Source: Thermoplasmata archaeon
GTDB lineage: Archaea > Thermoplasmatota > Thermoplasmata > Lutacidiplasmatales > UBA184
Assembly (NCBI GenBank): GCA_022750055.1
Contig: JAKIWL010000001.1
Location: 434,001-498,000 of the forward strand
Direction: 5' to 3'
DNA length: 64,000 bases
Shown here: positions 1-64,000 of the stretch, one piece after another
Numbering within the stretch: position 1 is the stretch's first letter
Layout of the letters: the number at the start of each line of letters is the position of its first letter
Notes under the pieces: model-generated
Seen by the model: only the letters and a program-made list of their open reading frames with translations
The model's database searches: none
Told to the model about the DNA's origin: nothing
Translations under genes and position numbers: made by a program

Positions 1-560
1 ACGCGGTCCTCCCCGATGCCGTAGTGTCGGTTCAACAGGTCGCGGTTCAGCTCTGACGGAACGAGGACGACCCGCGCCCGGGATAGCGCATTGCCCTCGA
101 GCCGCTTGAGGGTCCGGCGATCGAACCAGTGGCCGAGCTTCTCGCGGAACCCCGTCGGGGCCTCGCTGGGGTGACGGGTCTCCAGGCTCTGGAGGGCGAC
201 GTCGTGCACGATCATCGCGAAGACCGGGCGTCCGTTCGCCCGGTGGACCCACTCGAGGGCCCCCGCCTTCTCATCGTTCCCGACGATCAGGTCGACCTCG
301 GGGTCGAGCAGGTCGGAGGCGTTCCGCCCGATCGCGATGTCCCGTCCGTACGGCCGCCGCCCGGGCCCGGGGTCCGGGACGGGGATCGACGTGACCCCCT
401 TGACGTCGGGACGGGCCTGCAAATTCGAGGAGGGGAACAGGACGCGGACCGCATGGCCCCGCGCGACCAGGGCGGCCCCGAGCTCCCAGAGGGTCCGGCT
501 CGGCCCGGAGGTCGAGTCCTGGGGCGGTGCGGTGGCCAGAAAATCGATCCGCCAGCCCAT
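1..560 (-). CDS. Glycosyltransferase, GT-B fold, N-terminal part (cut by window edge)
   Basis: This minus-strand reading frame starts with ATG at 560 and runs open off the left edge, so only about 186 N-terminal residues are visible. It begins MGWRIDFLATAPPQDSTSGP, a beta strand followed by a loop, then LWELGAALVARGH and VRVLFPSS. This is the Rossmann pattern of GT4-type glycosyltransferases, in which the first domain binds the acceptor. Further on come DLIVGND, VFAMIVHDVAL and ARVVLVPSELNRDLL; the last resembles the strand before the interdomain linker. The nucleotide-sugar domain lies outside the window. It sits 45 nt behind the phosphodiesterase-like gene and is probably co-transcribed with it. 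The substrate cannot be told. Confidence 0.6.
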   Translation of the reverse strand, partial: MGWRIDFLATAPPQDSTSGPSRTLWELGAALVARGHAVRVLFPSSNLQARPDVKGVTSIPVPDPGPGRRPYGRDIAIGRNASDLLDPEVDLIVGNDEKAGALEWVHRANGRPVFAMIVHDVALQSLETRHPSEAPTGFREKLGHWFDRRTLKRLEGNALSRARVVLVPSELNRDLLNRHYGIGEDR

Positions 561-605
561 CGCGTTGGCTACGGGAGGCGGTACAAAGGGTTTCCCCGAA
601 AGGGT

Positions 606-2126
606 TCACGACGGGACGGTCGGAGCGGGTGTCGAGAACGCCGGGCCGAAGGAGTGCCCAGCCATCGCGGGCGGCGTCGGGTATCCCATCGTCTCGAGGA
701 CCGTGGGGGCGACGTCGAGCAGAGAGAACGGGCCGCCCCGCTGTCCCGGCGCGACCCCGTCGCCGGCGACGATGAGGATGCCGTCCATCCGGTGGACCCC
801 GCTTCCGTAGAAGTAGCTCGGCCGGTCGAGGAGCATCGGGTCCGGGTAGCTGAAGTCCATCCGAGGTTCGGTCGCGAGGCCGTCGATCCGTAGCAGGAGC
901 GCGGGGGCCTGGGCGAGGTTCTTGCCCTGGTAGATCTCGCTCGGCTCGAACACCTCGATCCGCGCCTCCTGGATGGCCTCGAGCTTCTGTCGAATCTCGG
1001 CGATCGCCTTCGCGGCCGCGTCCTCGCTCAGGTCCGGGTGGTAGCGGTTGATGTAGATCCCTTCGGGGATGGGATAGGAGAAAGCGACGGTCCGGTCCCA
1101 GTCGATGTTCTCGGCCATCGATTCGAAGCTCCCTTCGCCGGCGACGACCTTGCCGACCCAGGCCCGGCCCCGTCCGCCTCGAAGTCGGTCGGCGGCCGCG
1201 CGGACCAGGCGGCGGGTCACCCGGTATCGCTCCGAGGCGAGCAGCGCCCGGGCCGCGGCCCGCCGGTGCCAGCCGGCCTTCGGTCGCTTGAAGCGGAGGT
1301 AGCCTTCCTGGGCGAGCCAGCGGTTGGTGAAGAAGTCCGAGCGCGCGAGGCCGTGACCGTGGTCGCTGATGACGAACGTGAGCTCGGGTCCGCCGATCGA
1401 CCGGAACGCCTTTTCGATCTGCTCGCAGGTCCGGTCGACGGTCCTCCAGAACCGCTTGAGGTCCTCCCCGATCTCCTCGAACGGCCGCATCAGCTCGGCC
1501 CAGTGCTGGTGCTCGACCCGGTCGGTCTCGCGGAGCAGCGTGAACAGGAGCGACGGCCGGAAGCGATCGCACAGGATCTCCGCGTACCGCCCGTACTGCT
1601 CGATCGCCCGGGTGGCGAGGCCGATCCAGCGCTCTCGGTCGGAGTCCCGGTACGGCGGGAGCTCCGGGACGTGCGGTTCGTTGGTGAGGGTCTCGAGCTC
1701 GCCCCGCAGGTTCGCCGGGAAGGTAGGAGGTGAGTCCGAGAGCATGCCGGGGACGACGAACCCGTTGATCGCGTATCCGGCACGCACCGGGAAGTTGAGC
1801 ACGCCCACGGTGACGCCGTATCGGGAGAGCCGGTCCCACAGGGCCTCGGCGGGCCGGAACGTCTGCACGATACGGCTCTTTCCGGGACCGCCGTTCGGCT
1901 CGGTGAACCCGAAGACGCCCAGGGACCCGGGGTCCTGGCCGGTGGCGAAGCAGTACCAGGCCGGGATGGTCTTCGCCGGGTAGACGGAAACGAGAGGGGA
2001 TCGGAAGCCGCGTTCGGCCAGGCCCCGGAGGAACGGGAGTTCGCCCGCCTTGAACCACGGGTCGAGCAGGTCGAACGTCCCCCCGTCGAGACCCAGGATG
2101 AGAACGCGTCGGGAGGGGGTTGCCAT
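606..2126 (-). CDS. Alkaline phosphatase superfamily protein (type I phosphodiesterase/nucleotide pyrophosphatase family)
   Basis: This 506-residue protein has the metal-ligand pattern of the family. LGLDGGTFD near the N-terminus gives Asp14 and the presumed nucleophile Thr17. RETDRVEHQHW in the middle gives a D-x3-H pair, FVISDHGHGL gives the D-H pair, and a later His (YGSGVHRMDG) would complete two metal sites. No signal peptide or membrane helix is seen, so it is probably cytoplasmic. Related archaeal proteins cleave phosphate diesters or phosphonates, but the substrate cannot be read here. A glycosyltransferase follows 45 nt downstream, hinting at glycan or glycolipid turnover. Two AT-rich boxes upstream (2154-2160 and 2172-2179) fit an archaeal promoter close to this ATG. 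Confidence 0.8.
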   Translation of the reverse strand: MATPSRRVLILGLDGGTFDLLDPWFKAGELPFLRGLAERGFRSPLVSVYPAKTIPAWYCFATGQDPGSLGVFGFTEPNGGPGKSRIVQTFRPAEALWDRLSRYGVTVGVLNFPVRAGYAINGFVVPGMLSDSPPTFPANLRGELETLTNEPHVPELPPYRDSDRERWIGLATRAIEQYGRYAEILCDRFRPSLLFTLLRETDRVEHQHWAELMRPFEEIGEDLKRFWRTVDRTCEQIEKAFRSIGGPELTFVISDHGHGLARSDFFTNRWLAQEGYLRFKRPKAGWHRRAAARALLASERYRVTRRLVRAAADRLRGGRGRAWVGKVVAGEGSFESMAENIDWDRTVAFSYPIPEGIYINRYHPDLSEDAAAKAIAEIRQKLEAIQEARIEVFEPSEIYQGKNLAQAPALLLRIDGLATEPRMDFSYPDPMLLDRPSYFYGSGVHRMDGILIVAGDGVAPGQRGGPFSLLDVAPTVLETMGYPTPPAMAGHSFGPAFSTPAPTVPS

Positions 2127-2171
2127 GAGCGAGATCTCCCCTACCTCGACGGGGATTTTACCGGGGGCCCA

Positions 2172-2179
2172 CTATAAAT
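2172..2179 (-). promoter_or_regulatory. TATA box for the phosphodiesterase-like gene
   Basis: On the minus strand this reads ATTTATAG, a near-perfect archaeal TATA element in very GC-rich surroundings. It would place the start of transcription near 2149, with a short leader that holds a GGGGAG ribosome site before the ATG at 2126. A weaker box at 2154-2160 could drive an almost leaderless transcript instead. Confidence 0.55.
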
Positions 2180-2253
2180 CGTACGGTCCAAGCCTGCCGC
2201 CCCGGATCCTTCGGCGCGAACGGGCGTGGGCCGAGGCTCCCCTCGGGTCTGCA

Positions 2254-4158
2254 TCATACGAGCCGAATCGCCTCGAGGTTATACGGGACGCGCGACTCCA
2301 AATTGAACCGCTTGTGGAGCCCGGTGGCGAGGTCGAGAGCCTTCGACTCCTCCCCGTGGTTCAGCACGACGCGCTGGGGTCGCGGGTCGAGCGTCGCGAT
2401 GTAGTTCATCAGTTGGGCGCGGTCGGAATGGCCCGAGAACCCCTCGATCGTCGCGACCTCGAGCCGTACGGGGAAGGCGCCGTTGCGCCCGTTGTCGAGG
2501 AACGTCGCCTCGCTCAGCCCCCGCTGAAGACGCCGACCGAACGTGCCCTCGGCCTGGTAGCCCACGAACAGGATCCCGTTCTTCTCCTCCGGGGCCCAGG
2601 CCTTGAAGTACTCCATCACGGGGCCGCCGCTCATCATGCCCGACGTCGCGAGGATGATGCACGGTTCCTTGCTGTCGAGGACGCTGTAGCGCATCTGGGC
2701 CGAATCGACCCGATGGAAGATGTCCGATAGGAACGGATTGTCCCCTTGCTGGAAGATCTGGGTCCGCAGCTGGCTGTTGAGATACTCCGGATAGGCGGTG
2801 TGGATCGCCGTCGCCTCGAAGATCATGCCGTCGAGGTAGACGGGGACCTTCGGGATCGCGCCCTGGCGGATCCGCTCCTCGAGGACGAGCATGACCTCCT
2901 GGGACCGACCGACGGCGAAGACCGGTACGATGAGCTTCCCGCCCCGCTCTAGGACTTTCGAGGCGAGGTGGGTGAAGTCCTCCGTCGCCTGCTGGCGGCT
3001 CGGCTGGATGTCCCGGTAGCCCCCGTAGGTCGACTCGAGGATCAGAGTCTCGAGCCTGGGGAAGCGGTTGGCCGCGGGATTGAACAGCCAGCTTCGCTCG
3101 AACTTGATGTCCCCGGAATAGGCGAGGTTGTAGTCCCCGTCCCCGAGGTGGAAGTGGCAGATCGACGAGCCGAGGATGTGGCCGGCGTTGTGCATCGTCA
3201 GGCGCATGTCCGGGGCGATGTCCGTCGTCTCGCCCCATCGCAGCGGGATCGTCCGGGCCACGAGCTGGCGGACGTGGGAGGAATCGTACAGGCCCTTGCG
3301 GGCCTCTTGGTTCGTGACCTTGATCGCGTCCAGAAGCATGAGGGCCATCAGGTCGCGCGTCGGAGCGGTCGCGTAGATCGGCCCCGAGTAGCCGTACTTG
3401 AGCAGGACCGGGATGAGCCCGCAGTGGTCGAGGTGGGCGTGGGTCACCACCACCGCGTCGAGGGAATCGAGAGGCAGGAGTTCCGGTGCGTTGAAGAACG
3501 GCGTCCGATCCGAGCCGGGGTCGATGCCGCAGTCGATCAACACCTTCGAGTTCTGCGTCGCCAGGAGGTGGGCGCTCCGTCCGACCTCGCGGTACCCTCC
3601 GAGGGCGGTGTTGCGGGCCCAGATCTTCTCGGGCAGCCGATCTCGGGCGATCTTGATCCCGACCTTCTTCAGGAAAGCGCGTCGGTCGTCGTTGACGTTG
3701 CGGAGATGGATGCGGACCTCCTCGACGGTCTTCGACGGGATCGGGGGGGTCCGGACGACCGTCGGCACCCAACCGATCCGCCGCTTGAGCTCGTTCAACA
3801 CCGACCCTTGGCGGCCGATGGCCGCGCCGGGGTTGGCCGCCTCGATCGTGACCTCCCCGGTCTCTGGCTCGAAGAACAACGCCGAGATCTCCGCCTCCCG
3901 GGGGATCAGCTCCCGGATCGCGGCCTCGGCCTCCTTCGGGTCGATGAGGCTCGCCGGGTCCGTGCGCACCAGCACCCGGCGCCGAAGCCGCTGGGCGATC
4001 TGCCGGAGCAGGTCGCCCCCGGACAGGAACGCCTCGAGCTGCTTCGTGTAGAGGACGATGTGCGGACCCTCGAGCTCGATGTCGGTGACCTCGACGGTGT
4101 CCGGCAGTACCTCTCGGAGAGCCTGCCGTGTTTGCTCGACGAGCGAATCGAAACTCAT
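2254..4158 (-). CDS. aCPSF1 / FttA: KH-domain beta-CASP ribonuclease, transcription termination factor
   Basis: The 634-residue protein has the full aCPSF1 layout. Two N-terminal KH domains come first, with the GxxG-like loop AAIGRQGS near residue 115. A metallo-beta-lactamase core follows, with THAHLDHCG (zinc HxHxDH motif), DCGIDPG and the later SGDIKF, and then the beta-CASP domain with ESTYGGY, PVFAVGRSQE and a C-terminal FSGHSDRAQL. In other archaea this factor cuts RNA behind RNA polymerase and ends transcription, and the family is nearly universal in archaea. Length and all motifs are intact, so I expect an active enzyme. The proteasome beta gene lies 61 nt upstream on the same strand and they may share a transcript. 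Confidence 0.95.
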   Translation of the reverse strand: MSFDSLVEQTRQALREVLPDTVEVTDIELEGPHIVLYTKQLEAFLSGGDLLRQIAQRLRRRVLVRTDPASLIDPKEAEAAIRELIPREAEISALFFEPETGEVTIEAANPGAAIGRQGSVLNELKRRIGWVPTVVRTPPIPSKTVEEVRIHLRNVNDDRRAFLKKVGIKIARDRLPEKIWARNTALGGYREVGRSAHLLATQNSKVLIDCGIDPGSDRTPFFNAPELLPLDSLDAVVVTHAHLDHCGLIPVLLKYGYSGPIYATAPTRDLMALMLLDAIKVTNQEARKGLYDSSHVRQLVARTIPLRWGETTDIAPDMRLTMHNAGHILGSSICHFHLGDGDYNLAYSGDIKFERSWLFNPAANRFPRLETLILESTYGGYRDIQPSRQQATEDFTHLASKVLERGGKLIVPVFAVGRSQEVMLVLEERIRQGAIPKVPVYLDGMIFEATAIHTAYPEYLNSQLRTQIFQQGDNPFLSDIFHRVDSAQMRYSVLDSKEPCIILATSGMMSGGPVMEYFKAWAPEEKNGILFVGYQAEGTFGRRLQRGLSEATFLDNGRNGAFPVRLEVATIEGFSGHSDRAQLMNYIATLDPRPQRVVLNHGEESKALDLATGLHKRFNLESRVPYNLEAIRLV

Positions 4159-4219
4159 TCTGGGTTCGTATGGAACCGGTTGGCGAAGGAAGGGGTTGTC
4201 CCGGAGGACAGGGAGGGGA

Positions 4220-4900
4220 CTAGGCGAGCACGGGCGGCAGAGGGATCTTGAGGGCCTTCAGACGCTTGTTGATCTCCTCTTCGGAGAACTCACGGTATTC
4301 GCGGGAGGTGATCGTGTGGATCGTGTAGCCGTCGCCGCTCGCGCTGTCGCGTTTCATCGCAACGGTCAGGCCCCGGATCGCGAGGTCGACGCCGTCGGAG
4401 ACGTTCAGGTCGCGCGAGTAGCCCTCTTCGAGGAGGCCGTAGGCGAAGGTCGAGCCGCTGCCCACCGAGACGTATCGGTCCTCGATCGAGCCGCCCGCCG
4501 GATCGACGGAGAAGACGTGGCCGCCCGCCGAGTCGACGCCGCCCAGGATCAACCAGGCGTAGTACGGGAACATCCGGTTCCCGCTCAAGATGTTCGCGAG
4601 GAGGGTGGCGGCGCCTTCGGCCGAGAGCGGGGCGCTGCGGCGGAGCCGGTAGAGCGAGACCTCCGCGCGCAGGTAGCGGGCGAGGAGTTGCGCGTCGCCG
4701 ACGAGGCCGGCGACGGTCATCCCGATGTTCTGGTCGATCTTGAACAGCTTCTGGGTCGACTTGTTCGCGATGAGGTTGCCCGCGGTCGCACGCCGCTCGG
4801 TCGCGAGGACCACCCCGTCCTTCAGGACCATGCCGATCGTGGTCGTTCCCTTCAGGAGCTTCTCTTCGCTAAAGGCGGGGTTGGATTGCATCAGTGCCAC
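4220..4900 (-). CDS. psmB: Archaeal 20S proteasome beta subunit
   Basis: The 226-residue precursor has a short propeptide ending KG and then TTTIG, so autocleavage would expose the catalytic N-terminal threonine. Other family marks are the Lys of LATERRAT, GLVGDAQ, and the C-terminal GSGSTFAYGLLEEGY with the Asp and Ser that assist catalysis. The translation start is GTG at 4900; an in-frame ATG at 4891 is an alternative that only shortens the propeptide by three residues. A strong TATA element at 4941-4949 lies behind it. The alpha subunit is not in the window. It would form the inner rings of the protein-degrading chamber in the cytoplasm. Confidence 0.96.
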   Translation of the reverse strand: MALMQSNPAFSEEKLLKGTTTIGMVLKDGVVLATERRATAGNLIANKSTQKLFKIDQNIGMTVAGLVGDAQLLARYLRAEVSLYRLRRSAPLSAEGAATLLANILSGNRMFPYYAWLILGGVDSAGGHVFSVDPAGGSIEDRYVSVGSGSTFAYGLLEEGYSRDLNVSDGVDLAIRGLTVAMKRDSASGDGYTIHTITSREYREFSEEEINKRLKALKIPLPPVLA

Positions 4901-4940
4901 CGACCGGCTTCGGAAAACCGAGGCTCCCGACTTGGCCTGG

Positions 4941-4949
4941 CTATATAAC
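4941..4949 (-). promoter_or_regulatory. TATA box for psmB
   Basis: The minus strand reads GTTATATAG here. It predicts transcription from about 4919, a leader of roughly 19 nt before the GTG at 4900. It is the most AT-rich spot in the 192-nt divergent gap between psmB and sdhA. Confidence 0.65.
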
Positions 4950-5056
4950 TCCTGTCCGGAGCAGTTACCGACGATTCAGCAGAAGGGCTCCGAAGGGGTC
5001 CCATCGACGCGAAACCGCCCTGCGGAAGCGCTCGGACCAGCCCACCAGACCGAACC

Positions 5057-5065
5057 GCTTAAACT
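5057..5065 (+). promoter_or_regulatory. TATA box for the sdh operon
   Basis: GCTTAAACT lies about 32 nt before the sdhA ATG at 5093, predicting a leader of only a few bases. No ribosome site is seen in front of the ATG, which fits near-leaderless translation. Confidence 0.6.
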
Positions 5066-5092
5066 TGGGCCGGCCTCGTTCGCGGCCGGACC

Positions 5093-6766
5093 ATGGAACG
5101 TCATGACGTCCTAGTGGTGGGGGCCGGGCTCGCGGGACAGCGTGCCGCGCTCGCCGCGATCCAGGCGGGTCGGGACGTGGCCATCCTGTCGAAGCTCCAC
5201 CCGCTGCGTTCCCACTCCGGCGCCGCGCAGGGCGGGATCAACGCCGCCCTGGGCGCCGAGGACTCCGTCGACACCCACATCTACGATACGGTGAAGGGCT
5301 CCGACTATCTCGGGGACCAGGACGCGATCGAGTTCTTCTGCAAGGAGGCCGGCCCGACGGTCGTCGAGATGGAGCATTTCGGCACGATCTTCAGTCGGGG
5401 CGACGACGGGAGCCTCGCCCGGCGGGCGTTCGGCGGGGCGGGGTTTCCCCGGACGATCTACGCGGCGGACCGGACCGGGCTTGCGCTTCTTCAGGCCCTG
5501 TACGAACGGATCGGGACGGAGTCGTTCACGCTCTATGAGGAATGGGACCTCACCTCGATCGTGGTTCGGGAGGGCCGCTGCCAGGGCGTCATCGCGTTCA
5601 ACCGACTCTCCGGCTCCTTCGAGCCGATCGCCGCCAAGTCGGTCGTGATCGCGACCGGTCCGGCCGGGCGCGTCTACGGGCGGACGACCAACGCCCACAC
5701 GTGTACGGGGGATGGCATCGCCGCCGCGTACCGCGCCGGAGCCGCCCTGAAGGACATGGAGTTCGTGCAGTTCCACCCGACGGCTCTGCTCGAATCGTCG
5801 ATCCTGATCACCGAGGGCGCGCGGGGAGAGGGCGGGATCCTCAAGAATGGCAAGGGGGAGCGGTTCATGAGCCGCTACGCTCCCCACGTCCTCGACCTCG
5901 CCTCGCGCGATGTGGTCAGCCGGGCGATCTGGACCGAGGTCGAGGAGGGTCGGGGCTTTCCGGGCGGGTACGTTCACCTGGAGCTGATGCACCTCGGCCA
6001 GGAGAAGATCGAGACGCGGCTCGAGGAGATCTGCGATTTCTCCCGGAAGTTCGCCGGGGTCGACCCGGTCACGGAGCCGATCCCCGTCATGCCGGCCCAG
6101 CACTACATAATGGGCGGAATCGGCACCAATCTCCGCGGGGAGACCAACATCAAGGGCCTCTTCGCCGCGGGGGAGGCGGCGTGCGTCTCGATCCACGGGG
6201 CGAACCGCCTGGGCGGGAACTCGCTCCTGGAGACGCTCGTCTTCGGCAAGCAGGCCGGGATCGCTGCCGCGGAGTACGCGAAGGTCGCCCCGGCCTCTAC
6301 CTTGAGGGAGTCGGAGGCCGAGCCCGACGCAGCGAGGGTGAAGGCGATGTCGAACCGGGCGGAGGGGGAGGAACCCCAGCGCCTTCGGATGGAGATGCAG
6401 AACGTCATGGACACCCAGGTCGGGATCTACCGGGCCTTTTCCGCCCTAGCGAATGCGCTCCGCGCCATCCGAGCGCTCCAGGCCCGCTTCGAGAAGGTCC
6501 GGATCGTGGACCCGTCGAGCACCTTCAACCTCAACCTGACCGACGCCCTGGAGACCGGCCACATGCTCGACCTCGCGGAGACGATCATCGTCGGGGCGAT
6601 CGCCCGGACGGAGAGCCGGGGCGCGCACGCTCGAACGGACTATCCGAAGCGGGACGACGCCCACTGGATGCGCCACACGCTAGCGACCTACTCCCATGAG
6701 GGGCCGAAGCTCTCCTACGCTCCCGTGGCCTACACCCGCTGGGAGCCGAAGGAACGGGTGTACTGA
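5093..6766 (+). CDS. sdhA: Succinate dehydrogenase / fumarate reductase flavoprotein subunit
   Basis: The 557-residue protein starts with the FAD dinucleotide motif [13 protein letters not shown]. It carries [10 protein letters not shown], in which His41 is the expected site of covalent FAD. The substrate-site motifs [15 protein letters not shown] and RDVVSRAI are all present, as is the second FAD motif [13 protein letters not shown]. The catalytic His and Arg residues therefore look intact. It oxidises succinate to fumarate or runs the reverse reaction, passing electrons to SdhB. It opens an operon with sdhB and sdhE; the stop codon shares one base with the sdhB start (TGATG). Length matches the family. 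Confidence 0.96.
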
Positions 6767-7734
6767 TGGCGGCTGCCACGATCGACGCCCCGTTCGAGGT
6801 CTATCGGTTCGACCCGGCGAAGGATCCCAGCCCCCGCTACCAGCGCTACTCGCTCTCGCTTCCGCCGCATACGCCGGTGCTCACGGCGCTGTTGAAGATC
6901 CGAGCGGAGCTCGACCCGTCGCTCACCCTGCGCTACTCCTGCCGGAGCGCGATCTGCGGGTCGTGCGCCATGCTCGTCAACTCCAAGAGCCGGCTCGCCT
7001 GCCAGACCCAGATCGGCCCCGAGATCGCCCGGCACGGCCGGATCGTCGTGGACCCGATGCGTAACCTCCCCGTCCTGCGCGACCTCGTCACGGAGATGCG
7101 GCCGTTCTGGTCGAACTACCGACGGATCGAACCGCACCTGATCGTCGACCCCGAGCGCCCGATGCCGGTCGATAAACCCACGACGATGACGCCAGAGCAG
7201 GTCGCGCGGTTCGAAGAGACCCCGCGCTGTATCGCGTGCGCCGCGTGCTACTCCGCGTGCCCCGCCGTCGAGGCCGACCCGGCGTTCCCCGGGCCTATGG
7301 CGCTCGCCAAGCTCTACCGGTTCGTCGTGGACCCGCGGGACGCCGCGACGAAGCAACGTCTCGTGAAGATCCAGCCGGGGGGCCTGTGGCTCTGCCTGCG
7401 CTGCCACCTCTGCACGGAGGCCTGCCCGAAAGGGGTCCGCCCTTCGGAGCGGATCATGGACCTGAAGGAGCTCGCCCTCCAGGCCCAGGGTGCGACCGAG
7501 GCCGGCTCCCGCCACGCGCTCGCCTTTAAGGACAACATCCGGGAGCGGGGGATCCTCAACGAGCTGCGCCTCGTCCGACAGACCTCCGGGTACGGCGGGA
7601 TCCTCGCCCAGCTCCCGCAAGGGATCCGCCTGGTCCGCAAGAAGCCCGAGATCCGAAAGACGCCGAAGGAGATCCAGGGCCGGGAGGAGGTCGAGAAGCT
7701 CTACGAGATCCTCGACCCCGAGGAGCACTCGTGA
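6766..7734 (+). CDS. sdhB: Succinate dehydrogenase / fumarate reductase iron-sulfur subunit, with two CxxCxxCxxxC clusters
   Basis: The 322-residue protein has an N-terminal [2Fe-2S] ferredoxin domain (SCRSAICGSCAM, then a Cys in LACQTQ) and a C-terminal ferredoxin domain. The latter contains CIACAACYSACP and CLRCHLCTEACP. In classical SdhB the second of these has three cysteines and holds a [3Fe-4S] centre; here there are four, so a second [4Fe-4S] cluster is predicted, as in archaeal type-E enzymes. The C-terminal stretch is long (322 residues against about 240 in bacteria), as in the TfrB/SdhB group. It links SdhA to the SdhE-like protein, whose GTG start overlaps its stop codon. Confidence 0.94.
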   Translation: MAAATIDAPFEVYRFDPAKDPSPRYQRYSLSLPPHTPVLTALLKIRAELDPSLTLRYSCRSAICGSCAMLVNSKSRLACQTQIGPEIARHGRIVVDPMRNLPVLRDLVTEMRPFWSNYRRIEPHLIVDPERPMPVDKPTTMTPEQVARFEETPRCIACAACYSACPAVEADPAFPGPMALAKLYRFVVDPRDAATKQRLVKIQPGGLWLCLRCHLCTEACPKGVRPSERIMDLKELALQAQGATEAGSRHALAFKDNIRERGILNELRLVRQTSGYGGILAQLPQGIRLVRKKPEIRKTPKEIQGREEVEKLYEILDPEEHS

Positions 7735-8618
7735 GGCTCGCCTACTACCCCGGATGCGTCGCCCAGGAGTCCGGCAAGGAGCTCGACCTCGCGACCCGCT
7801 GGGTGGCGAAGAAGGTCGGGATCGAGCTCGTGGAGTTCCCTAATTTCTCCTGCTGCGGTTCCGGGTTCATCGACGAGGCGAATCCGACGCTCAACGTCGC
7901 GCTCAACGCCCGCAACCTCGCCATCGCCGAGAAGGCGGGCCTCGACGTCCTCACGGTCTGCTCGACCTGCCAGGGCATGCTCGCGCTGGCCAATTCTCGG
8001 TACACCGAGCCGAAGATCCGCGAGCGGGTCGAGGGGGCCCTCGCCCAGATCGGAATGACCTACTCGGGCCGGACCCACGTCACGCACCTTCTCCAGGTCC
8101 TGACCGACGAGATCGGCGCCGAGGCGATCCGTCGCCAGGTCGTGCGGCCGCTCACCGGCCTGAAGGTCGGGGCGTTCTACGGCTGCCATCTGTTGAGACC
8201 GGCCGATCGGCTGCGCTCGGAGAGCGCCGAGGAGCCCCACAGCTTCGAGGACCTCATCAGCGCGCTCGGCGCGACCCCCGTGTTCTATCGCGGGCGGGTG
8301 ATGTGCTGCGGGTTCCCGATCCTCTTCGTCAAGGAGCCGACCGCCAACCGCATCGCGGCCCGCCAGATCGAGGACGCGAAATCCCACGGGGCGGACGCGA
8401 TGGCCACCCCCTGCCCGCTGTGCCACATCTCCCTCGACGCCTATCAGAACAAGGCCGAGCACGAGCTCGGCCACGCCCTCGACATGCCGGTCTTTCACCT
8501 CCCCCAGCTCGTTGGCCTGGCGCTCGGCGCGACCGCCGAGGAGCTCGGACTGCCGAGGCATCTCGTCTCCACCGACTCGGCGCTCCGCAAGATCGGTGGC
8601 GTCGCGGTGCCCGCCTGA
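7731..8618 (+). CDS. SdhE / HdrB-like CCG-domain protein (third subunit of the sdh operon)
   Basis: The 295-residue protein has two CCG-type cysteine motifs. One is built from YYPGC, SCCGSGF and CSTCQG, the other from FYGCH, MCCGFP and TPCPLCH. Such motifs bind a non-cubane [4Fe-4S] centre in heterodisulfide reductase HdrB and are the mark of type-E succinate dehydrogenases. No transmembrane helix is visible, so membrane contact, if any, would be through amphipathic helices. The GTG start overlaps the sdhB stop (GTGA). The acceptor could be a quinone or a thiol/disulfide couple; sequence alone does not decide. No SdhC/SdhD membrane anchor genes follow. Confidence 0.88.
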   Translation: MRLAYYPGCVAQESGKELDLATRWVAKKVGIELVEFPNFSCCGSGFIDEANPTLNVALNARNLAIAEKAGLDVLTVCSTCQGMLALANSRYTEPKIRERVEGALAQIGMTYSGRTHVTHLLQVLTDEIGAEAIRRQVVRPLTGLKVGAFYGCHLLRPADRLRSESAEEPHSFEDLISALGATPVFYRGRVMCCGFPILFVKEPTANRIAARQIEDAKSHGADAMATPCPLCHISLDAYQNKAEHELGHALDMPVFHLPQLVGLALGATAEELGLPRHLVSTDSALRKIGGVAVPA

Positions 8619-8704
8619 CGATCCCGCCGCGTGCGACCGCAGCGGCGCGCTCCGTCTTCGGGCGCGCGGTCCAGGATCGATCCGGGCTCTCCGGGACCCG
8701 GGGT

Positions 8705-8983
8705 CTAGCGCTCGGACCGAGGGCCCGTGAGGATTCGAGCTCCCTCGCCCTGGGTCACGTAGACGTGCAGCCGGTCGCAGACGCCGCGGAAGTACGCCGG
8801 GCCGGTCCCGGGATGGGCGCCAGGCAGGGCCTCGATGAGCTGTGCGTCGGAGAGAGCGGGGTCGACCTTCGGCGTGAACATGCAACGGAAGACGAGGAAT
8901 CGCGATCCTTCGACATCGATGCGGTCGGTGAGCGCCGCGCCGCAGAACGGACAGGAGAGCGTCGGGTTGGCCGGGTCGGACAT
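8705..8983 (-). CDS. Small zinc-ribbon protein of unknown function
   Basis: This is a 92-residue protein starting at ATG 8983. It carries a CPFCGAAL knuckle near residue 11 and further cysteines in FRCMF and RGVCDRL, which could complete a metal site. The start is chosen because it follows the upstream RHH gene by 10 nt; a longer frame exists but its N-terminus has no coding character. The middle (SDAQLIEALPGAHPGTG) and the end (VYVTQGEGARILTG) match nothing I can name. It faces sdhE tail to tail across an 86-nt gap in which I see no gene. Confidence 0.6.
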   Translation of the reverse strand: MSDPANPTLSCPFCGAALTDRIDVEGSRFLVFRCMFTPKVDPALSDAQLIEALPGAHPGTGPAYFRGVCDRLHVYVTQGEGARILTGPRSER

Positions 8984-8993
8984 GGGCGACCCG

Positions 8994-9212
8994 TCAGTCG
9001 ATGTAGCCGAGGGAACGCAGTCGATCGCGGATCCGCTGCTCGTCCTCCTCGCTGAAGGGGACGTCGGAGGGCCGCTCGAGCAGGCGCGCAAGAACGTAGC
9101 CCACGAACGCGTCGACCGACGCAAACCCGCTCCCCTGGATGCGCCGCTCGATATCGGCCGCCACTTCCTCGGGGATGTGCAGCGGCCGTTCCGAGGGGGC
9201 GGGAGTGGTCAT
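8994..9212 (-). CDS. Small ribbon-helix-helix-like (CopG-type) protein
   Basis: A 72-residue protein. After a short lead, LHIPEEVAADIERRIQ and FASVDAFVGYVLARLL read as the beta strand and two helices of a ribbon-helix-helix fold, followed by an acidic-basic tail (EEDEQRIRDRL). Such proteins usually bind DNA as dimers or, as here with a weak first strand, regulate a neighbour. It lies 10 nt before the zinc-ribbon gene, so the pair is probably one transcript. The function is not known and the fold call is by pattern only. Confidence 0.6.
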   Translation of the reverse strand: MTTPAPSERPLHIPEEVAADIERRIQGSGFASVDAFVGYVLARLLERPSDVPFSEEDEQRIRDRLRSLGYID

Positions 9213-9257
9213 GGGCCGAACGGGACCGGCGGCCTGATAGGTTCTTCGGCCGCGGTC

Positions 9258-10205
9258 TCACTCCCACTCGATCGTCGCGGGCGGCTTGTCGGTGACGTCG
9301 TAGAGCACGCGCGGTACGGTCCCGGAGAGCTCGCGCGTGATCCGCTCGGCGATCCTTCGGAGCAGTTCGGCCGGGGGAGCGACCGCCGTCGCGGTCATGG
9401 CGTCGATCGACTCGACGATGCGCACGCTCACGGCCTCCCCCCACACTCGGTTGTCCCCGAGGACGCCGACGGTGCGCACCGGCAGGAGCACGGCGAAGTA
9501 CTGCCACGGTCGGGCGAGGGTCCCCGCGTCGACCGCCCGGTCGACCTCCTCCTCGACGATCGCGTTCGCGCGGCGCGCGCTCCGCACCCGGGCCTCGGTG
9601 ACGGGTCCGATCACCCGGACCGCGAGTCCGGGGCCGGGGAACGGCTGCCGGTGCGCTTCGGGGATCCCGAGGTGGACGGCGAGCGCCCTCACCTCGTCCT
9701 TGTAGAGGTCTCGCAGCGGTTCGACGAGCGTGAGCGTCGAGTCCTTCGGGACCCCGCCCACGTTGTGGTGCGTCTTGATCGTGTCGCGAAGCTGGCCCCC
9801 GCTCTCGATCCAGTCCGGGGCGATCGTTCCCTGCACCAGGCGGTCGGCAGCGGTCTGTTTCGCCTCCCGCTCGAACAGGCGGATGAAGGCCGCGCCGATC
9901 CGACGGCGTTTCTCTTCGGGGTCCGTGACCCCGTCGAGGGCCGCAAAGAAGGTCTCCGCCGCGGGCACGACCTCGATATCGAGTTTCAACGCCTCCGAGA
10001 TCCGACGGACCCGGTCGGTCTCCCCTTCCCGGAGCAGGCCCGTGTCGACGAAGAGCGCCCGCGCCCGCGGACCGAGCGCCTGCTTGGCGAGGACGGCAGC
10101 GGCCGTGCTGTCGATGCCGCCGCTCGCGGCGACGAGGGCCTGACCGGGGACGGCCGCGCGGAGGCGTTCGACCGCCTCCGTCCGGAACGATTCGGGGTCC
10201 CTCAC
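9258..10205 (-). CDS. guaAb: GMP synthase, ATP-pyrophosphatase subunit (GuaAb)
   Basis: The protein has 315 residues from the GTG at 10205, which overlaps the purE stop as GTGA. An in-frame start at 10247 would lie inside purE and is less likely. The ATP-pyrophosphatase loop is ASGGIDSTAAA, followed by LFVDTGLLR and the C-terminal dimerisation domain with QPFPGPGLAVR, VLLPVRTVGV and a terminal PPATIEWE, the classic GuaA ending. It adds ammonia to XMP using ATP. As in other archaea the glutaminase subunit is a separate gene and is not in the window. It is coupled to purE, another purine step. Confidence 0.95.
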   Translation of the reverse strand: MRDPESFRTEAVERLRAAVPGQALVAASGGIDSTAAAVLAKQALGPRARALFVDTGLLREGETDRVRRISEALKLDIEVVPAAETFFAALDGVTDPEEKRRRIGAAFIRLFEREAKQTAADRLVQGTIAPDWIESGGQLRDTIKTHHNVGGVPKDSTLTLVEPLRDLYKDEVRALAVHLGIPEAHRQPFPGPGLAVRVIGPVTEARVRSARRANAIVEEEVDRAVDAGTLARPWQYFAVLLPVRTVGVLGDNRVWGEAVSVRIVESIDAMTATAVAPPAELLRRIAERITRELSGTVPRVLYDVTDKPPATIEWE

Positions 10206-10666
10206 GGCACGGGGTTGGGCCCCAAGGGGGCCGCCTCCTCGCGCCACTTCGCCCGATAGGCGACCAGACTCGGCTCGAGGCTCGGATATTTGAGCGCAAG
10301 GATCGAGACCGCGAGCAGCGCGGCGTTCTCCGATGCGTCCAGTCCGACCGCCGCGACCGGTACGCCCGGCGGCATCTGGACGACCGAGAGCAGGCTATCG
10401 AGGCCGAGGCCCCGGTGCAGCGGGACGCCGATGACCGGCTTCAGGGTCCGCGCCGCGATCGTCCCCGGGAGTGCGGCCGAGAGCCCGGCCATCGCGATGA
10501 ATACGTCGACCTCGGGATCGGCCGCGAGACGGTCGACGCGCTCCGGGGTCCGATGCGCGGAGGCCACGTGGACGTCGGCGGGAACCCCGAAGGATTCGAG
10601 CCGGGCCCGCACCTTCTCGGCGTGCTCGAGGTCCGAGCGACTCCCGACGACGATCGTGACCTTCAT
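10202..10666 (-). CDS. purE: N5-carboxyaminoimidazole ribonucleotide mutase (PurE)
   Basis: The 154-residue protein starts MKVTIVVGSRSDLEHA. SxSD plus the later SAHRTPERV are the ribonucleotide and phosphate binding motifs of class I/II PurE, and AMAGLSAALPG and GVPLHRGLGL complete the active site. The start at ATG 10666 gives the expected family length and N-terminus. It interconverts carboxyaminoimidazole ribotides in purine synthesis. The stop overlaps the guaAb start, so translation is probably coupled. No purK is seen in the window. Confidence 0.92.
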   Translation of the reverse strand: MKVTIVVGSRSDLEHAEKVRARLESFGVPADVHVASAHRTPERVDRLAADPEVDVFIAMAGLSAALPGTIAARTLKPVIGVPLHRGLGLDSLLSVVQMPPGVPVAAVGLDASENAALLAVSILALKYPSLEPSLVAYRAKWREEAAPLGPNPVP

Positions 10667-10751
10667 GCGGGCTCCGAACGCGGCGACAAAAGAAAAGCCT
10701 TGGGCAGGGGCGTGGCGAAAGAGCTTAGTCCGAGCCCACGCGAAAGGGATC

Positions 10752-11408
10752 GTGCGATTGCACCGAGAGGGCCGCTTCCGCGGTTGGCTGGGGCGCCGGT
10801 TCGGGGGAGACCTCTCGCTCGGGGAACGCATTTGGCGACGTTGCCTGCACCTCTTCGGCGCGCTCGTCCTACTGTACTACCTAGTACCCTCGGGCTTCTT
10901 TCGCGTCCTCCCGAATCCCGCGGTGCTGCTCCTCGCGCTCGCCGTGATCCTGCTCGTCGAGCTCCTGCGTTGGAAGGCCGGACTCGAACTCCCGACGATC
11001 CGGCCGTTCGAGGTGGGTCGGATCGCGAGCTTCGCCTACTTCGCCGTCGCGGTCGTGGCCGCCGTCCTGTTCTTTCCGAAACCGGTGGCCGTCGCGGTGG
11101 TCCTCGGGACGGCCCTCATCGACCCGCTCATCGGAGAGCTTCGGCTGATCCGGAGCAAGCCGACCGCCTACCCGGCCGCCCCGCTGGTCGCGTACGCGCT
11201 GATCGCCTTCCTCGCCTTGCGCTGGGTAGGGAACTGGACCGTCCTCTCGGCGGTGCTCGCCGCCGGCCTTGCGGCCCTCCTCGCCGTCGGAGTGGAGCGA
11301 GTCCGATACCGACACCTCGACGACGACCTGACCATGACCCTCGTCCCAGGGATCGCCCTGACGATCCTCCTGCTCGTCACCCCCGGCGCGGCGGTGCTCG
11401 GGGGATGA
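10752..11408 (+). CDS. Polytopic membrane protein, possibly dolichol-kinase/CTP-transferase family
   Basis: A GTG at 10752 gives a 218-residue protein with about six hydrophobic segments: LHLFGALVLLYYLVP, VLLLALAVILLVELL, SFAYFAVAVVAAVLFF, VAVVLGTALIDPLIG, PLVAYALIAFLAL and LVPGIALTILLLV. The order (a charged start, then paired helices, an Asp in the fourth, and a final DDDLTMTLVPG) recalls the polyprenol/dolichol kinase and phosphatidate cytidylyltransferase group, but the catalytic signature is not clear enough to be sure. It stands alone on the plus strand, divergent from purE and 13 nt from the 3' end of the ATPase gene. Confidence 0.5.
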   Translation: MRLHREGRFRGWLGRRFGGDLSLGERIWRRCLHLFGALVLLYYLVPSGFFRVLPNPAVLLLALAVILLVELLRWKAGLELPTIRPFEVGRIASFAYFAVAVVAAVLFFPKPVAVAVVLGTALIDPLIGELRLIRSKPTAYPAAPLVAYALIAFLALRWVGNWTVLSAVLAAGLAALLAVGVERVRYRHLDDDLTMTLVPGIALTILLLVTPGAAVLGG

Positions 11409-11421
11409 CGGTGCGCCCGGC

Positions 11422-12981
11422 CTACACGATCGGGGTCAGACGGGCGTGCGGCGCGCCCAGCTCCGGGTCGGTCGAGATCGAGTAGATCGTCGTCCTCGGT
11501 CGGATCCCGTAGATGCACGGGGCGTTGTCGATGTTGATGATCCGGAAGTACGTGTCCATCATGTTGAGGATCTCGCTCGAGACGAGGAGACCGGGCTTCA
11601 ACAGGCCGATGCCGAGGTTTCCGACGAGCTTGGTCCGGCGCACCCCGTGGAAGTACATCCGGATCGCGACCTGGTCGCCCATCAGGCTCTCGAGCGTATC
11701 GAAGCTCGTGTACTCTAGGAAGGGTCGCTGCTGGGGTCCGCGCGCGGCCTTCTCGGCGACGACCATCGCCTGCATCGCCTCGTCGCGGCCATAGTGGGCC
11801 ATCGGGACGATGTAGGTCTCTTCGGTCTCGCTCGCCGTGTAGTCGACGATCCGGACCCGTTGGTCGAACACGTTGGGCGGGGTGTGGCGGACGAGCGTGT
11901 CGCGCAGCTTCTCGTACGATTCCCCCGCGGCGAGAACCGCGATGATCCCGCGGGATTGGGACAAGAAATTCAAGAACGTCGGCGTGAAGAGCATGTAGTA
12001 GTCGTCGATCCCCACGTTCACGTCGATCTCGAACGCGTTGAAGCTGCCGCGCCGGAACCCGCCGTCGAGTAGGCGGTCGAAGTCGGGGATCCCCGTCGAG
12101 TAGTAGCGCTCCGGGTCGGCCTCGGGTCGCCAGATCGTCGGGGAGGAGGCCCCGTCGTTCACCGGGACGCCCAGGGCGGCGAACCGACCGTCAGCGAGCG
12201 TGACCGCGTAGCGGGGTCGGCCGATGTTCGTCGCACGAAGCTTCTCGATCCGCAGATGGCGGACCCGCCGTTCGTCGAGCTCTTCGCGCTGGATGGAGAG
12301 CAGCCCATCGACGAGGTACTCGATCCCGCCGGCCTCGGGTTTCTCCAGGATCATCACGACGTCGGTGTTGGACCCTTCCACCAGGTCCTTTTGCAGGGCC
12401 ATGACGAATTCTTCCATCTCGAGACCGTACTTGTGGGTCACACCCTCGAGCGAATCGATCACGAGGAGCGACTTCTCCGGGAGCGCCCGCTCGATGCGGT
12501 CGTAGATGCTCTCGATCTCGGGCATCGGGTTGCGCTTGGCGAGCGCCGTCAGGTGGGTCCGGTCGACCCGGGTGGGGGAACCCGGTTCTTCCGAGAGGCT
12601 CCGCATCATCGCCCGCGCGGCCCGGATCTTTCGCTTCTCCGCCTCGGGGAGTTCCTTGACCGAGCTCTTCGGCGTCTCGTTGACGGCGTCCAGGAACAGT
12701 TTGCCTGCGTCGAGGATGCGCGAGCGCATCTCGGTGGACTTCAGCCACGGGAACTGGCGGTACAGCGCCTCGTCGCCGACCCGGGTGGACAGGTAGAAGG
12801 AGTGGTCCGGCTTGCCGATCCGCTCGAGGAGCTCGAGGCCGAAGGTCGTCTTGCCGGTGCCGGCTCCGCCCTTGACGATGAGCGAGCGACCCCCCTTCCC
12901 CTGGAGGAAGGTGAGGACCTCGGCCGGGACCCCGGCCACGAGGGGCTTTCCGCTGCGCGATTCGGCGGTCGCCTGGGCCAT
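11422..12981 (-). CDS. GvpD/KaiC-like RecA-fold ATPase with one active and one degenerate domain
   Basis: The 519-residue protein has an N-terminal RecA-like domain with Walker A GAGTGKTT (residues 39-46) and Walker B SLLVIDSLEG (171-180). A second KaiC-like domain begins at STGIPDFDRLLDGGF (295-309). In that second domain the place of the P-loop reads EIDVNVGIDD, with no Gly-Lys-Thr, so it cannot bind ATP in the usual way. Size and P-loop position resemble GvpD, the gas-vesicle regulator, but no gas-vesicle genes are here and GvpD-like proteins occur widely in archaea without vesicles. A role as an ATP-dependent regulator or signalling hub is only inferred. It stands alone, 197 nt after alaS. 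Confidence 0.75.
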   Translation of the reverse strand: MAQATAESRSGKPLVAGVPAEVLTFLQGKGGRSLIVKGGAGTGKTTFGLELLERIGKPDHSFYLSTRVGDEALYRQFPWLKSTEMRSRILDAGKLFLDAVNETPKSSVKELPEAEKRKIRAARAMMRSLSEEPGSPTRVDRTHLTALAKRNPMPEIESIYDRIERALPEKSLLVIDSLEGVTHKYGLEMEEFVMALQKDLVEGSNTDVVMILEKPEAGGIEYLVDGLLSIQREELDERRVRHLRIEKLRATNIGRPRYAVTLADGRFAALGVPVNDGASSPTIWRPEADPERYYSTGIPDFDRLLDGGFRRGSFNAFEIDVNVGIDDYYMLFTPTFLNFLSQSRGIIAVLAAGESYEKLRDTLVRHTPPNVFDQRVRIVDYTASETEETYIVPMAHYGRDEAMQAMVVAEKAARGPQQRPFLEYTSFDTLESLMGDQVAIRMYFHGVRRTKLVGNLGIGLLKPGLLVSSEILNMMDTYFRIINIDNAPCIYGIRPRTTIYSISTDPELGAPHARLTPIV

Positions 12982-13178
12982 CAGGGTCCCCCGAGGGGTC
13001 CGGAGGACAGCATTCGGTCGAACGGCATTCGTCTAGCGCCTCTTCCGATGGGTGTTCAACCGCGTGGAAGGTAAAGCTTTCCTAGGAGAGGGCCGGGCTT
13101 GAACCGGGTCCGAGGACGCGTTCCGGGCCCCCGAGGGAGGCCGGGTCCGGGCCGGGCGGGCCCATTGGGGTCCGGCCA

Positions 13179-15752
13179 TCAGGAGGACGACCGGTCCGTC
13201 GTCTTCATCGCGAGGAGATGGGCGGCCTCCATCGCCTGATCGAGCGGAGCCCCAGGCTCCCCTACCGCGGTCGCCGCCGAAGGGTTCCCTCCTCCGCGGC
13301 CCCCGAACGCCGACCGAGCCGCCGCGACGAGCGAATCCGCGGGCGCGCTGGGGGCGCTCGAACCGACGAACAGGATGCCCCGTCCTTGCTCCTCCCCGGC
13401 CAGGATCGCCACCCGACCCGGTTCCTGGGTCAACTTCCGGGACAGTTCCATGAGCCCGGCCCGGTCTAGGTCCACGCGGGCCCGGGTGATCCGGATCCCG
13501 TTCGATTCGCGGGTCGATGCCGGGTCGAGGAGAAGGGACTCGGCCCGGGCGGCGAGGTCCCTCTTGACCTCGGAGCGGTCCTTCCTTCGACCGGACTCGA
13601 GCTCGGCCTGCAAGCGCTCGATCCCCTCGAGCAGGCGTTCCGGTGGGACCGAGAGCGACCGGGACGCCTTCTCGAGCAACTCGCCTCGGGCCTCGATCAG
13701 ATCGAGGGCGCGTTCCCCGGCGGCGTAGGTCAGTCGCACGACCCCGTCCTGGATCCGCTCGGTCCCGAGGAGGGTGACGAGCCCGACCTCGCTCGTATGG
13801 GTGCAGTGCGTTCCCCCGCACGCCTCCACGTCGAACCCCTCGACCTCGACGATCCGAAGTTCCTTGCCCGGCACCGCGCCGCCCTGGTAGAGCGTGAAGC
13901 CGAAGCGCCGCTCCGCCTCGTTCCTGGATTCGAAGTAGCTCTTGACGGGCCGGTCCTCCCGGACGATCCGGTTCACGAGCCGCTCGACCGCGCGGGTCTC
14001 TTCGCGGGTGAGCGCGCGGAAGTGCGTGATGTCGATCCTCGCCGAGTCGACGGCCTTGTGCGCTCCGGCCTGCCAGACATGGGGTCCCAGAATCGTACGC
14101 AGGGCTCCGTTGAGGAGGTGGGTCGCCGTGTGGTGCTGCATCAGCTGGGTGCGTCGGGGGGCGTCGATGCGGCCCCGGACCCGCTCGGCCGGTCCGAATG
14201 GACTCGGGCGGTCGAGGCGGTGCACGACCCACGGCCCGCGGCGCACGACCTCGACCACGGGAATCTCCCCGAGGTGGCCGGTATCGGTGACCTGCCCGCC
14301 GCCGGTCGGATAGAAGTACGTTCGGTCGAGCACGACCTCGGCGTCCTGGCTGAACACGACGTGGGCTTCGAAATCGAGGGTGTACGGGTCGAGGTAGTAG
14401 CGGACCTCCGTCGCTGGGACGTCCGCTGGGATCGCGATCGATCGAGACGGGGCCTCGGAGTAGTCGGTCGTGCGCGCCTCGGTCTCGTGGCGGCGCGCCA
14501 CCTGCGCGTAGAAGTCCTCCGGGATCGGGACCGGGGAGGCGAGCTCCGCGACCGCGACCTCCGGGGTCACTCCGAGCGAGTCGTACCAGACGAGGAGGTC
14601 GTCGACCGTGACGGCCCGCCGCTCCTCAATGCGACGGGCCTCGAACCGGCGGATCTGGTCGCGAGCGCGATCGAGCGCTTCCCCGTAGCGCTCTACCTCG
14701 GCCTGCACGACCGTCAGCAGGTCGTCGCGGTGCTCGCCGACCTCGGGGAAGTCGCGGGCGACGTCCCGACCGACCCGCTCGAGGATGCTGCCGATCTCGG
14801 GGCCGTCGGCCCGGCCGGCGAGCAACCTCAGCATCCGGCGGATCAGCAGGCGCGAGAAATACCCCTCCTTCGCGTTCGAGGGGACCACTCCGTCCGTCAG
14901 CAGGAAGTTCAGGGCCCGAGCGTGGTCGATCAGGATCGCCGTCTCGCGCGGTGGGAAGCTTTGCCTCAGCTCCTCGTAGGACCCAGCGAACGCCGCCTCG
15001 TAGGCGTTCTTGGTGCCCTGGGATAGCCAGGTCAGCCGTTCGAGCCCGTAGCCGGTATCGACGACGGTGAGCGGCATCGGTCGCAGCGCAGAGCCGTCTC
15101 GGACGTACTCCATAAAGACGAGCGTCGCGACTTCGAGCCCGGCGAGGCCGACCGAGAGGGAGGGGCCGAGGTTGCCTCCCCCCTCCCATTCCTCCTCCTT
15201 GTACGTGATCGCGCCCGATTGCGCGCCGAGCTCGGAGGTGAGGAACTCGTGGCAAAGCTCGACACATCGGTCCTTGAAGTAGACGAGATGGTCCGGCCGG
15301 TTGAAGGCGTGGTGGGCCATCATCTCGAACAGCGTGAAATGCCGGCCGCTCCGTCCGACCTCGTCGAGGTCGAGGAACCGCAGGCAGGGCTGGCTGATCG
15401 CGAGCGGGTTCGCCGGGGGCGGAAGTTCCCCGCTCGTGACCCACGGCTGGAAATCGTAGATCGACGCCTGGGTGAAGAAGACGTCGTTCCGCCATCGGGC
15501 GACGACCGGGTAGCGGCGGATCCGGGAGTGGCCGCGTCGCTCGAAGAATCCGAGGAAGCGCTCCCGCATCGCCGAGAGGCCTAGCGGGCTTGCGAACCCG
15601 GGTTTACCGATGAATCCGTACGGGGTGCAGGGGGCCTCCTGGCAGCGTTCATGCCGACCCGAGCTCCAGAAGGCATGGCCACAGGATGGGCAGGCGCGTC
15701 GGTGCATCCCGGCCTTCTCGAAGAAATCGATCCGGTATTCTGCCTCGTCCAT
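13179..15752 (-). CDS. alaS: Alanyl-tRNA synthetase, archaeal type
   Basis: From ATG 15752 the protein has 857 residues, slightly short for archaeal AlaS (about 900). It begins with the archaeal cysteine-rich extension (RACPSCGHAF, CQEAPCTPYGFIG). The class II catalytic core has RWRNDVFFTQASI and FTLFEMMAHHAF. The editing domain has QHHTATHLLNGAL and CGGTHCTHTSEVG, which supply the zinc-binding His and Cys residues, and the C-terminal DHHA1-like domain ends in a Gly/Ala-rich stretch. A longer frame upstream was refused because it lacks family residues. It charges tRNA-Ala and clears mischarged Ser or Gly. Gene order folC-nth-alaS suggests one transcript. Confidence 0.95.
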   Translation of the reverse strand: MDEAEYRIDFFEKAGMHRRACPSCGHAFWSSGRHERCQEAPCTPYGFIGKPGFASPLGLSAMRERFLGFFERRGHSRIRRYPVVARWRNDVFFTQASIYDFQPWVTSGELPPPANPLAISQPCLRFLDLDEVGRSGRHFTLFEMMAHHAFNRPDHLVYFKDRCVELCHEFLTSELGAQSGAITYKEEEWEGGGNLGPSLSVGLAGLEVATLVFMEYVRDGSALRPMPLTVVDTGYGLERLTWLSQGTKNAYEAAFAGSYEELRQSFPPRETAILIDHARALNFLLTDGVVPSNAKEGYFSRLLIRRMLRLLAGRADGPEIGSILERVGRDVARDFPEVGEHRDDLLTVVQAEVERYGEALDRARDQIRRFEARRIEERRAVTVDDLLVWYDSLGVTPEVAVAELASPVPIPEDFYAQVARRHETEARTTDYSEAPSRSIAIPADVPATEVRYYLDPYTLDFEAHVVFSQDAEVVLDRTYFYPTGGGQVTDTGHLGEIPVVEVVRRGPWVVHRLDRPSPFGPAERVRGRIDAPRRTQLMQHHTATHLLNGALRTILGPHVWQAGAHKAVDSARIDITHFRALTREETRAVERLVNRIVREDRPVKSYFESRNEAERRFGFTLYQGGAVPGKELRIVEVEGFDVEACGGTHCTHTSEVGLVTLLGTERIQDGVVRLTYAAGERALDLIEARGELLEKASRSLSVPPERLLEGIERLQAELESGRRKDRSEVKRDLAARAESLLLDPASTRESNGIRITRARVDLDRAGLMELSRKLTQEPGRVAILAGEEQGRGILFVGSSAPSAPADSLVAAARSAFGGRGGGNPSAATAVGEPGAPLDQAMEAAHLLAMKTTDRSSS

Positions 15753-15786
15753 CGATGGCCGGGCGAAGGAGGTCGAGGGAAAAGCG

Positions 15787-16539
15787 TTACCGGCCGCGTG
15801 CGGGCCGGCCCGGACCGCGTCGGCGCGCGACGGCCGGACGTCGGCGAGCCGGTGCATCGGCCGGCCTCGGCGGTCGGCGACCCTCGCGGAGCGCGATCCC
15901 CGTGGCGCAGAATTCGACGATCGGGCACTCGGGGCACTTTGGGTGGATCGGTCGGCATAGGTTCTGGCCGTGCTGGACCAGGACCGGATTGAGCGGGAGC
16001 CAGAACCGTTCGGGGACGATCCGCCGAAGGGCGACCTCCGTCTCTTCGGGCGTGTCGGTCCGCACCACGCCCAGCCGGTTCGCGATCCGGTGCACGTGGG
16101 TGTCGACTGGCATCCCGGGCAGCCCGTACCCGAACACGACGACGCAGTTGGCGGTCTTGGGGCCGACCCCCGGCAGCGTCATCAGTCGTCCGAGGTCGTT
16201 CGGCACCTCACCGGCGAACCGCTCGAGGATCGCCCGGGCGCATTTCGGCAGCACGCGCGCCTTCGTATGGTAGAATCCGGTCCCGCGGATCAGGGGTTCG
16301 AGCTCGGAAGGGCTCGCGATAGCGAGGCTCCCAGCGTCCGGATAGCGGGCGAAGAGACGGGCCGACGCGACGTCGGTCGCCTCGTCCCGGGTGCGCTGCG
16401 ATAGGATCGTGCCGATGAGGACCTGGAACGGGTCCTCCGCATGGGTACGGAGGTACGGCACCCTCCAGTCGCCCCGCCCGTAGGTCCGGCTCAGCCGGTC
16501 CATGACCTTCGGCCACGGGTACGCCTTGGGGTCGGTCAC
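15787..16539 (-). CDS. nth: Endonuclease III (DNA glycosylase/AP lyase)
   Basis: A 250-residue protein with the helix-hairpin-helix MTLPGVGPKTAN and catalytic region VDTHVHRIANRL, whose Asp is the conserved one. The usual Nth lysine position is in ILSQRTRDE, which here has Arg-Thr-Arg-Asp. In Nth the catalytic Lys lies in the HhH hairpin (VGPKTA), and it is present. The C-terminal iron-sulfur loop is CRPIHPKCPECPIVEFC, spaced C-x6-C-x2-C-x5-C. It removes oxidised pyrimidines. About 35 residues of Arg/Pro-rich tail follow the cluster. GTG start 16539 overlaps the folC stop (GTGA). Confidence 0.93.
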   Translation of the reverse strand: MTDPKAYPWPKVMDRLSRTYGRGDWRVPYLRTHAEDPFQVLIGTILSQRTRDEATDVASARLFARYPDAGSLAIASPSELEPLIRGTGFYHTKARVLPKCARAILERFAGEVPNDLGRLMTLPGVGPKTANCVVVFGYGLPGMPVDTHVHRIANRLGVVRTDTPEETEVALRRIVPERFWLPLNPVLVQHGQNLCRPIHPKCPECPIVEFCATGIALREGRRPPRPADAPARRRPAVARRRGPGRPARGR

Positions 16540-17990
16540 GCCACCCCGTCCCGGGCCCGCCGTCCCGGGGTCGCCCCAGCGGCGATCGGAGGTTCGCTCG
16601 CGGCCCGACCAGGGTCGGACAGGTCCGGTTCGTCCTCGGGTCTTCCTTCGAGTCCCTCCAGCACCTCGCCGACGAGATAGTCGCTTCCGACGACGAGCAG
16701 GATCCCCTCGGGCCCGACCGAAGCCTTCGCGAGAGCGAACCCCGAGCTGACGTCAGAGGCCTGGACGACCCGTCGGAAAGATCCGATGGCACGCCGGCGG
16801 AGCTCGTTGGGGTCCGCGCTGCGTTCCGATCGGATGGGGGTCACCACGACGGTCTGGGCGATCGGACTCAGGGCCTCGAGCAACCGGTCCGACCGCTTGT
16901 CGGAGAGGCACCCGAATAGGATGACGCTCTCGGCCGGGTCGACGAACGGGTGGATCTCGGCGAGGCTCTCGGTCACCGCCCGCGCGCTGTCGGGCGTGTG
17001 GGCCACATCGAGATAGGTCCACGGCCGCCGCCGGACGGCCTCGAGCCTCCCCCTCCAATGGACCGCCGCCAGGCCCGATCGAACCGACGCTTCCGCGAGC
17101 GTTCGCCCGAGTGCGCGCTGGTAGAGTTGGACTGCAGCGACAGCGATCGCGGCGTTCCCGGCCTGGAAGCGTCCGTGCAGGGGGATCTCGACCCCCGGAT
17201 ACGACGTGGCCGGCATGGCGATCGCGAACCGTTGGCCGGACTCCGAGATCGTCCGTTCGCCGGTCCGCACCTCCTCGTCGAGGTGCCAGACCGGCACTCC
17301 GAGAGAATCGGCGGTCCGGTCGACGACCGTTCGGGCCTCCGGGGGGAGCGCTCCGACCACCGAACGCATCCCGCGATGCAGGATCCCCGCTTTCTCGCGG
17401 GCGATGTCTGAAAGCGTCGGGCCGAGCACGTCGGTGTGCTCTAGCTCGATGGTGGTGATCACGCCCACGGGGGCGTCGAGCACGTTGGTGGCGTCGAGGC
17501 GTCCGCCGATCCCAACCTCGATGACCGCATCTTCGACGTGGCGTTGTCGGAACCAATCCAAAGCGAGAGCGGTCGTCACCTCGAAGAACGTGGCGGGTCG
17601 GTCCGAGCGTCCCTCCGCGACGAGGCGGCGGGACGCCACCTGGACCCGGGCGACCCCCTCGGTCACCGCCCGGCGGGGGATCGGACGGCCGTTGACCCGG
17701 ATCCGTTCTCGGTAGCTTACCAGGTGGGGGGAGGTGTAGAGCCCGACCGTCCGGCCGGAGGCCTGGAGGATCTGCGCGGCCATCGCCGAGACGGATCCCT
17801 TCCCCTTGCTGCCGGCGACATGGATCGCCCGGAAGGAGCGTTCAGGGTGTCCGAGTCCTTCGAGGAGGGCCCGGATCCCCTCGAGGCCCGGACGCATCCC
17901 GAACCGGCGGAGCGAATAGAGCTCGTCCAAGGCGGCGCGGTAGGATCCAGAGTCGGAGGGCGCGGAACGGGAGGGGTCGAGCGTCGTCAC
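16536..17990 (-). CDS. folC: Folylpolyglutamate synthase / dihydrofolate synthase (Mur ligase family)
   Basis: The 484-residue protein has the Mur-ligase P-loop VAGSKGKGSVSAM, then YTSPHLVSYRERIRVNG, FFEVTTALAL, EVGIGGRLDATN and TTIELEHTDVLG, all FolC signatures. The second domain starts near LDVAHTPDSARA. It adds glutamate to folates and may also make dihydrofolate. This is a bacterial-type folate enzyme; many archaea instead use other pterins and other ligases, so its presence suggests folate coenzymes in this organism, in line with glyA at the window end. The C-terminal 40 residues are low-complexity. It overlaps nth by 4 nt. Confidence 0.9.
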   Translation of the reverse strand: MTTLDPSRSAPSDSGSYRAALDELYSLRRFGMRPGLEGIRALLEGLGHPERSFRAIHVAGSKGKGSVSAMAAQILQASGRTVGLYTSPHLVSYRERIRVNGRPIPRRAVTEGVARVQVASRRLVAEGRSDRPATFFEVTTALALDWFRQRHVEDAVIEVGIGGRLDATNVLDAPVGVITTIELEHTDVLGPTLSDIAREKAGILHRGMRSVVGALPPEARTVVDRTADSLGVPVWHLDEEVRTGERTISESGQRFAIAMPATSYPGVEIPLHGRFQAGNAAIAVAAVQLYQRALGRTLAEASVRSGLAAVHWRGRLEAVRRRPWTYLDVAHTPDSARAVTESLAEIHPFVDPAESVILFGCLSDKRSDRLLEALSPIAQTVVVTPIRSERSADPNELRRRAIGSFRRVVQASDVSSGFALAKASVGPEGILLVVGSDYLVGEVLEGLEGRPEDEPDLSDPGRAASEPPIAAGATPGRRARDGVA

Positions 17991-18004
17991 AGCGAAGTTG
18001 CCGG

Positions 18005-19717
18005 TCAGTACATCGACCGTTCCCGGTAGCTGCCGAACACCCCTTGGAACGCCCGGACGATCTCCCCCAGGGTCGCCTTCGCCCTCAGCGCGTCCATCAC
18101 GGCCGGCATGGTGTTGGCGTCCTCCTGCTCGGCGACCTTCCCGATCGCGGCGAGCGCATCCGCGTGCCGACGACGGTTACGGTTCGAGCGGAGCGTGCGA
18201 AGCCTCGTCGACTGGTGGCGGCGCGCGTCTTCGGAGATCTTGAGCCGAGGGACCTTCACCGGCGTATCGAGAGCGTAGACGTTGACCCCCACCACCTTTT
18301 GGACGCCCGACTCGACCTCGCGCTGGTATCGGAACGATGCCTCTTGGATCTCGCGCTGGAAGAACCCGCGCTCGATTCCGGCGACCACCCCGCCCATCGC
18401 CTCGATCCGCTCGAAGTAGCGTCGCGCCTCCTCCGCCATCCGGTCGGTCAGCCATTCGAGGTAGTAGCTCCCGCCGAACGGGTCGACCGTCTCGGTGACG
18501 CCGCTCTCGTGGGCGATGATCTGCTGGGTCCTCAGGGCGATGCGGACCGCGTCTTCGGAAGGAAGCTGGATCGCTTCGTCGTAGGAGTTCGTGTGAAGGC
18601 TCTGGGTCCCCCCGAGCACGCCCGCGAGCGCCTGCACCGTGGTCCGCACGATGTTGAGCTCGGGCTGCTGGGCGGTGCACGAGCATCCGGCGGTCTGGGT
18701 GTGGAAGCGCATCCACCAGGACCTCGGCTTCTTTGCTTGGAACCGGTCGCGCATCGTCTCGGCCCACAGGCGGCGCGCCGCGCGAAACTTCGCGATCTCC
18801 TCGAAGAAGTCGTTGTGCGAGTTGAAGAAGAAGGAGAGCCGCGGGGCGAACTCATCGACCGGCACGCCGCGCCGGATCGCCTCCTCGACGTAGGTAATTC
18901 CGTCGGCGAGGGTGAAGGCGAGCTCCTGGACCGCCGTGGACCCCGCTTCGCGGATGTGGTAGCCGGAGATCGAAACCGGATTCCATCGAGCGGTCTCCTT
19001 CGTCGCGAACTCGATCGTGTCCGTCACCAGGCGCAGCGCCGGCTTGGGCGGGTAGAGGAACTCCTTCTGGGCAATGTACTCCTTCAGGATGTCGTTCTGG
19101 GTCGTCCCGCCGAGGTCGCTCCGCCGGGTTCCCCCGGCTTCCGCGGCCTGGAGGTACATCCCCCAAACGATGTTGGCGGGCCCGTTGATCGTCATGCTCG
19201 TGGTGACCCGCTCGAGGGGGATGCCGGCCAGCAACCTCGCCATGTCCGGCAGGGAGGAGACGTTCACCCCGCACTTTCCGACCTCGCCCAGGGCTTCCGG
19301 GTCGTCCGCATCGATGCCGTAGAGGGTCGGGTCGTCGAACGCGATCGACAGCCCGGACTCGCCGTGCTGAAGCAGGTAGCGAAAGCGGGCGTTCGTATCC
19401 TCCGGGGTCCCGAACCCGGAGAACATCCGCATCGACCAGAGCCTCCCCCGGTACATGGTCGGGTGGATCCCGCGCGTGAACGGGAACTGACCTGGATAGG
19501 CGAGTTCGGGTTCCGCCCCGCCCCTCGGGGCATAGAGCCGGTCGACCGGGATCCCTCCGAGGGTCTCGAAATGGTCTTTTCGCTCGGGCGAACGGGCGAG
19601 GGCCGGCGCTTCCACTTCGGCCTCCCAGCGCTTGCGCGCTTCGGCGACCGGGCCCCCTCGGGTCCGGGGTCGGGCCCGGGCGTTCGCTCGGCTCGGAACC
19701 GTGCGGCTCGCCGCCAT
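18005..19717 (-). CDS. Methylmalonyl-CoA mutase, large (catalytic) subunit without B12 domain
   Basis: From ATG 19717 the protein has 570 residues. Family marks are TRGIHPTMYRGRLWSMR, SGFGTPEDTNARFRYLL, SIAFDDPTLYGIDADD, SMTINGPANIVW, QNDILKEY, QTAGCSCTAQQPELN and VDPFGGSYYLEWLTD. It ends at GSYRERSMY without a cobalamin-binding domain. In archaea that domain is a separate small subunit, and it is not in this window. The start is fixed by a TATA box about 23 nt upstream, which implies a leaderless mRNA; a longer frame has no coding look. It isomerises methylmalonyl-CoA and succinyl-CoA, which links to the biotin carboxyltransferase cluster at 41.5-45.9 kb. Confidence 0.93.
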   Translation of the reverse strand: MAASRTVPSRANARARPRTRGGPVAEARKRWEAEVEAPALARSPERKDHFETLGGIPVDRLYAPRGGAEPELAYPGQFPFTRGIHPTMYRGRLWSMRMFSGFGTPEDTNARFRYLLQHGESGLSIAFDDPTLYGIDADDPEALGEVGKCGVNVSSLPDMARLLAGIPLERVTTSMTINGPANIVWGMYLQAAEAGGTRRSDLGGTTQNDILKEYIAQKEFLYPPKPALRLVTDTIEFATKETARWNPVSISGYHIREAGSTAVQELAFTLADGITYVEEAIRRGVPVDEFAPRLSFFFNSHNDFFEEIAKFRAARRLWAETMRDRFQAKKPRSWWMRFHTQTAGCSCTAQQPELNIVRTTVQALAGVLGGTQSLHTNSYDEAIQLPSEDAVRIALRTQQIIAHESGVTETVDPFGGSYYLEWLTDRMAEEARRYFERIEAMGGVVAGIERGFFQREIQEASFRYQREVESGVQKVVGVNVYALDTPVKVPRLKISEDARRHQSTRLRTLRSNRNRRRHADALAAIGKVAEQEDANTMPAVMDALRAKATLGEIVRAFQGVFGSYRERSMY

Positions 19718-19739
19718 CGTCGAGGGAAACGAGACCGCG

Positions 19740-19746
19740 GTTAAAA
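19740..19746 (-). promoter_or_regulatory. TATA box for the mutase gene, overlapping the stop codon of the gene upstream
   Basis: The minus strand reads CTTTTAA, 23 nt before the mutase ATG. The last TAA is also the stop codon of the methyltransferase-like gene. The spacing predicts transcription starting at or next to the ATG, so it decides the start codon. Confidence 0.65.
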
Positions 19747-20610
19747 GTCCCTCGCCGCGCGACGCCGGGCCGTCGGCCGGGCGGGCTTGGGTCGGGCCGG
19801 ACGAACCGTTGCGGCAGCACGGGCCCGGGCCGGGCGCGGTGCCGGTAACGGCGGCATGCGCCCCCGGGCGGGAACCCGAAGTCCGACGAGGTCGCTCCCC
19901 GATCTCCGATGGATTTCGGCCCCCAGGGACCGCGCGAACCGGTCGAACGCCTTGCCGGTCCACTGGGTGTTGTCGGCGAGCACGACCGACCCCTCGTGAA
20001 GCTTCGGGCGGATCGCTTCGAGCTCGAACGTCAGGTGGGTCGGCGTATGAAGGTCATCGTGGAGGAAGAGGTCGACGGCGGGAAGCGACTCGACGAGCCC
20101 CGGCAAGAGCGATTCGCTCGGGCCGATGCGAAGGTCCCAGCTCAGCGTGAGCTCCGGGGGAACGGCCCAGCCGGTGTCCCGTTGGGGCGGGAGGCTCACG
20201 GGGGACTCGCCCTTCCCTAGGGTGGGGCCTTTCTGGACCGTCGGGAGGTCGATCGAGTGGAGGGCGCCGACCCCGTTGTCCAGCAGCCCGAGGAGGAAGA
20301 GAGCCGAGGAGACCCCGGAGGAGACCCCGGCCTCGAGCACATGGGTCGGTCGGAGGAGCCGGGTCAGGGCGTAGAGCTCGAACGGAGCGCGGATCTGGGC
20401 ATAGAAATCTCGTCCGCCGCCCAGGTGGGCGGAATGGATCGACGCGACGTCCTCGAGGTGGCGGCCCAGTTCCAGGATCGTGTTGCGGACCTTCGGCGGA
20501 TCGGACCCGGAGAGGCGGCTCACCCACTCGAGGTCCGGGTCCGCCCGGTCGTCCCCGATCGCGCGAACGAGCGCCTCGAGAGGGGGGAGGGCAGTCCGAA
20601 CGCCGGCCAT
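19741..20610 (-). CDS. Class I SAM-methyltransferase-like protein with a basic low-complexity tail
   Basis: From ATG 20610 the protein has 289 residues. The core reads HVLEAGVSSGVSSALFLLGLL (a motif I-like glycine loop), HSIDLP (acidic end of strand 2), DLFLHDDLHT and EGSVVLADNTQ, resembling the class I SAM-methyltransferase and cephalosporin-hydroxylase-like group. The substrate is not known. The last 45 residues are almost all Pro, Ala and Arg, a basic tail that could bind nucleic acid or simply reflect GC drift. An AATATC box about 20-26 nt upstream supports this start and a leaderless mRNA. Confidence 0.7.
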   Translation of the reverse strand: MAGVRTALPPLEALVRAIGDDRADPDLEWVSRLSGSDPPKVRNTILELGRHLEDVASIHSAHLGGGRDFYAQIRAPFELYALTRLLRPTHVLEAGVSSGVSSALFLLGLLDNGVGALHSIDLPTVQKGPTLGKGESPVSLPPQRDTGWAVPPELTLSWDLRIGPSESLLPGLVESLPAVDLFLHDDLHTPTHLTFELEAIRPKLHEGSVVLADNTQWTGKAFDRFARSLGAEIHRRSGSDLVGLRVPARGRMPPLPAPRPARARAAATVRPARPKPARPTARRRAARDF

Positions 20611-20642
20611 GGCGCTCGACCGGGCCCGAAGATATTGCCTTT

Positions 20643-21347
20643 TCAGTTCTTCCGCGCGCGCGCTCGGGGTCCCGGGGGTTTGGGGAGGAGGTGCGCCCGC
20701 GCGATGTCGAGACGGGACGCGAGGCCCCGGGTGACCGTCCGTTGCTCGTCGAGCTCGAGCCGTTGGCAAAAGAACGGCGCGTCCACCACGAGGCTCTCGT
20801 ACTCGCCGCCCTCACCGGCCGGATGGACGGCCCGCTGGGTTCGACCGAGCCGTTCGATCTCCGACAGGAGGGCGAGGTCGAGGCGACGGCCCAGGAGTTC
20901 CGCTCCGAGCGGCTCCGCCGCCACCTGGACCAGTCGAATGTCGAGGCCGCCGGCGATCTCCTCCCGGACCACCAAGGAAGGGTCCTTCCCCCAGAGCGGC
21001 GCGTAGAGGGGCCTACCCAGCTTTGTTGTGATCCGGTTCAGTCGAGCCCATTGGTAGGACGATGCGATCGCTCCCGCGATGACCGCGCCGTTCCCCTCGG
21101 CAAGCGCCATGGCGATCGCGTTCGCCTCGAGGGCCTCTCCCTGGCCGTGGATCGGCACGGTGCGGACCCGCTTCCCCCAGGCCGTTCCCTGCAGCTCGAC
21201 GAGAGCGAGATTGGGGGTATGCAGGAGGAAGGAGTCGACATCCTCCGGAACGAGAACGAGGAGTTCGTCGACCGACCAACCCTGCGTATCGGCGAGGTAC
21301 GCGGAGTAGATCGAGTCCTTGCCCCCCGACACGAGCGCCGTCGACAC
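20643..21347 (-). CDS. Diphthine-ammonia ligase-like ATP pyrophosphatase (Dph6 family)
   Basis: A 234-residue protein starting at GTG 21347. The N-terminus ALVSGGKDSIYSAYLA is the PP-loop, and GEGGEYESLVVDAPFF is the hallmark of the Dph6/MJ0570 family. PLWGKDPSLVVREEIAGG is also typical. In eukaryotes this enzyme amidates diphthine on elongation factor 2, and the same role is inferred here. It lies 7 nt behind purL and is probably co-transcribed with purS-purL. The C-terminus is basic (KPPGPRARARKN). Confidence 0.88.
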   Translation of the reverse strand: MSTALVSGGKDSIYSAYLADTQGWSVDELLVLVPEDVDSFLLHTPNLALVELQGTAWGKRVRTVPIHGQGEALEANAIAMALAEGNGAVIAGAIASSYQWARLNRITTKLGRPLYAPLWGKDPSLVVREEIAGGLDIRLVQVAAEPLGAELLGRRLDLALLSEIERLGRTQRAVHPAGEGGEYESLVVDAPFFCQRLELDEQRTVTRGLASRLDIARAHLLPKPPGPRARARKN

Positions 21348-21354
21348 GGAATCC

Positions 21355-23676
21355 CTATCGGTCGAGGCCGGCCCGCCACCGTTCGTACAACGACGCCACG
21401 TCGACCCGCCCGACCCGTCGTCCCTTCCAGGTGAGCATTCCGGGCCCCTCGGTCACCTCTCCCAAACGCGCGATCGGGAGCCCCCGGAACGTCCGTTCGA
21501 ACGCCGTGTCCGACCCTTGGCGTACCTCGACCATCCACCGGGACGACCCCTCGGCGACGAGCGAGACCCCCGGGCCCGAGAGTCCCGTCCCCGAAAGCTC
21601 GACGGAGAACCCAAGACCCCCTCCCGCCGCCATCTCGAAGAGGGTCACGGCAAGACCGCCGTCGGAGATATCGTGAGCCGCCCGGAGGGTGCCCCGGACC
21701 GCTGAGGTGACGAGCGCCTCTCCCAACCGCCGGACCCGAGTCGGTCCGGTCGCGGGCAACGACCCCGCAGCGAGGCCGAGGCGCCGTTCGTACAACGAGC
21801 CGCCGAGCGCGGGGTCGCTCCTCCCGACGAGATAGATCGAGTCGCCCGATTCCTTGAGGTCGGACGTCACGGCCGAGCGGTAATCCGCTAGGATGCCGGT
21901 CGCCATCAGGACGGGGGTCGGGGGTATCCCGCCACCGGGGCCACTGTTGTAGAAGCTCACGTTCCCGGAGGGAACCGCAAAGCCGAGCCCCCGGGCCCCC
22001 TGGGCGAGGCCCGCGATGGTCTCGACGAAGTCGCCGAGTACCCGCGGGTCTTGCGGATTCCCAAAGTTAAGGCAGTCGGTAAAGGCGTCGGGTCGAGCCC
22101 CGACCGAATAGAGGTTGCGGGCCGCCTCCTCCACGGTCCAGATCGCCCCGGCTCGGGGGGAGGAGCGGCAGGCCCAGGGTTGGCTCGCGACGGTGACCGC
22201 GATCGCCCGAGTGCTTTCTGACCGGGGACGAAGCACGGCGGCGTCGCCGTGGGAGGGCGACTCCGGTCGACCGTGGAGAGGCTTGATCACCGTTTGGCCC
22301 TGGACCTCGTGGTCATAGACCCGAATGACCGATTCACGCGACCGGCAGTCGTTGGAGAGCACCTGAGCCAAGAGGAGGGAGTTCAGGTGGTCGTCTGGAA
22401 CGGCCGGGGAGCGACCCCGCTTCGGCGCGCGGGCATGTCGCGCTCGCGTCAAGAGCCGCGGCTCCACGCGGAAGGGAAGGGAGAGCTGTCCGGCGGGGCG
22501 GCCCCGGTAAACGAGACGTTCGTCCTCGCCGGGAACGAACTGCCCGACCTCGGTCGCCGGAACGTCGTAACGTCGAAAGATATCGAAGACCGACCTAAGG
22601 TCGCCCGGACGTACCTCGAGGAGCATCCGTTCCTGGGATTCCGAGATCCAGATCTCCCACGGGCGCAAGTCCGGCTCTCGCAGCGGCACGCGGTCGAGGT
22701 GGACGACCAGGCCGAGGTGGCCCGCATGGGCGAGCTCTCCCGACGCGGTCGCAAGTCCTCCCCCGCCCAGGTCCTTCACCCCCTGAACGAGCCCCCGTCC
22801 GAAGGCTTCCAGACAGGCGTGGATGAGCGGTTCCTTCATGATCGGGTCCCCGAGCTGCACGTGGCCGCGCTCCGATTCCGTGCTGCGCTCGGTCAGTTCT
22901 CGGGAGGCGAAGGCGACCCCTCCGATGCCGTCGCGTCCGGTCAGCCCCCCGGCGAGGACCACCCGATTGCCGGCGCGTTGCGCCCGATTCGGACGAAGTT
23001 GCGACCGGGGCAGGAACCCGACGCACCCGACGTTCACGAGCGGGTTGGTCGTGTAGGCCGGGTCGAACCCGATCGAACCCGAGACCGTCGGAACTCCGAC
23101 GCGGTTGCCGTAGTCCCGGATCCCGGCGACGACCTGGTCGAGCAGGTATCGGGGAGCGTGGACCCCGTTCGGCAGGTCGCCGATCGGGGTGCCGAGGGGT
23201 CCGAAGAAGAGCGGGTCCGCAAGCGCGATCGGTTTTGCTCCGACGGCGAGCACGTCGCGAAGGATCCCTCCGATCCCGGTCGCCGCTCCTCCGTAAGGCT
23301 CGACCGCCGAGGGATGATTGTGGGACTCGATTCGCAAGGCATACGCGAACCCATCCTCGAACGCCATGACGCCGGCATCGCCGGTCCCGAGGACGCGCGG
23401 CCGCGCCGCGAGGCCCCGAAAGCCTCGTTGCAACCAGCGTTTCGAGCTCTTGTAACTGCAATGCTCACTCCAGCTCTGGGAGAGCCCGGCAAGCTCCACG
23501 TCGGTCGGGTCGCGCCCAAGGCCCCGATAGTGGGCCCGGATCCGCGCGAGCTCCGACGAGCTGAGCCCTAGCCCGTGGCTCGATGAGAAGGCCCGGAGGT
23601 CCAGCGCCGCCCGGAGCGGAAGGACTTCGACCCCTGGGGCCCAGGGGCTCGCGGGGCTCCGACCCACTCCTCCCAT
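21355..23676 (-). CDS. purL: Phosphoribosylformylglycinamidine synthase subunit PurL
   Basis: The 773-residue small-type PurL has the N-terminal LSQSWSEHCSYKSSKRWL (with the catalytic His), RIESHNHPSAVEPYGGAATG, GGLTGRDGIGG, VKDLGGGGLATASGELA and the second-half SGNVSFYN and AHDISDGGLAVTLFEMA. This is the two-fold AIRS-like ATP-binding architecture. It converts FGAR to FGAM with PurS and PurQ. PurS is encoded 4 nt upstream; PurQ is not in the window. The length is normal for archaea. Confidence 0.96.
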   Translation of the reverse strand: MGGVGRSPASPWAPGVEVLPLRAALDLRAFSSSHGLGLSSSELARIRAHYRGLGRDPTDVELAGLSQSWSEHCSYKSSKRWLQRGFRGLAARPRVLGTGDAGVMAFEDGFAYALRIESHNHPSAVEPYGGAATGIGGILRDVLAVGAKPIALADPLFFGPLGTPIGDLPNGVHAPRYLLDQVVAGIRDYGNRVGVPTVSGSIGFDPAYTTNPLVNVGCVGFLPRSQLRPNRAQRAGNRVVLAGGLTGRDGIGGVAFASRELTERSTESERGHVQLGDPIMKEPLIHACLEAFGRGLVQGVKDLGGGGLATASGELAHAGHLGLVVHLDRVPLREPDLRPWEIWISESQERMLLEVRPGDLRSVFDIFRRYDVPATEVGQFVPGEDERLVYRGRPAGQLSLPFRVEPRLLTRARHARAPKRGRSPAVPDDHLNSLLLAQVLSNDCRSRESVIRVYDHEVQGQTVIKPLHGRPESPSHGDAAVLRPRSESTRAIAVTVASQPWACRSSPRAGAIWTVEEAARNLYSVGARPDAFTDCLNFGNPQDPRVLGDFVETIAGLAQGARGLGFAVPSGNVSFYNSGPGGGIPPTPVLMATGILADYRSAVTSDLKESGDSIYLVGRSDPALGGSLYERRLGLAAGSLPATGPTRVRRLGEALVTSAVRGTLRAAHDISDGGLAVTLFEMAAGGGLGFSVELSGTGLSGPGVSLVAEGSSRWMVEVRQGSDTAFERTFRGLPIARLGEVTEGPGMLTWKGRRVGRVDVASLYERWRAGLDR

Positions 23677-23680
23677 GACG

Positions 23681-23947
23681 TCAGGCTCTGGCCGGGCCGA
23701 CGACCACCCGATGGACCACCGGATTCGCGAGGAGTCGGTCGACCGCGCGCGCCGCGAGCCGCTCGGCCTCCGTCGGGTCGATCCCGTCGAACTCCAATCG
23801 ATAGACGCGACCGGTCGTCACCTCCGTCAAGTGGGCGATCCCGAGCAGACGCAAGGCCTTCAGGACGCCGTCTCCCTCGGCATCGAACACCCCCGGCTTC
23901 AGCTCGACCCGCACCTCGACCGTCGTACGGCCGTCGGAGGTATCCAC
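23681..23947 (-). CDS. purS: Phosphoribosylformylglycinamidine synthase subunit PurS
   Basis: From GTG 23947 the protein has 88 residues: TVEVRVELKPGVFDAEG, then VLKALRLLGIAHLTEVTTGRV and ERLAARAVDRLLANPVVHRV. This is the usual PurS beta-alpha-beta pattern of about 80-90 residues, which bridges PurL and PurQ. The start is chosen by the family N-terminus and a GGAG site 8 nt upstream; a box CTTATCAA lies about 33 nt further back. It opens the purS-purL-dph6-like transcription unit. Confidence 0.88.
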   Translation of the reverse strand: MDTSDGRTTVEVRVELKPGVFDAEGDGVLKALRLLGIAHLTEVTTGRVYRLEFDGIDPTEAERLAARAVDRLLANPVVHRVVVGPARA

Positions 23948-24125
23948 GGGGTTGCTCCGGGGAATTCGAACGGCGCCGGATTGATAAGAGTGGTGGGGAG
24001 AGCGGATCGGGGTCGCCAAAGACAGCTCGATGCCATCCCGTCGGAGACGGCGAAGTGTGGTAACGGGTCCGCCCCAACCCAACAGGGAACGGCGGGACCG
24101 GATCGGCGATCCGCGCGGAACGCGG

Positions 24126-24974
24126 CTAGTGAGTCGTGCCCCGCTGCATCAAGATGAAGTCCAGGCGCGAGAAGAACCCGTCGAGGAGTTCGTTGAACGA
24201 TTCCGCCTGGGACCGGTTCACGAGATGATCCGCCCCCGCCACGACCGAGTGCTGGGCGATCGGGAGTCGATCGATCAGAAGGTTCGCAATCCCCACGAAC
24301 CCGGGAAAGTCGAGTTCGCCGGTAACGACCAGGGTCGGGCACCGGATCGCCCCGAGCCGGTCGATGGTCCTCGGGCTCAGCTTCTGGCGGAACGGATTGG
24401 GCTCGCGCAGGGCCCGGGCGCGGTTCTCCAGAGCAATGGTGAGCAGCTCGCCCCGGGTTCGTTCGTCGACCGCGTGCGCCCACAGGTCGACCCGCGCTTG
24501 CAAGGCGCGCTCCGGACCGTCGGTCCGCGCGAGCGCCTCGATCGCGTCCTCTTTCCGGTCGAGCTCCTCCCAGAGCGCCTCCTCCTCGGGCGTGGCGGGC
24601 TGGTACCCTTCGATCGTCGGGGCGACCGCGACGAGGCCGTCCACCCGCGTCGGGAACGCGGCGGCGAAATCGAGCGCGATCCTCGCTCCGGTCGCGAGTC
24701 CCACGAAGTACGCACTCGCGATACCGAGGTCGTCGAGCAGGTGTCGCAGGTCGAACGACTCGGCATACTCTGTGGTGGGCCGGTCCGAACGGCCGTATCC
24801 ACGCTGATCGTAGCGCAGAAGGTCGTAGCGAACGGAGAACCGGGGGAACTGAGGGTCCCACAGTCGGCGATCGAGGAAGCCTCCGTGGAGCCAGACGATC
24901 GGATTGCCCGAGCCTTCCCGTTCGTAGTACAACTCGCCCCCTTCTACGGGAGCGAGTCCACTCGAGGTCGGCAT
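24126..24974 (-). CDS. Alpha/beta hydrolase-fold protein with Ala at the nucleophile position
   Basis: The 282-residue protein has the usual fold marks: WLHGGFLDRRLWDPQ (oxyanion region), YDQRGYGRSDRP, a C-terminal Asp in TGELDFPG and the catalytic-type His in AGADHLVNR. However, the nucleophile elbow reads FVGLATGARIAL, so the G-x-S-x-G serine is replaced by alanine. It therefore probably lacks hydrolase activity or works by another route. ATG 24974 is preferred over GTG 24983 because an AT-rich box (24990-25000) sits about 26 nt upstream. It is close to purS but probably has its own promoter. Confidence 0.8.
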   Translation of the reverse strand: MPTSSGLAPVEGGELYYEREGSGNPIVWLHGGFLDRRLWDPQFPRFSVRYDLLRYDQRGYGRSDRPTTEYAESFDLRHLLDDLGIASAYFVGLATGARIALDFAAAFPTRVDGLVAVAPTIEGYQPATPEEEALWEELDRKEDAIEALARTDGPERALQARVDLWAHAVDERTRGELLTIALENRARALREPNPFRQKLSPRTIDRLGAIRCPTLVVTGELDFPGFVGIANLLIDRLPIAQHSVVAGADHLVNRSQAESFNELLDGFFSRLDFILMQRGTTH

Positions 24975-24989
24975 CAGGAGCACGAAGGA

Positions 24990-25000
24990 GGCATTCTATT
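24990..25000 (-). promoter_or_regulatory. TATA box for the alpha/beta hydrolase gene
   Basis: The minus strand reads AATAGAATGC here, centred about 22 nt before the ATG at 24974. This predicts a leaderless transcript and selects that ATG over the GTG three codons upstream. Confidence 0.45.
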
Positions 25001-25143
25001 AGGCTTCGGGAGACCGCACTTCGGTCCCTCAGGGGATCCCCGTCCGCCGCTCCCTCGGATGGGGAGCGACCCACGCAAATCCGGACCGCTCCGGCGCCTC
25101 GGATCCGGGTCCGGGCGCCCTCCAAGGACCGCCTTCGCCAAAC

Positions 25144-25152
25144 CATAAATAG
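25144..25152 (+). promoter_or_regulatory. TATA box for the small-protein cluster
   Basis: CATAAATAG is a strong archaeal TATA element, about 46 nt before the ATG at 25197. A leader of about 22 nt is predicted. The 170 nt before it back to 25000 are GC-rich and I see no gene or RNA there. Confidence 0.6.
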
Positions 25153-25196
25153 GTGACCTTTTTCGGACCCGCGGCGCGGTGGGGGCCCGAGCCATC

Positions 25197-25370
25197 ATGG
25201 AAGAGCTCATTTGCAGCGTGGAGTTTCTACGCGGTACCGCCGAGATCGTCGCCCGGGTGTCGAGCGAAGCGGGCGGGGTCCGGGAGTACCGGGGTAGCAA
25301 CTCCACGACCGTCATCGACCAAGTGATCAACGACCTTCAAGAGGAGTTCGAGTCGGCGCCCGCGAGCTAG
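25197..25370 (+). CDS. Small protein of 57 residues, unknown function
   Basis: MEELICSVEFLRGTAEIVAR starts a 57-residue acidic protein with a predicted strand, a helix (EIVARVSSEAG) and a second helix (VIDQVINDLQEEFES). Codon use matches neighbouring genes and a strong TATA element stands in front. I do not recognise the family. It opens a run of three small genes before the tRNA and the RNA polymerase operon. It could be an expressed small regulator, but that is only a guess. Confidence 0.6.
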   Translation: MEELICSVEFLRGTAEIVARVSSEAGGVREYRGSNSTTVIDQVINDLQEEFESAPAS

Positions 25371-25435
25371 TTCGGCTCGAGCTCTGGGCAACAGCGAAGT
25401 CGGGTACAGGTAACGCACGTCGCCGGTGGTATCGC

Positions 25436-25777
25436 ATGGATAAGGGGTCGGAGGGCCAGGGACCGGTGAGCCGCGCCGTCGAAAATGCCTTCACGAAGGT
25501 CTACGGGGAGGATGCGGTGACGGCCTTGATCGCGCTGAAGGTGGAGACCTCCGAGGCGGACAACGTCGCCTCCGAGGTCAGCCGATTCCCCGAGGTGCAG
25601 GATGTCTTCCTCGTCACCGGCGATACCGACATCTTCCTGAAGGTGCGTTTCCCTCAGTACGACGAGCTGAAGGAGTTCGTCCTTCACCGACTTCCCGGCG
25701 TGCGGGGCATTCGAGAATCGAAGACGCTCCTGGTCGTCACCGCCTACAAGGAAGGCGGCGAGGCGCACCGTTCGTGA
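25436..25777 (+). CDS. Stand-alone Lrp/AsnC-type ligand-binding (RAM) domain protein
   Basis: The 113-residue protein lacks a DNA-binding domain. It has the RAM/AsnC ligand domain pattern: TALIALKVETSEADNVASEV, FPEVQDVFLVTGDTDIFLKV, LKEFVLHRLPGVRGIRESKTLLVV. Such single-domain proteins form octamer-like rings, bind amino acids and may modulate partner Lrp proteins. The stop overlaps the GTG start of the next gene (GTGA), so the two are coupled. Confidence 0.85.
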   Translation: MDKGSEGQGPVSRAVENAFTKVYGEDAVTALIALKVETSEADNVASEVSRFPEVQDVFLVTGDTDIFLKVRFPQYDELKEFVLHRLPGVRGIRESKTLLVVTAYKEGGEAHRS

Positions 25778-26094
25778 GTGATGTCCCTCCGGCCTCCCCG
25801 GCATCGAGCGCCTCGAGCCCGACTCCGGAGGATTCGCTTCGTGACCCATCGAGGTGGGTGGGAGCCATGTTGACCTCCCTGGGGGAGCTCTCCGAAGACC
25901 CGAGCCTCCCGAGGAACATTCGGCGCGGAGCCCTGGCCGCGAAGGAGGAGTTGGGACGACGGGGGACCGCCGTCGACCTGCGGATCGCTGGCGCCGTCTA
26001 TCGTCTCGACGAACTGGCGAACGACCCGAACCTTCCGACGCACGGTCGGACCGCGATCTGGTCGATCATCTCGCGATTGGAGAGCCTGCATTGA
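25774..26094 (+). CDS. UPF0147 family protein
   Basis: The 106-residue protein carries the UPF0147 core: LGELSEDPSLPRNIRRGALAAKEEL, then AVDLRIAGAVYRLDELANDPNLP and HGRTAIWSIISRLESL. This is an all-helical family found across archaea with no settled function. About 30 Ser/Pro-rich residues precede the core. GTG start 25774 overlaps the RAM-protein stop. The tRNA-Lys gene follows 60 nt on. Confidence 0.88.
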   Translation: MSDVPPASPASSASSPTPEDSLRDPSRWVGAMLTSLGELSEDPSLPRNIRRGALAAKEELGRRGTAVDLRIAGAVYRLDELANDPNLPTHGRTAIWSIISRLESLH

Positions 26095-26113
26095 ACCGTT
26101 CGGTGCGAAACCT

Positions 26114-26120
26114 GAAATAC
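26114..26120 (+). promoter_or_regulatory. TATA box for the tRNA-Lys gene
   Basis: GAAATAC is the only AT-rich stretch in the 60-nt gap before the tRNA. It predicts transcription from about 26144, some 10 nt before the mature 5' end. Confidence 0.5.
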
Positions 26121-26174
26121 GCTGCCCTCGTCGGAGCGCACGGGAACTGGGGCGGGCCCGTAGCTCAGGTAGGT

Positions 26175-26205
26175 TGGCCGGTCGGTCCCACCGCTGGCCC
26201 TACAA
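26175..26205 (+). other. tRNA-Lys intron 1, in the D-loop (position 20/21), 31 nt
   Basis: The exon bases GTAG (26169-26172) pair with intron CTAC (26200-26203) to form the 4-bp central helix. The 5' bulge is GTT (26173-26175, cut GT|T) and the 3' bulge AAA (26204-26206, cut AA|A). The intron interior folds into GGCC/GGCC (26176-26179 with 26196-26199) and CGGT/ACCG (26183-26186 with 26190-26193) closed by a CCC loop. Removing the 31 nt restores a canonical D-arm. The outer helix is the D-stem, separated by two exon bases, so the motif is of the relaxed type. Confidence 0.88.
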
Positions 26206-26244
26206 AGAGCATCTGGCTTTTAACCAGGTGGTCGGGGGTTCGAA

Positions 26245-26279
26245 CGGGAGGCGCCCGCATCGGGCACCTTCCCAGAAAT
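26245..26279 (+). other. tRNA-Lys intron 2, in the T-loop (position 59/60), 35 nt
   Basis: The outer helix is the T-stem (26234-26238 with 26281-26285). The central helix pairs TTCG (26239-26242) with AGAA (26274-26277), three pairs and one G-A mismatch. The bulges are AAC (26243-26245, cut AA|C) and ATT (26278-26280, cut AT|T). The intron interior forms GGGAGG/CCTTCCC (26246-26251 with 26267-26273) and GCCCG/CGGGC with a CAT loop. Splicing restores the T-loop TTCGAAT. No other boundary keeps both the loop length and the stem. Confidence 0.88.
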
Positions 26280-26314
26280 TCCCCCCGGGCCCGTTCGGTT
26301 TCCGAGGTGTCAGG

Positions 26315-26662
26315 ATGAGTCCCCGTAAGGTCACCCCGAAGAGGCCGTCGAAGAAGGCCAAGGCCGAGGCGGTCGCCGCGGCCCGCGCCGCTCGTCCGTT
26401 CACGGCCCATCTCCTGGTCCCGCCCCATGAACTGTTGAGCGAGGCCGAGACGCTCGCCACCATCCAGACCCTCGGCGCGACCATCGAGCGGCTCCCGAAG
26501 ATCGTCATCGGAGACCCCGGCCTGAAGACCGACCCGAAGTACCTCGCGGCCCGCGAGGCGAAAGAACCTCTCGCCGGCCGCCTCGTGCGAGTCCGCCGGC
26601 CTAGCGCAACGGCCGGGGAGGCGATCGCCTACCGGGTGCTCGTCTCGACCTACGGGGAGTGA
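26315..26662 (+). CDS. rpoH: DNA-directed RNA polymerase subunit H (Rpb5 homologue)
   Basis: From ATG 26315 the protein has 115 residues. The C-terminal 80 match RpoH: FTAHLLVPPHELLSEAE, LPKIVIGDPGLK, REPLAGRLVRVRRPS-like segments and AIAYRVLVSTYGE. The N-terminal 30 residues are a Lys/Ala-rich basic extension (KVTPKRPSKKAKAEAV) longer than in most archaea. GAGGTG 5 nt upstream is a good ribosome site for this 16S 3' end. It opens the RNA polymerase operon. Confidence 0.93.
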   Translation: MSPRKVTPKRPSKKAKAEAVAAARAARPFTAHLLVPPHELLSEAETLATIQTLGATIERLPKIVIGDPGLKTDPKYLAAREAKEPLAGRLVRVRRPSATAGEAIAYRVLVSTYGE

Positions 26663-26668
26663 GATCCG

Positions 26669-29600
26669 ATGCGCGAGATCGTCGACGCTTTCTTCCGGGA
26701 GCGGTCCATCGTCAACCATCACCTAGCGAGTTTCAACGACTTCCTCCCGACCAACGACAACCCGAATTCGCGGATGCAGCGGATCGTGGACGAGTCCCGC
26801 GTGAGCGAGGACTCGACCGAACGGGGCATCATCCGCCTCGACGTCCAGAAGACGAAGAGCTCGATCTTCGTGCGCGTCGGCCGACGCCGAGACCCGCGCA
26901 CGGGTCAGGTCTCCTCGACGGCCGAGCCGACGATCTTTGTCGGCCAGCCGTTCGTGAAGGAACCGGTCGGCTCCAAACCCACGCTCACCCCGATGGAGGC
27001 GCGGCTCCGCAACCTGACCTACCAGGCACCGATCTACCTGCGCGTCACCGTAGTGGAGAACGGCGTCGAGCGGGCTCCGGAGGAGGTCCACATCGGCGAC
27101 CTCCCGATCATGGTCAAGAGTCGGCAGTGCAACCTCGCGCAGGCGAACATCGAGCGCGATAGCGGCGTGCCCCTCTCCCCCGAAGAGTACCGCGCGAAGC
27201 TCGTCGAGTACCTGGAGGACCCGCTCGACCCAGGCGGCTACGCGATCATCGGCGGGACCGAACGGGTGATGATGAGCCTAGAGGACCTCGCGCCGAACCG
27301 GATCTTCGCCGAGTTCAACGAGCGCTACGGGACCCCGGTTGAGAGCGCGAAGGTGTTCAGCCAGCGCGGCGGGTACCGTTCGCTCACCGTCGTCGAGAAG
27401 AAGAAGGACGGGATCCTGCAGGTGTCCGTCCCCACTGCCTCCGGTCAGATCCCCCTTTCCATCCTGATGAAGGCCCTCGGGATGAAGAACGATGAGGAGA
27501 TCTTCCAGGCCGTCCTGGGCGAGCTCCTCCCGCTGGACGAGCCGTTCGTCCAGACGATGAAGCACCTCTTGAACGTCAACCTAGAGGAGTGCGTCTCGAA
27601 GAAGCTCTACCCGCCGGAAGGGATCCTGACGACCGAGGACGCGCTCCTCCACCTCGAGAAGAAGTTCGCGACCGGCCAGGCGAAGGAGTACCGCCAGCGA
27701 AAGGTCGACGGGATCTTGGACCGATCCCTGCTCCCTCACCTGGGCGACACGAAGGGGGACCGACTGAAGAAGGCCCTGTACCTCGCGCGCATGGCCCGTA
27801 CTGTCCTCGAGCTGCATCTGAAGGTTCGGGGCGAGGACGACAAGGACCACTACGCGAACAAGCGGCTCAAGCTCGCCGGCGACCTCATGGAGGACCTCTT
27901 CCGGGTCGCGTTCACGCTCCTTCTCAAGGACCTGAAGTATCAACTCGAGCGCTCGTTCGCCCGGAAGAAGGACCTTCGGATCGCGAGCGCGATCCGACCG
28001 GATCTGCTGACGCAGCGACTCGTACACGCGCTCGCCACGGGCAACTGGGTCGGGGGCCGGGCCGGCGTGAGCCAGGTGCTCGACCGGACCAGCCACATGT
28101 CGGCGATCTCCCACCTCCGGCGCGTTACGAGCCCGCTCACCCGCAGTCAGCCGCACTTCGAAGCCCGCGATCTGCACCCGACCCAGTGGGGTCGACTGTG
28201 CCCCAACGAGACGCCCGAAGGGCAGAACTGCGGCCTCGTCAAGAACTACGCCCTGTGCGTCGACGTCTCGGAAGGGGCCGACGAGGAGGAGGTCACCCTG
28301 ATCCTCCGTGACCTGAACACCCGGGAGATCGGCCCGGAGGTCTTCCAGGAAGGGAACCAGCCCAGGGGCAAGCGCGCCGCTCGAGTCTACGTCAACGGCA
28401 ACCTGATCGGACTCCACTCCTCCCCCCTCGAGCTCGTCAAGGAGATCCGGGAGCGGCGCCGCTCCGGCACCCTGTCGCCGTCGCTGGGCGAGCGGACCTA
28501 CGAGCTCAATGTCCGCTACGACGGCGAGATGAACGAGGTCATCGTCCACTGTGACCCGGGCCGCCTGAGGCGCCCGCTCATCGTCGTGAAGGACGGGGTC
28601 TCCCGAGTGAGCCGGGCCGACCTCGACGACCTCGGCCAGGGGACACTGTCGTTCTCCGACCTCATCCACGCCGGCAAGGTCGAGTGGCTCGACGCCGAAG
28701 AGGAGGAGGACTCGCTCATCGCCGTCGACGCCTTTGAGCAGCCCGAACGCTGCCCGAAGTGTGAGCGCGCGCTCTCCCGCGGCGACGTCCGCTGGGTCTC
28801 GGCCGGCGAGAAGCGGGAGGTCGCGCAGCTCAAGTGCGGTCGCTGCAGCGAGGAGTTCCCTGCGAAGCTCCTGCTCGGCCCGAAGGACACCCACCTCGAG
28901 ATCGACACGAACCTCATGCTGGGCGTCTGCACCGGCCTCATCCCGTATCCGGAACACAATTCGACGCCCCGCAACACGATGGGTTCCGGGATGGCCAAGC
29001 AGGCGCTCGGCGTCGAATCGGTGAACTACCGGCGCCGCCCCGATACCCGTAGCCACCTGCTACACTACCCCCAGGCGCCGCTCCTGCGGACGCAGACGAT
29101 GCGCTATGTCCACTTCACCGAACGCCCCGCCGGCCAGAACTTCGTCGTCGCGGTCCTCTCCTACGAGGGCTACAACATGCAAGATGCCCTCGTCTTCTCG
29201 AAAGCCGCGATCGACCGCGGCCTCGGCCGCTCCTCGTTCTTCCGAACGTACCGGGGCGAAGAGCGAAAGTATCCGGGGGGCCAGGAGGACAAGTTCGAGA
29301 TCCCCCGACCGGACGTGGCCGGTGCCCGCGTCGACACCTCCTACCGCAACCTCGGCGAAGATGGGCTCATCTTCCCCGAGCTCGAGGTCGTCGAAGGCGA
29401 CGTGCTGATCGGGAAGACCAGCCCCCCGAGGTTCCTCGAAGAGAAGACCGACCTCTTGACGCCCCAGAAGCGCCGCGAGACCTCGGTCACGGTGCGCTTC
29501 GGCGAGTCCGGCTGGGTCGACGGGGTGATCCTGACCGAAGGGGAGAATATCTCCAAGCTCGTCAAGGTCAAGGTTCGCAACCAGCGGGTCCCGGAGCTGG

Positions 29601-30343
29601 GGGACAAGTTCGCCTCCCGGCACGGCCAGAAGGGCGTCATCGGGCTCATCGTCCCGCAGGAGAACCTGCCGTTCACCCGCGACGGCGTCACCCCGGACCT
29701 GCTGATCAATCCGCACGCCATCCCCTCGAGGATGACGGTCGCCCACGTGCTCGAGATGCTCGGCGGCAAGGTCGGCTCGCTCGAGGGCCGGACGATCGAC
29801 GGGACGGCGTTCTCCGGGGAACGCGAGGAGGCGCTTAGGGAGTCGCTCAAGGCGCTCGGTTTCCACCCGTCGGGGCGCGAGACCCTCTACGACGGGATGA
29901 CCGGCCGCCGCCTCGAGGCGGAGATCTTCATCGGAGTGATCTACTACCAGAAGCTCCACCACATGGTCGCGGGCAAGATGCACATGCGCTCGCGCGGGCC
30001 GGTCCAGATCCTGACCCGTCAGCCCACGGAGGGACGCTCCCGGCAGGGCGGCCTTCGGTTCGGGGAGATGGAGCGCGACACCCTGATCGGCCACGGGGTG
30101 GCCATGGTCATCAAGGACCGGCTGCTCGACGAGTCGGACGGGACGGTCCAGTACGTCTGCGGGAACCCGGAGTGCGGGCACATCGCGATCCCGGATACCC
30201 GGGCCGGGTCGCTGCGCTGCCCGTCCTGCGGGAACACCTCCTCGATCTATCCGGTCGAGATGAGCTACTCGTTCAAGCTCCTCCTCGAGGAGCTGATCAG
30301 CCTGGGCGTGATCATGCGGCTCCAGCTCGAAGAGATGCGGTAG
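26669..30343 (+). CDS. rpoB: DNA-directed RNA polymerase subunit B (unsplit, B'+B'')
   Basis: The 1,224-residue protein covers both halves of the beta-like subunit in one chain, as in Thermoplasmata and Thermoproteota; methanogens and haloarchaea usually split it. Marks include [11 protein letters not shown] at the start, [20 protein letters not shown], the catalytic-side motif [12 protein letters not shown], and [12 protein letters not shown] zinc-binding insertion [15 protein letters not shown] lies near residue 700 and a C-terminal zinc site reads [15 protein letters not shown]. It begins 6 nt after rpoH and is followed by rpoA1. Confidence 0.98.
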
Positions 30344-30361
30344 GCGGACGGAGAAGGGACG

Positions 30362-34422
<4,061 letters not shown>

Positions 34423-34423
34423 G

Positions 34424-34717
34424 ATGGACCTCGCCCACGCCCTGAAGGTCGCCCTGCAGACCGGGAAGGTCAAGATCGGGGTGAACGAGACGCTGGAGAG
34501 CGCCCACGCCGGCAAGGCCCGCATCGTCATCGTGGCACGCACCTGTCCGGCCGAGTCGCTCCAGAAGGGGTCGAAGGTCGGCAAGGTCCCCCTCTACCAT
34601 TTCGACGGGACCGCCGTCGAGCTCGGGGCCGCGTGCGGACGGCCCTACCCCATCAGCGCCCTCGCGATCCTGGACCCGGGCTCCTCGGCGATCCTCTCGC
34701 TCGAGACCGGCGCCTGA
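34424..34717 (+). CDS. rpl30e: Ribosomal protein L30e
   Basis: The 97-residue protein matches the L30e/L7Ae fold: LAHALKVALQTGKVKIGVNETLE, then ARIVIVARTCP and VPLYHFDGTAVELGAACGRPYP. It binds kink-turn RNA in the large subunit. It begins 1 nt after the rpoA2 stop, its normal archaeal place between rpoA2 and nusA. Confidence 0.95.
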   Translation: MDLAHALKVALQTGKVKIGVNETLESAHAGKARIVIVARTCPAESLQKGSKVGKVPLYHFDGTAVELGAACGRPYPISALAILDPGSSAILSLETGA

Positions 34718-34760
34718 CCGACCTCGGATCCCCGAGCGTCTCCCCAGTCCGAGGCCGAAT

Positions 34761-35186
34761 GTGACGGAACTCTCCTTCGACACGGAGACGCTCGGCTACA
34801 TCCGGCTGTTCGAGGAGAGGACCGGGGCGCGCGTCAAGGACTGCTTCGAGGCCGAGGACAAGCTCATCTACCTCGTCCAGCCGGGGGAGATCCACAAGGC
34901 GGTCGGGCCCGGCGGCGTGGTGGTCGACCGGTTCAAGGGGATGCTGAAGAAGGAGATCCAGGTCATCGAGTACTCCGACGCGGAGGAGACGCTCGTGCGC
35001 AACATCTTCTTCGCGTTCAGCCCGCGCTCCGTGGAGATCGCACCCAAGGGAAAGGGCCGGCACGCGACCGTCACGGTCGACCCGGCCTGGAAGGCACGCG
35101 CGATCGGGAAGGCCGGAAAGAACCTGAAGATCGCCCGGGCGATCCTCCTGCGCCACACCGCGGTGGATTCCATCAGCGTCGCCTGA
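34761..35186 (+). CDS. nusA: Archaeal NusA-like transcription factor (two KH domains)
   Basis: The 141-residue protein starts at GTG 34761 and has FEERTGARVKDCFEAEDKLIYLV, the KH loops AVGPGGVVVDRFKGML and AIGKAGKNLKIAR, and no S1 or N-terminal polymerase-binding domain, as in all archaea. It likely binds nascent RNA. In many archaea rps12, rps7 and elongation factor 2 follow; here they do not. Confidence 0.93.
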   Translation: MTELSFDTETLGYIRLFEERTGARVKDCFEAEDKLIYLVQPGEIHKAVGPGGVVVDRFKGMLKKEIQVIEYSDAEETLVRNIFFAFSPRSVEIAPKGKGRHATVTVDPAWKARAIGKAGKNLKIARAILLRHTAVDSISVA

Positions 35187-35215
35187 GCCGGCCGATCCGC
35201 ATCGGGACCGCGAGC

Positions 35216-35223
35216 GAGGATAA
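35216..35223 (+). promoter_or_regulatory. TATA box for the HAD hydrolase gene
   Basis: GAGGATAAG lies about 26 nt before the ATG at 35249 and predicts a leaderless transcript separate from the polymerase operon. Confidence 0.45.
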
Positions 35224-35248
35224 GAACGGGGAGCGCTTCGCCGGGGAC

Positions 35249-35965
35249 ATGCCGACGGGCGAGGTGCCTTCCCGACCGCGCTTCAAGGCCGTCCTGTTCG
35301 ACGTCGGGGGCACCCTCGTCGAGGACCGGGACTTCAGCGAGTACGCCGAGATCGCCGAGCACCTTCAGATCCCCGCCCACCCGGAGGCGATCGGCGAGGC
35401 GGTACGATGGGCCGACCAGACGCTCGACCGGTCCGACCCGAGGCCGACGACGGACGAGTACTGGCGCCAGGTGCTCGAACGCGCCTCGGGTCGGGAGCTC
35501 CCCACTACGGTCGCCCAGCGCTTCGTCGAGCGGCTGGAACGGCTGCCTCGGGTCGCGCACCTGTTTTCCGACGTCCGTCGTACGCTAGAGCGATTGCGCT
35601 CGGAGGGCCGGCGCCTCGGCATCATCTCGAACTCGCGCTCGGAATGGGCCCTGCGGGAGATGCTCGAGTCGGTCGGGATCCTCGGCTACTTCCAAGCGGT
35701 CGTCTCCTCCGGGAGCGAAGGGGTGGAAAAGCCGGACCCGGAGATCTTCCGACGGGCCGTGTTGCGCCTGGGCGTCGGCGTCGACGAGGCCTTCTACGTC
35801 GGGGACCTCGCCTACACCGACGCGAGAGCCGCCGAACGCGCGGGCCTCGCCGCCGTCTGGTTGAACCGGGACGGGACCGGATTCGGCACCGACCCGCCCG
35901 AGATCACGAGCCTGTCGGAGCTTCCACGCTGGGTCGCGCGACTCGAAGGCGCTTTCGTTAAATAG
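35249..35965 (+). CDS. HAD-family hydrolase-like protein
   Basis: A 238-residue protein with a Rossmann core and helical cap. Motif I is LFDVGGTLVED: Asp18 is the nucleophile, but position +2 (usually Asp, the acid/base) is Gly. Motif II is GIISNSRSEW (Ser), motif III GVEKPDPEIF (Lys), motif IV YVGDLAYTD (two Asp). Many HAD-IA proteins share the DxGGT form, so it may still act as a phosphatase, perhaps weakly. The substrate is unknown. Its stop codon (TAG at 35963) lies inside the strongest TATA-like element before the 16S gene. Confidence 0.85.
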   Translation: MPTGEVPSRPRFKAVLFDVGGTLVEDRDFSEYAEIAEHLQIPAHPEAIGEAVRWADQTLDRSDPRPTTDEYWRQVLERASGRELPTTVAQRFVERLERLPRVAHLFSDVRRTLERLRSEGRRLGIISNSRSEWALREMLESVGILGYFQAVVSSGSEGVEKPDPEIFRRAVLRLGVGVDEAFYVGDLAYTDARAAERAGLAAVWLNRDGTGFGTDPPEITSLSELPRWVARLEGAFVK

Positions 35966-35966
35966 A
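35958..35966 (+). promoter_or_regulatory. Probable 16S rRNA promoter (TATA box) overlapping the HAD stop codon
   Basis: GTTAAATAG is a near-ideal archaeal TATA element. It predicts transcription from about 35987, giving a pre-16S leader of roughly 290 nt that includes the processing stem at 36151. A weaker AT-rich site at 36188-36195 would start after the 5' arm of that stem and is less likely. Confidence 0.55.
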
Positions 35967-35986
35967 GTGGACCGCTCTCAACCCGC

Positions 35987-36273
35987 ACCGCCCACCGGGC
36001 CCCTTGGGGAACGGTGGAACGGGGCGCCGCCACGGCGAGCCGGGGATGCGTGAACCGGCCCATTCCAAGGCAGCGCCACAGATGGCCCGATGGGGCGTGG
36101 AGCCCCGAGAACCCCTCCCCGGAGACGGGGAGTGACCTCTCGGGACTGACGTGGGAGAGAGAGATAGACGCGAATTGAGCTCATGTCCAAAAATGCAAGA
36201 GCACGAAAGTTCCGCCAGTCAGCGAGGATCGGTCACGACCCGTATTGTCAACCCATTCAGGATCGTGTGTAGA
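35987..36273 (+). other. Structured pre-16S leader or candidate ncRNA, no protein gene
   Basis: About 290 nt with no coding frame of credit but several strong hairpins: CCACCG/CGGTGG (35992-35997 with 36012-36017); CCCGAGA/TCTCGGG (36104-36110 with 36138-36144) enclosing CTCCCCG/CGGGGAG closed by a GAGA tetraloop (36115-36132); and GGGGC/GCCCC (36092-36096 with 36102-36106), which overlaps and so competes with the second. It is most likely the rRNA leader. A separate stable RNA cut from it is possible. It does not match the SRP RNA or RNase P RNA signatures that I know. Confidence 0.5.
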
Positions 36274-37744
<1,471 letters not shown>

Positions 37745-37791
37745 GAGCGCCTCCGAAAGGGGGCCTCAGGGGTCGAGACCAACCTCGCTGA

Positions 37792-37810
37792 ATCTCTCTC
37801 TCCTTCCCAC
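37792..37810 (+). other. 3' arm of the 16S processing stem
   Basis: ATCTCTCTCTCCTTCCCAC can pair with GTGGGAGAGAGAGAT at 36151-36165, leaving a small bulge. Together they enclose the 16S gene. Archaeal pre-16S is normally cut at a bulge-helix-bulge in such a flanking stem. Confidence 0.6.
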
Positions 37811-37846
37811 CGGGCCATCAACCCTTTCTTGAGTAGCTACCACTTC

Positions 37847-37853
37847 TTTATCA
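37847..37853 (+). promoter_or_regulatory. TATA box for the riboflavin operon
   Basis: TTTATCA lies 26 nt before ATG 37879, predicting a leaderless ribB transcript. Confidence 0.6.
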
Positions 37854-37878
37854 CCGCCCGTCCGCTCGGAGCGTACCG

Positions 37879-38594
37879 ATGATGCCGCTCCCCCGGTCGG
37901 TCGAGCTTCCCGGCGAACTCGCCGAGGCAGCGCGCGCCCTCGGGCGAGGCGAGCCGGTCCTGATCTACGACGCGGCCGACCGGGAGGGGGAGACAGACTT
38001 GGTGGTCCTGTCGAACCTCGCGACCCCCGGTCTCGTGCGGCTGCTTCGTCAGGATGCTGGGGGCCTGCTGTGCACCGCGCTCTCCTTCGAGCTCAAGGAG
38101 CGGCTCGGCCTCCCGTTCCTGTCCGAGCTCCTCGAGCTGGGCACATCCCAGTTCCCGATCCTTGAGGAGGTCGCTCGCCGGCCGCCTCGATACGACCTAA
38201 GGAGCGCCTTCGGGATCACGGTGAACCACCGGACGAACTACACCGGCATCCCCGACAACGACCGCGCGGCGACGATCCGCGCCCTCGGCGAGCTCGCCCG
38301 CGACGCGGACTCATCGACCGACGGGGCGCTAAAGGCCCGGTTCGCCTCGGAGTTCAGCTCCCCCGGGCACGTCCCTCTCCTGTACGGGGCGCCGCGGCTC
38401 CTGAAGGAACGAAAAGGCCATACGGAACTCGCCATCTCGCTCCTTCGGATGGGTTCCCTGCCCGAATCGGCGACCGTTTGCGAGATGCTCGGGGATTCGG
38501 GAGGTCCGCGCTCCGTCGAGGCCGCCCGGCGATACGCCCGCAGCCACGGCTGGTCGTTCCTCGAGGGGGCCTTCATCACCGAGGCGTTCGACCG

Positions 38595-38607
<13 letters not shown>
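37879..38607 (+). CDS. ribB: 3,4-dihydroxy-2-butanone 4-phosphate synthase
   Basis: The 242-residue protein has the family motifs EPVLIYDAADREGETDLVV (acidic substrate loop), LLCTALSFELKERLGLP, FGITVNHRTNYTGIPDNDRA, and FSSPGHVPLLYGA with ERKGHTELAISLLRM. All catalytic Glu, Asp and His residues are present. It makes the four-carbon unit of riboflavin from ribulose 5-phosphate. It is a single-domain archaeal form without the GTP cyclohydrolase II fusion. First gene of ribB-ribL-ribC-ribH; it overlaps ribL by 13 nt. Confidence 0.95.
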
Positions 38608-39508
<901 letters not shown>

Positions 39509-39522
39509 ATCGGACCGGCGAC

Positions 39523-39530
39523 CATTAAAG
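39523..39530 (+). promoter_or_regulatory. TATA box for ribH
   Basis: CATTAAAG lies 21 nt before ATG 39552, so ribH can be transcribed apart from the rest of the operon. A purine-rich GGAAGGAAACC also precedes the start. Confidence 0.5.
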
Positions 39531-39551
39531 TCCACACGGAAGGAAACCACG

Positions 39552-39995
39552 ATGGCGAAAACGAAGAGCATGGAGGGCGTGACGGTGGCGCTGGTGGCGA
39601 GCGAGTTCAACTACGACGTGACCTACTTGATGGTCGAGCGCGCCCGCGAAGAGATCGAATTCCTGGGGGCCCGGCTGGGCCCGCTGGTGAAGACCCCGGG
39701 GGTCTTCGACATGCCGCTCGCGGTCGACGCACTCCTCGCCCGCCCGGGGGTCGACGCGGTCGTGACCCTGGGCGCGGTGATCGAAGGGGAGACCGACCAC
39801 GACGAGGTCGTCATGGGACAGGCGGCGCGCAAGCTCGCCGACCTGGCGGTCCAGTACCATAAGCCGGTCGGCCTCGGGATCTCGGGACCCGGGGAGACTC
39901 GGCTTCAGGCCCAGGACCGGATCGAGAACGCGGCGAACGCCGTGCGCGCGGTCGTCAAGATGGTCCGGCGCCTCCGGGACCTAGGCTCGTCGTAA
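39552..39995 (+). CDS. ribH: 6,7-dimethyl-8-ribityllumazine synthase
   Basis: The 147-residue protein carries ASEFNYDVTYLMVERA, TPGVFDMPLAVDALL, GAVIEGETDHDEVVMGQA with the catalytic His, and GLGISGPGETRLQAQDR. It condenses the ribB product with the pyrimidine precursor. The length and motifs are normal. The start at ATG 39552 follows a TATA box, and it ends the riboflavin group. Confidence 0.95.
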   Translation: MAKTKSMEGVTVALVASEFNYDVTYLMVERAREEIEFLGARLGPLVKTPGVFDMPLAVDALLARPGVDAVVTLGAVIEGETDHDEVVMGQAARKLADLAVQYHKPVGLGISGPGETRLQAQDRIENAANAVRAVVKMVRRLRDLGSS

Positions 39996-40001
39996 CGCGA
40001 C

Positions 40002-40397
40002 CTACAGGCCCACCCGGCTCCGCAGGAACTCGAAGGCGCGGCGTCCCTTCTCCGTGTGCGGGGTGACCTTCAACGGGCCGGGAGGCACCTGGGTGCGGTC
40101 GCGAGTGCGCAGCGCCGCGTCGAGGCGCGCGAAGGTGGTCTCGATGGTGACGTCCGGGGTGGCGACCGCTCCGTCCTCGGCCGAGACCCGGCCCTCGGCG
40201 GTCACGATCAGGCTGGCCGTCGACTTCTCTGTTACGAAGACCCACCGCTGGGGAAGATGGGCGCGCAGGATCATGCCTGTGAAGCCGTCGAGCGAACCCG
40301 ACAGTCGTTTCTGTAGGTCGGGGACGAGGGCGTCGAGGGCCGGTCGGAGGGAGGAAGGCTCGGGGGTCGGACGCGCGGGCACGGGGTCGGCGGCCAC
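40002..40397 (-). CDS. SCP2-like (sterol carrier type) domain protein
   Basis: A protein of up to 131 residues with RPALDALVPDLQKRLS, then WVFVTEKSTASLIVTAEG, ATPDVTIETTFARLDAALRTRD and a C-terminal KGRRAFEFLRSRVGL. This resembles the single SCP2 domain, which forms a lipid-binding pocket. The listed start is GTG 40397. An in-frame GTG at 40382 fits better with the AT-rich box at 40404-40412 (about 26 nt) and may be the real one. It converges with ribH and diverges from the membrane protein gene. Confidence 0.6.
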   Translation of the reverse strand: MAADPVPARPTPEPSSLRPALDALVPDLQKRLSGSLDGFTGMILRAHLPQRWVFVTEKSTASLIVTAEGRVSAEDGAVATPDVTIETTFARLDAALRTRDRTQVPPGPLKVTPHTEKGRRAFEFLRSRVGL

Positions 40398-40403
40398 CGC
40401 AAG

Positions 40404-40412
40404 CCGTTAAGG
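40404..40412. promoter_or_regulatory. Bidirectional TATA element
   Basis: CCGTTAAGG is nearly palindromic. It stands about 26-30 nt before the ATG at 40442 on one side and GTG 40382 on the other, so it could serve both divergent genes. Confidence 0.45.
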
Positions 40413-40441
40413 ATTGCCGGGCGTCCTCCCCCGGGACGTCG

Positions 40442-41413
40442 ATGTCGTCCGCCCCGAGCCTCCCGAGTGGGGTCGCGTTCGCGCCCCCTCCCCCCGGTCC
40501 CTGGTACGGCGTGCCGCCGGGCGGGCCGCCCCCGCCGGGATACCCCATCTATCCGGCCTGGGTCCCCGCGCCCCAGTCCCCTCCGGGGGACCGCACCCGC
40601 CGGGCCGTAGAGGCCCTGAAGAATTCGATCGATTGGTACCTGACCTATCTGGCTCTCACCGTCCTGACCGCTCTGGCGGCGGCCGCGCTCCTCAGCGAGG
40701 CGACCTTCTCGTCGGCCGGACCGCTCTCGGGGGCCTTCCGATCCGTGGGCAGGCAAGGGCCGACCTATTCGTTGGGTTACCTCCTCGCAGTCGGCGCCTT
40801 GGTCGGGTTGATCGAGGTCGTCGGGATCATCGTGCTCGTCGTCGCTTGGGTGAAATGGCGTACCGGGGCGGACCGCCTTTCTTCGTCGGCCGGGGAGTTC
40901 GGGGTCGCCGCCGGTGAAGCGGCCCGAGGGGCCGTGCGCTCCTGGACCTATGCGACCGTCCTTTACATCCTCGGGATCGTCGCGACGCTGATCGTGGCCC
41001 TCGCCCTCGTCGCCGCCTCCATCAGCTCGGTCCTAGGTCAGGGCGCCACCAACCGTTCGATGGCCATCAGCCAGGCGGTCACCGCCTCCCTAGCAGAGAT
41101 CGTCGTGGTCGTCGGGGTCGTGAGCTTCGTCTTCACGTTCCTGACGTACTGGTTCGCGACCGGAGGGCTCGTAGCCGGGCTCGTGCCTATCGCGCCGGGG
41201 GCCCTGCGCGAAAAGGCCCAGGGCGCCCGAATCGTCATCCTCCTTGGCGCGGCCCTGACGGTCTTGGGGGTCGCCGGCTTACTCGTTCCGTTCGGGGGCC
41301 TCCTCGGGGTCGTCTCCCCCCTCGTGATCCTGTACGGGTTCTGGAAGCTGCGGGGCGCCTACCAGTCCTGGCTCTCCGCCCCACCCCAACCGGGTATCGT
41401 CGCCCCCGCCTAG
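40442..41413 (+). CDS. Polytopic membrane protein with a proline-rich N-terminus
   Basis: The 323-residue protein begins with about 50 Pro/Gly/Tyr-rich residues (APPPPGPWYGVPPGGPPPPG), likely cytoplasmic and disordered. Then come six hydrophobic segments, among them YLTYLALTVLTALAAAALL, VVGIIVLVVAWV, TYATVLYILGIVATLIVALAL, IVVVVGVVSFVFTFLTYWF, and two near the end. Layout recalls DUF973-type archaeal membrane proteins, but I cannot confirm that. It ends with a Pro-rich tail. The function is unknown. Confidence 0.6.
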   Translation: MSSAPSLPSGVAFAPPPPGPWYGVPPGGPPPPGYPIYPAWVPAPQSPPGDRTRRAVEALKNSIDWYLTYLALTVLTALAAAALLSEATFSSAGPLSGAFRSVGRQGPTYSLGYLLAVGALVGLIEVVGIIVLVVAWVKWRTGADRLSSSAGEFGVAAGEAARGAVRSWTYATVLYILGIVATLIVALALVAASISSVLGQGATNRSMAISQAVTASLAEIVVVVGVVSFVFTFLTYWFATGGLVAGLVPIAPGALREKAQGARIVILLGAALTVLGVAGLLVPFGGLLGVVSPLVILYGFWKLRGAYQSWLSAPPQPGIVAPA

Positions 41414-41526
41414 TCGGGCGAGGCCGAATTCGCTCCTCCCGTTCCATCGGCCTCGGTCCGCAGCGGGCGAATCGGGGTCCAAAGGAACTAAACCTCCCCC
41501 CGGTTCCCGAACCTCGGGGGCCGATC

Positions 41527-42267
41527 GTGGGTAACCGTCTCGAGTTCGACGAGATCCGTTCGACCCAGGACGAAGCGATCCGGCGGGTCCGCGAGGGGGC
41601 CGGGGCCGGACTCACGGTCGTCGCGCGCCGCCAGCAACGCGGCCGCGGACGTCTCGAACACACCTGGTCCTCGCCGCTGGGCGGGCTCTATCTGTCGATG
41701 GCGGTCCCGGAACCGAAGCTCGAGTCCAGCCTCGTTCCGGTCGCCATCGGTGCTCTACTTTCCGAGGCCCTCGGGGAACGGTACGGCCTCGACACCCTGG
41801 TCAAGTGGCCGAACGACGTCCTGGTCCGGACGCCCGGGCGCCCGTTGCGAAAGCTCGCCGGGATCCTCGTCGACCGGGTCCCGTTGCCCGGGGTGGGATC
41901 AGTGCTCGTGGTCGGGATCGGCGTGAACGCGGCCACCGTTCGACCCGAACTCCCCGCACCGCTCTCCGAGCGGGTCGCGATCCTCTCCGAGCTCGCCGGT
42001 CGAACGGTCGAGCCGGCGGAGGTCGAACCCCTCGCGACCGGGGCGATCGCCGAGGTCCTGAGACTCCTCGACTCCCCCGAGGGCCGACGAACGCTCTGGG
42101 AACGCTGCCGCGCCGCGCTCTATGGAGTGGGCCGCCCGGTTCGCGTCGACGGCCGGGACGCCGGCGTGATCCGGGACCTGGCGGAGGACGGCGCACTTCT
42201 GGTCGGCCGGGGCGCCGAGATCGAGACGATCCGCTCCGGCGAGGTCGAGGTCGAGGGAACGCCATGA
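41527..42267 (+). CDS. birA: Biotin--protein ligase, catalytic type without DNA-binding domain
   Basis: The 246-residue protein starts at GTG 41527. FDEIRSTQDEA, ARRQQRGRGRLEHTWSSPLGG, VKWPNDVLV and KLAGILVD are the ATP and biotin binding motifs, and the C-terminal SH3-like domain has DLAEDGALLV. No HTH precedes it, so it is not a repressor. It attaches biotin to the carrier protein at 45343-45888. It overlaps the next gene by 4 nt (ATGA), opening the biotin operon; an AACTAAAC box lies about 40 nt upstream. Confidence 0.93.
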   Translation: MGNRLEFDEIRSTQDEAIRRVREGAGAGLTVVARRQQRGRGRLEHTWSSPLGGLYLSMAVPEPKLESSLVPVAIGALLSEALGERYGLDTLVKWPNDVLVRTPGRPLRKLAGILVDRVPLPGVGSVLVVGIGVNAATVRPELPAPLSERVAILSELAGRTVEPAEVEPLATGAIAEVLRLLDSPEGRRTLWERCRAALYGVGRPVRVDGRDAGVIRDLAEDGALLVGRGAEIETIRSGEVEVEGTP

Positions 42268-43817
42268 GCGACCCCTACGAGGTCTGGCGCGAGCGGATCG
42301 CACGTTCCCGAGAGGGCGGAGGGGCCGAACGCAACCGCAAGCAGGCCGAGGCGGGAAAGCTCGGCGCTCGGGCTCGGTTGGAGGCGCTCTTCGATCCAGG
42401 ATCGTTCACGGAGCTCGGCGAGCTGGTCACCCATCGCGCGACCGCCTTCGGGGTCGGGGAGCGGCGGATCCCGGGGGACGGGGTGGTCGTCGGATTCGGC
42501 GAGGTGGACGGTCGGCGAGTCGCCGCGTTCGCCCAGGATGCGACGGCGTTCGGGGGGGCGCTCGGAGAGGCGCACGCCGAGAAGATCGTCCGCGTGATGC
42601 AGCTGGCCCACCGCTCTGGCATCCCGATCGTGGGCCTCAACGACTCCGGGGGCGCCCGGATCCAGGAGGGCGTGATGAGCCTCGCCGGATACGGGGAGGT
42701 CTTCTTCGAGAACGTGACGCTCTCGGGGGTGGTCCCGCAGCTCTCGGTCATCCTCGGCGCGTGCGCGGGCGGCGCGGTCTACTCCCCGGCGATCACCGAC
42801 TTCGTGATCATGCGTCGCGGGACGGGAGAGATGTACATCACCGGACCGGACGTCATCCGGGCGGTCACCGGCGAACAGGTCAGCGCCGAGGAGCTCGGCG
42901 GGGCCGACACGCACGCGACGAAGAGCGGGGTCTCCCATTTTACCGCCGACACCGACGAGGAGGCGATCCGTCTCGCCCGGCGCCTCCTGTCCTACCTACC
43001 GCTCAACAACCTCGACGACCCCCCCGCGGCACCCCCCATCGAACCTTCCCCTTCCCAGGGTCTCCAGGGCCTCTCCAACGTCGTCCCGGTCGACGCGAAC
43101 GCTCCCTACGACGTCCACGATGTCATCGACCGGGTCGTCGACGCCGACAGCGTGCTGGAGGTCCAGGCCTCGTACGCCCCGAACATCGTGACCGAGTTCG
43201 CTCGAGTGAACGGCGAGGCGGTCGGGGTCGTGGCGAACCAACCCACCCACCTCGCGGGTTGCCTCGACATCGCGGCCTCCTCCAAGGCGGCCCGGTTCGT
43301 CCGCTTCCTCGACGCGTTCAACTTCCCCATCGTCACGTTCGTCGACGTGCCGGGCTTCTTGCCCGGGACCCAGGAGGAGCACGGCGGGATCATCCGGCAC
43401 GGCGCGAAGCTACTGTATGCCTACGCGGAGGCGACCGTCCCCAAGCTCACGGTGATCCTGAGGAAGGCCTACGGGGGAGCGTACGTCGTCATGTGCTCCA
43501 AGCACCTGGGCGGCGACCTCAACTACGCCTGGCCGACCGCCGAGATCGCGGTCATGGGGGCCGAGGGAGCGGTCAGCATCCTGTTCCGACGGGAGCTCGG
43601 GAAAGCGGAGGGGGCCGAGCGAGGGGCCCTCCAGGCGAGGCTCGTCGGGGAGTACCGCTCCGAGTTCCTGAACCCCTACCTCGCGGCCGAGCGCGGCTAC
43701 GTCGACTCGGTCATCGACCCGGCCGAAACCCGGGCCCGCCTCGTCGAGGGTCTGCGCACGCTCCGCCCGAAACGCGAGGACCGCCCGCCCCGCAAGCACG
43801 GGAATCTACCCCTCTAA
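42264..43817 (+). CDS. pccB: Acyl-CoA carboxyltransferase subunit (PccB / transcarboxylase 12S type)
   Basis: The 517-residue protein has the two crotonase-like halves: ARARLEALFDPGSF, FAQDATAFGGALGEAHAEKI, GLNDSGGARIQEG, GACAGGAVYSPAITDF, and in the second half NQPTHLAGCLDI, FVDVPGFLPGTQEEHGGIIRHGAKLLYAY and KAYGGAYVVM. This is the propionyl/methylmalonyl-CoA type. It moves a carboxyl group between biotin and acyl-CoA. It is followed by the 5S-type subunit and the carrier, which together match a transcarboxylase. Confidence 0.94.
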   Translation: MSDPYEVWRERIARSREGGGAERNRKQAEAGKLGARARLEALFDPGSFTELGELVTHRATAFGVGERRIPGDGVVVGFGEVDGRRVAAFAQDATAFGGALGEAHAEKIVRVMQLAHRSGIPIVGLNDSGGARIQEGVMSLAGYGEVFFENVTLSGVVPQLSVILGACAGGAVYSPAITDFVIMRRGTGEMYITGPDVIRAVTGEQVSAEELGGADTHATKSGVSHFTADTDEEAIRLARRLLSYLPLNNLDDPPAAPPIEPSPSQGLQGLSNVVPVDANAPYDVHDVIDRVVDADSVLEVQASYAPNIVTEFARVNGEAVGVVANQPTHLAGCLDIAASSKAARFVRFLDAFNFPIVTFVDVPGFLPGTQEEHGGIIRHGAKLLYAYAEATVPKLTVILRKAYGGAYVVMCSKHLGGDLNYAWPTAEIAVMGAEGAVSILFRRELGKAEGAERGALQARLVGEYRSEFLNPYLAAERGYVDSVIDPAETRARLVEGLRTLRPKREDRPPRKHGNLPL

Positions 43818-43844
43818 CGGAGGGGGACGACGGGACGGGCCTCG

Positions 43845-45371
43845 ATGGTCGGCATCACCGAGACGATCCTACGGGACGGACACCAGTCGCTCATCGCGAC
43901 GCGCATGCGCACCCGCCACATGCTGCCGGCCGCCGAGCGGCTCGACGCGATCGGGTACCGTTCGCTCGAGGTCTGGGGCGGAGCGACGTTCGACGTATGC
44001 CTTCGCTACCTGAAGGAGGACCCGTGGGAGCGATTGCGCCTGCTGAAAAAGGCGATGCCGAAGACGCCCCTCCAGATGCTGCTGCGGGGCCAGAACCTCG
44101 TCGGGTACCGCCCGTATGCGGACGACCTGGTCGATGCGTTCGTCGAACGTGCGGCGCGCGGCGGGATCGATGTGTTCCGGGTCTTCGACGCGCTCAACGA
44201 CCCGAACAACATGGAGAGCGCGCTTCGCGCCGTCCAGCGCCACGGGGCTCGGGCCCAAGGGACGATCTGCTACACACGCTCCCCCGTCCACACCCTCGAA
44301 GCGTTCGTCTCCCTCGGTCATCGGCTCGCCGAGCTCGGAGCCGACGAGATCTGCATCAAGGACATGGCCGGGTTTCTCCCTCCGAACGACGCCACCGCGC
44401 TCACCAGGGCGCTCCTTCGCGAGGTCGGCCTGCCCGTCGTGGTCCACACGCATTCCTCTAGCGGCATGGCGACCTTGAGCTGCCTGGCCGCGGCCGAAGC
44501 GGGGGCGAGCAGCGTCGACGCAGCGCTCTCGCCGTTCTCGGGGGGCACGAGCCAGCCCCCGACCGAGACCCTCGTGGGGGCGATGCAGTCCACCTCGCTC
44601 GACCCCCGGCTCGACCTGGGCGCACTCGCGGACCTCGCCGGATACTTCTCCGAGGTCCTCGAACATTACCGACCGCTCCTCAACCCTCGATCTCTTCAGA
44701 CCGACCCCGGCATCCTCGTCCACCAGGTGCCGGGCGGCATGCTATCGAACCTCCTCTCCCAGCTGAAGGATCAGGACTCCCTCGGTCGCCTCACCGAGGT
44801 CCTCGCGGAGATCCCCCGCGTCCGGGCCGACCTCGGGTACCCTCCTCTCGTCACACCGACGAGCCAGATCGTCGGGATCCAGGCGGTGCTCAACGTCCTC
44901 GCCGGGAGCCGATACCGCGACGTAACCCGGGAGGTCCGCGACTACGTCAGGGGCGTCTACGGGGCCGCGCCCGGTCCCATCGACCCGGCACTCTCCCAAC
45001 GGATCCTCGCCGCACAGCCCGCCGTCACGGGCCGACCGGCCGACCGGCTGCCGCCGGAGCTCGCGAAGGCCCTCGAGGAGGTCCGGTCGGTCGTTCCGGC
45101 CGCGGACCTCGCGGAGGCCCTGTCGTATGCGCTCTTCCCGATGATCTTCCGGTCCTTTGTCGCGTCGCGTTCGCGGGGGCTCAGCTGGGAGATCCTGACG
45201 AGCGCCGGACTCGGCGTGGTGGGCGCCCTGCGGTCCGCGCCCGCCTCCAGGCCGACGGGAGCGCCGGCGCGCTTGCCCCCGGCCCGCTCGGCCTGGGCCC
45301 TCGAGGGACGAAGCCGATCGCACGCTCCGGGAGGTTGGGTCCGTGAAGGTCACGGTCGTAATCGACGGTGA
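43845..45371 (+). CDS. Pyruvate/oxaloacetate carboxyltransferase (PycB/OadA, transcarboxylase 5S type)
   Basis: The 508-residue protein is a TIM-barrel carboxyltransferase. ITETILRDGHQSLIATR carries the metal Asp, GIDVFRVFDALND and EICIKDMAGFL the carboxylatable Lys, and VVVHTHSSSGMA the two metal His. A C-terminal helical domain follows (PGGMLSNLLSQLKDQ), and the last 60 residues are low-complexity and lack the biotinyl domain, which is encoded by the next gene, overlapping by 29 nt. It carboxylates pyruvate from biotin or decarboxylates oxaloacetate. No sodium-pump subunits are seen. Confidence 0.92.
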   Translation: MVGITETILRDGHQSLIATRMRTRHMLPAAERLDAIGYRSLEVWGGATFDVCLRYLKEDPWERLRLLKKAMPKTPLQMLLRGQNLVGYRPYADDLVDAFVERAARGGIDVFRVFDALNDPNNMESALRAVQRHGARAQGTICYTRSPVHTLEAFVSLGHRLAELGADEICIKDMAGFLPPNDATALTRALLREVGLPVVVHTHSSSGMATLSCLAAAEAGASSVDAALSPFSGGTSQPPTETLVGAMQSTSLDPRLDLGALADLAGYFSEVLEHYRPLLNPRSLQTDPGILVHQVPGGMLSNLLSQLKDQDSLGRLTEVLAEIPRVRADLGYPPLVTPTSQIVGIQAVLNVLAGSRYRDVTREVRDYVRGVYGAAPGPIDPALSQRILAAQPAVTGRPADRLPPELAKALEEVRSVVPAADLAEALSYALFPMIFRSFVASRSRGLSWEILTSAGLGVVGALRSAPASRPTGAPARLPPARSAWALEGRSRSHAPGGWVREGHGRNRR

Positions 45372-45888
45372 GACGCGGGAGGTCGACGTGGACCTCGCTA
45401 CCGGGACGGTCCGGGTCGGGGAGCGGACCTTCCCGATGACGGTCGTTTCGCGCTCGCTCGATGGGGCCGAACTCGACCTCGCCGGGGAGCACGTCACCGT
45501 CCGTGACTGGCCGGCCGATCAGCCGACCCCCGAGAACTCGGTCACGGTCGACGGCGAACGGTTTGCCGTGAGCGTACGCACCGAGGGAGAACGGGCCTCC
45601 GGGCGGCCGCCCCCGGCCTACGGTCCGGGTCCCAGCCCGAACCGGGCTGCGGTCGGGCCCGTGTCCTTCGATGCGATCGTGCCGCCGATGCCCGGCCGGG
45701 TGATCGAGCTCCGCGTCCGAGACGGGCAGCGGGTCGAGGCGGGCGAGGTGCTCTTGGTGCTCGAGGCGATGAAGATGCGCAACGAGATCCAATCCCCCAG
45801 GGCGGGCGTGGTCCGGGACGTGCGGGTCTCGGCCGGGGACTCGGTGAAGGGACGCGAGGCGATGCTCCGCGTGGTCGCCGAACCGTAG
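45343..45888 (+). CDS. Biotin carboxyl carrier protein
   Basis: A 181-residue protein starting at GTG 45343. A beta-rich N-terminal domain (KVTVVIDGETREVDVDLATG) is followed by a Pro-rich linker near residue 88-100 and the biotinyl domain PMPGRVIELRVRDGQRVEAG with EAMKM, Lys144 being the biotin site. It is the moving arm between carboxyltransferase subunits. It lies at the end of the biotin operon and overlaps the previous gene by 29 nt, implying tight coupling. Confidence 0.93.
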   Translation: MKVTVVIDGETREVDVDLATGTVRVGERTFPMTVVSRSLDGAELDLAGEHVTVRDWPADQPTPENSVTVDGERFAVSVRTEGERASGRPPPAYGPGPSPNRAAVGPVSFDAIVPPMPGRVIELRVRDGQRVEAGEVLLVLEAMKMRNEIQSPRAGVVRDVRVSAGDSVKGREAMLRVVAEP

Positions 45889-45907
45889 GACCGAACCGCC
45901 CCCGGCG

Positions 45908-46249
45908 CTAGAACGTCTGGACCGCGTGGCCGCACGCGGGACATCGTAGCGCGCCGCGGGAGAGCGAGGTTCCGCAGAACGCGCAGAATTCGAGCGCGAC
46001 CGCGGGCCCCGAGGTCAGGGGCGGGCCATTCGCGAGCGCGTTGGGAGGCGGGCGGGGCGGGGAAGGGTGGCGGCTTCCGGGAACCGGGCGGCCCATCCCG
46101 GGCAGGCGAAAGACGAAGAAGCTCGCGACGAGCCAGAACAACAGGCCGTAGAACACGTAGACCCCAAGGGCAGGGAGGAGGAACTGGACGACCAGGGCGG
46201 CGACGAGCACGACGGCGTAGACCGCGAGGACCGCCGTGCGAACGATCAT
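45908..46249 (-). CDS. Small membrane protein with C-terminal zinc ribbon
   Basis: The 113-residue protein has two N-terminal hydrophobic helices (AVLAVYAVVLVAALVVQFLL and VYVFYGLLFWLVASFFVF). A Pro-rich linker and a zinc ribbon with CAFCGTSL and CPACGHAV follow. Such ribbon tails are common in archaeal membrane proteins of unknown role. A TTAATAC box at 46280-46286 lies about 26 nt before a point near the ATG at 46249. Confidence 0.7.
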   Translation of the reverse strand: MIVRTAVLAVYAVVLVAALVVQFLLPALGVYVFYGLLFWLVASFFVFRLPGMGRPVPGSRHPSPPRPPPNALANGPPLTSGPAVALEFCAFCGTSLSRGALRCPACGHAVQTF

Positions 46250-46858
46250 GGGCAGCGGGGCGATCGGACCCGCGCCCGCGTATTAAGCCGCCGCTCGTCG
46301 CGGTCTCAATTCAACTCTCTCCAGCTCGTTTTGGTCCATCGATGTAATCGTTCTTTGTCGTGGATGGCCCTGCCGCCACTTCCCGCCCTCGTGAAACAGT
46401 TGGAACGCTTTCATGTGGGTCCGACGATTCCGAGCGCCCTCTGCTAGCGGGTTGGAGCTACCCTTTCCGCCTGGACCCAGGGGGCGTTCCAGCGGATCGC
46501 GTCGTACAGGGCACCCACCCGCGTCGTACATGTGAACCCTCGGGGGACTTCTTCGGAATCTCCCCGATGCGGAGGCCGGCTCGGCCACCCGGACTGGCGA
46601 AGGTCGGTGTGGGGTGGCTGACAGGGGGACTTTCATCGAGACCGGGCGGCGGCGACTTCGATCGTGGCTCGGGGAGAGGTCTTCCTACGGGGAACGGCTC
46701 TTTCCACGGGAAGGCTCAACGCGCTTCTAGAGGCGGCTCGATGGAGTTCCGAACGGGATTCGGCGGGCGGCTGGTGAAAGGAGACGAAGCGAAGTTCACC
46801 AAGTAGTCATCGAGGTTCGGTGAAAGAGGAGTAATAGCTCGGCACGTTGGCGCGCGGC
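46250..46858. other. 609-nt region without a convincing gene; stable hairpins, candidate ncRNA
   Basis: The stretch between the zinc-ribbon gene and rtcB is less GC-rich at its left side and its open frames have no coding character. It holds a hairpin at 46540-46567 (TCGGGG/CCCCGA outer stem, TTC/GAA inner stem, TTCG loop closed by C-G), a second at 46574-46586 (GGCCG/CGGCC), and an 11-bp direct repeat CGCGTCGTACA at 46498-46508 and 46520-46530. A structured RNA or a regulatory region is possible. The rtcB promoter lies at its right end. Confidence 0.4.
46832..46837 (+). promoter_or_regulatory. TATA box for rtcB
   Basis: TAATAG is centred about 25 nt before GTG 46859. It predicts a leaderless transcript that starts at this GTG, which places the TTG at 46847 outside the message. 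Confidence 0.5.
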
Positions 46859-48304
46859 GTGCTCCAACGGCCCTCGCTCCAGCGGATCGACGAATTCACC
46901 TACGAGATCCCCCGCTCGGAAGCGGAGGGGATGCGCGTGGCCGGTCGGCTCTACACGAGCGAGCGATTGCTTGCGGCCGCCGAGGGGGACCCGTCGCTCC
47001 AGCAGCTGAAGAACGTCGCCACCCTTCCCGGGATCTGCGGCCGCGCCTACGCCATGCCTGACATCCACTTCGGCTACGGGTTCCCGGTGGGTGGGGTCGC
47101 CGCGTTCGACCTGTCGGAGGGGGTCGTCTCCCCCGGTGGGATCGGCTACGACATCAACTGCGGGGTCCGCCTCCTGAAGACCCCGTTCCGCGTCGACGAG
47201 GTCAACGCGAGGCTGCGGCCCCTCGTGGACGCGCTCTACCGGGAGGTCCCGACCGGCGTGGGGTCGAAGGGCGGCGTCACCCTGACTCATGCCGATATGG
47301 AGGAGGTGCTCGCGGGCGGGTCGCGCTGGGCGGTCAGCCAGGGCCACGGCCGCCCCTCCGACCTGCCGGTCCAGGAGGAGGAGGGCCGCTTCGAGCGGGC
47401 CGACCCGTCGGCAGTGAGCGACGTCGCCAAGAAGCGGGGTCTGCGCCAGCTCGGCACGCTCGGTTCGGGCAACCACTTCCTCGAGGTCCAGGCGGTCGAC
47501 GAGCTGTTCTACCCGGAGTTCGCCGACGCGCTCGGCTTGCGTCCGGGCCTCGCCGTCGTGATGCTGCATACCGGATCGCGCGGCCTGGGCCACCAGGTCG
47601 CGACCGACTACATCCACGAGATGGACCGCTACCTGCTCAGCACGGGGGTCGAGCTCGTCGACCGCCAGCTCTCCTGCGCGCCCGTCGGCTCGGAGTCGGG
47701 CCAGCGTTACCTCTCGGCCATGGCGGCCGGGGCGAACTTCGCCTGGGCGAACCGCCAGCTCATCACGGAGGGGGTCCGGCGCGCGTTCGCTTCCGTGCTC
47801 GGTTCCGGGTCGGAGGAGATCGAGGTCGTCTACGACATCGCCCATAACATCGCCAAGCTCGAGGAGCACCGGGTCGACGGAGCCCCACGCCGGGTCCTCG
47901 TCCACCGCAAAGGGGCCACGCGGGCCTTCCCCGCCGGTCGGGAGGAGGTCCCGGAGGCGTACCGACGGTTCGGCCAACCCGTGCTGATCCCCGGAGACAT
48001 GGGCACGGCGAGCTACGTGCTCGTCGGCCTGCCGACCTCGCTAGATCGGTCGTTCGGGTCGTCCTGCCACGGGGCGGGCCGGCTGCTCTCGCGTCACGCG
48101 GCGGTGCGAAAGTTCCGCTACGAGGAGGTGACCCGCCACCTCGAGGGAAAGGGGATCGTCGTGCGCGCCGCCTCCCGGGAAGGCGTTACGGAGGAGGCGC
48201 CCGGGGCCTACAAGGACGTCGAGGAGGTGGTCCGCGTCGCCGAGGGCGCCGGACTCACCCGCCGCGTCGCGCGCCTTCGTCCGCTCGGGGTCGTGAAGGG
48301 GTGA
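46859..48304 (+). CDS. rtcB: RNA-splicing ligase RtcB
   Basis: The protein has 481 residues from GTG 46859; an in-frame TTG at 46847 would add four. It carries YAMPDIHFGYGFPVGGVAAF, GGIGYDINCGVRLL (metal Cys), LGSGNHFLEV, MLHTGSRGLGHQV, VVYDIAHNIAKLEEH and GSSCHGAGR, whose His is the guanylylated residue. It joins a 2',3'-cyclic phosphate or 3'-phosphate end to a 5'-OH end with GTP and manganese, so it ligates tRNA exons after splicing-endonuclease cuts. The interrupted tRNA-Lys in this window is a natural substrate. Its 3' end overlaps the sedolisin gene by 50 nt. Confidence 0.96.
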   Translation: MLQRPSLQRIDEFTYEIPRSEAEGMRVAGRLYTSERLLAAAEGDPSLQQLKNVATLPGICGRAYAMPDIHFGYGFPVGGVAAFDLSEGVVSPGGIGYDINCGVRLLKTPFRVDEVNARLRPLVDALYREVPTGVGSKGGVTLTHADMEEVLAGGSRWAVSQGHGRPSDLPVQEEEGRFERADPSAVSDVAKKRGLRQLGTLGSGNHFLEVQAVDELFYPEFADALGLRPGLAVVMLHTGSRGLGHQVATDYIHEMDRYLLSTGVELVDRQLSCAPVGSESGQRYLSAMAAGANFAWANRQLITEGVRRAFASVLGSGSEEIEVVYDIAHNIAKLEEHRVDGAPRRVLVHRKGATRAFPAGREEVPEAYRRFGQPVLIPGDMGTASYVLVGLPTSLDRSFGSSCHGAGRLLSRHAAVRKFRYEEVTRHLEGKGIVVRAASREGVTEEAPGAYKDVEEVVRVAEGAGLTRRVARLRPLGVVKG

Positions 48305-51300
48305 CGGGCGCTCGGCCCTTCGGACGGGGTCGGACCGGGCGCCTTCCCCGCCAGGACACGACGGCGAGGACGACGGCGATACCGGCTGCGAGGATCGTGA
48401 GGGCGGTGGCGAGCTCGAGCGGGCCGGCGTCCATTCCCGCCGGTTGCCTCACCATTCGGGCCCAGACGCTGAAGTTCGCGCTCGCGTTCCCGTAGAACCC
48501 CCGGGAGACCGACCACACATAGACCGTGTAGGGTCCGGCCTGCGTGGGGGCGGTGAGGCTGAAGTTCGCGTAGCCGACCGGATCCGGCGTGACGGCGAGG
48601 AGCGGGGCCGTCGCGTTGGTCGGAGGCGGGGCGGAGGCTTTCAGAACGATCAAGCGAACGGAGGAGTGGGTCAACGAACAGTTCGGAACGGCGAAGACGC
48701 CGCAGGCGGCTCCCTCCCACACCGAGAGGGGGAAGGTCGAGCCGGCGATCGCCGTCGTCGGGAGGCCGGAGATCGCAAGGGTCAGGGCGGTGGTGGCGTA
48801 GACGAGGACCGCGAACGAGAGGATGGCCGGGTCCCCCAATCGATCGGTCGCGGTCACGTTCGCGAGGTAGGAGCCCGGCGTCGGGTAGGTGTGGTTCACC
48901 GCGCTTCCGTACCCGGTCAGGCCGTCCCCGAAGGTCCAGGCATACTGGTACGGCGCTCCGGCGCCACCCCCGGCATTGGCGGTGAAGCGTACCGATAGCG
49001 GCCCCACCCCGCTCGTCCGGTTCGCGTTGCCGACGACGAATGGGGAGTAGCGTTGGATCCCCGAGACGACGAGCGCCCGCGTCTGCACGAGGCGGTCGCC
49101 GTACGGATCGGAGGCGCGGACGGTCACCGTGTAGTTTCCCGGGGTGAGGTAGGTGTGGTTCCCATACGGCCCGACCGCACTCGCTCCGTCCCCGAACGCC
49201 CAGCTGATCGAGGGGGAGGGCATCCCCGAGGCGAGGGCGCTCCCCCGCAGCGGGAAGGGCGTGACGCCGGCCACGCCGACCCCCGAGACCACGAGGCTCA
49301 GCGCGGTAGCGTTCCCTTCCTGGGGGGGATCGAGCGGGATCGTCAGGTTGAGCCATCGGCCCGTCGCGTCCTCGGCCTCCAGGCCGATCGACCGGGGACA
49401 GGTGGACGGGCTCCCGCAGCCGTCGTAGGGGTAGGTCTCGTTCACGGGTGAGCCGAACGCCGAGGCGTTGTTGCCGAGGCTCCAGTGGATCCGATAGGGC
49501 GAAAGGGCGCCGCTCGCCTGGGCCGTGAACGTGGTCGCGACGCCGACCGGGACGTCGAGCGCCGGCGTGATCGTCGCGGTCAGCATCGTCGAGGGAGGAG
49601 GGCCCGAAGGGTACGCGTCGATGAGGAACGCGCTCGAGGCGTGCCCTCCAAAACCGTCGGAAGCGAGCGCGGTCGCGACGTAGAAACCCGGATTCGGATA
49701 GGTGTGGGCGCTGACCGCCCCGGTCGCGTTCGTTCCGTCCCCGAACTCCCAGTGCGTCAGCGTAGCGTTCGCGAGGTGGCCCCCCGTCAGCGCGGCGGAG
49801 AAGTTCACGAGGAGCGGGGCGGTCCCCGATCCCACCGAAGCACGGAACGTACCGCTCAGGGCCGGGTACAGGGTGACGTTGGTCGAGGCCGTGGCGGTGG
49901 CGTCGAGGCTATCGGAGACGGTCGCGTTCACGGTGTGGTTGCCGGCCGTCGAGAATATCGGGCACCGGCAGGCCGCCGAGTACGGGTCGTTCGCTGTGTA
50001 CGTGACGCTGTAGGGGGGGAGCCCGCCCGATGGGACTGGCCGGAACACGAACCCCCCAGGGAGGTCAAGTCCGGGCTGGGCGACGGACAGGTTCGTGGTC
50101 AGGGGAGGCGAGAGGAGGCATTGGGGGGTCAGCGCGGTTCCGACCCGCACGGCGACGGCGCTCGATTCCCCGCCGTCCGGTGGAGTAAGCGCATCGGAGG
50201 CGACGACGACCGGGCAGAAGCCGGAGGAATACGGGTAGGCGTGCAGCACTGTCGAGCGATTGGAACCATCGAGGAAGGTGCCGTCGCCGAACAGGAAGGT
50301 GTACGAATACGGGGCGGTTCCGCCGGTGGCATTGGCGACGAGCGTGACCGGCGCCCCGACCGCCGGGTGGACCGGCGAGACGTTCAGGGAGACGGTCAGC
50401 GGCCTCCCGCCCCCCACCACGATCGTCACCGGCTGGGACAGGCTTGAGTTCCCGGCCGAATTGAAGGCTGTGGCGGTCGCAGCAAACACGCCGGGCTGGG
50501 TGAAGGAGTAGGAAGCGTTCCCGTTCACGGTCACGGTCGAGTTCCCGTCCCCGAACCCGACGTCGTAGAAGCCCGACGGCCCCAGCCCCGAGCTCGAGTT
50601 CGCGTGGAAGCGGACCGTGAGCGGGGCGGCCCCGAATCGCGGGCTCGCGGTCAGATCGACCGAGACGGAGGGCGGGACGAACGAGGTGGTTCCGAGCAGC
50701 GGGATCAGCACGAACGCGTTCGGGGTCCCCACCCCGGTGATCGGATCCCACCCCGTGCCGGCCTTGTAGCCGTTGAACCCCGTGGTCACGTCGTGGAAGG
50801 CCGTGGACGCCGAGCTCGAGCGTGCGATCGAATAGAGCGACGGGTTCAGGAAACCGAGGGAGCTGGAGAAATAGGTGTCGGCGTCGGCGGCGATCCCCGC
50901 CCACATCGGCGACGAGAGGCTCGTCCCGGCCTCGACGGTCAACGATCCGGAGATGACGACCTCTGCGCCCGGGCTCGCACCAAGGATCGAGACGTCCGGA
51001 ACGCCGCGCAGCTTCGGCGAGGCCGGGAGACCGGGCCCCGTCTGCCAGTACGGTCGCGGGAAGGGCGAGTACCCGCCGCCGGACCCACCCTGGTTCTGGC
51101 ACCCGGGCGAACTCGTCCCGGAACTGTTGCCAGCCCATCCTCCCTCGGTGACGTAGCCCCCGCTTGACGTGGTCGTGAGGTCGGTTCCGCCCACGCCGGT
51201 CACGTACGGGTCCGAGGCCGGATAGTTCGTCGACACGCCGTTCGTACCGTCGGCGGCCCCGCAATCCCCGGAGGCCGAGAACACGCTGATCCCCTCCGCC

Positions 51301-52496
51301 GCGGCGGCCTCGAGGACGGGGTGCAGGCTCTGGTAGGAGCCGTCGGCGCTCGCGTTGCACGCGGCGTGGCAGGGGGTTGCGAAGGAATTGAACACGCCCA
51401 CATCGTTCTCTCCCCAGCTCATCGTGATCGCGTTCACCGCGTCGTGCGCGACCAACCAATCGACCGACTGGTACAGGCCGGCGTTCGAGTTCGGCGCGAG
51501 GGTCATGTCGATCGCCGCGCCGGGGGCCATCGCCCTCGTCCACTCGATGTCGAGCGCCTCCTCGGCGCCCCACCCCGTGTAGGTCGTGTTGAGGTTCCCA
51601 CCGGTCGGGACCGGGTAAACGTAGGAGACATTCCCGTGGGGGAGGGAGAACGTCGTGGTGAAAGAGGAGTAGTCGCTCGCCAGCTGGGTCTGCGTCTCGG
51701 CGGCGTCGTAGGTATCTACGACCCCCACGCGCGTCCCTGTTCCGTTGTCCCCAGCGTTGAGAAGGGTGGTGAGGTTGTAGGCGGTATGGGCCAGGCAGGG
51801 CGTGATCCAGGAGCTCGACGGGCAACTCGAGGCCGACGGGATGCGGACGGCGGCGCCGGACGGCTTGAGGGGGCCCACCGAGGGGTGGATCTGGGTCTGG
51901 TCACCAAGTCCCACCACCCCCTGCCACGGGATCCCGGAGGGCAACCGGGCCGGCGTCGGGTGGCTGTAGAAGGTGTGGCCCCCCGCGCGGTACGACTCGA
52001 AGCTTGTATCGAAGGCGCGGGCCGTCTCGGCCGACGGACCCTGGACGAACAGCATCGTCCGGTCGGGGCTCGTGCTCACGCCGAGGCCGAAGGACCGGAA
52101 GTACGCGACCGCCGAATCGTAGGCGCCCTGGGTCGGCCCGTACCGGTCGGCGATCTCACTCGGGGTTAGGAAGTGATGGTAAGCCGGGCTCCCGGGGGCG
52201 TACTCGAGGGCGATCGCGTTGGCGAGGCCGCTTGGGTCGGAAAGCGAGAGGCCGACCGAGAGAGCGATGGAGGCGGACGCAGGGAGCGGCCCGAGGCGCT
52301 GGACGGTACTGGTCGCAACAAAGGCTGGCGACACGACCTCTCCCGTGGGGTCAGGTCCCGCGCCCGGCCACTGTGGGGCCACAGGAGGCGGGGCCCGGTA
52401 CGATAGGACCGAACCGGGGAGCAGGAGCGCGAGGGAGACGCCGACCAACAGGAGGGCGATCCGAAGCGGCGACCCCGGTTGGACGGATCTTCGCAT
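48255..52496 (-). CDS. Secreted sedolisin (S53) peptidase with PKD-like repeats and a C-terminal membrane anchor
   Basis: The 1,413-residue protein begins with a signal helix (RIALLLVGVSLALLLPGSVL), then a pro-kumamolisin domain (about 60-200). The catalytic domain (about 230-600) has AEEALDIEW with Glu312 and Asp316, SASGDCG with Asp411, and EAGTSLSSP with Ser526; this is the Glu-Asp-Ser triad plus oxyanion Asp of sedolisins. About seven PKD-like domains follow (FGDGN, FGDGT, FGDGA, FGDGL motifs, two degenerate). Then come a further Ig-like domain, one membrane helix (TALTILAAGIAVVLAVVSW) and a short basic tail without a zinc finger. Sedolisins cleave proteins in acid. Probably a surface-anchored digestive protease. 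Confidence 0.93.
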   Translation of the reverse strand: MRRSVQPGSPLRIALLLVGVSLALLLPGSVLSYRAPPPVAPQWPGAGPDPTGEVVSPAFVATSTVQRLGPLPASASIALSVGLSLSDPSGLANAIALEYAPGSPAYHHFLTPSEIADRYGPTQGAYDSAVAYFRSFGLGVSTSPDRTMLFVQGPSAETARAFDTSFESYRAGGHTFYSHPTPARLPSGIPWQGVVGLGDQTQIHPSVGPLKPSGAAVRIPSASSCPSSSWITPCLAHTAYNLTTLLNAGDNGTGTRVGVVDTYDAAETQTQLASDYSSFTTTFSLPHGNVSYVYPVPTGGNLNTTYTGWGAEEALDIEWTRAMAPGAAIDMTLAPNSNAGLYQSVDWLVAHDAVNAITMSWGENDVGVFNSFATPCHAACNASADGSYQSLHPVLEAAAAEGISVFSASGDCGAADGTNGVSTNYPASDPYVTGVGGTDLTTTSSGGYVTEGGWAGNSSGTSSPGCQNQGGSGGGYSPFPRPYWQTGPGLPASPKLRGVPDVSILGASPGAEVVISGSLTVEAGTSLSSPMWAGIAADADTYFSSSLGFLNPSLYSIARSSSASTAFHDVTTGFNGYKAGTGWDPITGVGTPNAFVLIPLLGTTSFVPPSVSVDLTASPRFGAAPLTVRFHANSSSGLGPSGFYDVGFGDGNSTVTVNGNASYSFTQPGVFAATATAFNSAGNSSLSQPVTIVVGGGRPLTVSLNVSPVHPAVGAPVTLVANATGGTAPYSYTFLFGDGTFLDGSNRSTVLHAYPYSSGFCPVVVASDALTPPDGGESSAVAVRVGTALTPQCLLSPPLTTNLSVAQPGLDLPGGFVFRPVPSGGLPPYSVTYTANDPYSAACRCPIFSTAGNHTVNATVSDSLDATATASTNVTLYPALSGTFRASVGSGTAPLLVNFSAALTGGHLANATLTHWEFGDGTNATGAVSAHTYPNPGFYVATALASDGFGGHASSAFLIDAYPSGPPPSTMLTATITPALDVPVGVATTFTAQASGALSPYRIHWSLGNNASAFGSPVNETYPYDGCGSPSTCPRSIGLEAEDATGRWLNLTIPLDPPQEGNATALSLVVSGVGVAGVTPFPLRGSALASGMPSPSISWAFGDGASAVGPYGNHTYLTPGNYTVTVRASDPYGDRLVQTRALVVSGIQRYSPFVVGNANRTSGVGPLSVRFTANAGGGAGAPYQYAWTFGDGLTGYGSAVNHTYPTPGSYLANVTATDRLGDPAILSFAVLVYATTALTLAISGLPTTAIAGSTFPLSVWEGAACGVFAVPNCSLTHSSVRLIVLKASAPPPTNATAPLLAVTPDPVGYANFSLTAPTQAGPYTVYVWSVSRGFYGNASANFSVWARMVRQPAGMDAGPLELATALTILAAGIAVVLAVVSWRGRRPVRPRPKGRAPVTPSRPRADEGARRGG

Positions 52497-52579
52497 CGGG
52501 CCGGCTCCCTGCCCTACGATGGTCCATGCTAGTAGATGACGTTCCGGGCCGTTTCACGCTGGGTCTCCCGTGCATGGAC

Positions 52580-52587
52580 GTATTATC
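52580..52587 (+). promoter_or_regulatory. TATA box for the site-2 protease gene
   Basis: TATTATCC lies about 33 nt before ATG 52617, with the purine-rich GGTTGGAGG between them as a possible ribosome site. It argues against the longer frame that begins at 52536. Confidence 0.5.
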
Positions 52588-52616
52588 CCGGCCCGGTTGG
52601 AGGCGGTCGGATCGCG

Positions 52617-53972
52617 ATGCTCACCGCCCTGGATGGTTATCTGATCGCCCTGGCCGCCGTGGCGGCCTACGGGGCGGTACTCTACGGGCTCTACCGGCAA
52701 GGACGACTCGGGCCGGACAGGGCCCTGAGCCTGTTCGGTCCGGCCCTGATGATGAAAACCCAACGCGGGAACGCGTTGCTCGAACGCCTGGGTCGGTTCC
52801 GCCGGTTCTGGACCGTCGCGTCGGACCTCGGACTCCTGCTCGCCGGCGTCGCGATGGTCCTGATCCTCGTGGTGCTCGCCATCGACGCGATCCTCGTCGC
52901 GCGCGTCCCGGCGAGCTCCGCGCCGCAGGTTTCCGAGGCGCTCGGGATCCCCGGGATCAATCCGATCATCCCACTCGGGTACGGCATCGTCGCCCTCGTC
53001 GTCGGGATCGTCCTTCATGAGCTGATGCACGGGGTGATCGCTCGGTCCCAACGGATCGGCGTCAAGAGCGTCGGCGTGCTGTGGTTCGTCGTCCCGATCG
53101 GAGCGTTCGTCGAACAGGACGACGACTCGATGCAAAAGGCGAACCGCCGGGCCCGGGGGCGCGTCGCCGCGGCGGGAGTCCTCGCGAACTTCGCCCTGAC
53201 GGCCTTGTTCTTCGTCCTGCTCTCCGCCGTCGTGAGCTCCTCCGTGGTACCCAATGCCACGGGGGTCGGCGTCGGCTACGTCGTTCCCGGGTTCCCGGCG
53301 AGCAACGCTTCGCTCTCGGCGGGCGACATCATCACGTCGGTCAACGGGACCCCCGTCTCGACCTCCAACGCCCTGTTCGCGGCCCTCGCGAATACGTCGG
53401 CGAACGAGACGATCCCGCTTTCCTTCTACTCTCATTCCGCCGGCCGAGTCCTTACCGAGGCGGTCACGCTCACTTCGGCCCGGTCCTATACCCACAGTCC
53501 GGCCGACGCCAAGCGGGCGTTCCTCGGCGTGTCGCCGAGCTTCCTGACACCGAGCCAACTGAAGGGCGAGCTCGCCAATCCCTCGGGAAGCCGGTACGGC
53601 CCCGTCGTCGGGATCAGCTACTGGGTGGTCCTCCCCCTCGCTAGCCTCGAGCCCGTACAGGGATCGACGACGAACTTCTTCCACCTCTCCGGTCCCCTCG
53701 CCGGCCTGGGCACCTCGGGGTTCTGGGTGCTCGCAAACCTCCTGTTCTGGCTCGCCTGGATGAACCTGCTCCTCGGGCTATCGAACGCACTGCCGCTCGT
53801 CCCGCTCGATGGCGGCCTGCTCTTCCGCGATTTCACCGGCTGGGTCGCCTCGCGCGTCAAGCGCGGGTGGGACGCGGCGAAGATCGACAGGTTCAGCTCC
53901 CGCGCCGTCGCCGTCTCCTCGATCCTCGTCATCTTCCTGATCGTATGGCAGTTCATCGCGCCGCGCCTGTAA
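52617..53972 (+). CDS. Site-2-type intramembrane metalloprotease (M50) with PDZ domain
   Basis: The 451-residue protein has the HELMH zinc motif (HExxH) in a membrane helix (GIVALVVGIVLHELMHGVIA) and NALPLVPLDGG (the NxxPxxxLDGG motif, third zinc ligand) in a later helix. Between them is a PDZ domain with GYVVPGFPASNASLSAGDII and VNGTPV facing outside. About six membrane helices are seen. M50 enzymes cut single-pass proteins inside the membrane after their outer part has been trimmed. The nearby membrane-anchored proteins with zinc-finger tails are possible substrates (inference). It overlaps priL by 28 nt. Confidence 0.9.
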   Translation: MLTALDGYLIALAAVAAYGAVLYGLYRQGRLGPDRALSLFGPALMMKTQRGNALLERLGRFRRFWTVASDLGLLLAGVAMVLILVVLAIDAILVARVPASSAPQVSEALGIPGINPIIPLGYGIVALVVGIVLHELMHGVIARSQRIGVKSVGVLWFVVPIGAFVEQDDDSMQKANRRARGRVAAAGVLANFALTALFFVLLSAVVSSSVVPNATGVGVGYVVPGFPASNASLSAGDIITSVNGTPVSTSNALFAALANTSANETIPLSFYSHSAGRVLTEAVTLTSARSYTHSPADAKRAFLGVSPSFLTPSQLKGELANPSGSRYGPVVGISYWVVLPLASLEPVQGSTTNFFHLSGPLAGLGTSGFWVLANLLFWLAWMNLLLGLSNALPLVPLDGGLLFRDFTGWVASRVKRGWDAAKIDRFSSRAVAVSSILVIFLIVWQFIAPRL

Positions 53973-55123
53973 TCGAACGGGAGCTCTTCGCCGAGTACCC
54001 GTTCCTCCCCGGGGCGGAGGCCCTGATCGAGGAGCTCGCCCCCTCCGTCGGAGCGCTCTTCCGGGACGCCTCATTCGACCCGGCCCGAGCCGCCGGACGC
54101 GCACGCATCCGGGCTGCGATCGACGACCCGGCCGCCGGGAGGGAACTCGCCGAGCTCGCGGCTCTGCGACCGGACGAGCGCTTCCTGTCCTTCCAGTTCG
54201 CCCGCCTGGTCCTGTCGGCGGCCCCCGGTCGGGCCCCGATCCGACGCTGGTCGGTCTGGGAGGCGAAGTCGCTCGAACGCAGACTCCTCCGAGCCCCGGA
54301 CGAGGTAATACGGTCCGTTGCTGAACGCCTGGGCTACGAGTTCGACCTCCGGGACGGCGATGTCTCGGTCGACCTCCCAGAGTACCTCCGGCTCGCCACG
54401 CCGATCCGGGAGGCCGAATTCCGCCTCGCCCGCCAGGCCCTCACCTTGGGCCGGGTGACGGTCGGCAAGGAGCGGGCCGTCCGCCTGCTCGAAGAGGCAG
54501 TTCGCCTCACGCTCACCGAACCGGTCCCGATCTCGCCCGGGACCCGAAGCGCGATCGAGGAGCGCGAGCGAGAGTTCCTCTCGGAGGTCGCCAACCGGCT
54601 CCCGAACCCATCCCCCACCGGTCGGCCCGGTCTCGGTCGATTGCGCCCGGAGCTGTTCCCGCCGTGCATCCGACTGATGCGGCGCACGCTCGAGGATGGC
54701 GAGAACCTCTCCCACTCCGGCCGCTTCGCTCTCGCCGCCTTCCTGTACAAGGCGGGGGCCGACCTGGAGGCGATCGTCGATTCGTACCGCGGCGCGCCCG
54801 ATTTCGACGAGTCGGTGACCCGCTATCAGGTCGACCACATCACGCGCAAGGACGGCGGGGCCGGATACGAGCCCCCCGACTGTGCGACGTTGCGGACCCA
54901 CGGGCTGTGCGCCAGGGAAGGCGACCCGAAGGCGAGGGACACGGCTTGGAGGGCGAGAGACCCGCTCTGTTTCGAAGAGTGGTTACGCCACCCACTCCAG
55001 TACTACCGAACGCGAGGGGAGCGCTCGCCCTCGCAGACGGGGTCGACCGTCACGACGGCGGGTCCGCCAGGGACCGATACGAAACGAGCGCCCGGTGAAG
55101 CGCGGTCCACTGACCGGCGATGA
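53945..55123 (+). CDS. priL: DNA primase large subunit PriL
   Basis: The 392-residue protein has the PriL C-terminal iron-sulfur domain: FPPCIRLMRR, ENLSHSGRFALAAFLYKAG, RYQVDHI, PPDCATLRTHGLC and DPLCFEEWLRHPLQYY, which give four cysteines for a [4Fe-4S] cluster. The N-terminal helical half is divergent but begins with ELFAEYPFLPGAE, as expected. It helps the catalytic PriS make RNA primers; PriS is not in the window. It overlaps the site-2 protease by 28 nt and its 3' end overlaps the convergent transferase gene by 74 nt, so the last 25 residues may be poorly constrained. Confidence 0.92.
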   Translation: MAVHRAAPVIERELFAEYPFLPGAEALIEELAPSVGALFRDASFDPARAAGRARIRAAIDDPAAGRELAELAALRPDERFLSFQFARLVLSAAPGRAPIRRWSVWEAKSLERRLLRAPDEVIRSVAERLGYEFDLRDGDVSVDLPEYLRLATPIREAEFRLARQALTLGRVTVGKERAVRLLEEAVRLTLTEPVPISPGTRSAIEEREREFLSEVANRLPNPSPTGRPGLGRLRPELFPPCIRLMRRTLEDGENLSHSGRFALAAFLYKAGADLEAIVDSYRGAPDFDESVTRYQVDHITRKDGGAGYEPPDCATLRTHGLCAREGDPKARDTAWRARDPLCFEEWLRHPLQYYRTRGERSPSQTGSTVTTAGPPGTDTKRAPGEARSTDRR

Positions 55124-55715
55124 CGAACCATGCCATCGTCACGTCGAGAACGGTGAACGAGACCCCGTAGGCGGAGAGTCGGACGAACGGGGCACTCGGG
55201 GCCCAAGGCCAAGGCAGGGCGAGGTCGCCGATCAGGAACGTCGCGAACGTAAGCAGGATCAGCCGGTCGGCGCGGGCAAGAAGCCCCCGGTACATTCGAC
55301 CGATCCCGACCGCCTGGGCTTGGGTGCCCATGTAGCTGGTCAGCAACAGGCTCGCCAGCGCGAGGAGGGCGAGGGGGGGGTAGGCGTAGCCACTGAGGGC
55401 GATCCCGAGCAGGATGAAGAGGTCGGAGTATCGGTCGAGGACGTGGTCAAGGAAATCCCCCTTCGGGCCGGCCCTCCCCGTCCGCCGGGCGACCTCGCCG
55501 TCCAGGACGTCGAAGACCCCGCCGGAGAAGATGAGCACCGAGACCCCGAGAAAGACGACCGCGCTCGCCCATCGGGCGCCGATCGAAAGTAGGGCGGCTC
55601 CAGCGCTCAAGCCGAGGGCGAGCCAGCTCAACCGCGTCGCTCCGCCGGCGAGGAAGGGGCGGACCATCCGGTCCAGATAGGGGGCGGCCCAGCCCCGGTA
55701 CCCCTCGAGGACCAT
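55050..55715 (-). CDS. CDP-alcohol phosphatidyltransferase family membrane enzyme
   Basis: From ATG 55715 the protein has 221 residues. The signature DVLDGEVARRTGRAGPKGDF, continuing with DHVLDRYSD, fits D-x2-D-G-x2-A-R-x8-G-x3-D-x3-D and gives all metal-binding Asp residues. Several membrane helices follow. It swaps CMP of a CDP-archaeol for an alcohol head group. The inositol-phosphate-type archaeal enzyme (archaetidylinositol phosphate synthase) is a fair guess from the size and the ARTGRAG segment. It is 8 nt behind the kinase gene. Its 3' end overlaps priL by 74 nt. Confidence 0.87.
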   Translation of the reverse strand: MVLEGYRGWAAPYLDRMVRPFLAGGATRLSWLALGLSAGAALLSIGARWASAVVFLGVSVLIFSGGVFDVLDGEVARRTGRAGPKGDFLDHVLDRYSDLFILLGIALSGYAYPPLALLALASLLLTSYMGTQAQAVGIGRMYRGLLARADRLILLTFATFLIGDLALPWPWAPSAPFVRLSAYGVSFTVLDVTMAWFVIAGQWTALHRALVSYRSLADPPS

Positions 55716-55723
55716 GGGCGGCC

Positions 55724-56305
55724 CTAGCTGGGGTCCCGCAAAAGGAAGTCGGTCACGCGAGGGTCTGCGAGCCAATCGACGCTCCCGTAGCGCGCCTGCC
55801 AGCGAGTGCGGGCGAGCCCGCCCACTTCGCGGGCGACCGAACGGACGCTGCGGCCCGTTGTATCCACTTCGCGAACCGAACGGCCAAGCTCCAGGCACTC
55901 GAGGAGAACCCCGTCGAGGGCCTCCGAGGAGGCGTTTTCGCGACGGGCCCGGCCGTTCCCACGGCGAGCCCTTTGGAGCCTTCGGTACAGTTCGATCGGA
56001 TGGCAGCGGAGCAGGATGACTTCCCGTACGGGAAGCAGGTGGGAAAGGTGTCCGACGATGAGGGTGGTCCGTGCAGGCGGCGGCTGACGCGAAAGCCAAC
56101 GCCCAAGGCGGCCGAGGTCGACCTCGACGCCAGTGGCGACGGAGCGCCCGAGACGGGTGCGGAGGGCGAGCGTGGCGACCTCCACTACCGGGACCAGAGG
56201 CGGGAGAGAGCCCGCACAGCGGGATTTTCCGGTTCCCGGGGTGCCCGAGAGGGCGACGTAGCGTGCGGGGGACCGGAGACGGTTTTGGCCCCGAGATGCG
56301 GGCAC
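55724..56305 (-). CDS. Adenylate kinase-like NTPase, Fap7/AK6 type
   Basis: The 193-residue protein starts at GTG 56305. Walker A is ALSGTPGTGKSRC (about residue 19-31), followed by a short lid and GHLSHLLPVREVILLRCHP, then YRRLQRARRGNGRARRENA (basic lid) and the C-terminal DWLADPRVTDFLL. This is the archaeal Fap7/hCINAP pattern, involved in maturation of the small ribosomal subunit as an ATPase/adenylate kinase. A TTCAAATACC box about 26-30 nt upstream supports the start and a leaderless transcript. Confidence 0.8.
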   Translation of the reverse strand: MPASRGQNRLRSPARYVALSGTPGTGKSRCAGSLPPLVPVVEVATLALRTRLGRSVATGVEVDLGRLGRWLSRQPPPARTTLIVGHLSHLLPVREVILLRCHPIELYRRLQRARRGNGRARRENASSEALDGVLLECLELGRSVREVDTTGRSVRSVAREVGGLARTRWQARYGSVDWLADPRVTDFLLRDPS

Positions 56306-56328
56306 GGAAAGTGCTGGAACCTAGCGAA

Positions 56329-56337
56329 GGTATTTGA
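56329..56337. promoter_or_regulatory. TATA element between the kinase and large sedolisin genes
   Basis: GTATTTGAA on the plus strand, TTCAAATAC on the minus strand. It stands 24-32 nt before GTG 56305 (minus). On the plus strand it would give a start near 56359, past the ATG at 56350, which favours the ATG at 56407 for the sedolisin. Confidence 0.45.
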
Positions 56338-56406
56338 AGGGTCGTCGGTATGAGCGCGCTAGCCCCCGGCCCGCCGGAGGCAATCCGACGCGCCCGGAGA
56401 AACAGA

Positions 56407-59400
56407 ATGAGCCAAATCGAGCCATCTAGAGCTGAGCCACAGGCCGCACCCTACGCATCCACCCGGAAGGGGCTGTTCCTGCCCATCCTAGCCGTGTTGA
56501 TCATGGTCCTGAGCGGCGGCGCGATGCTCGGCGTACCTAGCGGGCACCCAGGTGCGACGCCCGTCGCCCCACGAGGTGGAGCCGCCTTCCTTTCCCCCAT
56601 GACCCTTCAGTCGGGCGCACAGCTTCAATCCGACCCGGTTCAAGCGATCGCCGGCGCCCCCCTTTCGAACCTCCCGAACGCGACCGTCCTAGGCCCGGCC
56701 CCCCAGAACCAGCAGGTCTGGTTCACCATTGGCTTCCCCCTCCGGAATCAAGGGGAACTTGAACAGATCATCAGTGAGCAGCAGCTCCCTGGTTCTCCCC
56801 TTTACCATCACTGGCTCACGACCGCCCAGGAACAGGTCATGTTCGGCCCACCGTCTGCCGAGGTCCAGGACACGGTGAATTACTTCACCTCCCTCGGGAT
56901 GCAGGTCGGAACCTACGGTCCCCTTTCCGTCTCCTTCCACGCGCCCACGAGCCTGGTTTCCACTGCGTTCCACACGACCCTGAGCATGGTGCGTTACCAC
57001 AACACCACCCAATCCAAAACGACGATCGCGAATTCGGCGCCCCTGTCCCTGCCCCGCCCCATCGCCTCCGGGATCAGCTCGATCGACGGCCTCAGCGGCC
57101 CGGGCAACTACCGGTACTACCACTCCATCGACCCGTCGCTCGCCCAGTCGATCTATCAGGCGGAGGCGGCCCAGGCCGGGGTGCAGCCTGCCTCCGGCCC
57201 CGGGATCGCCCCCATCGTCTACAACGCGACGATGGCGGAACTGTACAATTACACGGACCAGGCTTTCGCCTGGTTCAGCTTCCAGCGCCCTTACCACACC
57301 CAGGTCCTGACCTCTCGATACCAGTCGATCTCGGCCGCCACGTTCAACCAGCTGTTCCAGGCGAACCCCCTCCTCGCGCAGGGATACAACGGCAACTCGA
57401 CGGGTAAGCCGATCACGATCGCGATCGTGATGGAGGGCGGGATCAATCCGGGGGACCTCCAAGCGTACTCCCAACTCGTCTACAACAACCCGAACCAGAT
57501 CGTCAACCGCGTCACACCAGACCCGATCGACGGGGCGTACACGTGGAACGGGACGCTGTACTATACCGACGGCGGCTCGGGCGAGATGGCGCTCGACATC
57601 GAGTTCTCCAGCACGATGGCGCCCGGTGCCCACATCATCCCGGTCTACTCCCAGGGATTCTTTGGCAACATGCTCGACGACCAGTACGCGGCCCTTGCAA
57701 CCATGAGCCCGACGCCCAACATCATCTCGAACTCCTGGGGGGGTCCCGAGGACGAGGCAGGCACCCTCTACACCCCAGGCATCGGCAGCGACCTGTTGAT
57801 GCACACCTACTTCATGCTCCTCGACGCGAAGGGCGCCTCGATCCTCGCCTCGAGCGGGGATGGGGGAGGGTTCGACCCGACGACGGGGATCCTGTCGGGA
57901 TCGTTCCCCGCGACCGACCCGTACGTGCTGTCGGTCGATGGGCTGCGCTCGAACGCCCAGGACGGTTACGGCAAGGTCTTCCCGGGCCAGAACCTGACCT
58001 ACGGCCACCTCCAGACGTTCATCCCGCTCCTCAATAATTTCAAGCCTGGCCTCGGGGTCAACGTCGACTTCCGGGTGACCAAGGCGCAGGGGCTGCACAA
58101 CCAGTCGTTCTGGTACCACCCGATCTCCAACCTGACGCTTTACTCAGGGCCGCCGACCAGCTCGGGCGGGTTCGGCCTGAGCTACTGGTACCAACAGCCT
58201 TGGTACGAACACGGGATCGGCGTCCCGAACACCGGGCGTTCCCTCGGCAGCGCCGTCGCGGCCGAGGCCGACTTCAACATGTCGATCTTCTTCGATGGGG
58301 TACCGAACTTCCTCTACGGCGGGACGAGCTTCGCCTGCCCGACCGTCGCGGGCGAGTTCGCCGACGTCGCCGACTTCCTGCGAGCCCCGGGTAACGGCCA
58401 CAGCTCCTACCTCGGCAACCTCAACGTCCCGGTCTACGAGATCGGCAACATGTGGGCGAACGGGAACCTCACCCTCCCACCCTATTACGACATCAACAAC
58501 AACGGGTCGAGCTATTGGGGCAGCTTCGGGGCGAGCCAACAGTATGCCTGGCCCCCGGGCCAGAACTTCCCAGTCGGCCCGAACGGTAAATCGGACTACG
58601 GCACCACCCTCCCCGGATGGGACTTCCCGACCGGCTGGGGTTCGATCAACGTCTACAACTTCGCCCAGGACATGAACGTCCTAGAGAACACGAAGGGGTT
58701 CAGCACGGTCAACTCGACGAGCTTTGCCGCCGCGCCGAAGCTCTGGTTCAACATGACCCTGAACCAGACCTACACGATCGACGTGAACACGACCGCGTCA
58801 ATCGCTGCGTCGAGTCCTGTGGTCTGGGTCGAGTACTTCCCGCAAGGGCTCCCCGAGCAGAAGATCAAGTTCAGCGGTGGGCAGCTTACACTAGTGGCTA
58901 GCCCCTCCCTCGGACTCCGCTTCACCCTGAACACAGGCGGAGCCCCGTTCGCCCCGAGCTACTCTCCCGGTCTGCTCATCTTCACCTTGGGCAACGCGAG
59001 CGACAAGAGCATCGGCTTCGCGTACGACTGGCTCAACCCGGCGATCCCTCCGGGCGCCCTCACCGTGACCGTCCTCAACCCCGGTTCCGGTTCGATCACC
59101 GGCGGATGCGCGAGCGCGAACCTGGACAACCCCCTTGGCGCATTGATCCCTCCGCTCGTCCAGTCGGGCCTGTCCTGCTCGGCGTTCTCCCAGTGGACCG
59201 GGGGCCAGTCGAACGTCGGAGTCCTCTATGAGAACACCTTCGCGGTCAAGGTCACAAGTGCGGCGGGGGTCCCGGTCTATAACGCCGTCGTGACGGCAAC
59301 CGTTCCTCAGCTCACCGACCTCGCCTGGGTCGGCTCCCACGCGGAGCTTGAGTCGAGCTATTACGGGCGGAGCGCCGATCAACCGACTCGCGTCATCTCG

Positions 59401-61494
59401 GTCACCTTCACGAACGTCTCCGGGGTCGCGCTGGTCCAGACCTGGAACATGGCCTTTGCCGCGCCGTACTTCGTCAACGCTACGTATGGACCCGAGACGG
59501 GTGGCACGATCTACACGGTCGTTCCCGCCCCGAGCGTGACGCCGATCGGCGTGGACAACGGAAAGTACGCCGAATTCAACGCCCTCGACCTCGAACTATA
59601 CGTATATCGGGCCTCGTACAACGCGGCGACCCAGAACATCTGGATCCAGAACTACGTCAACACCTCGAGCCTGTACAATACCCTCTACGCTTGGCAGGGC
59701 CAGGTCATGAGCTTCCACGTCAACAACTGGACGGGATCGTCGGTGCCCTTCCGGCAGGTTTGGCTGGGGCGCTACGACACCGGCCAGGAGTACAAGTTCG
59801 CTCGGTACCAGCCGACCGGCGGGGTCCTCGGCGTCACCAACAGCACCGGGACCACCGGGATGACCGATGCGAACGGCAACGTCACGCTGACGGTACCGGA
59901 CAACATGAGCGATACGAACTACTTCGACCACATCATCCCGGCCCCGCTCGGTCTGGGAGCCATCGCCGTCGACCTCCCGGGGGTCAGCAACCAGAGCTTC
60001 AACTACGTCGAGCCGTGCGCGCCGATCAACCGTTCGAACCCGAACCTGATCATCCACTGCGAGTACAACAACTCCTACATGCGCAACTACACGGCGACCC
60101 CGATGTGGATCCTGCCGAACCCGGTCAACCTCACGACGATGACCCCGAACCGGGTGCCGCGCGACTTCTTCGGGAGCGGGACGCCGGTCTCCTTCCTCGT
60201 GAACGTCTCGCTGCCGAACGCCGACCCGCTGAGCCTGTTCTACTTCGTGCCGAACGGATACAACGGAAACCCCATCCAGTGGTCGAGCACGCTCGAGCAC
60301 ATCACCGGGGTGAACGCCTTCGTCGACGGACACTTCGCGGCGAACATCACTCCGGAAGAGCCGCCGATGATCCAGCTATGGGCCTCGTTCATCAACCTGA
60401 CCGCGAACTACACGCCGGGGATCCACTACCTGACCGTCTACGTCAACACGAGCATGGGCCAGACGTTCAGCTTCACGCACGAGTTCGTCATCGGGTCGAT
60501 CACGAACGAGAACCTGAACCAGAACGACCTCTACACCCCGATCCCATACAACCTGAACTGGTCGATCGACCTGGGGACCGCGGGCGGGCAGAGGATCAGC
60601 AACCTGACGTTCAACTCGTCGCTCGAGGTCACGTACCTCGGCACCGGCTGCCCCTCCGCCGGCTGCGTCGTGGTGAACTACTCGGTCAAGGTCCACCCGG
60701 GCCAGGTGAACTACCACCAGTCGATCAACATGACCTTCCTCGAGCAGAAGGGGTTCTATGCGGACGCGCCGGAGTTACCGACCCAATCGAACTACGCGGT
60801 CACGATCTGGTTCAGCGCGAACCATTCCGGCTCGTTACGACAAGGGGTGACGACGAACTTCATCTTCGACCCGTTAGGGGCGAACATCACCGGCCCGGCC
60901 TCGAGCGCGTCGGTGCCGTTAGGGAACGTCACGATCGCGTACACCTACCAGGGCGACTACCTGAACACAGCGACGCTGCTCGTCTACCAGAACCAATCGG
61001 ACGGCACGCCGTCCGTGCTGGTGTATAGTCAGCTCGCTTTCGTTCCGGCCCAAGGGGGCCAGTCCCGAAGCGGGAGCGCCACGTGGGCCGCGGTGACCTC
61101 CGGGAACTATTGGATCGAACTCGTGATCGGGAATCCGTTCAGTTCCCTAAAGAGGGGCGAACCGGTGGTGGTGCCCCCCAGCCAGACTACGATCATCAAG
61201 AGCCACAGCGGGGCGAACCCGCTCTTTGGCAACGCGCTCGCGGACGCGACCGCCCTCGTGCTAATCGCCGCCATCGTCGGGATCCTGCTCGGCCTGTGGG
61301 TCGCCCCGTCCCTCCGACGCGAGACGCCCGTCGGTCCGGGGGCCGCCGGTCCGGCCAAGCCTTGGGAAGAGGGCAAGGAGGATACGAAGAGCGCGGTCGC
61401 GTCGAAGAACGAGTGCTCCATCTGCCACGAGCGATTCGAGACCGCGACGGGACTCCAACAGCACCAGCGGGTCGTCCACGGGGTCGAGGAGTAA
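56407..61494 (+). CDS. Giant membrane-anchored sedolisin (S53) peptidase with a cytoplasmic C2H2 zinc-finger tail
   Basis: From ATG 56407 the protein has 1,695 residues; an in-frame ATG at 56350 is possible, but GGAG seven bases before 56407 and the promoter position favour the latter. Order: signal helix (GLFLPILAVLIMVLSGG), prodomain, and a catalytic domain with SGEMALDIEF (Glu393, Asp397), SSGDGGG (Asp485) and GGTSFACP (Ser641). Long beta-rich, Asn-rich regions with many N-x-S/T sites follow, then a last Ig-like domain, a membrane helix (about 1613-1632), a Pro/Gly linker and a C2H2 finger with C1670, C1673, H1686 and H1691. The finger would lie in the cytoplasm. The next gene has the same C-terminal module. 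Confidence 0.92.
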   Translation: MSQIEPSRAEPQAAPYASTRKGLFLPILAVLIMVLSGGAMLGVPSGHPGATPVAPRGGAAFLSPMTLQSGAQLQSDPVQAIAGAPLSNLPNATVLGPAPQNQQVWFTIGFPLRNQGELEQIISEQQLPGSPLYHHWLTTAQEQVMFGPPSAEVQDTVNYFTSLGMQVGTYGPLSVSFHAPTSLVSTAFHTTLSMVRYHNTTQSKTTIANSAPLSLPRPIASGISSIDGLSGPGNYRYYHSIDPSLAQSIYQAEAAQAGVQPASGPGIAPIVYNATMAELYNYTDQAFAWFSFQRPYHTQVLTSRYQSISAATFNQLFQANPLLAQGYNGNSTGKPITIAIVMEGGINPGDLQAYSQLVYNNPNQIVNRVTPDPIDGAYTWNGTLYYTDGGSGEMALDIEFSSTMAPGAHIIPVYSQGFFGNMLDDQYAALATMSPTPNIISNSWGGPEDEAGTLYTPGIGSDLLMHTYFMLLDAKGASILASSGDGGGFDPTTGILSGSFPATDPYVLSVDGLRSNAQDGYGKVFPGQNLTYGHLQTFIPLLNNFKPGLGVNVDFRVTKAQGLHNQSFWYHPISNLTLYSGPPTSSGGFGLSYWYQQPWYEHGIGVPNTGRSLGSAVAAEADFNMSIFFDGVPNFLYGGTSFACPTVAGEFADVADFLRAPGNGHSSYLGNLNVPVYEIGNMWANGNLTLPPYYDINNNGSSYWGSFGASQQYAWPPGQNFPVGPNGKSDYGTTLPGWDFPTGWGSINVYNFAQDMNVLENTKGFSTVNSTSFAAAPKLWFNMTLNQTYTIDVNTTASIAASSPVVWVEYFPQGLPEQKIKFSGGQLTLVASPSLGLRFTLNTGGAPFAPSYSPGLLIFTLGNASDKSIGFAYDWLNPAIPPGALTVTVLNPGSGSITGGCASANLDNPLGALIPPLVQSGLSCSAFSQWTGGQSNVGVLYENTFAVKVTSAAGVPVYNAVVTATVPQLTDLAWVGSHAELESSYYGRSADQPTRVISVTFTNVSGVALVQTWNMAFAAPYFVNATYGPETGGTIYTVVPAPSVTPIGVDNGKYAEFNALDLELYVYRASYNAATQNIWIQNYVNTSSLYNTLYAWQGQVMSFHVNNWTGSSVPFRQVWLGRYDTGQEYKFARYQPTGGVLGVTNSTGTTGMTDANGNVTLTVPDNMSDTNYFDHIIPAPLGLGAIAVDLPGVSNQSFNYVEPCAPINRSNPNLIIHCEYNNSYMRNYTATPMWILPNPVNLTTMTPNRVPRDFFGSGTPVSFLVNVSLPNADPLSLFYFVPNGYNGNPIQWSSTLEHITGVNAFVDGHFAANITPEEPPMIQLWASFINLTANYTPGIHYLTVYVNTSMGQTFSFTHEFVIGSITNENLNQNDLYTPIPYNLNWSIDLGTAGGQRISNLTFNSSLEVTYLGTGCPSAGCVVVNYSVKVHPGQVNYHQSINMTFLEQKGFYADAPELPTQSNYAVTIWFSANHSGSLRQGVTTNFIFDPLGANITGPASSASVPLGNVTIAYTYQGDYLNTATLLVYQNQSDGTPSVLVYSQLAFVPAQGGQSRSGSATWAAVTSGNYWIELVIGNPFSSLKRGEPVVVPPSQTTIIKSHSGANPLFGNALADATALVLIAAIVGILLGLWVAPSLRRETPVGPGAAGPAKPWEEGKEDTKSAVASKNECSICHERFETATGLQQHQRVVHGVEE

Positions 61495-61617
61495 TCGCCC
61501 TTTCCCGTCGACCGGACCGCTCCGATTTGGGTCAGGGGAACCCCTTCCCCCCACCCGCAACCCATTCCCTTTGAGTGTCGCGAACGCCGCGACGTTTCCA
61601 TGGAAAGAACCTACCAG

Positions 61618-61624
61618 TTTAAGT
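61618..61624 (+). promoter_or_regulatory. TATA box for the Ig-domain/zinc-finger gene
   Basis: TTTAAGT is centred about 26 nt before ATG 61647, predicting a leaderless transcript and excluding the longer frame that starts at 61623. Confidence 0.6.
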
Positions 61625-61646
61625 GACGGTGGTACTACGGTATTCT

Positions 61647-63464
61647 ATGGACTCGACCATAGGCCGTACCGGACCCAAGCGAGTCGCTGCAACCGTGGCC
61701 ATCGTCATCCTCCTTGCGGGGTTGGGTGGCGTCAGCCTCATCGGACTAGGGAACGCCCCGAGTTCGGGCTGGGTCAGCTCGAGTCCGGTCGCCCACCTCG
61801 AGAGGACGCCGACCGCTCCCGTCGAGCGGGCCTTCGCGACCTCGACCTCCACCCATCCGTTCCCCGCCGTCCCGAAGGTCACGCTCACTCCCGCGAACGG
61901 CTTCGTCGGCGATGCGGTCGTCATCAACGGAACCGGATTCCTCGCTAGCGTCAACGCCACCGTGAACACGGTGACGGTCAGCTGGGCCCCGGGCGGCTGG
62001 GTCCTCTGTAACGTAGAGACCAACGCGACCGGCGGTTTCGTCTGTGGATTCGTCGTCCCGGACGGCGTCACCGGCGCGCACGCGATCAAGGCAGTGGACA
62101 CGGTCCCCAACACGGCCTCCGCCACGTTCACGGTCAAGCCCGAGATCATCCTGACCCCGACCTCTGGACTCGCGGGCACTTCGGCGTCCGTCACGGCCAC
62201 CGGGTTCGCCGGCAACTCCAACACGACGTTCGTGTGGGCACCGACCGCCTCCCAGCTCTGCAAGCTCAACACCTCCTACCAAGGCGGGCTCACCTGCCAA
62301 TACATCGTCCCTGTTGCGGGCGTGGTCGGTGTCCATTTGATCACCGCCACCGACTCCGCCGCCAATAGCGCGAGCGGCAACTTCACCGTCGCGCCGGCGC
62401 CCCCTACCGTCTCGGTCGTCCTCACCTCGGCGCTGCACCTCTACTCGGCGACGCCGCTCACCCTCAACTGGACCATCACGGCGAGTGTGCCGATCAACGT
62501 CGACACGACTCGCATGTGGGTCCTCGTCCAGGACTTGGGTAGCGCCGCGTGTCCCTACGTCATCTTCAACGGCCTAGGCCAGGGTGTGGCCGTTCAGAAC
62601 CCCCCGTGCACCGTGGCGAACCTCTCGCTCAGCTGGCTCCTCGTCGACGGGACCAACTCCTACACGTTCACGCTGACGAACCTGAACCTGACGAGCCAGA
62701 ACTACCACGGCGGGACCCTGCCGTTCGCGACGGAGTACTCCATCGGTGTGTTCGTCAGCATCAGCTCCTCGCCCTACGTCAACGGAATCACGGCGGGATC
62801 GGTCGGGATCGGAGGCGCGACTCAGAACAACTACCTGCAGACGTACCTGCCGAGCGGTCTCCTCGTCTCCCCGAACCCGGGCGGTGGCATCTCCACCGGG
62901 AACACTTCGGTCATCGTGAGCTATTCCGGCGACTTCGTCAGCGGCGCCGTCGTCAACATCTACAATAGCGGCACCGGTCTGCTCGTCTATTCGGCGGGGG
63001 TCGCTGTGGCCGGACCCGGTCCGCATGTCGGAACGGCTGGGGCCCAGTGGCGTCCGACCCAACCGGGCAAGTACACGGCCACGCTCAACCTATCCGGAGC
63101 CTTCGGATACACCCTGACCAGCTTCCCCCTCACCGTCGTGCCGGCCGGGACGACCGTTTACGTGAACTCGACGACCTACCACAACGCGTCGTTGCTGAAG
63201 GGGCTTAACCAAGGCACGACGGCCGCCCTGCTCCTGCTGATCGGGCTCATTATCGGGTTGGTTGTCGCGCTCCTGCTCGGCCGAATGGTGTGGGGCGGAT
63301 CGACGTCCAAGCCACCCACGCCCTGGTCGTCGAAGCCGGCGGACTCCGGACCCGGTGGCGCGTCGAGCCTGAAGCCGAACGAGTGCCCGGTTTGTCACCA
63401 GCAGTTCGCCTCCGCGATGGAGCTTTCCGATCACCAGAAGAAGGCCCACGGAACGAACCCGTAG
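61647..63464 (+). CDS. Ig-domain membrane protein with a cytoplasmic C2H2 zinc-finger tail
   Basis: The 605-residue protein has an N-terminal signal or anchor helix (VAATVAIVILLAGLGGVSLI) and two IPT/TIG-like Ig repeats (LTPANGFVGDAVVINGTGF and LTPTSGLAGTSASVTATGF). A beta-rich middle follows, then an Ig-like domain (TSVIVSYSGDFVSGAVVNIY) homologous to the last domain of the preceding sedolisin, one membrane helix (about 524-546), a Ser/Pro/Gly linker and a finger with C580, C583, H596 and H601. No peptidase motifs are seen. It may be a receptor or adhesin that reports to the cytoplasm through the finger. The 152-nt gap before it holds only its promoter. Confidence 0.88.
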   Translation: MDSTIGRTGPKRVAATVAIVILLAGLGGVSLIGLGNAPSSGWVSSSPVAHLERTPTAPVERAFATSTSTHPFPAVPKVTLTPANGFVGDAVVINGTGFLASVNATVNTVTVSWAPGGWVLCNVETNATGGFVCGFVVPDGVTGAHAIKAVDTVPNTASATFTVKPEIILTPTSGLAGTSASVTATGFAGNSNTTFVWAPTASQLCKLNTSYQGGLTCQYIVPVAGVVGVHLITATDSAANSASGNFTVAPAPPTVSVVLTSALHLYSATPLTLNWTITASVPINVDTTRMWVLVQDLGSAACPYVIFNGLGQGVAVQNPPCTVANLSLSWLLVDGTNSYTFTLTNLNLTSQNYHGGTLPFATEYSIGVFVSISSSPYVNGITAGSVGIGGATQNNYLQTYLPSGLLVSPNPGGGISTGNTSVIVSYSGDFVSGAVVNIYNSGTGLLVYSAGVAVAGPGPHVGTAGAQWRPTQPGKYTATLNLSGAFGYTLTSFPLTVVPAGTTVYVNSTTYHNASLLKGLNQGTTAALLLLIGLIIGLVVALLLGRMVWGGSTSKPPTPWSSKPADSGPGGASSLKPNECPVCHQQFASAMELSDHQKKAHGTNP

Positions 63465-63556
63465 GGGGTCCCTCGGCGGTCCCGTCGGGGGACGGACCGG
63501 CGGCCGTTCCCGGCCTGGGCCTGCCCCAACGGCTAGGGGTGGGAGTCCGAACGCGC

Positions 63557-64000
63557 TTACGTGAACGCGAGGGTACGGTAGGTCCGCCGCCATCGTAGGA
63601 CCTCGCTCGCCACGCGCTCGTTTCGCAGACCCGCTCGTACGAGCAGCTCCGCGAGCTTCGGCATGTCCGACGGCGTGAGGCCCAGTCGCGCGACCTCCGC
63701 AGTGCCCAACCTTCCGATGAGGTCGGTGATGAGTCTCGATCGCTCCCACCGTCGGGCGAGCGTCGATGGAAGGAGCTGTCGATCGTGGGCGAGGGCGGCT
63801 CGCTCCACGTGCACCTGGTGCGATCGCGTGAACCCCGACCCGGCAGCGACCATGCGAAGCCCCCGTTCCTCGAGCGCCCCACCTAGCGCCTGGGCGTTCT
63901 CGACCACGGTCCGCGCGTAGGCGGGCCCGAAGCGCTCGAGCTCGAGCAGCGTCTGGGCGAGCGCCGCGATCCGGTTCCAATGGGCGTTATCGAAGACCCG
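63557..64000 (-). CDS. glyA: Serine hydroxymethyltransferase, C-terminal part (cut by window edge)
   Basis: The frame runs in from the right edge and stops at 63557, giving 147 residues of the C-terminal domain. HWNRIAALAQTLLELERFGP, YARTVVENAQALGGALEERG, VAAGSGFTRSHQVHVE and the end GTAEVARLGLTPSDMPKLAE match the small domain of archaeal GlyA. The PLP lysine lies outside the window. It interconverts serine and glycine with folate or another pterin carrier. The 92-nt gap to the convergent gene on its left holds nothing I recognise. Confidence 0.8.
   Translation of the reverse strand, partial: RVFDNAHWNRIAALAQTLLELERFGPAYARTVVENAQALGGALEERGLRMVAAGSGFTRSHQVHVERAALAHDRQLLPSTLARRWERSRLITDLIGRLGTAEVARLGLTPSDMPKLAELLVRAGLRNERVASEVLRWRRTYRTLAFT

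Follow-up and report, generated by a model that had tools for sequence, protein, structure and literature searches.

A predicted twice-interrupted tRNA-Lys(UUU) gene inside an open frame reaching from UPF0147 to rpoH in part of a Thermoplasmatota family

Introns at tRNA positions 20/21 and 59/60, several to a gene and bounded by BHB or relaxed BHB motifs, are described for the Thermoproteales and other Crenarchaeota and for the Nanoarchaeota in the accessible parts of two papers (PMC4090602, PMC8450103), and the tRNA-Lys(UUU) gene analyzed here is of the same kind. It differs from those in belonging to a Thermoplasmatota family, in being accompanied by an alpha-prime EndA, and in that position 59/60 is the dominant site. 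The Asgard Atabeyarchaeia and Freyarchaeia are alike in their many noncanonical introns, several per gene, and in their origin in wet-soil metagenomes; however, they represent another phylum, and the available portion of their description gives 92 to 95% of genes as interrupted (PMC11291895), versus 18 of the 40 found here. The homodimeric alpha-prime EndA of Archaeoglobus, Thermoplasma, and Ferroplasma resembles the one considered below in its two-unit chain, its catalytic triad, and the lack of a specificity loop, but the accessible text of the two accounts (PMC6379350, PMC8707768) holds no description of these organisms as rich in D- or T-loop introns. There is disagreement over the range of such homodimers. 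Alpha-prime EndA is called narrow in the parts available of PMC6379350 and PMC12397907; Euryarchaeota with two-unit EndA have one canonical intron per interrupted gene according to the accessible part of PMC4090602, and the two-unit enzyme has been tied to rare, single, canonical introns in Euryarchaeota (PMC4033280), whereas PMC8707768, as far as its text is available, has homodimers cutting bulge-helix-loop substrates also.

For the placement of the gene inside an open reading frame, the nearest arrangement is the overlap of tRNA-Sec with selB in Alphaproteobacteria (PMC8124441), where the whole tRNA gene likewise lies in a sense frame and the end overlaps the next start. There, however, the tRNA occupies the last part of the gene for a known protein, and introns are unmentioned in the accessible text, whereas here a two-intron tRNA-Lys occupies a small frame of its own. 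The ATGA-type overlaps of archaeal genes that undergo termination-reinitiation are a second likeness; the available parts of PMC6728339 and PMC10666635 describe a gap of about 20 nt as nearly abolishing coupling, and a bridging frame would avoid such a gap; the difference is that the bridge here would span a structured tRNA precursor. We recognized no account of a nested, twice-interrupted tRNA of this kind in the open-access literature, as far as its text was accessible. A twice-interrupted tRNA gene inside a phase-kept frame would be a new arrangement and, if true, would show coding constraint acting on tRNA introns.

The window, as we call the whole stretch of DNA that was analyzed, is 64,000 nt long and comes from a Thermoplasmata genome of 1.52 Mb in five contigs that is 94% complete; all features given below lie on its plus strand. 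Positions 26154 to 26293 can be read as an acceptor stem, D-arm, anticodon arm (CTTTTAA, with the anticodon TTT at 26219 to 26221), and T-arm only after two insertions are taken out, and the unspliced gene was missed by ARAGORN and, at gathering score, by Rfam. With the T-loop insertion removed, all 12 of the 12 acceptor and T-stem pairs form, and by inspection a normal D-loop is restored once the D-loop insertion is out. In the lowest-energy fold, the T-arm forms GGGGG/CCCCC, UUC/GAA, and a hairpin, and the D-arm forms GUAGG/CCUAC with a 3-nt bulge and a hairpin. The BHB form, in which two 3-nt bulges flank a helix of about 4 bp where exon and intron meet, is found in the T-arm; the D-arm has a relaxed version of it, in which the exon side carries an internal loop. 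An earlier note, made from the letters alone, had proposed a tRNA-Lys(UUU) with these two introns. Its boundaries for the 35-nt T-loop intron at position 59/60 (26245 to 26279) were found again. The D-loop intron that it had placed at 26175 to 26205 also stands, but its start differs by 1 nt: a 5-bp helix with 3-nt bulges gives 26176 to 26205 (30 nt), a cut uncertain by 1 to 2 nt that moves by this amount under a strict 3-4-3 reading or when matched to the 9-nt D-loop of tRNA-Lys(CUU). BHB motifs are likewise present at both insertions, as had been proposed, but neither is perfect. The central helix of the T-loop motif has all four pairs in 60 of 65 genes, the window being among the five exceptions with three of four pairs and one G.A mismatch, whereas the central exon-intron helix of the relaxed D-loop motif is complete in 65 of 65. 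At the level of sequence, these observations confirm 26154 to 26293 as a tRNA-Lys(UUU) gene with D-loop and T-loop introns at BHB-like predicted splice sites. Upstream, ctgaaatacg at 26112 to 26121 was picked out by eye as a possible TATA box of a tRNA promoter; many leaders have the same letters, and some relatives have a replacement.

A search with RpoB returned 74 loci in Thermoplasmata-type records, the nearest of which include "Candidatus Lutacidiplasma silvani," and DNA upstream of rpoB was present in 66 of them. The tRNA-Lys(UUU) gene precedes rpoH-rpoB in all 66, with both introns in 64, the D-loop intron only in L069, and the T-loop intron only in L089 (61% RpoB identity). With the window, the set comprised 67 genes, of which 66 were distinct. 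The D region is 40 nt long in 66 of the 67 and so could be stacked free of gaps, and one full bit of information is shared between its exon column 5 and its intron column 35. Over the 43 proposed pairs in the 66 distinct aligned genes, 94.9% of cells pair, compared with 86.0% after shuffling and 56% when the partners are slid by one column, and two-sided changes number 236 versus 84 in shuffled data; the shuffles do not keep relatedness, and the slid control keeps it and favors a structure drawn from the same sequences. The exon-intron pair 18-48 is A-U in 34 genes and C-G in 31, and the tRNA exons are nearly fixed across the 66 distinct genes. The covariation and the retention of the gene at one site support splicing of the predicted pre-tRNA-Lys, and on both counts the proposal of an interrupted tRNA-Lys(UUU) was upheld. 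It is hardly credible that the gene is a decayed copy. Such a reading would account for the failure of ARAGORN and Rfam to read it unspliced, but the near-fixed exons and covarying stems speak against it, and the second, intact Lys(UUU) gene that the earlier note had named, together with a lack of spliced reads, as the sign of decay was not found in the 94%-complete genome, in which the sole other Lys gene is an intact tRNA-Lys(CUU) (L011).

The whole tRNA gene is held within a 75-codon open frame (TTG...TGA, 26091 to 26318) that starts on the stop of a UPF0147 gene (25774 to 26094; PF03685, E value 1.8e-23) and stops on the start of rpoH (26315 to 26662; Rpb5 C-terminal domain, PF01191, E value 1.6e-12), with rpoB (26669 to 30343; seven Rpb2 domains) beyond it. 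A gene for an Lrp/AsnC ligand-binding domain protein (25436 to 25777; PF01037) comes before UPF0147, and its stop overlaps the UPF0147 start in GTGA. The Lrp-like gene, UPF0147, the tRNA frame, and rpoH form a chain from 25436 to 26662 in which each stop and the next start overlap by 4 nt.

Reading frames were tested because the D-loop intron is constant in length and the T-loop insertion varies in steps of three, measuring 31, 34, 37, 40, or 43 nt in 61 of 65 genes. Frame 0 of the tRNA (GGG CCC GTA GCT CAG), which the earlier note does not mention, runs through the gene without a stop in 66 of 67 loci. Its start overlaps the UPF0147 stop in the letters GTGA, or TTGA as in the window, and one or the other was found in phase in 63 of 63 loci. 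A separate search located the UPF0147 stop in 59 of the 67 loci, in phase in all of these but L069 (58 of 59). At its end (ATGA), the frame's stop and the rpoH start overlap in 63 of 67 loci, with ATG in 53, GTG in 8, and CTG in 2; CTG is an uncommon start codon, and rpoH may start elsewhere in those two (L081 and L113). Phase to rpoH is lost in L043 and L064, and L069 and L089 have another arrangement. In G004 and six inspected loci of other families, the frame is absent or out of phase; the nested frame is a feature of part of the window's family. Two other kinds of frame were considered and rejected: the rpoH frame, if extended through the tRNA, stays open across the tRNA start in no more than 28 of 66 loci, and among the antisense frames the best is open in 32 of 67 loci and the remaining two in no locus. 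For the changes of phase to rpoH counted below, the frame of rpoH was fixed by its own stop near rpoB.

The distance from the tRNA start to the rpoH start takes 14 values between 155 and 335 nt. On a quick tree of the first 540 residues of RpoB, it changed at least 23 times and changed phase only twice (rough binomial P = 1e-8; this and the P value below treat events or loci as independent). The T-loop insertion alone underwent at least 15 changes of length and 4 of phase; two of the latter, in L055 and L068, are offset in the spacer, which puts the 3' exon into another frame but leaves the stop on the rpoH start. The T-loop intron of tRNA-Asn served as a control. In the 48 of 61 genomes that gave a match, it falls into three length classes of 27, 15, and 6, and the difference in phase between Lys (61 of 65) and Asn (27 of 48) has a Fisher P value of 2e-6, uncorrected for relatedness. 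The D-loop intron is constant in length and highly variable in sequence; a frame accounts for steps of three and not for the total lack of change.

It is possible that only the spliced tRNA is real and that the frame is an untranslated by-product of G+C-rich sequence and a few inherited indels, a reading that we regard as unlikely and that nevertheless deserves weight. Within the introns, frame 0 has no stops in 1,343 codons, but stops are rare in the other two frames also (16 in 2,757). The leaders hold no stops in frame 0 and 118 and 36 in the other two frames, a contrast made too large by the UPF0147 stop and a TATA-like TGA lying in those frames. The zero stops of the spacer hold by construction, and the counts modulo 3 for the spacer and for the T-loop insertion plus spacer are circular, the spacer being defined by the same frame. 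The TGA at the end follows from any rpoH ATG that precedes an A, and there is no codon-position signal. Against the by-product reading stand the two phase changes among at least 23 length changes, the compensated pairs of L055 and L068, and the failure of the Asn control to keep phase.

It appears very improbable that the frame instead codes for a small protein that is itself functional. The frame with both overlaps is kept in 63 of 67 loci, which speaks for such a protein, but its product had no Pfam match, the 3' exon is in another frame in L055 and L068, and substitutions are spread evenly over the three codon positions (leader, 147/185/165; D-loop intron, 66/61/66; T-loop intron, 97/113/121; spacer, 89/65/71), with no third-position excess in 39 close, overlapping pairs. 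It seems to be the frame and not the peptide that is kept, and from this we infer a probable translated bridge over the tRNA gene.

We favor, at a probability of roughly 0.75, the joint reading that the only Lys(UUU) gene detected is spliced and that the frame serves the message as a bridge from UPF0147 to rpoH. The transcript would fold into two BHB-like sites, one in the T-arm (GGGGG/CCCCC and the pairing of UUC(G) with the 3' end of the intron) and one in the D-arm (GUAGG/CCUAC, joining exon to the 3' end of the intron). As would be expected from their families, the two-unit alpha-prime EndA would cut both arms and RtcB, the presumed exon ligase (47003 to 48301; PF01139), would join the three exons; genes for both are present in the genome, which favors splicing, and the description of alpha-prime EndA as narrow speaks against efficient cutting of the D-arm. 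Ribosomes ending UPF0147 would restart, pass through the unspliced pre-tRNA region, and restart at rpoH, the sequence of the peptide hardly mattering. A termination-reinitiation bridge is the simplest reading; with gaps of about 20 nt all but preventing reinitiation (PMC10666635, accessible part), a tRNA gene could hardly be passed unless it were bridged. The same RNA would have two alternative fates, as a message or as a precursor matured to tRNA. A stricter form of this idea, for which we would give somewhat less than even odds, is that the two uses exclude each other, with ribosomes reading the unspliced precursor through to rpoH and untranslated copies being cut by EndA, RNase P, and RNase Z. 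If true, translation would compete with tRNA maturation, tying the synthesis of an RNA polymerase subunit to the supply of tRNA-Lys, and a message that retains the tRNA introns would hold them to triplet phase.

The genome's other tRNA genes, which the earlier note had suggested checking, include many that are interrupted. RF00005 gave 38 matches, 32 above the cutoff; all 38, accepted by inspection, together with Lys(UUU) and His make up the 40 tRNA genes considered. An insertion at 59/60 is found in 13 of the 40, and its removal yields 12 of 12 acceptor and T-stem pairs in each of the 13: Lys(UUU), Gly(UCC), Asn, Glu(CUC), Arg(UCG), Arg(UCU), Gln(CUG), Asp, Ala(GGC), Ser(GCU), Ser(GGA), Ser(CGA), and His. 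The Glu, both Arg, Gln, and His genes are weaker cases, being called unspliced by ARAGORN because the start of the intron mimics the 3' side. The central helix has only three pairs in 8 of the 13, with a purine-purine mismatch beside the 5' bulge. Visual inspection identified D-loop insertions in the Lys, initiator Met, and Arg(GCG) genes, and ARAGORN gives anticodon-loop introns in L020, L021, and L026. Altogether, introns interrupt 18 of the 40 genes found, and in 15 of the 18 they lie outside the anticodon loop. No tRNA for Trp, Ala(UGC), Leu(UAG), or the three Pro anticodons was found in this 94%-complete genome. A 3' end resembling CGGAAAC recurs among the T-loop introns of different tRNAs, perhaps as a sign of intron transposition or of recognition by EndA. 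The spread of T-loop introns over 13 tRNAs of the genome would fit their being kept because they hide tRNA genes from integrating mobile elements, with the keeping of phase an unrelated matter; this would leave the phase-keeping of the Lys gene unexplained, and we consider it quite doubtful as an alternative to the bridge.

The unusual EndA that had been suspected from the odd intron positions did not materialize. A search with PF01974 found a single EndA gene in the genome and no extra subunit, a highly diverged beta subunit being possible, and this gene has two N-terminal (PF02778) and two catalytic-type (PF01974) domains in one chain. The best PDB matches of its product include 5x89, 1r0v, and 1a79, which we take to be the EndA of Methanopyrus, Archaeoglobus, and Methanocaldococcus. 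These identities are drawn in part from PMC6379350. The chain of 3p1y, an EndA that we infer to be the Crenarchaea-loop graft described in PMC6379350, is 10 residues longer than 1r0v, and in an alignment the extra block of 3p1y is missing from 35 of 35 EndA sequences, all of which retain Y, H, and K. Judged by its sequence, the genome's EndA is of the ordinary two-unit alpha-prime type, with its predicted triad of Y, H, and K in the second unit and no Crenarchaea-specific loop, an answer also to the earlier note's question about subunit type. In the order Lutacidiplasmatales, to which the organism probably belongs, two domain matches were found for EndA in 59 of 61 genomes, one match in one genome, and none in another. 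Of five other genomes with introns, all from outside the order, four have the same architecture, and G109 gave no EndA match. The predicted tRNA introns fit the account of PMC8707768 and sit badly with a canonical-only rule for alpha-prime EndA. A family with many T-loop introns, some D-loop introns, and a loop-free alpha-prime EndA would make the disagreement over the range of the homodimer directly testable.

The earlier expectation that such introns are rare in Thermoplasmatota holds insofar as they are unexpected against reviews; however, several families of the phylum have them, and this genome is no oddity. In "Ca. Lutacidiplasma silvani," T-loop insertions are present in 11 of 35 parsed tRNA genes, and the ten in tRNAs other than Lys are all in isotypes with a T-loop insertion in the source genome too. 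G210, a complete genome of the same class, has T-loop insertions in 2 of 34 tRNA genes, and G127, from another class, has them in 5 of 30; these counts cover the genes that were parsed, which do not include L234 and L280, and rest on the T-loop insertions and not on the automatic anticodons, which are wrong for some genes (for example, L242, L203, and L264). In another family of the class, a D-loop insertion is also present in a tRNA-Thr(CGU) gene (G210, L236). A model of the Lys gene run with strict filters across 156 genomes gave a match in 149 among the matches listed. Among the loci readable in these, with L161, L167, L171, L172, and L173 left out of the phylum-wide intron counts, both Lys introns occur in the window's family (five of six sampled) and in f7 (four of four), the D-loop intron alone occurs in three f15 genomes, f30, and G007, and the T-loop intron alone occurs in eight f10 and three f31 genomes. 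A 74-nt match, to either Lys(UUU) or Lys(CUU), was obtained in many other genomes. By eye, the tRNA also lies before an rpoH-like gene in six loci of f7, f10, and f15. Previous work on Lutacidiplasmatales genomes used tRNAscan-SE and reported one genome with tRNAs for all 20 amino acids, and the word "intron" is absent from the main text as far as it was accessible (PMC9287336, in part). The only Rfam match at gathering score in the window is to a complete archaeal 16S rRNA gene at 36275 to 37742.
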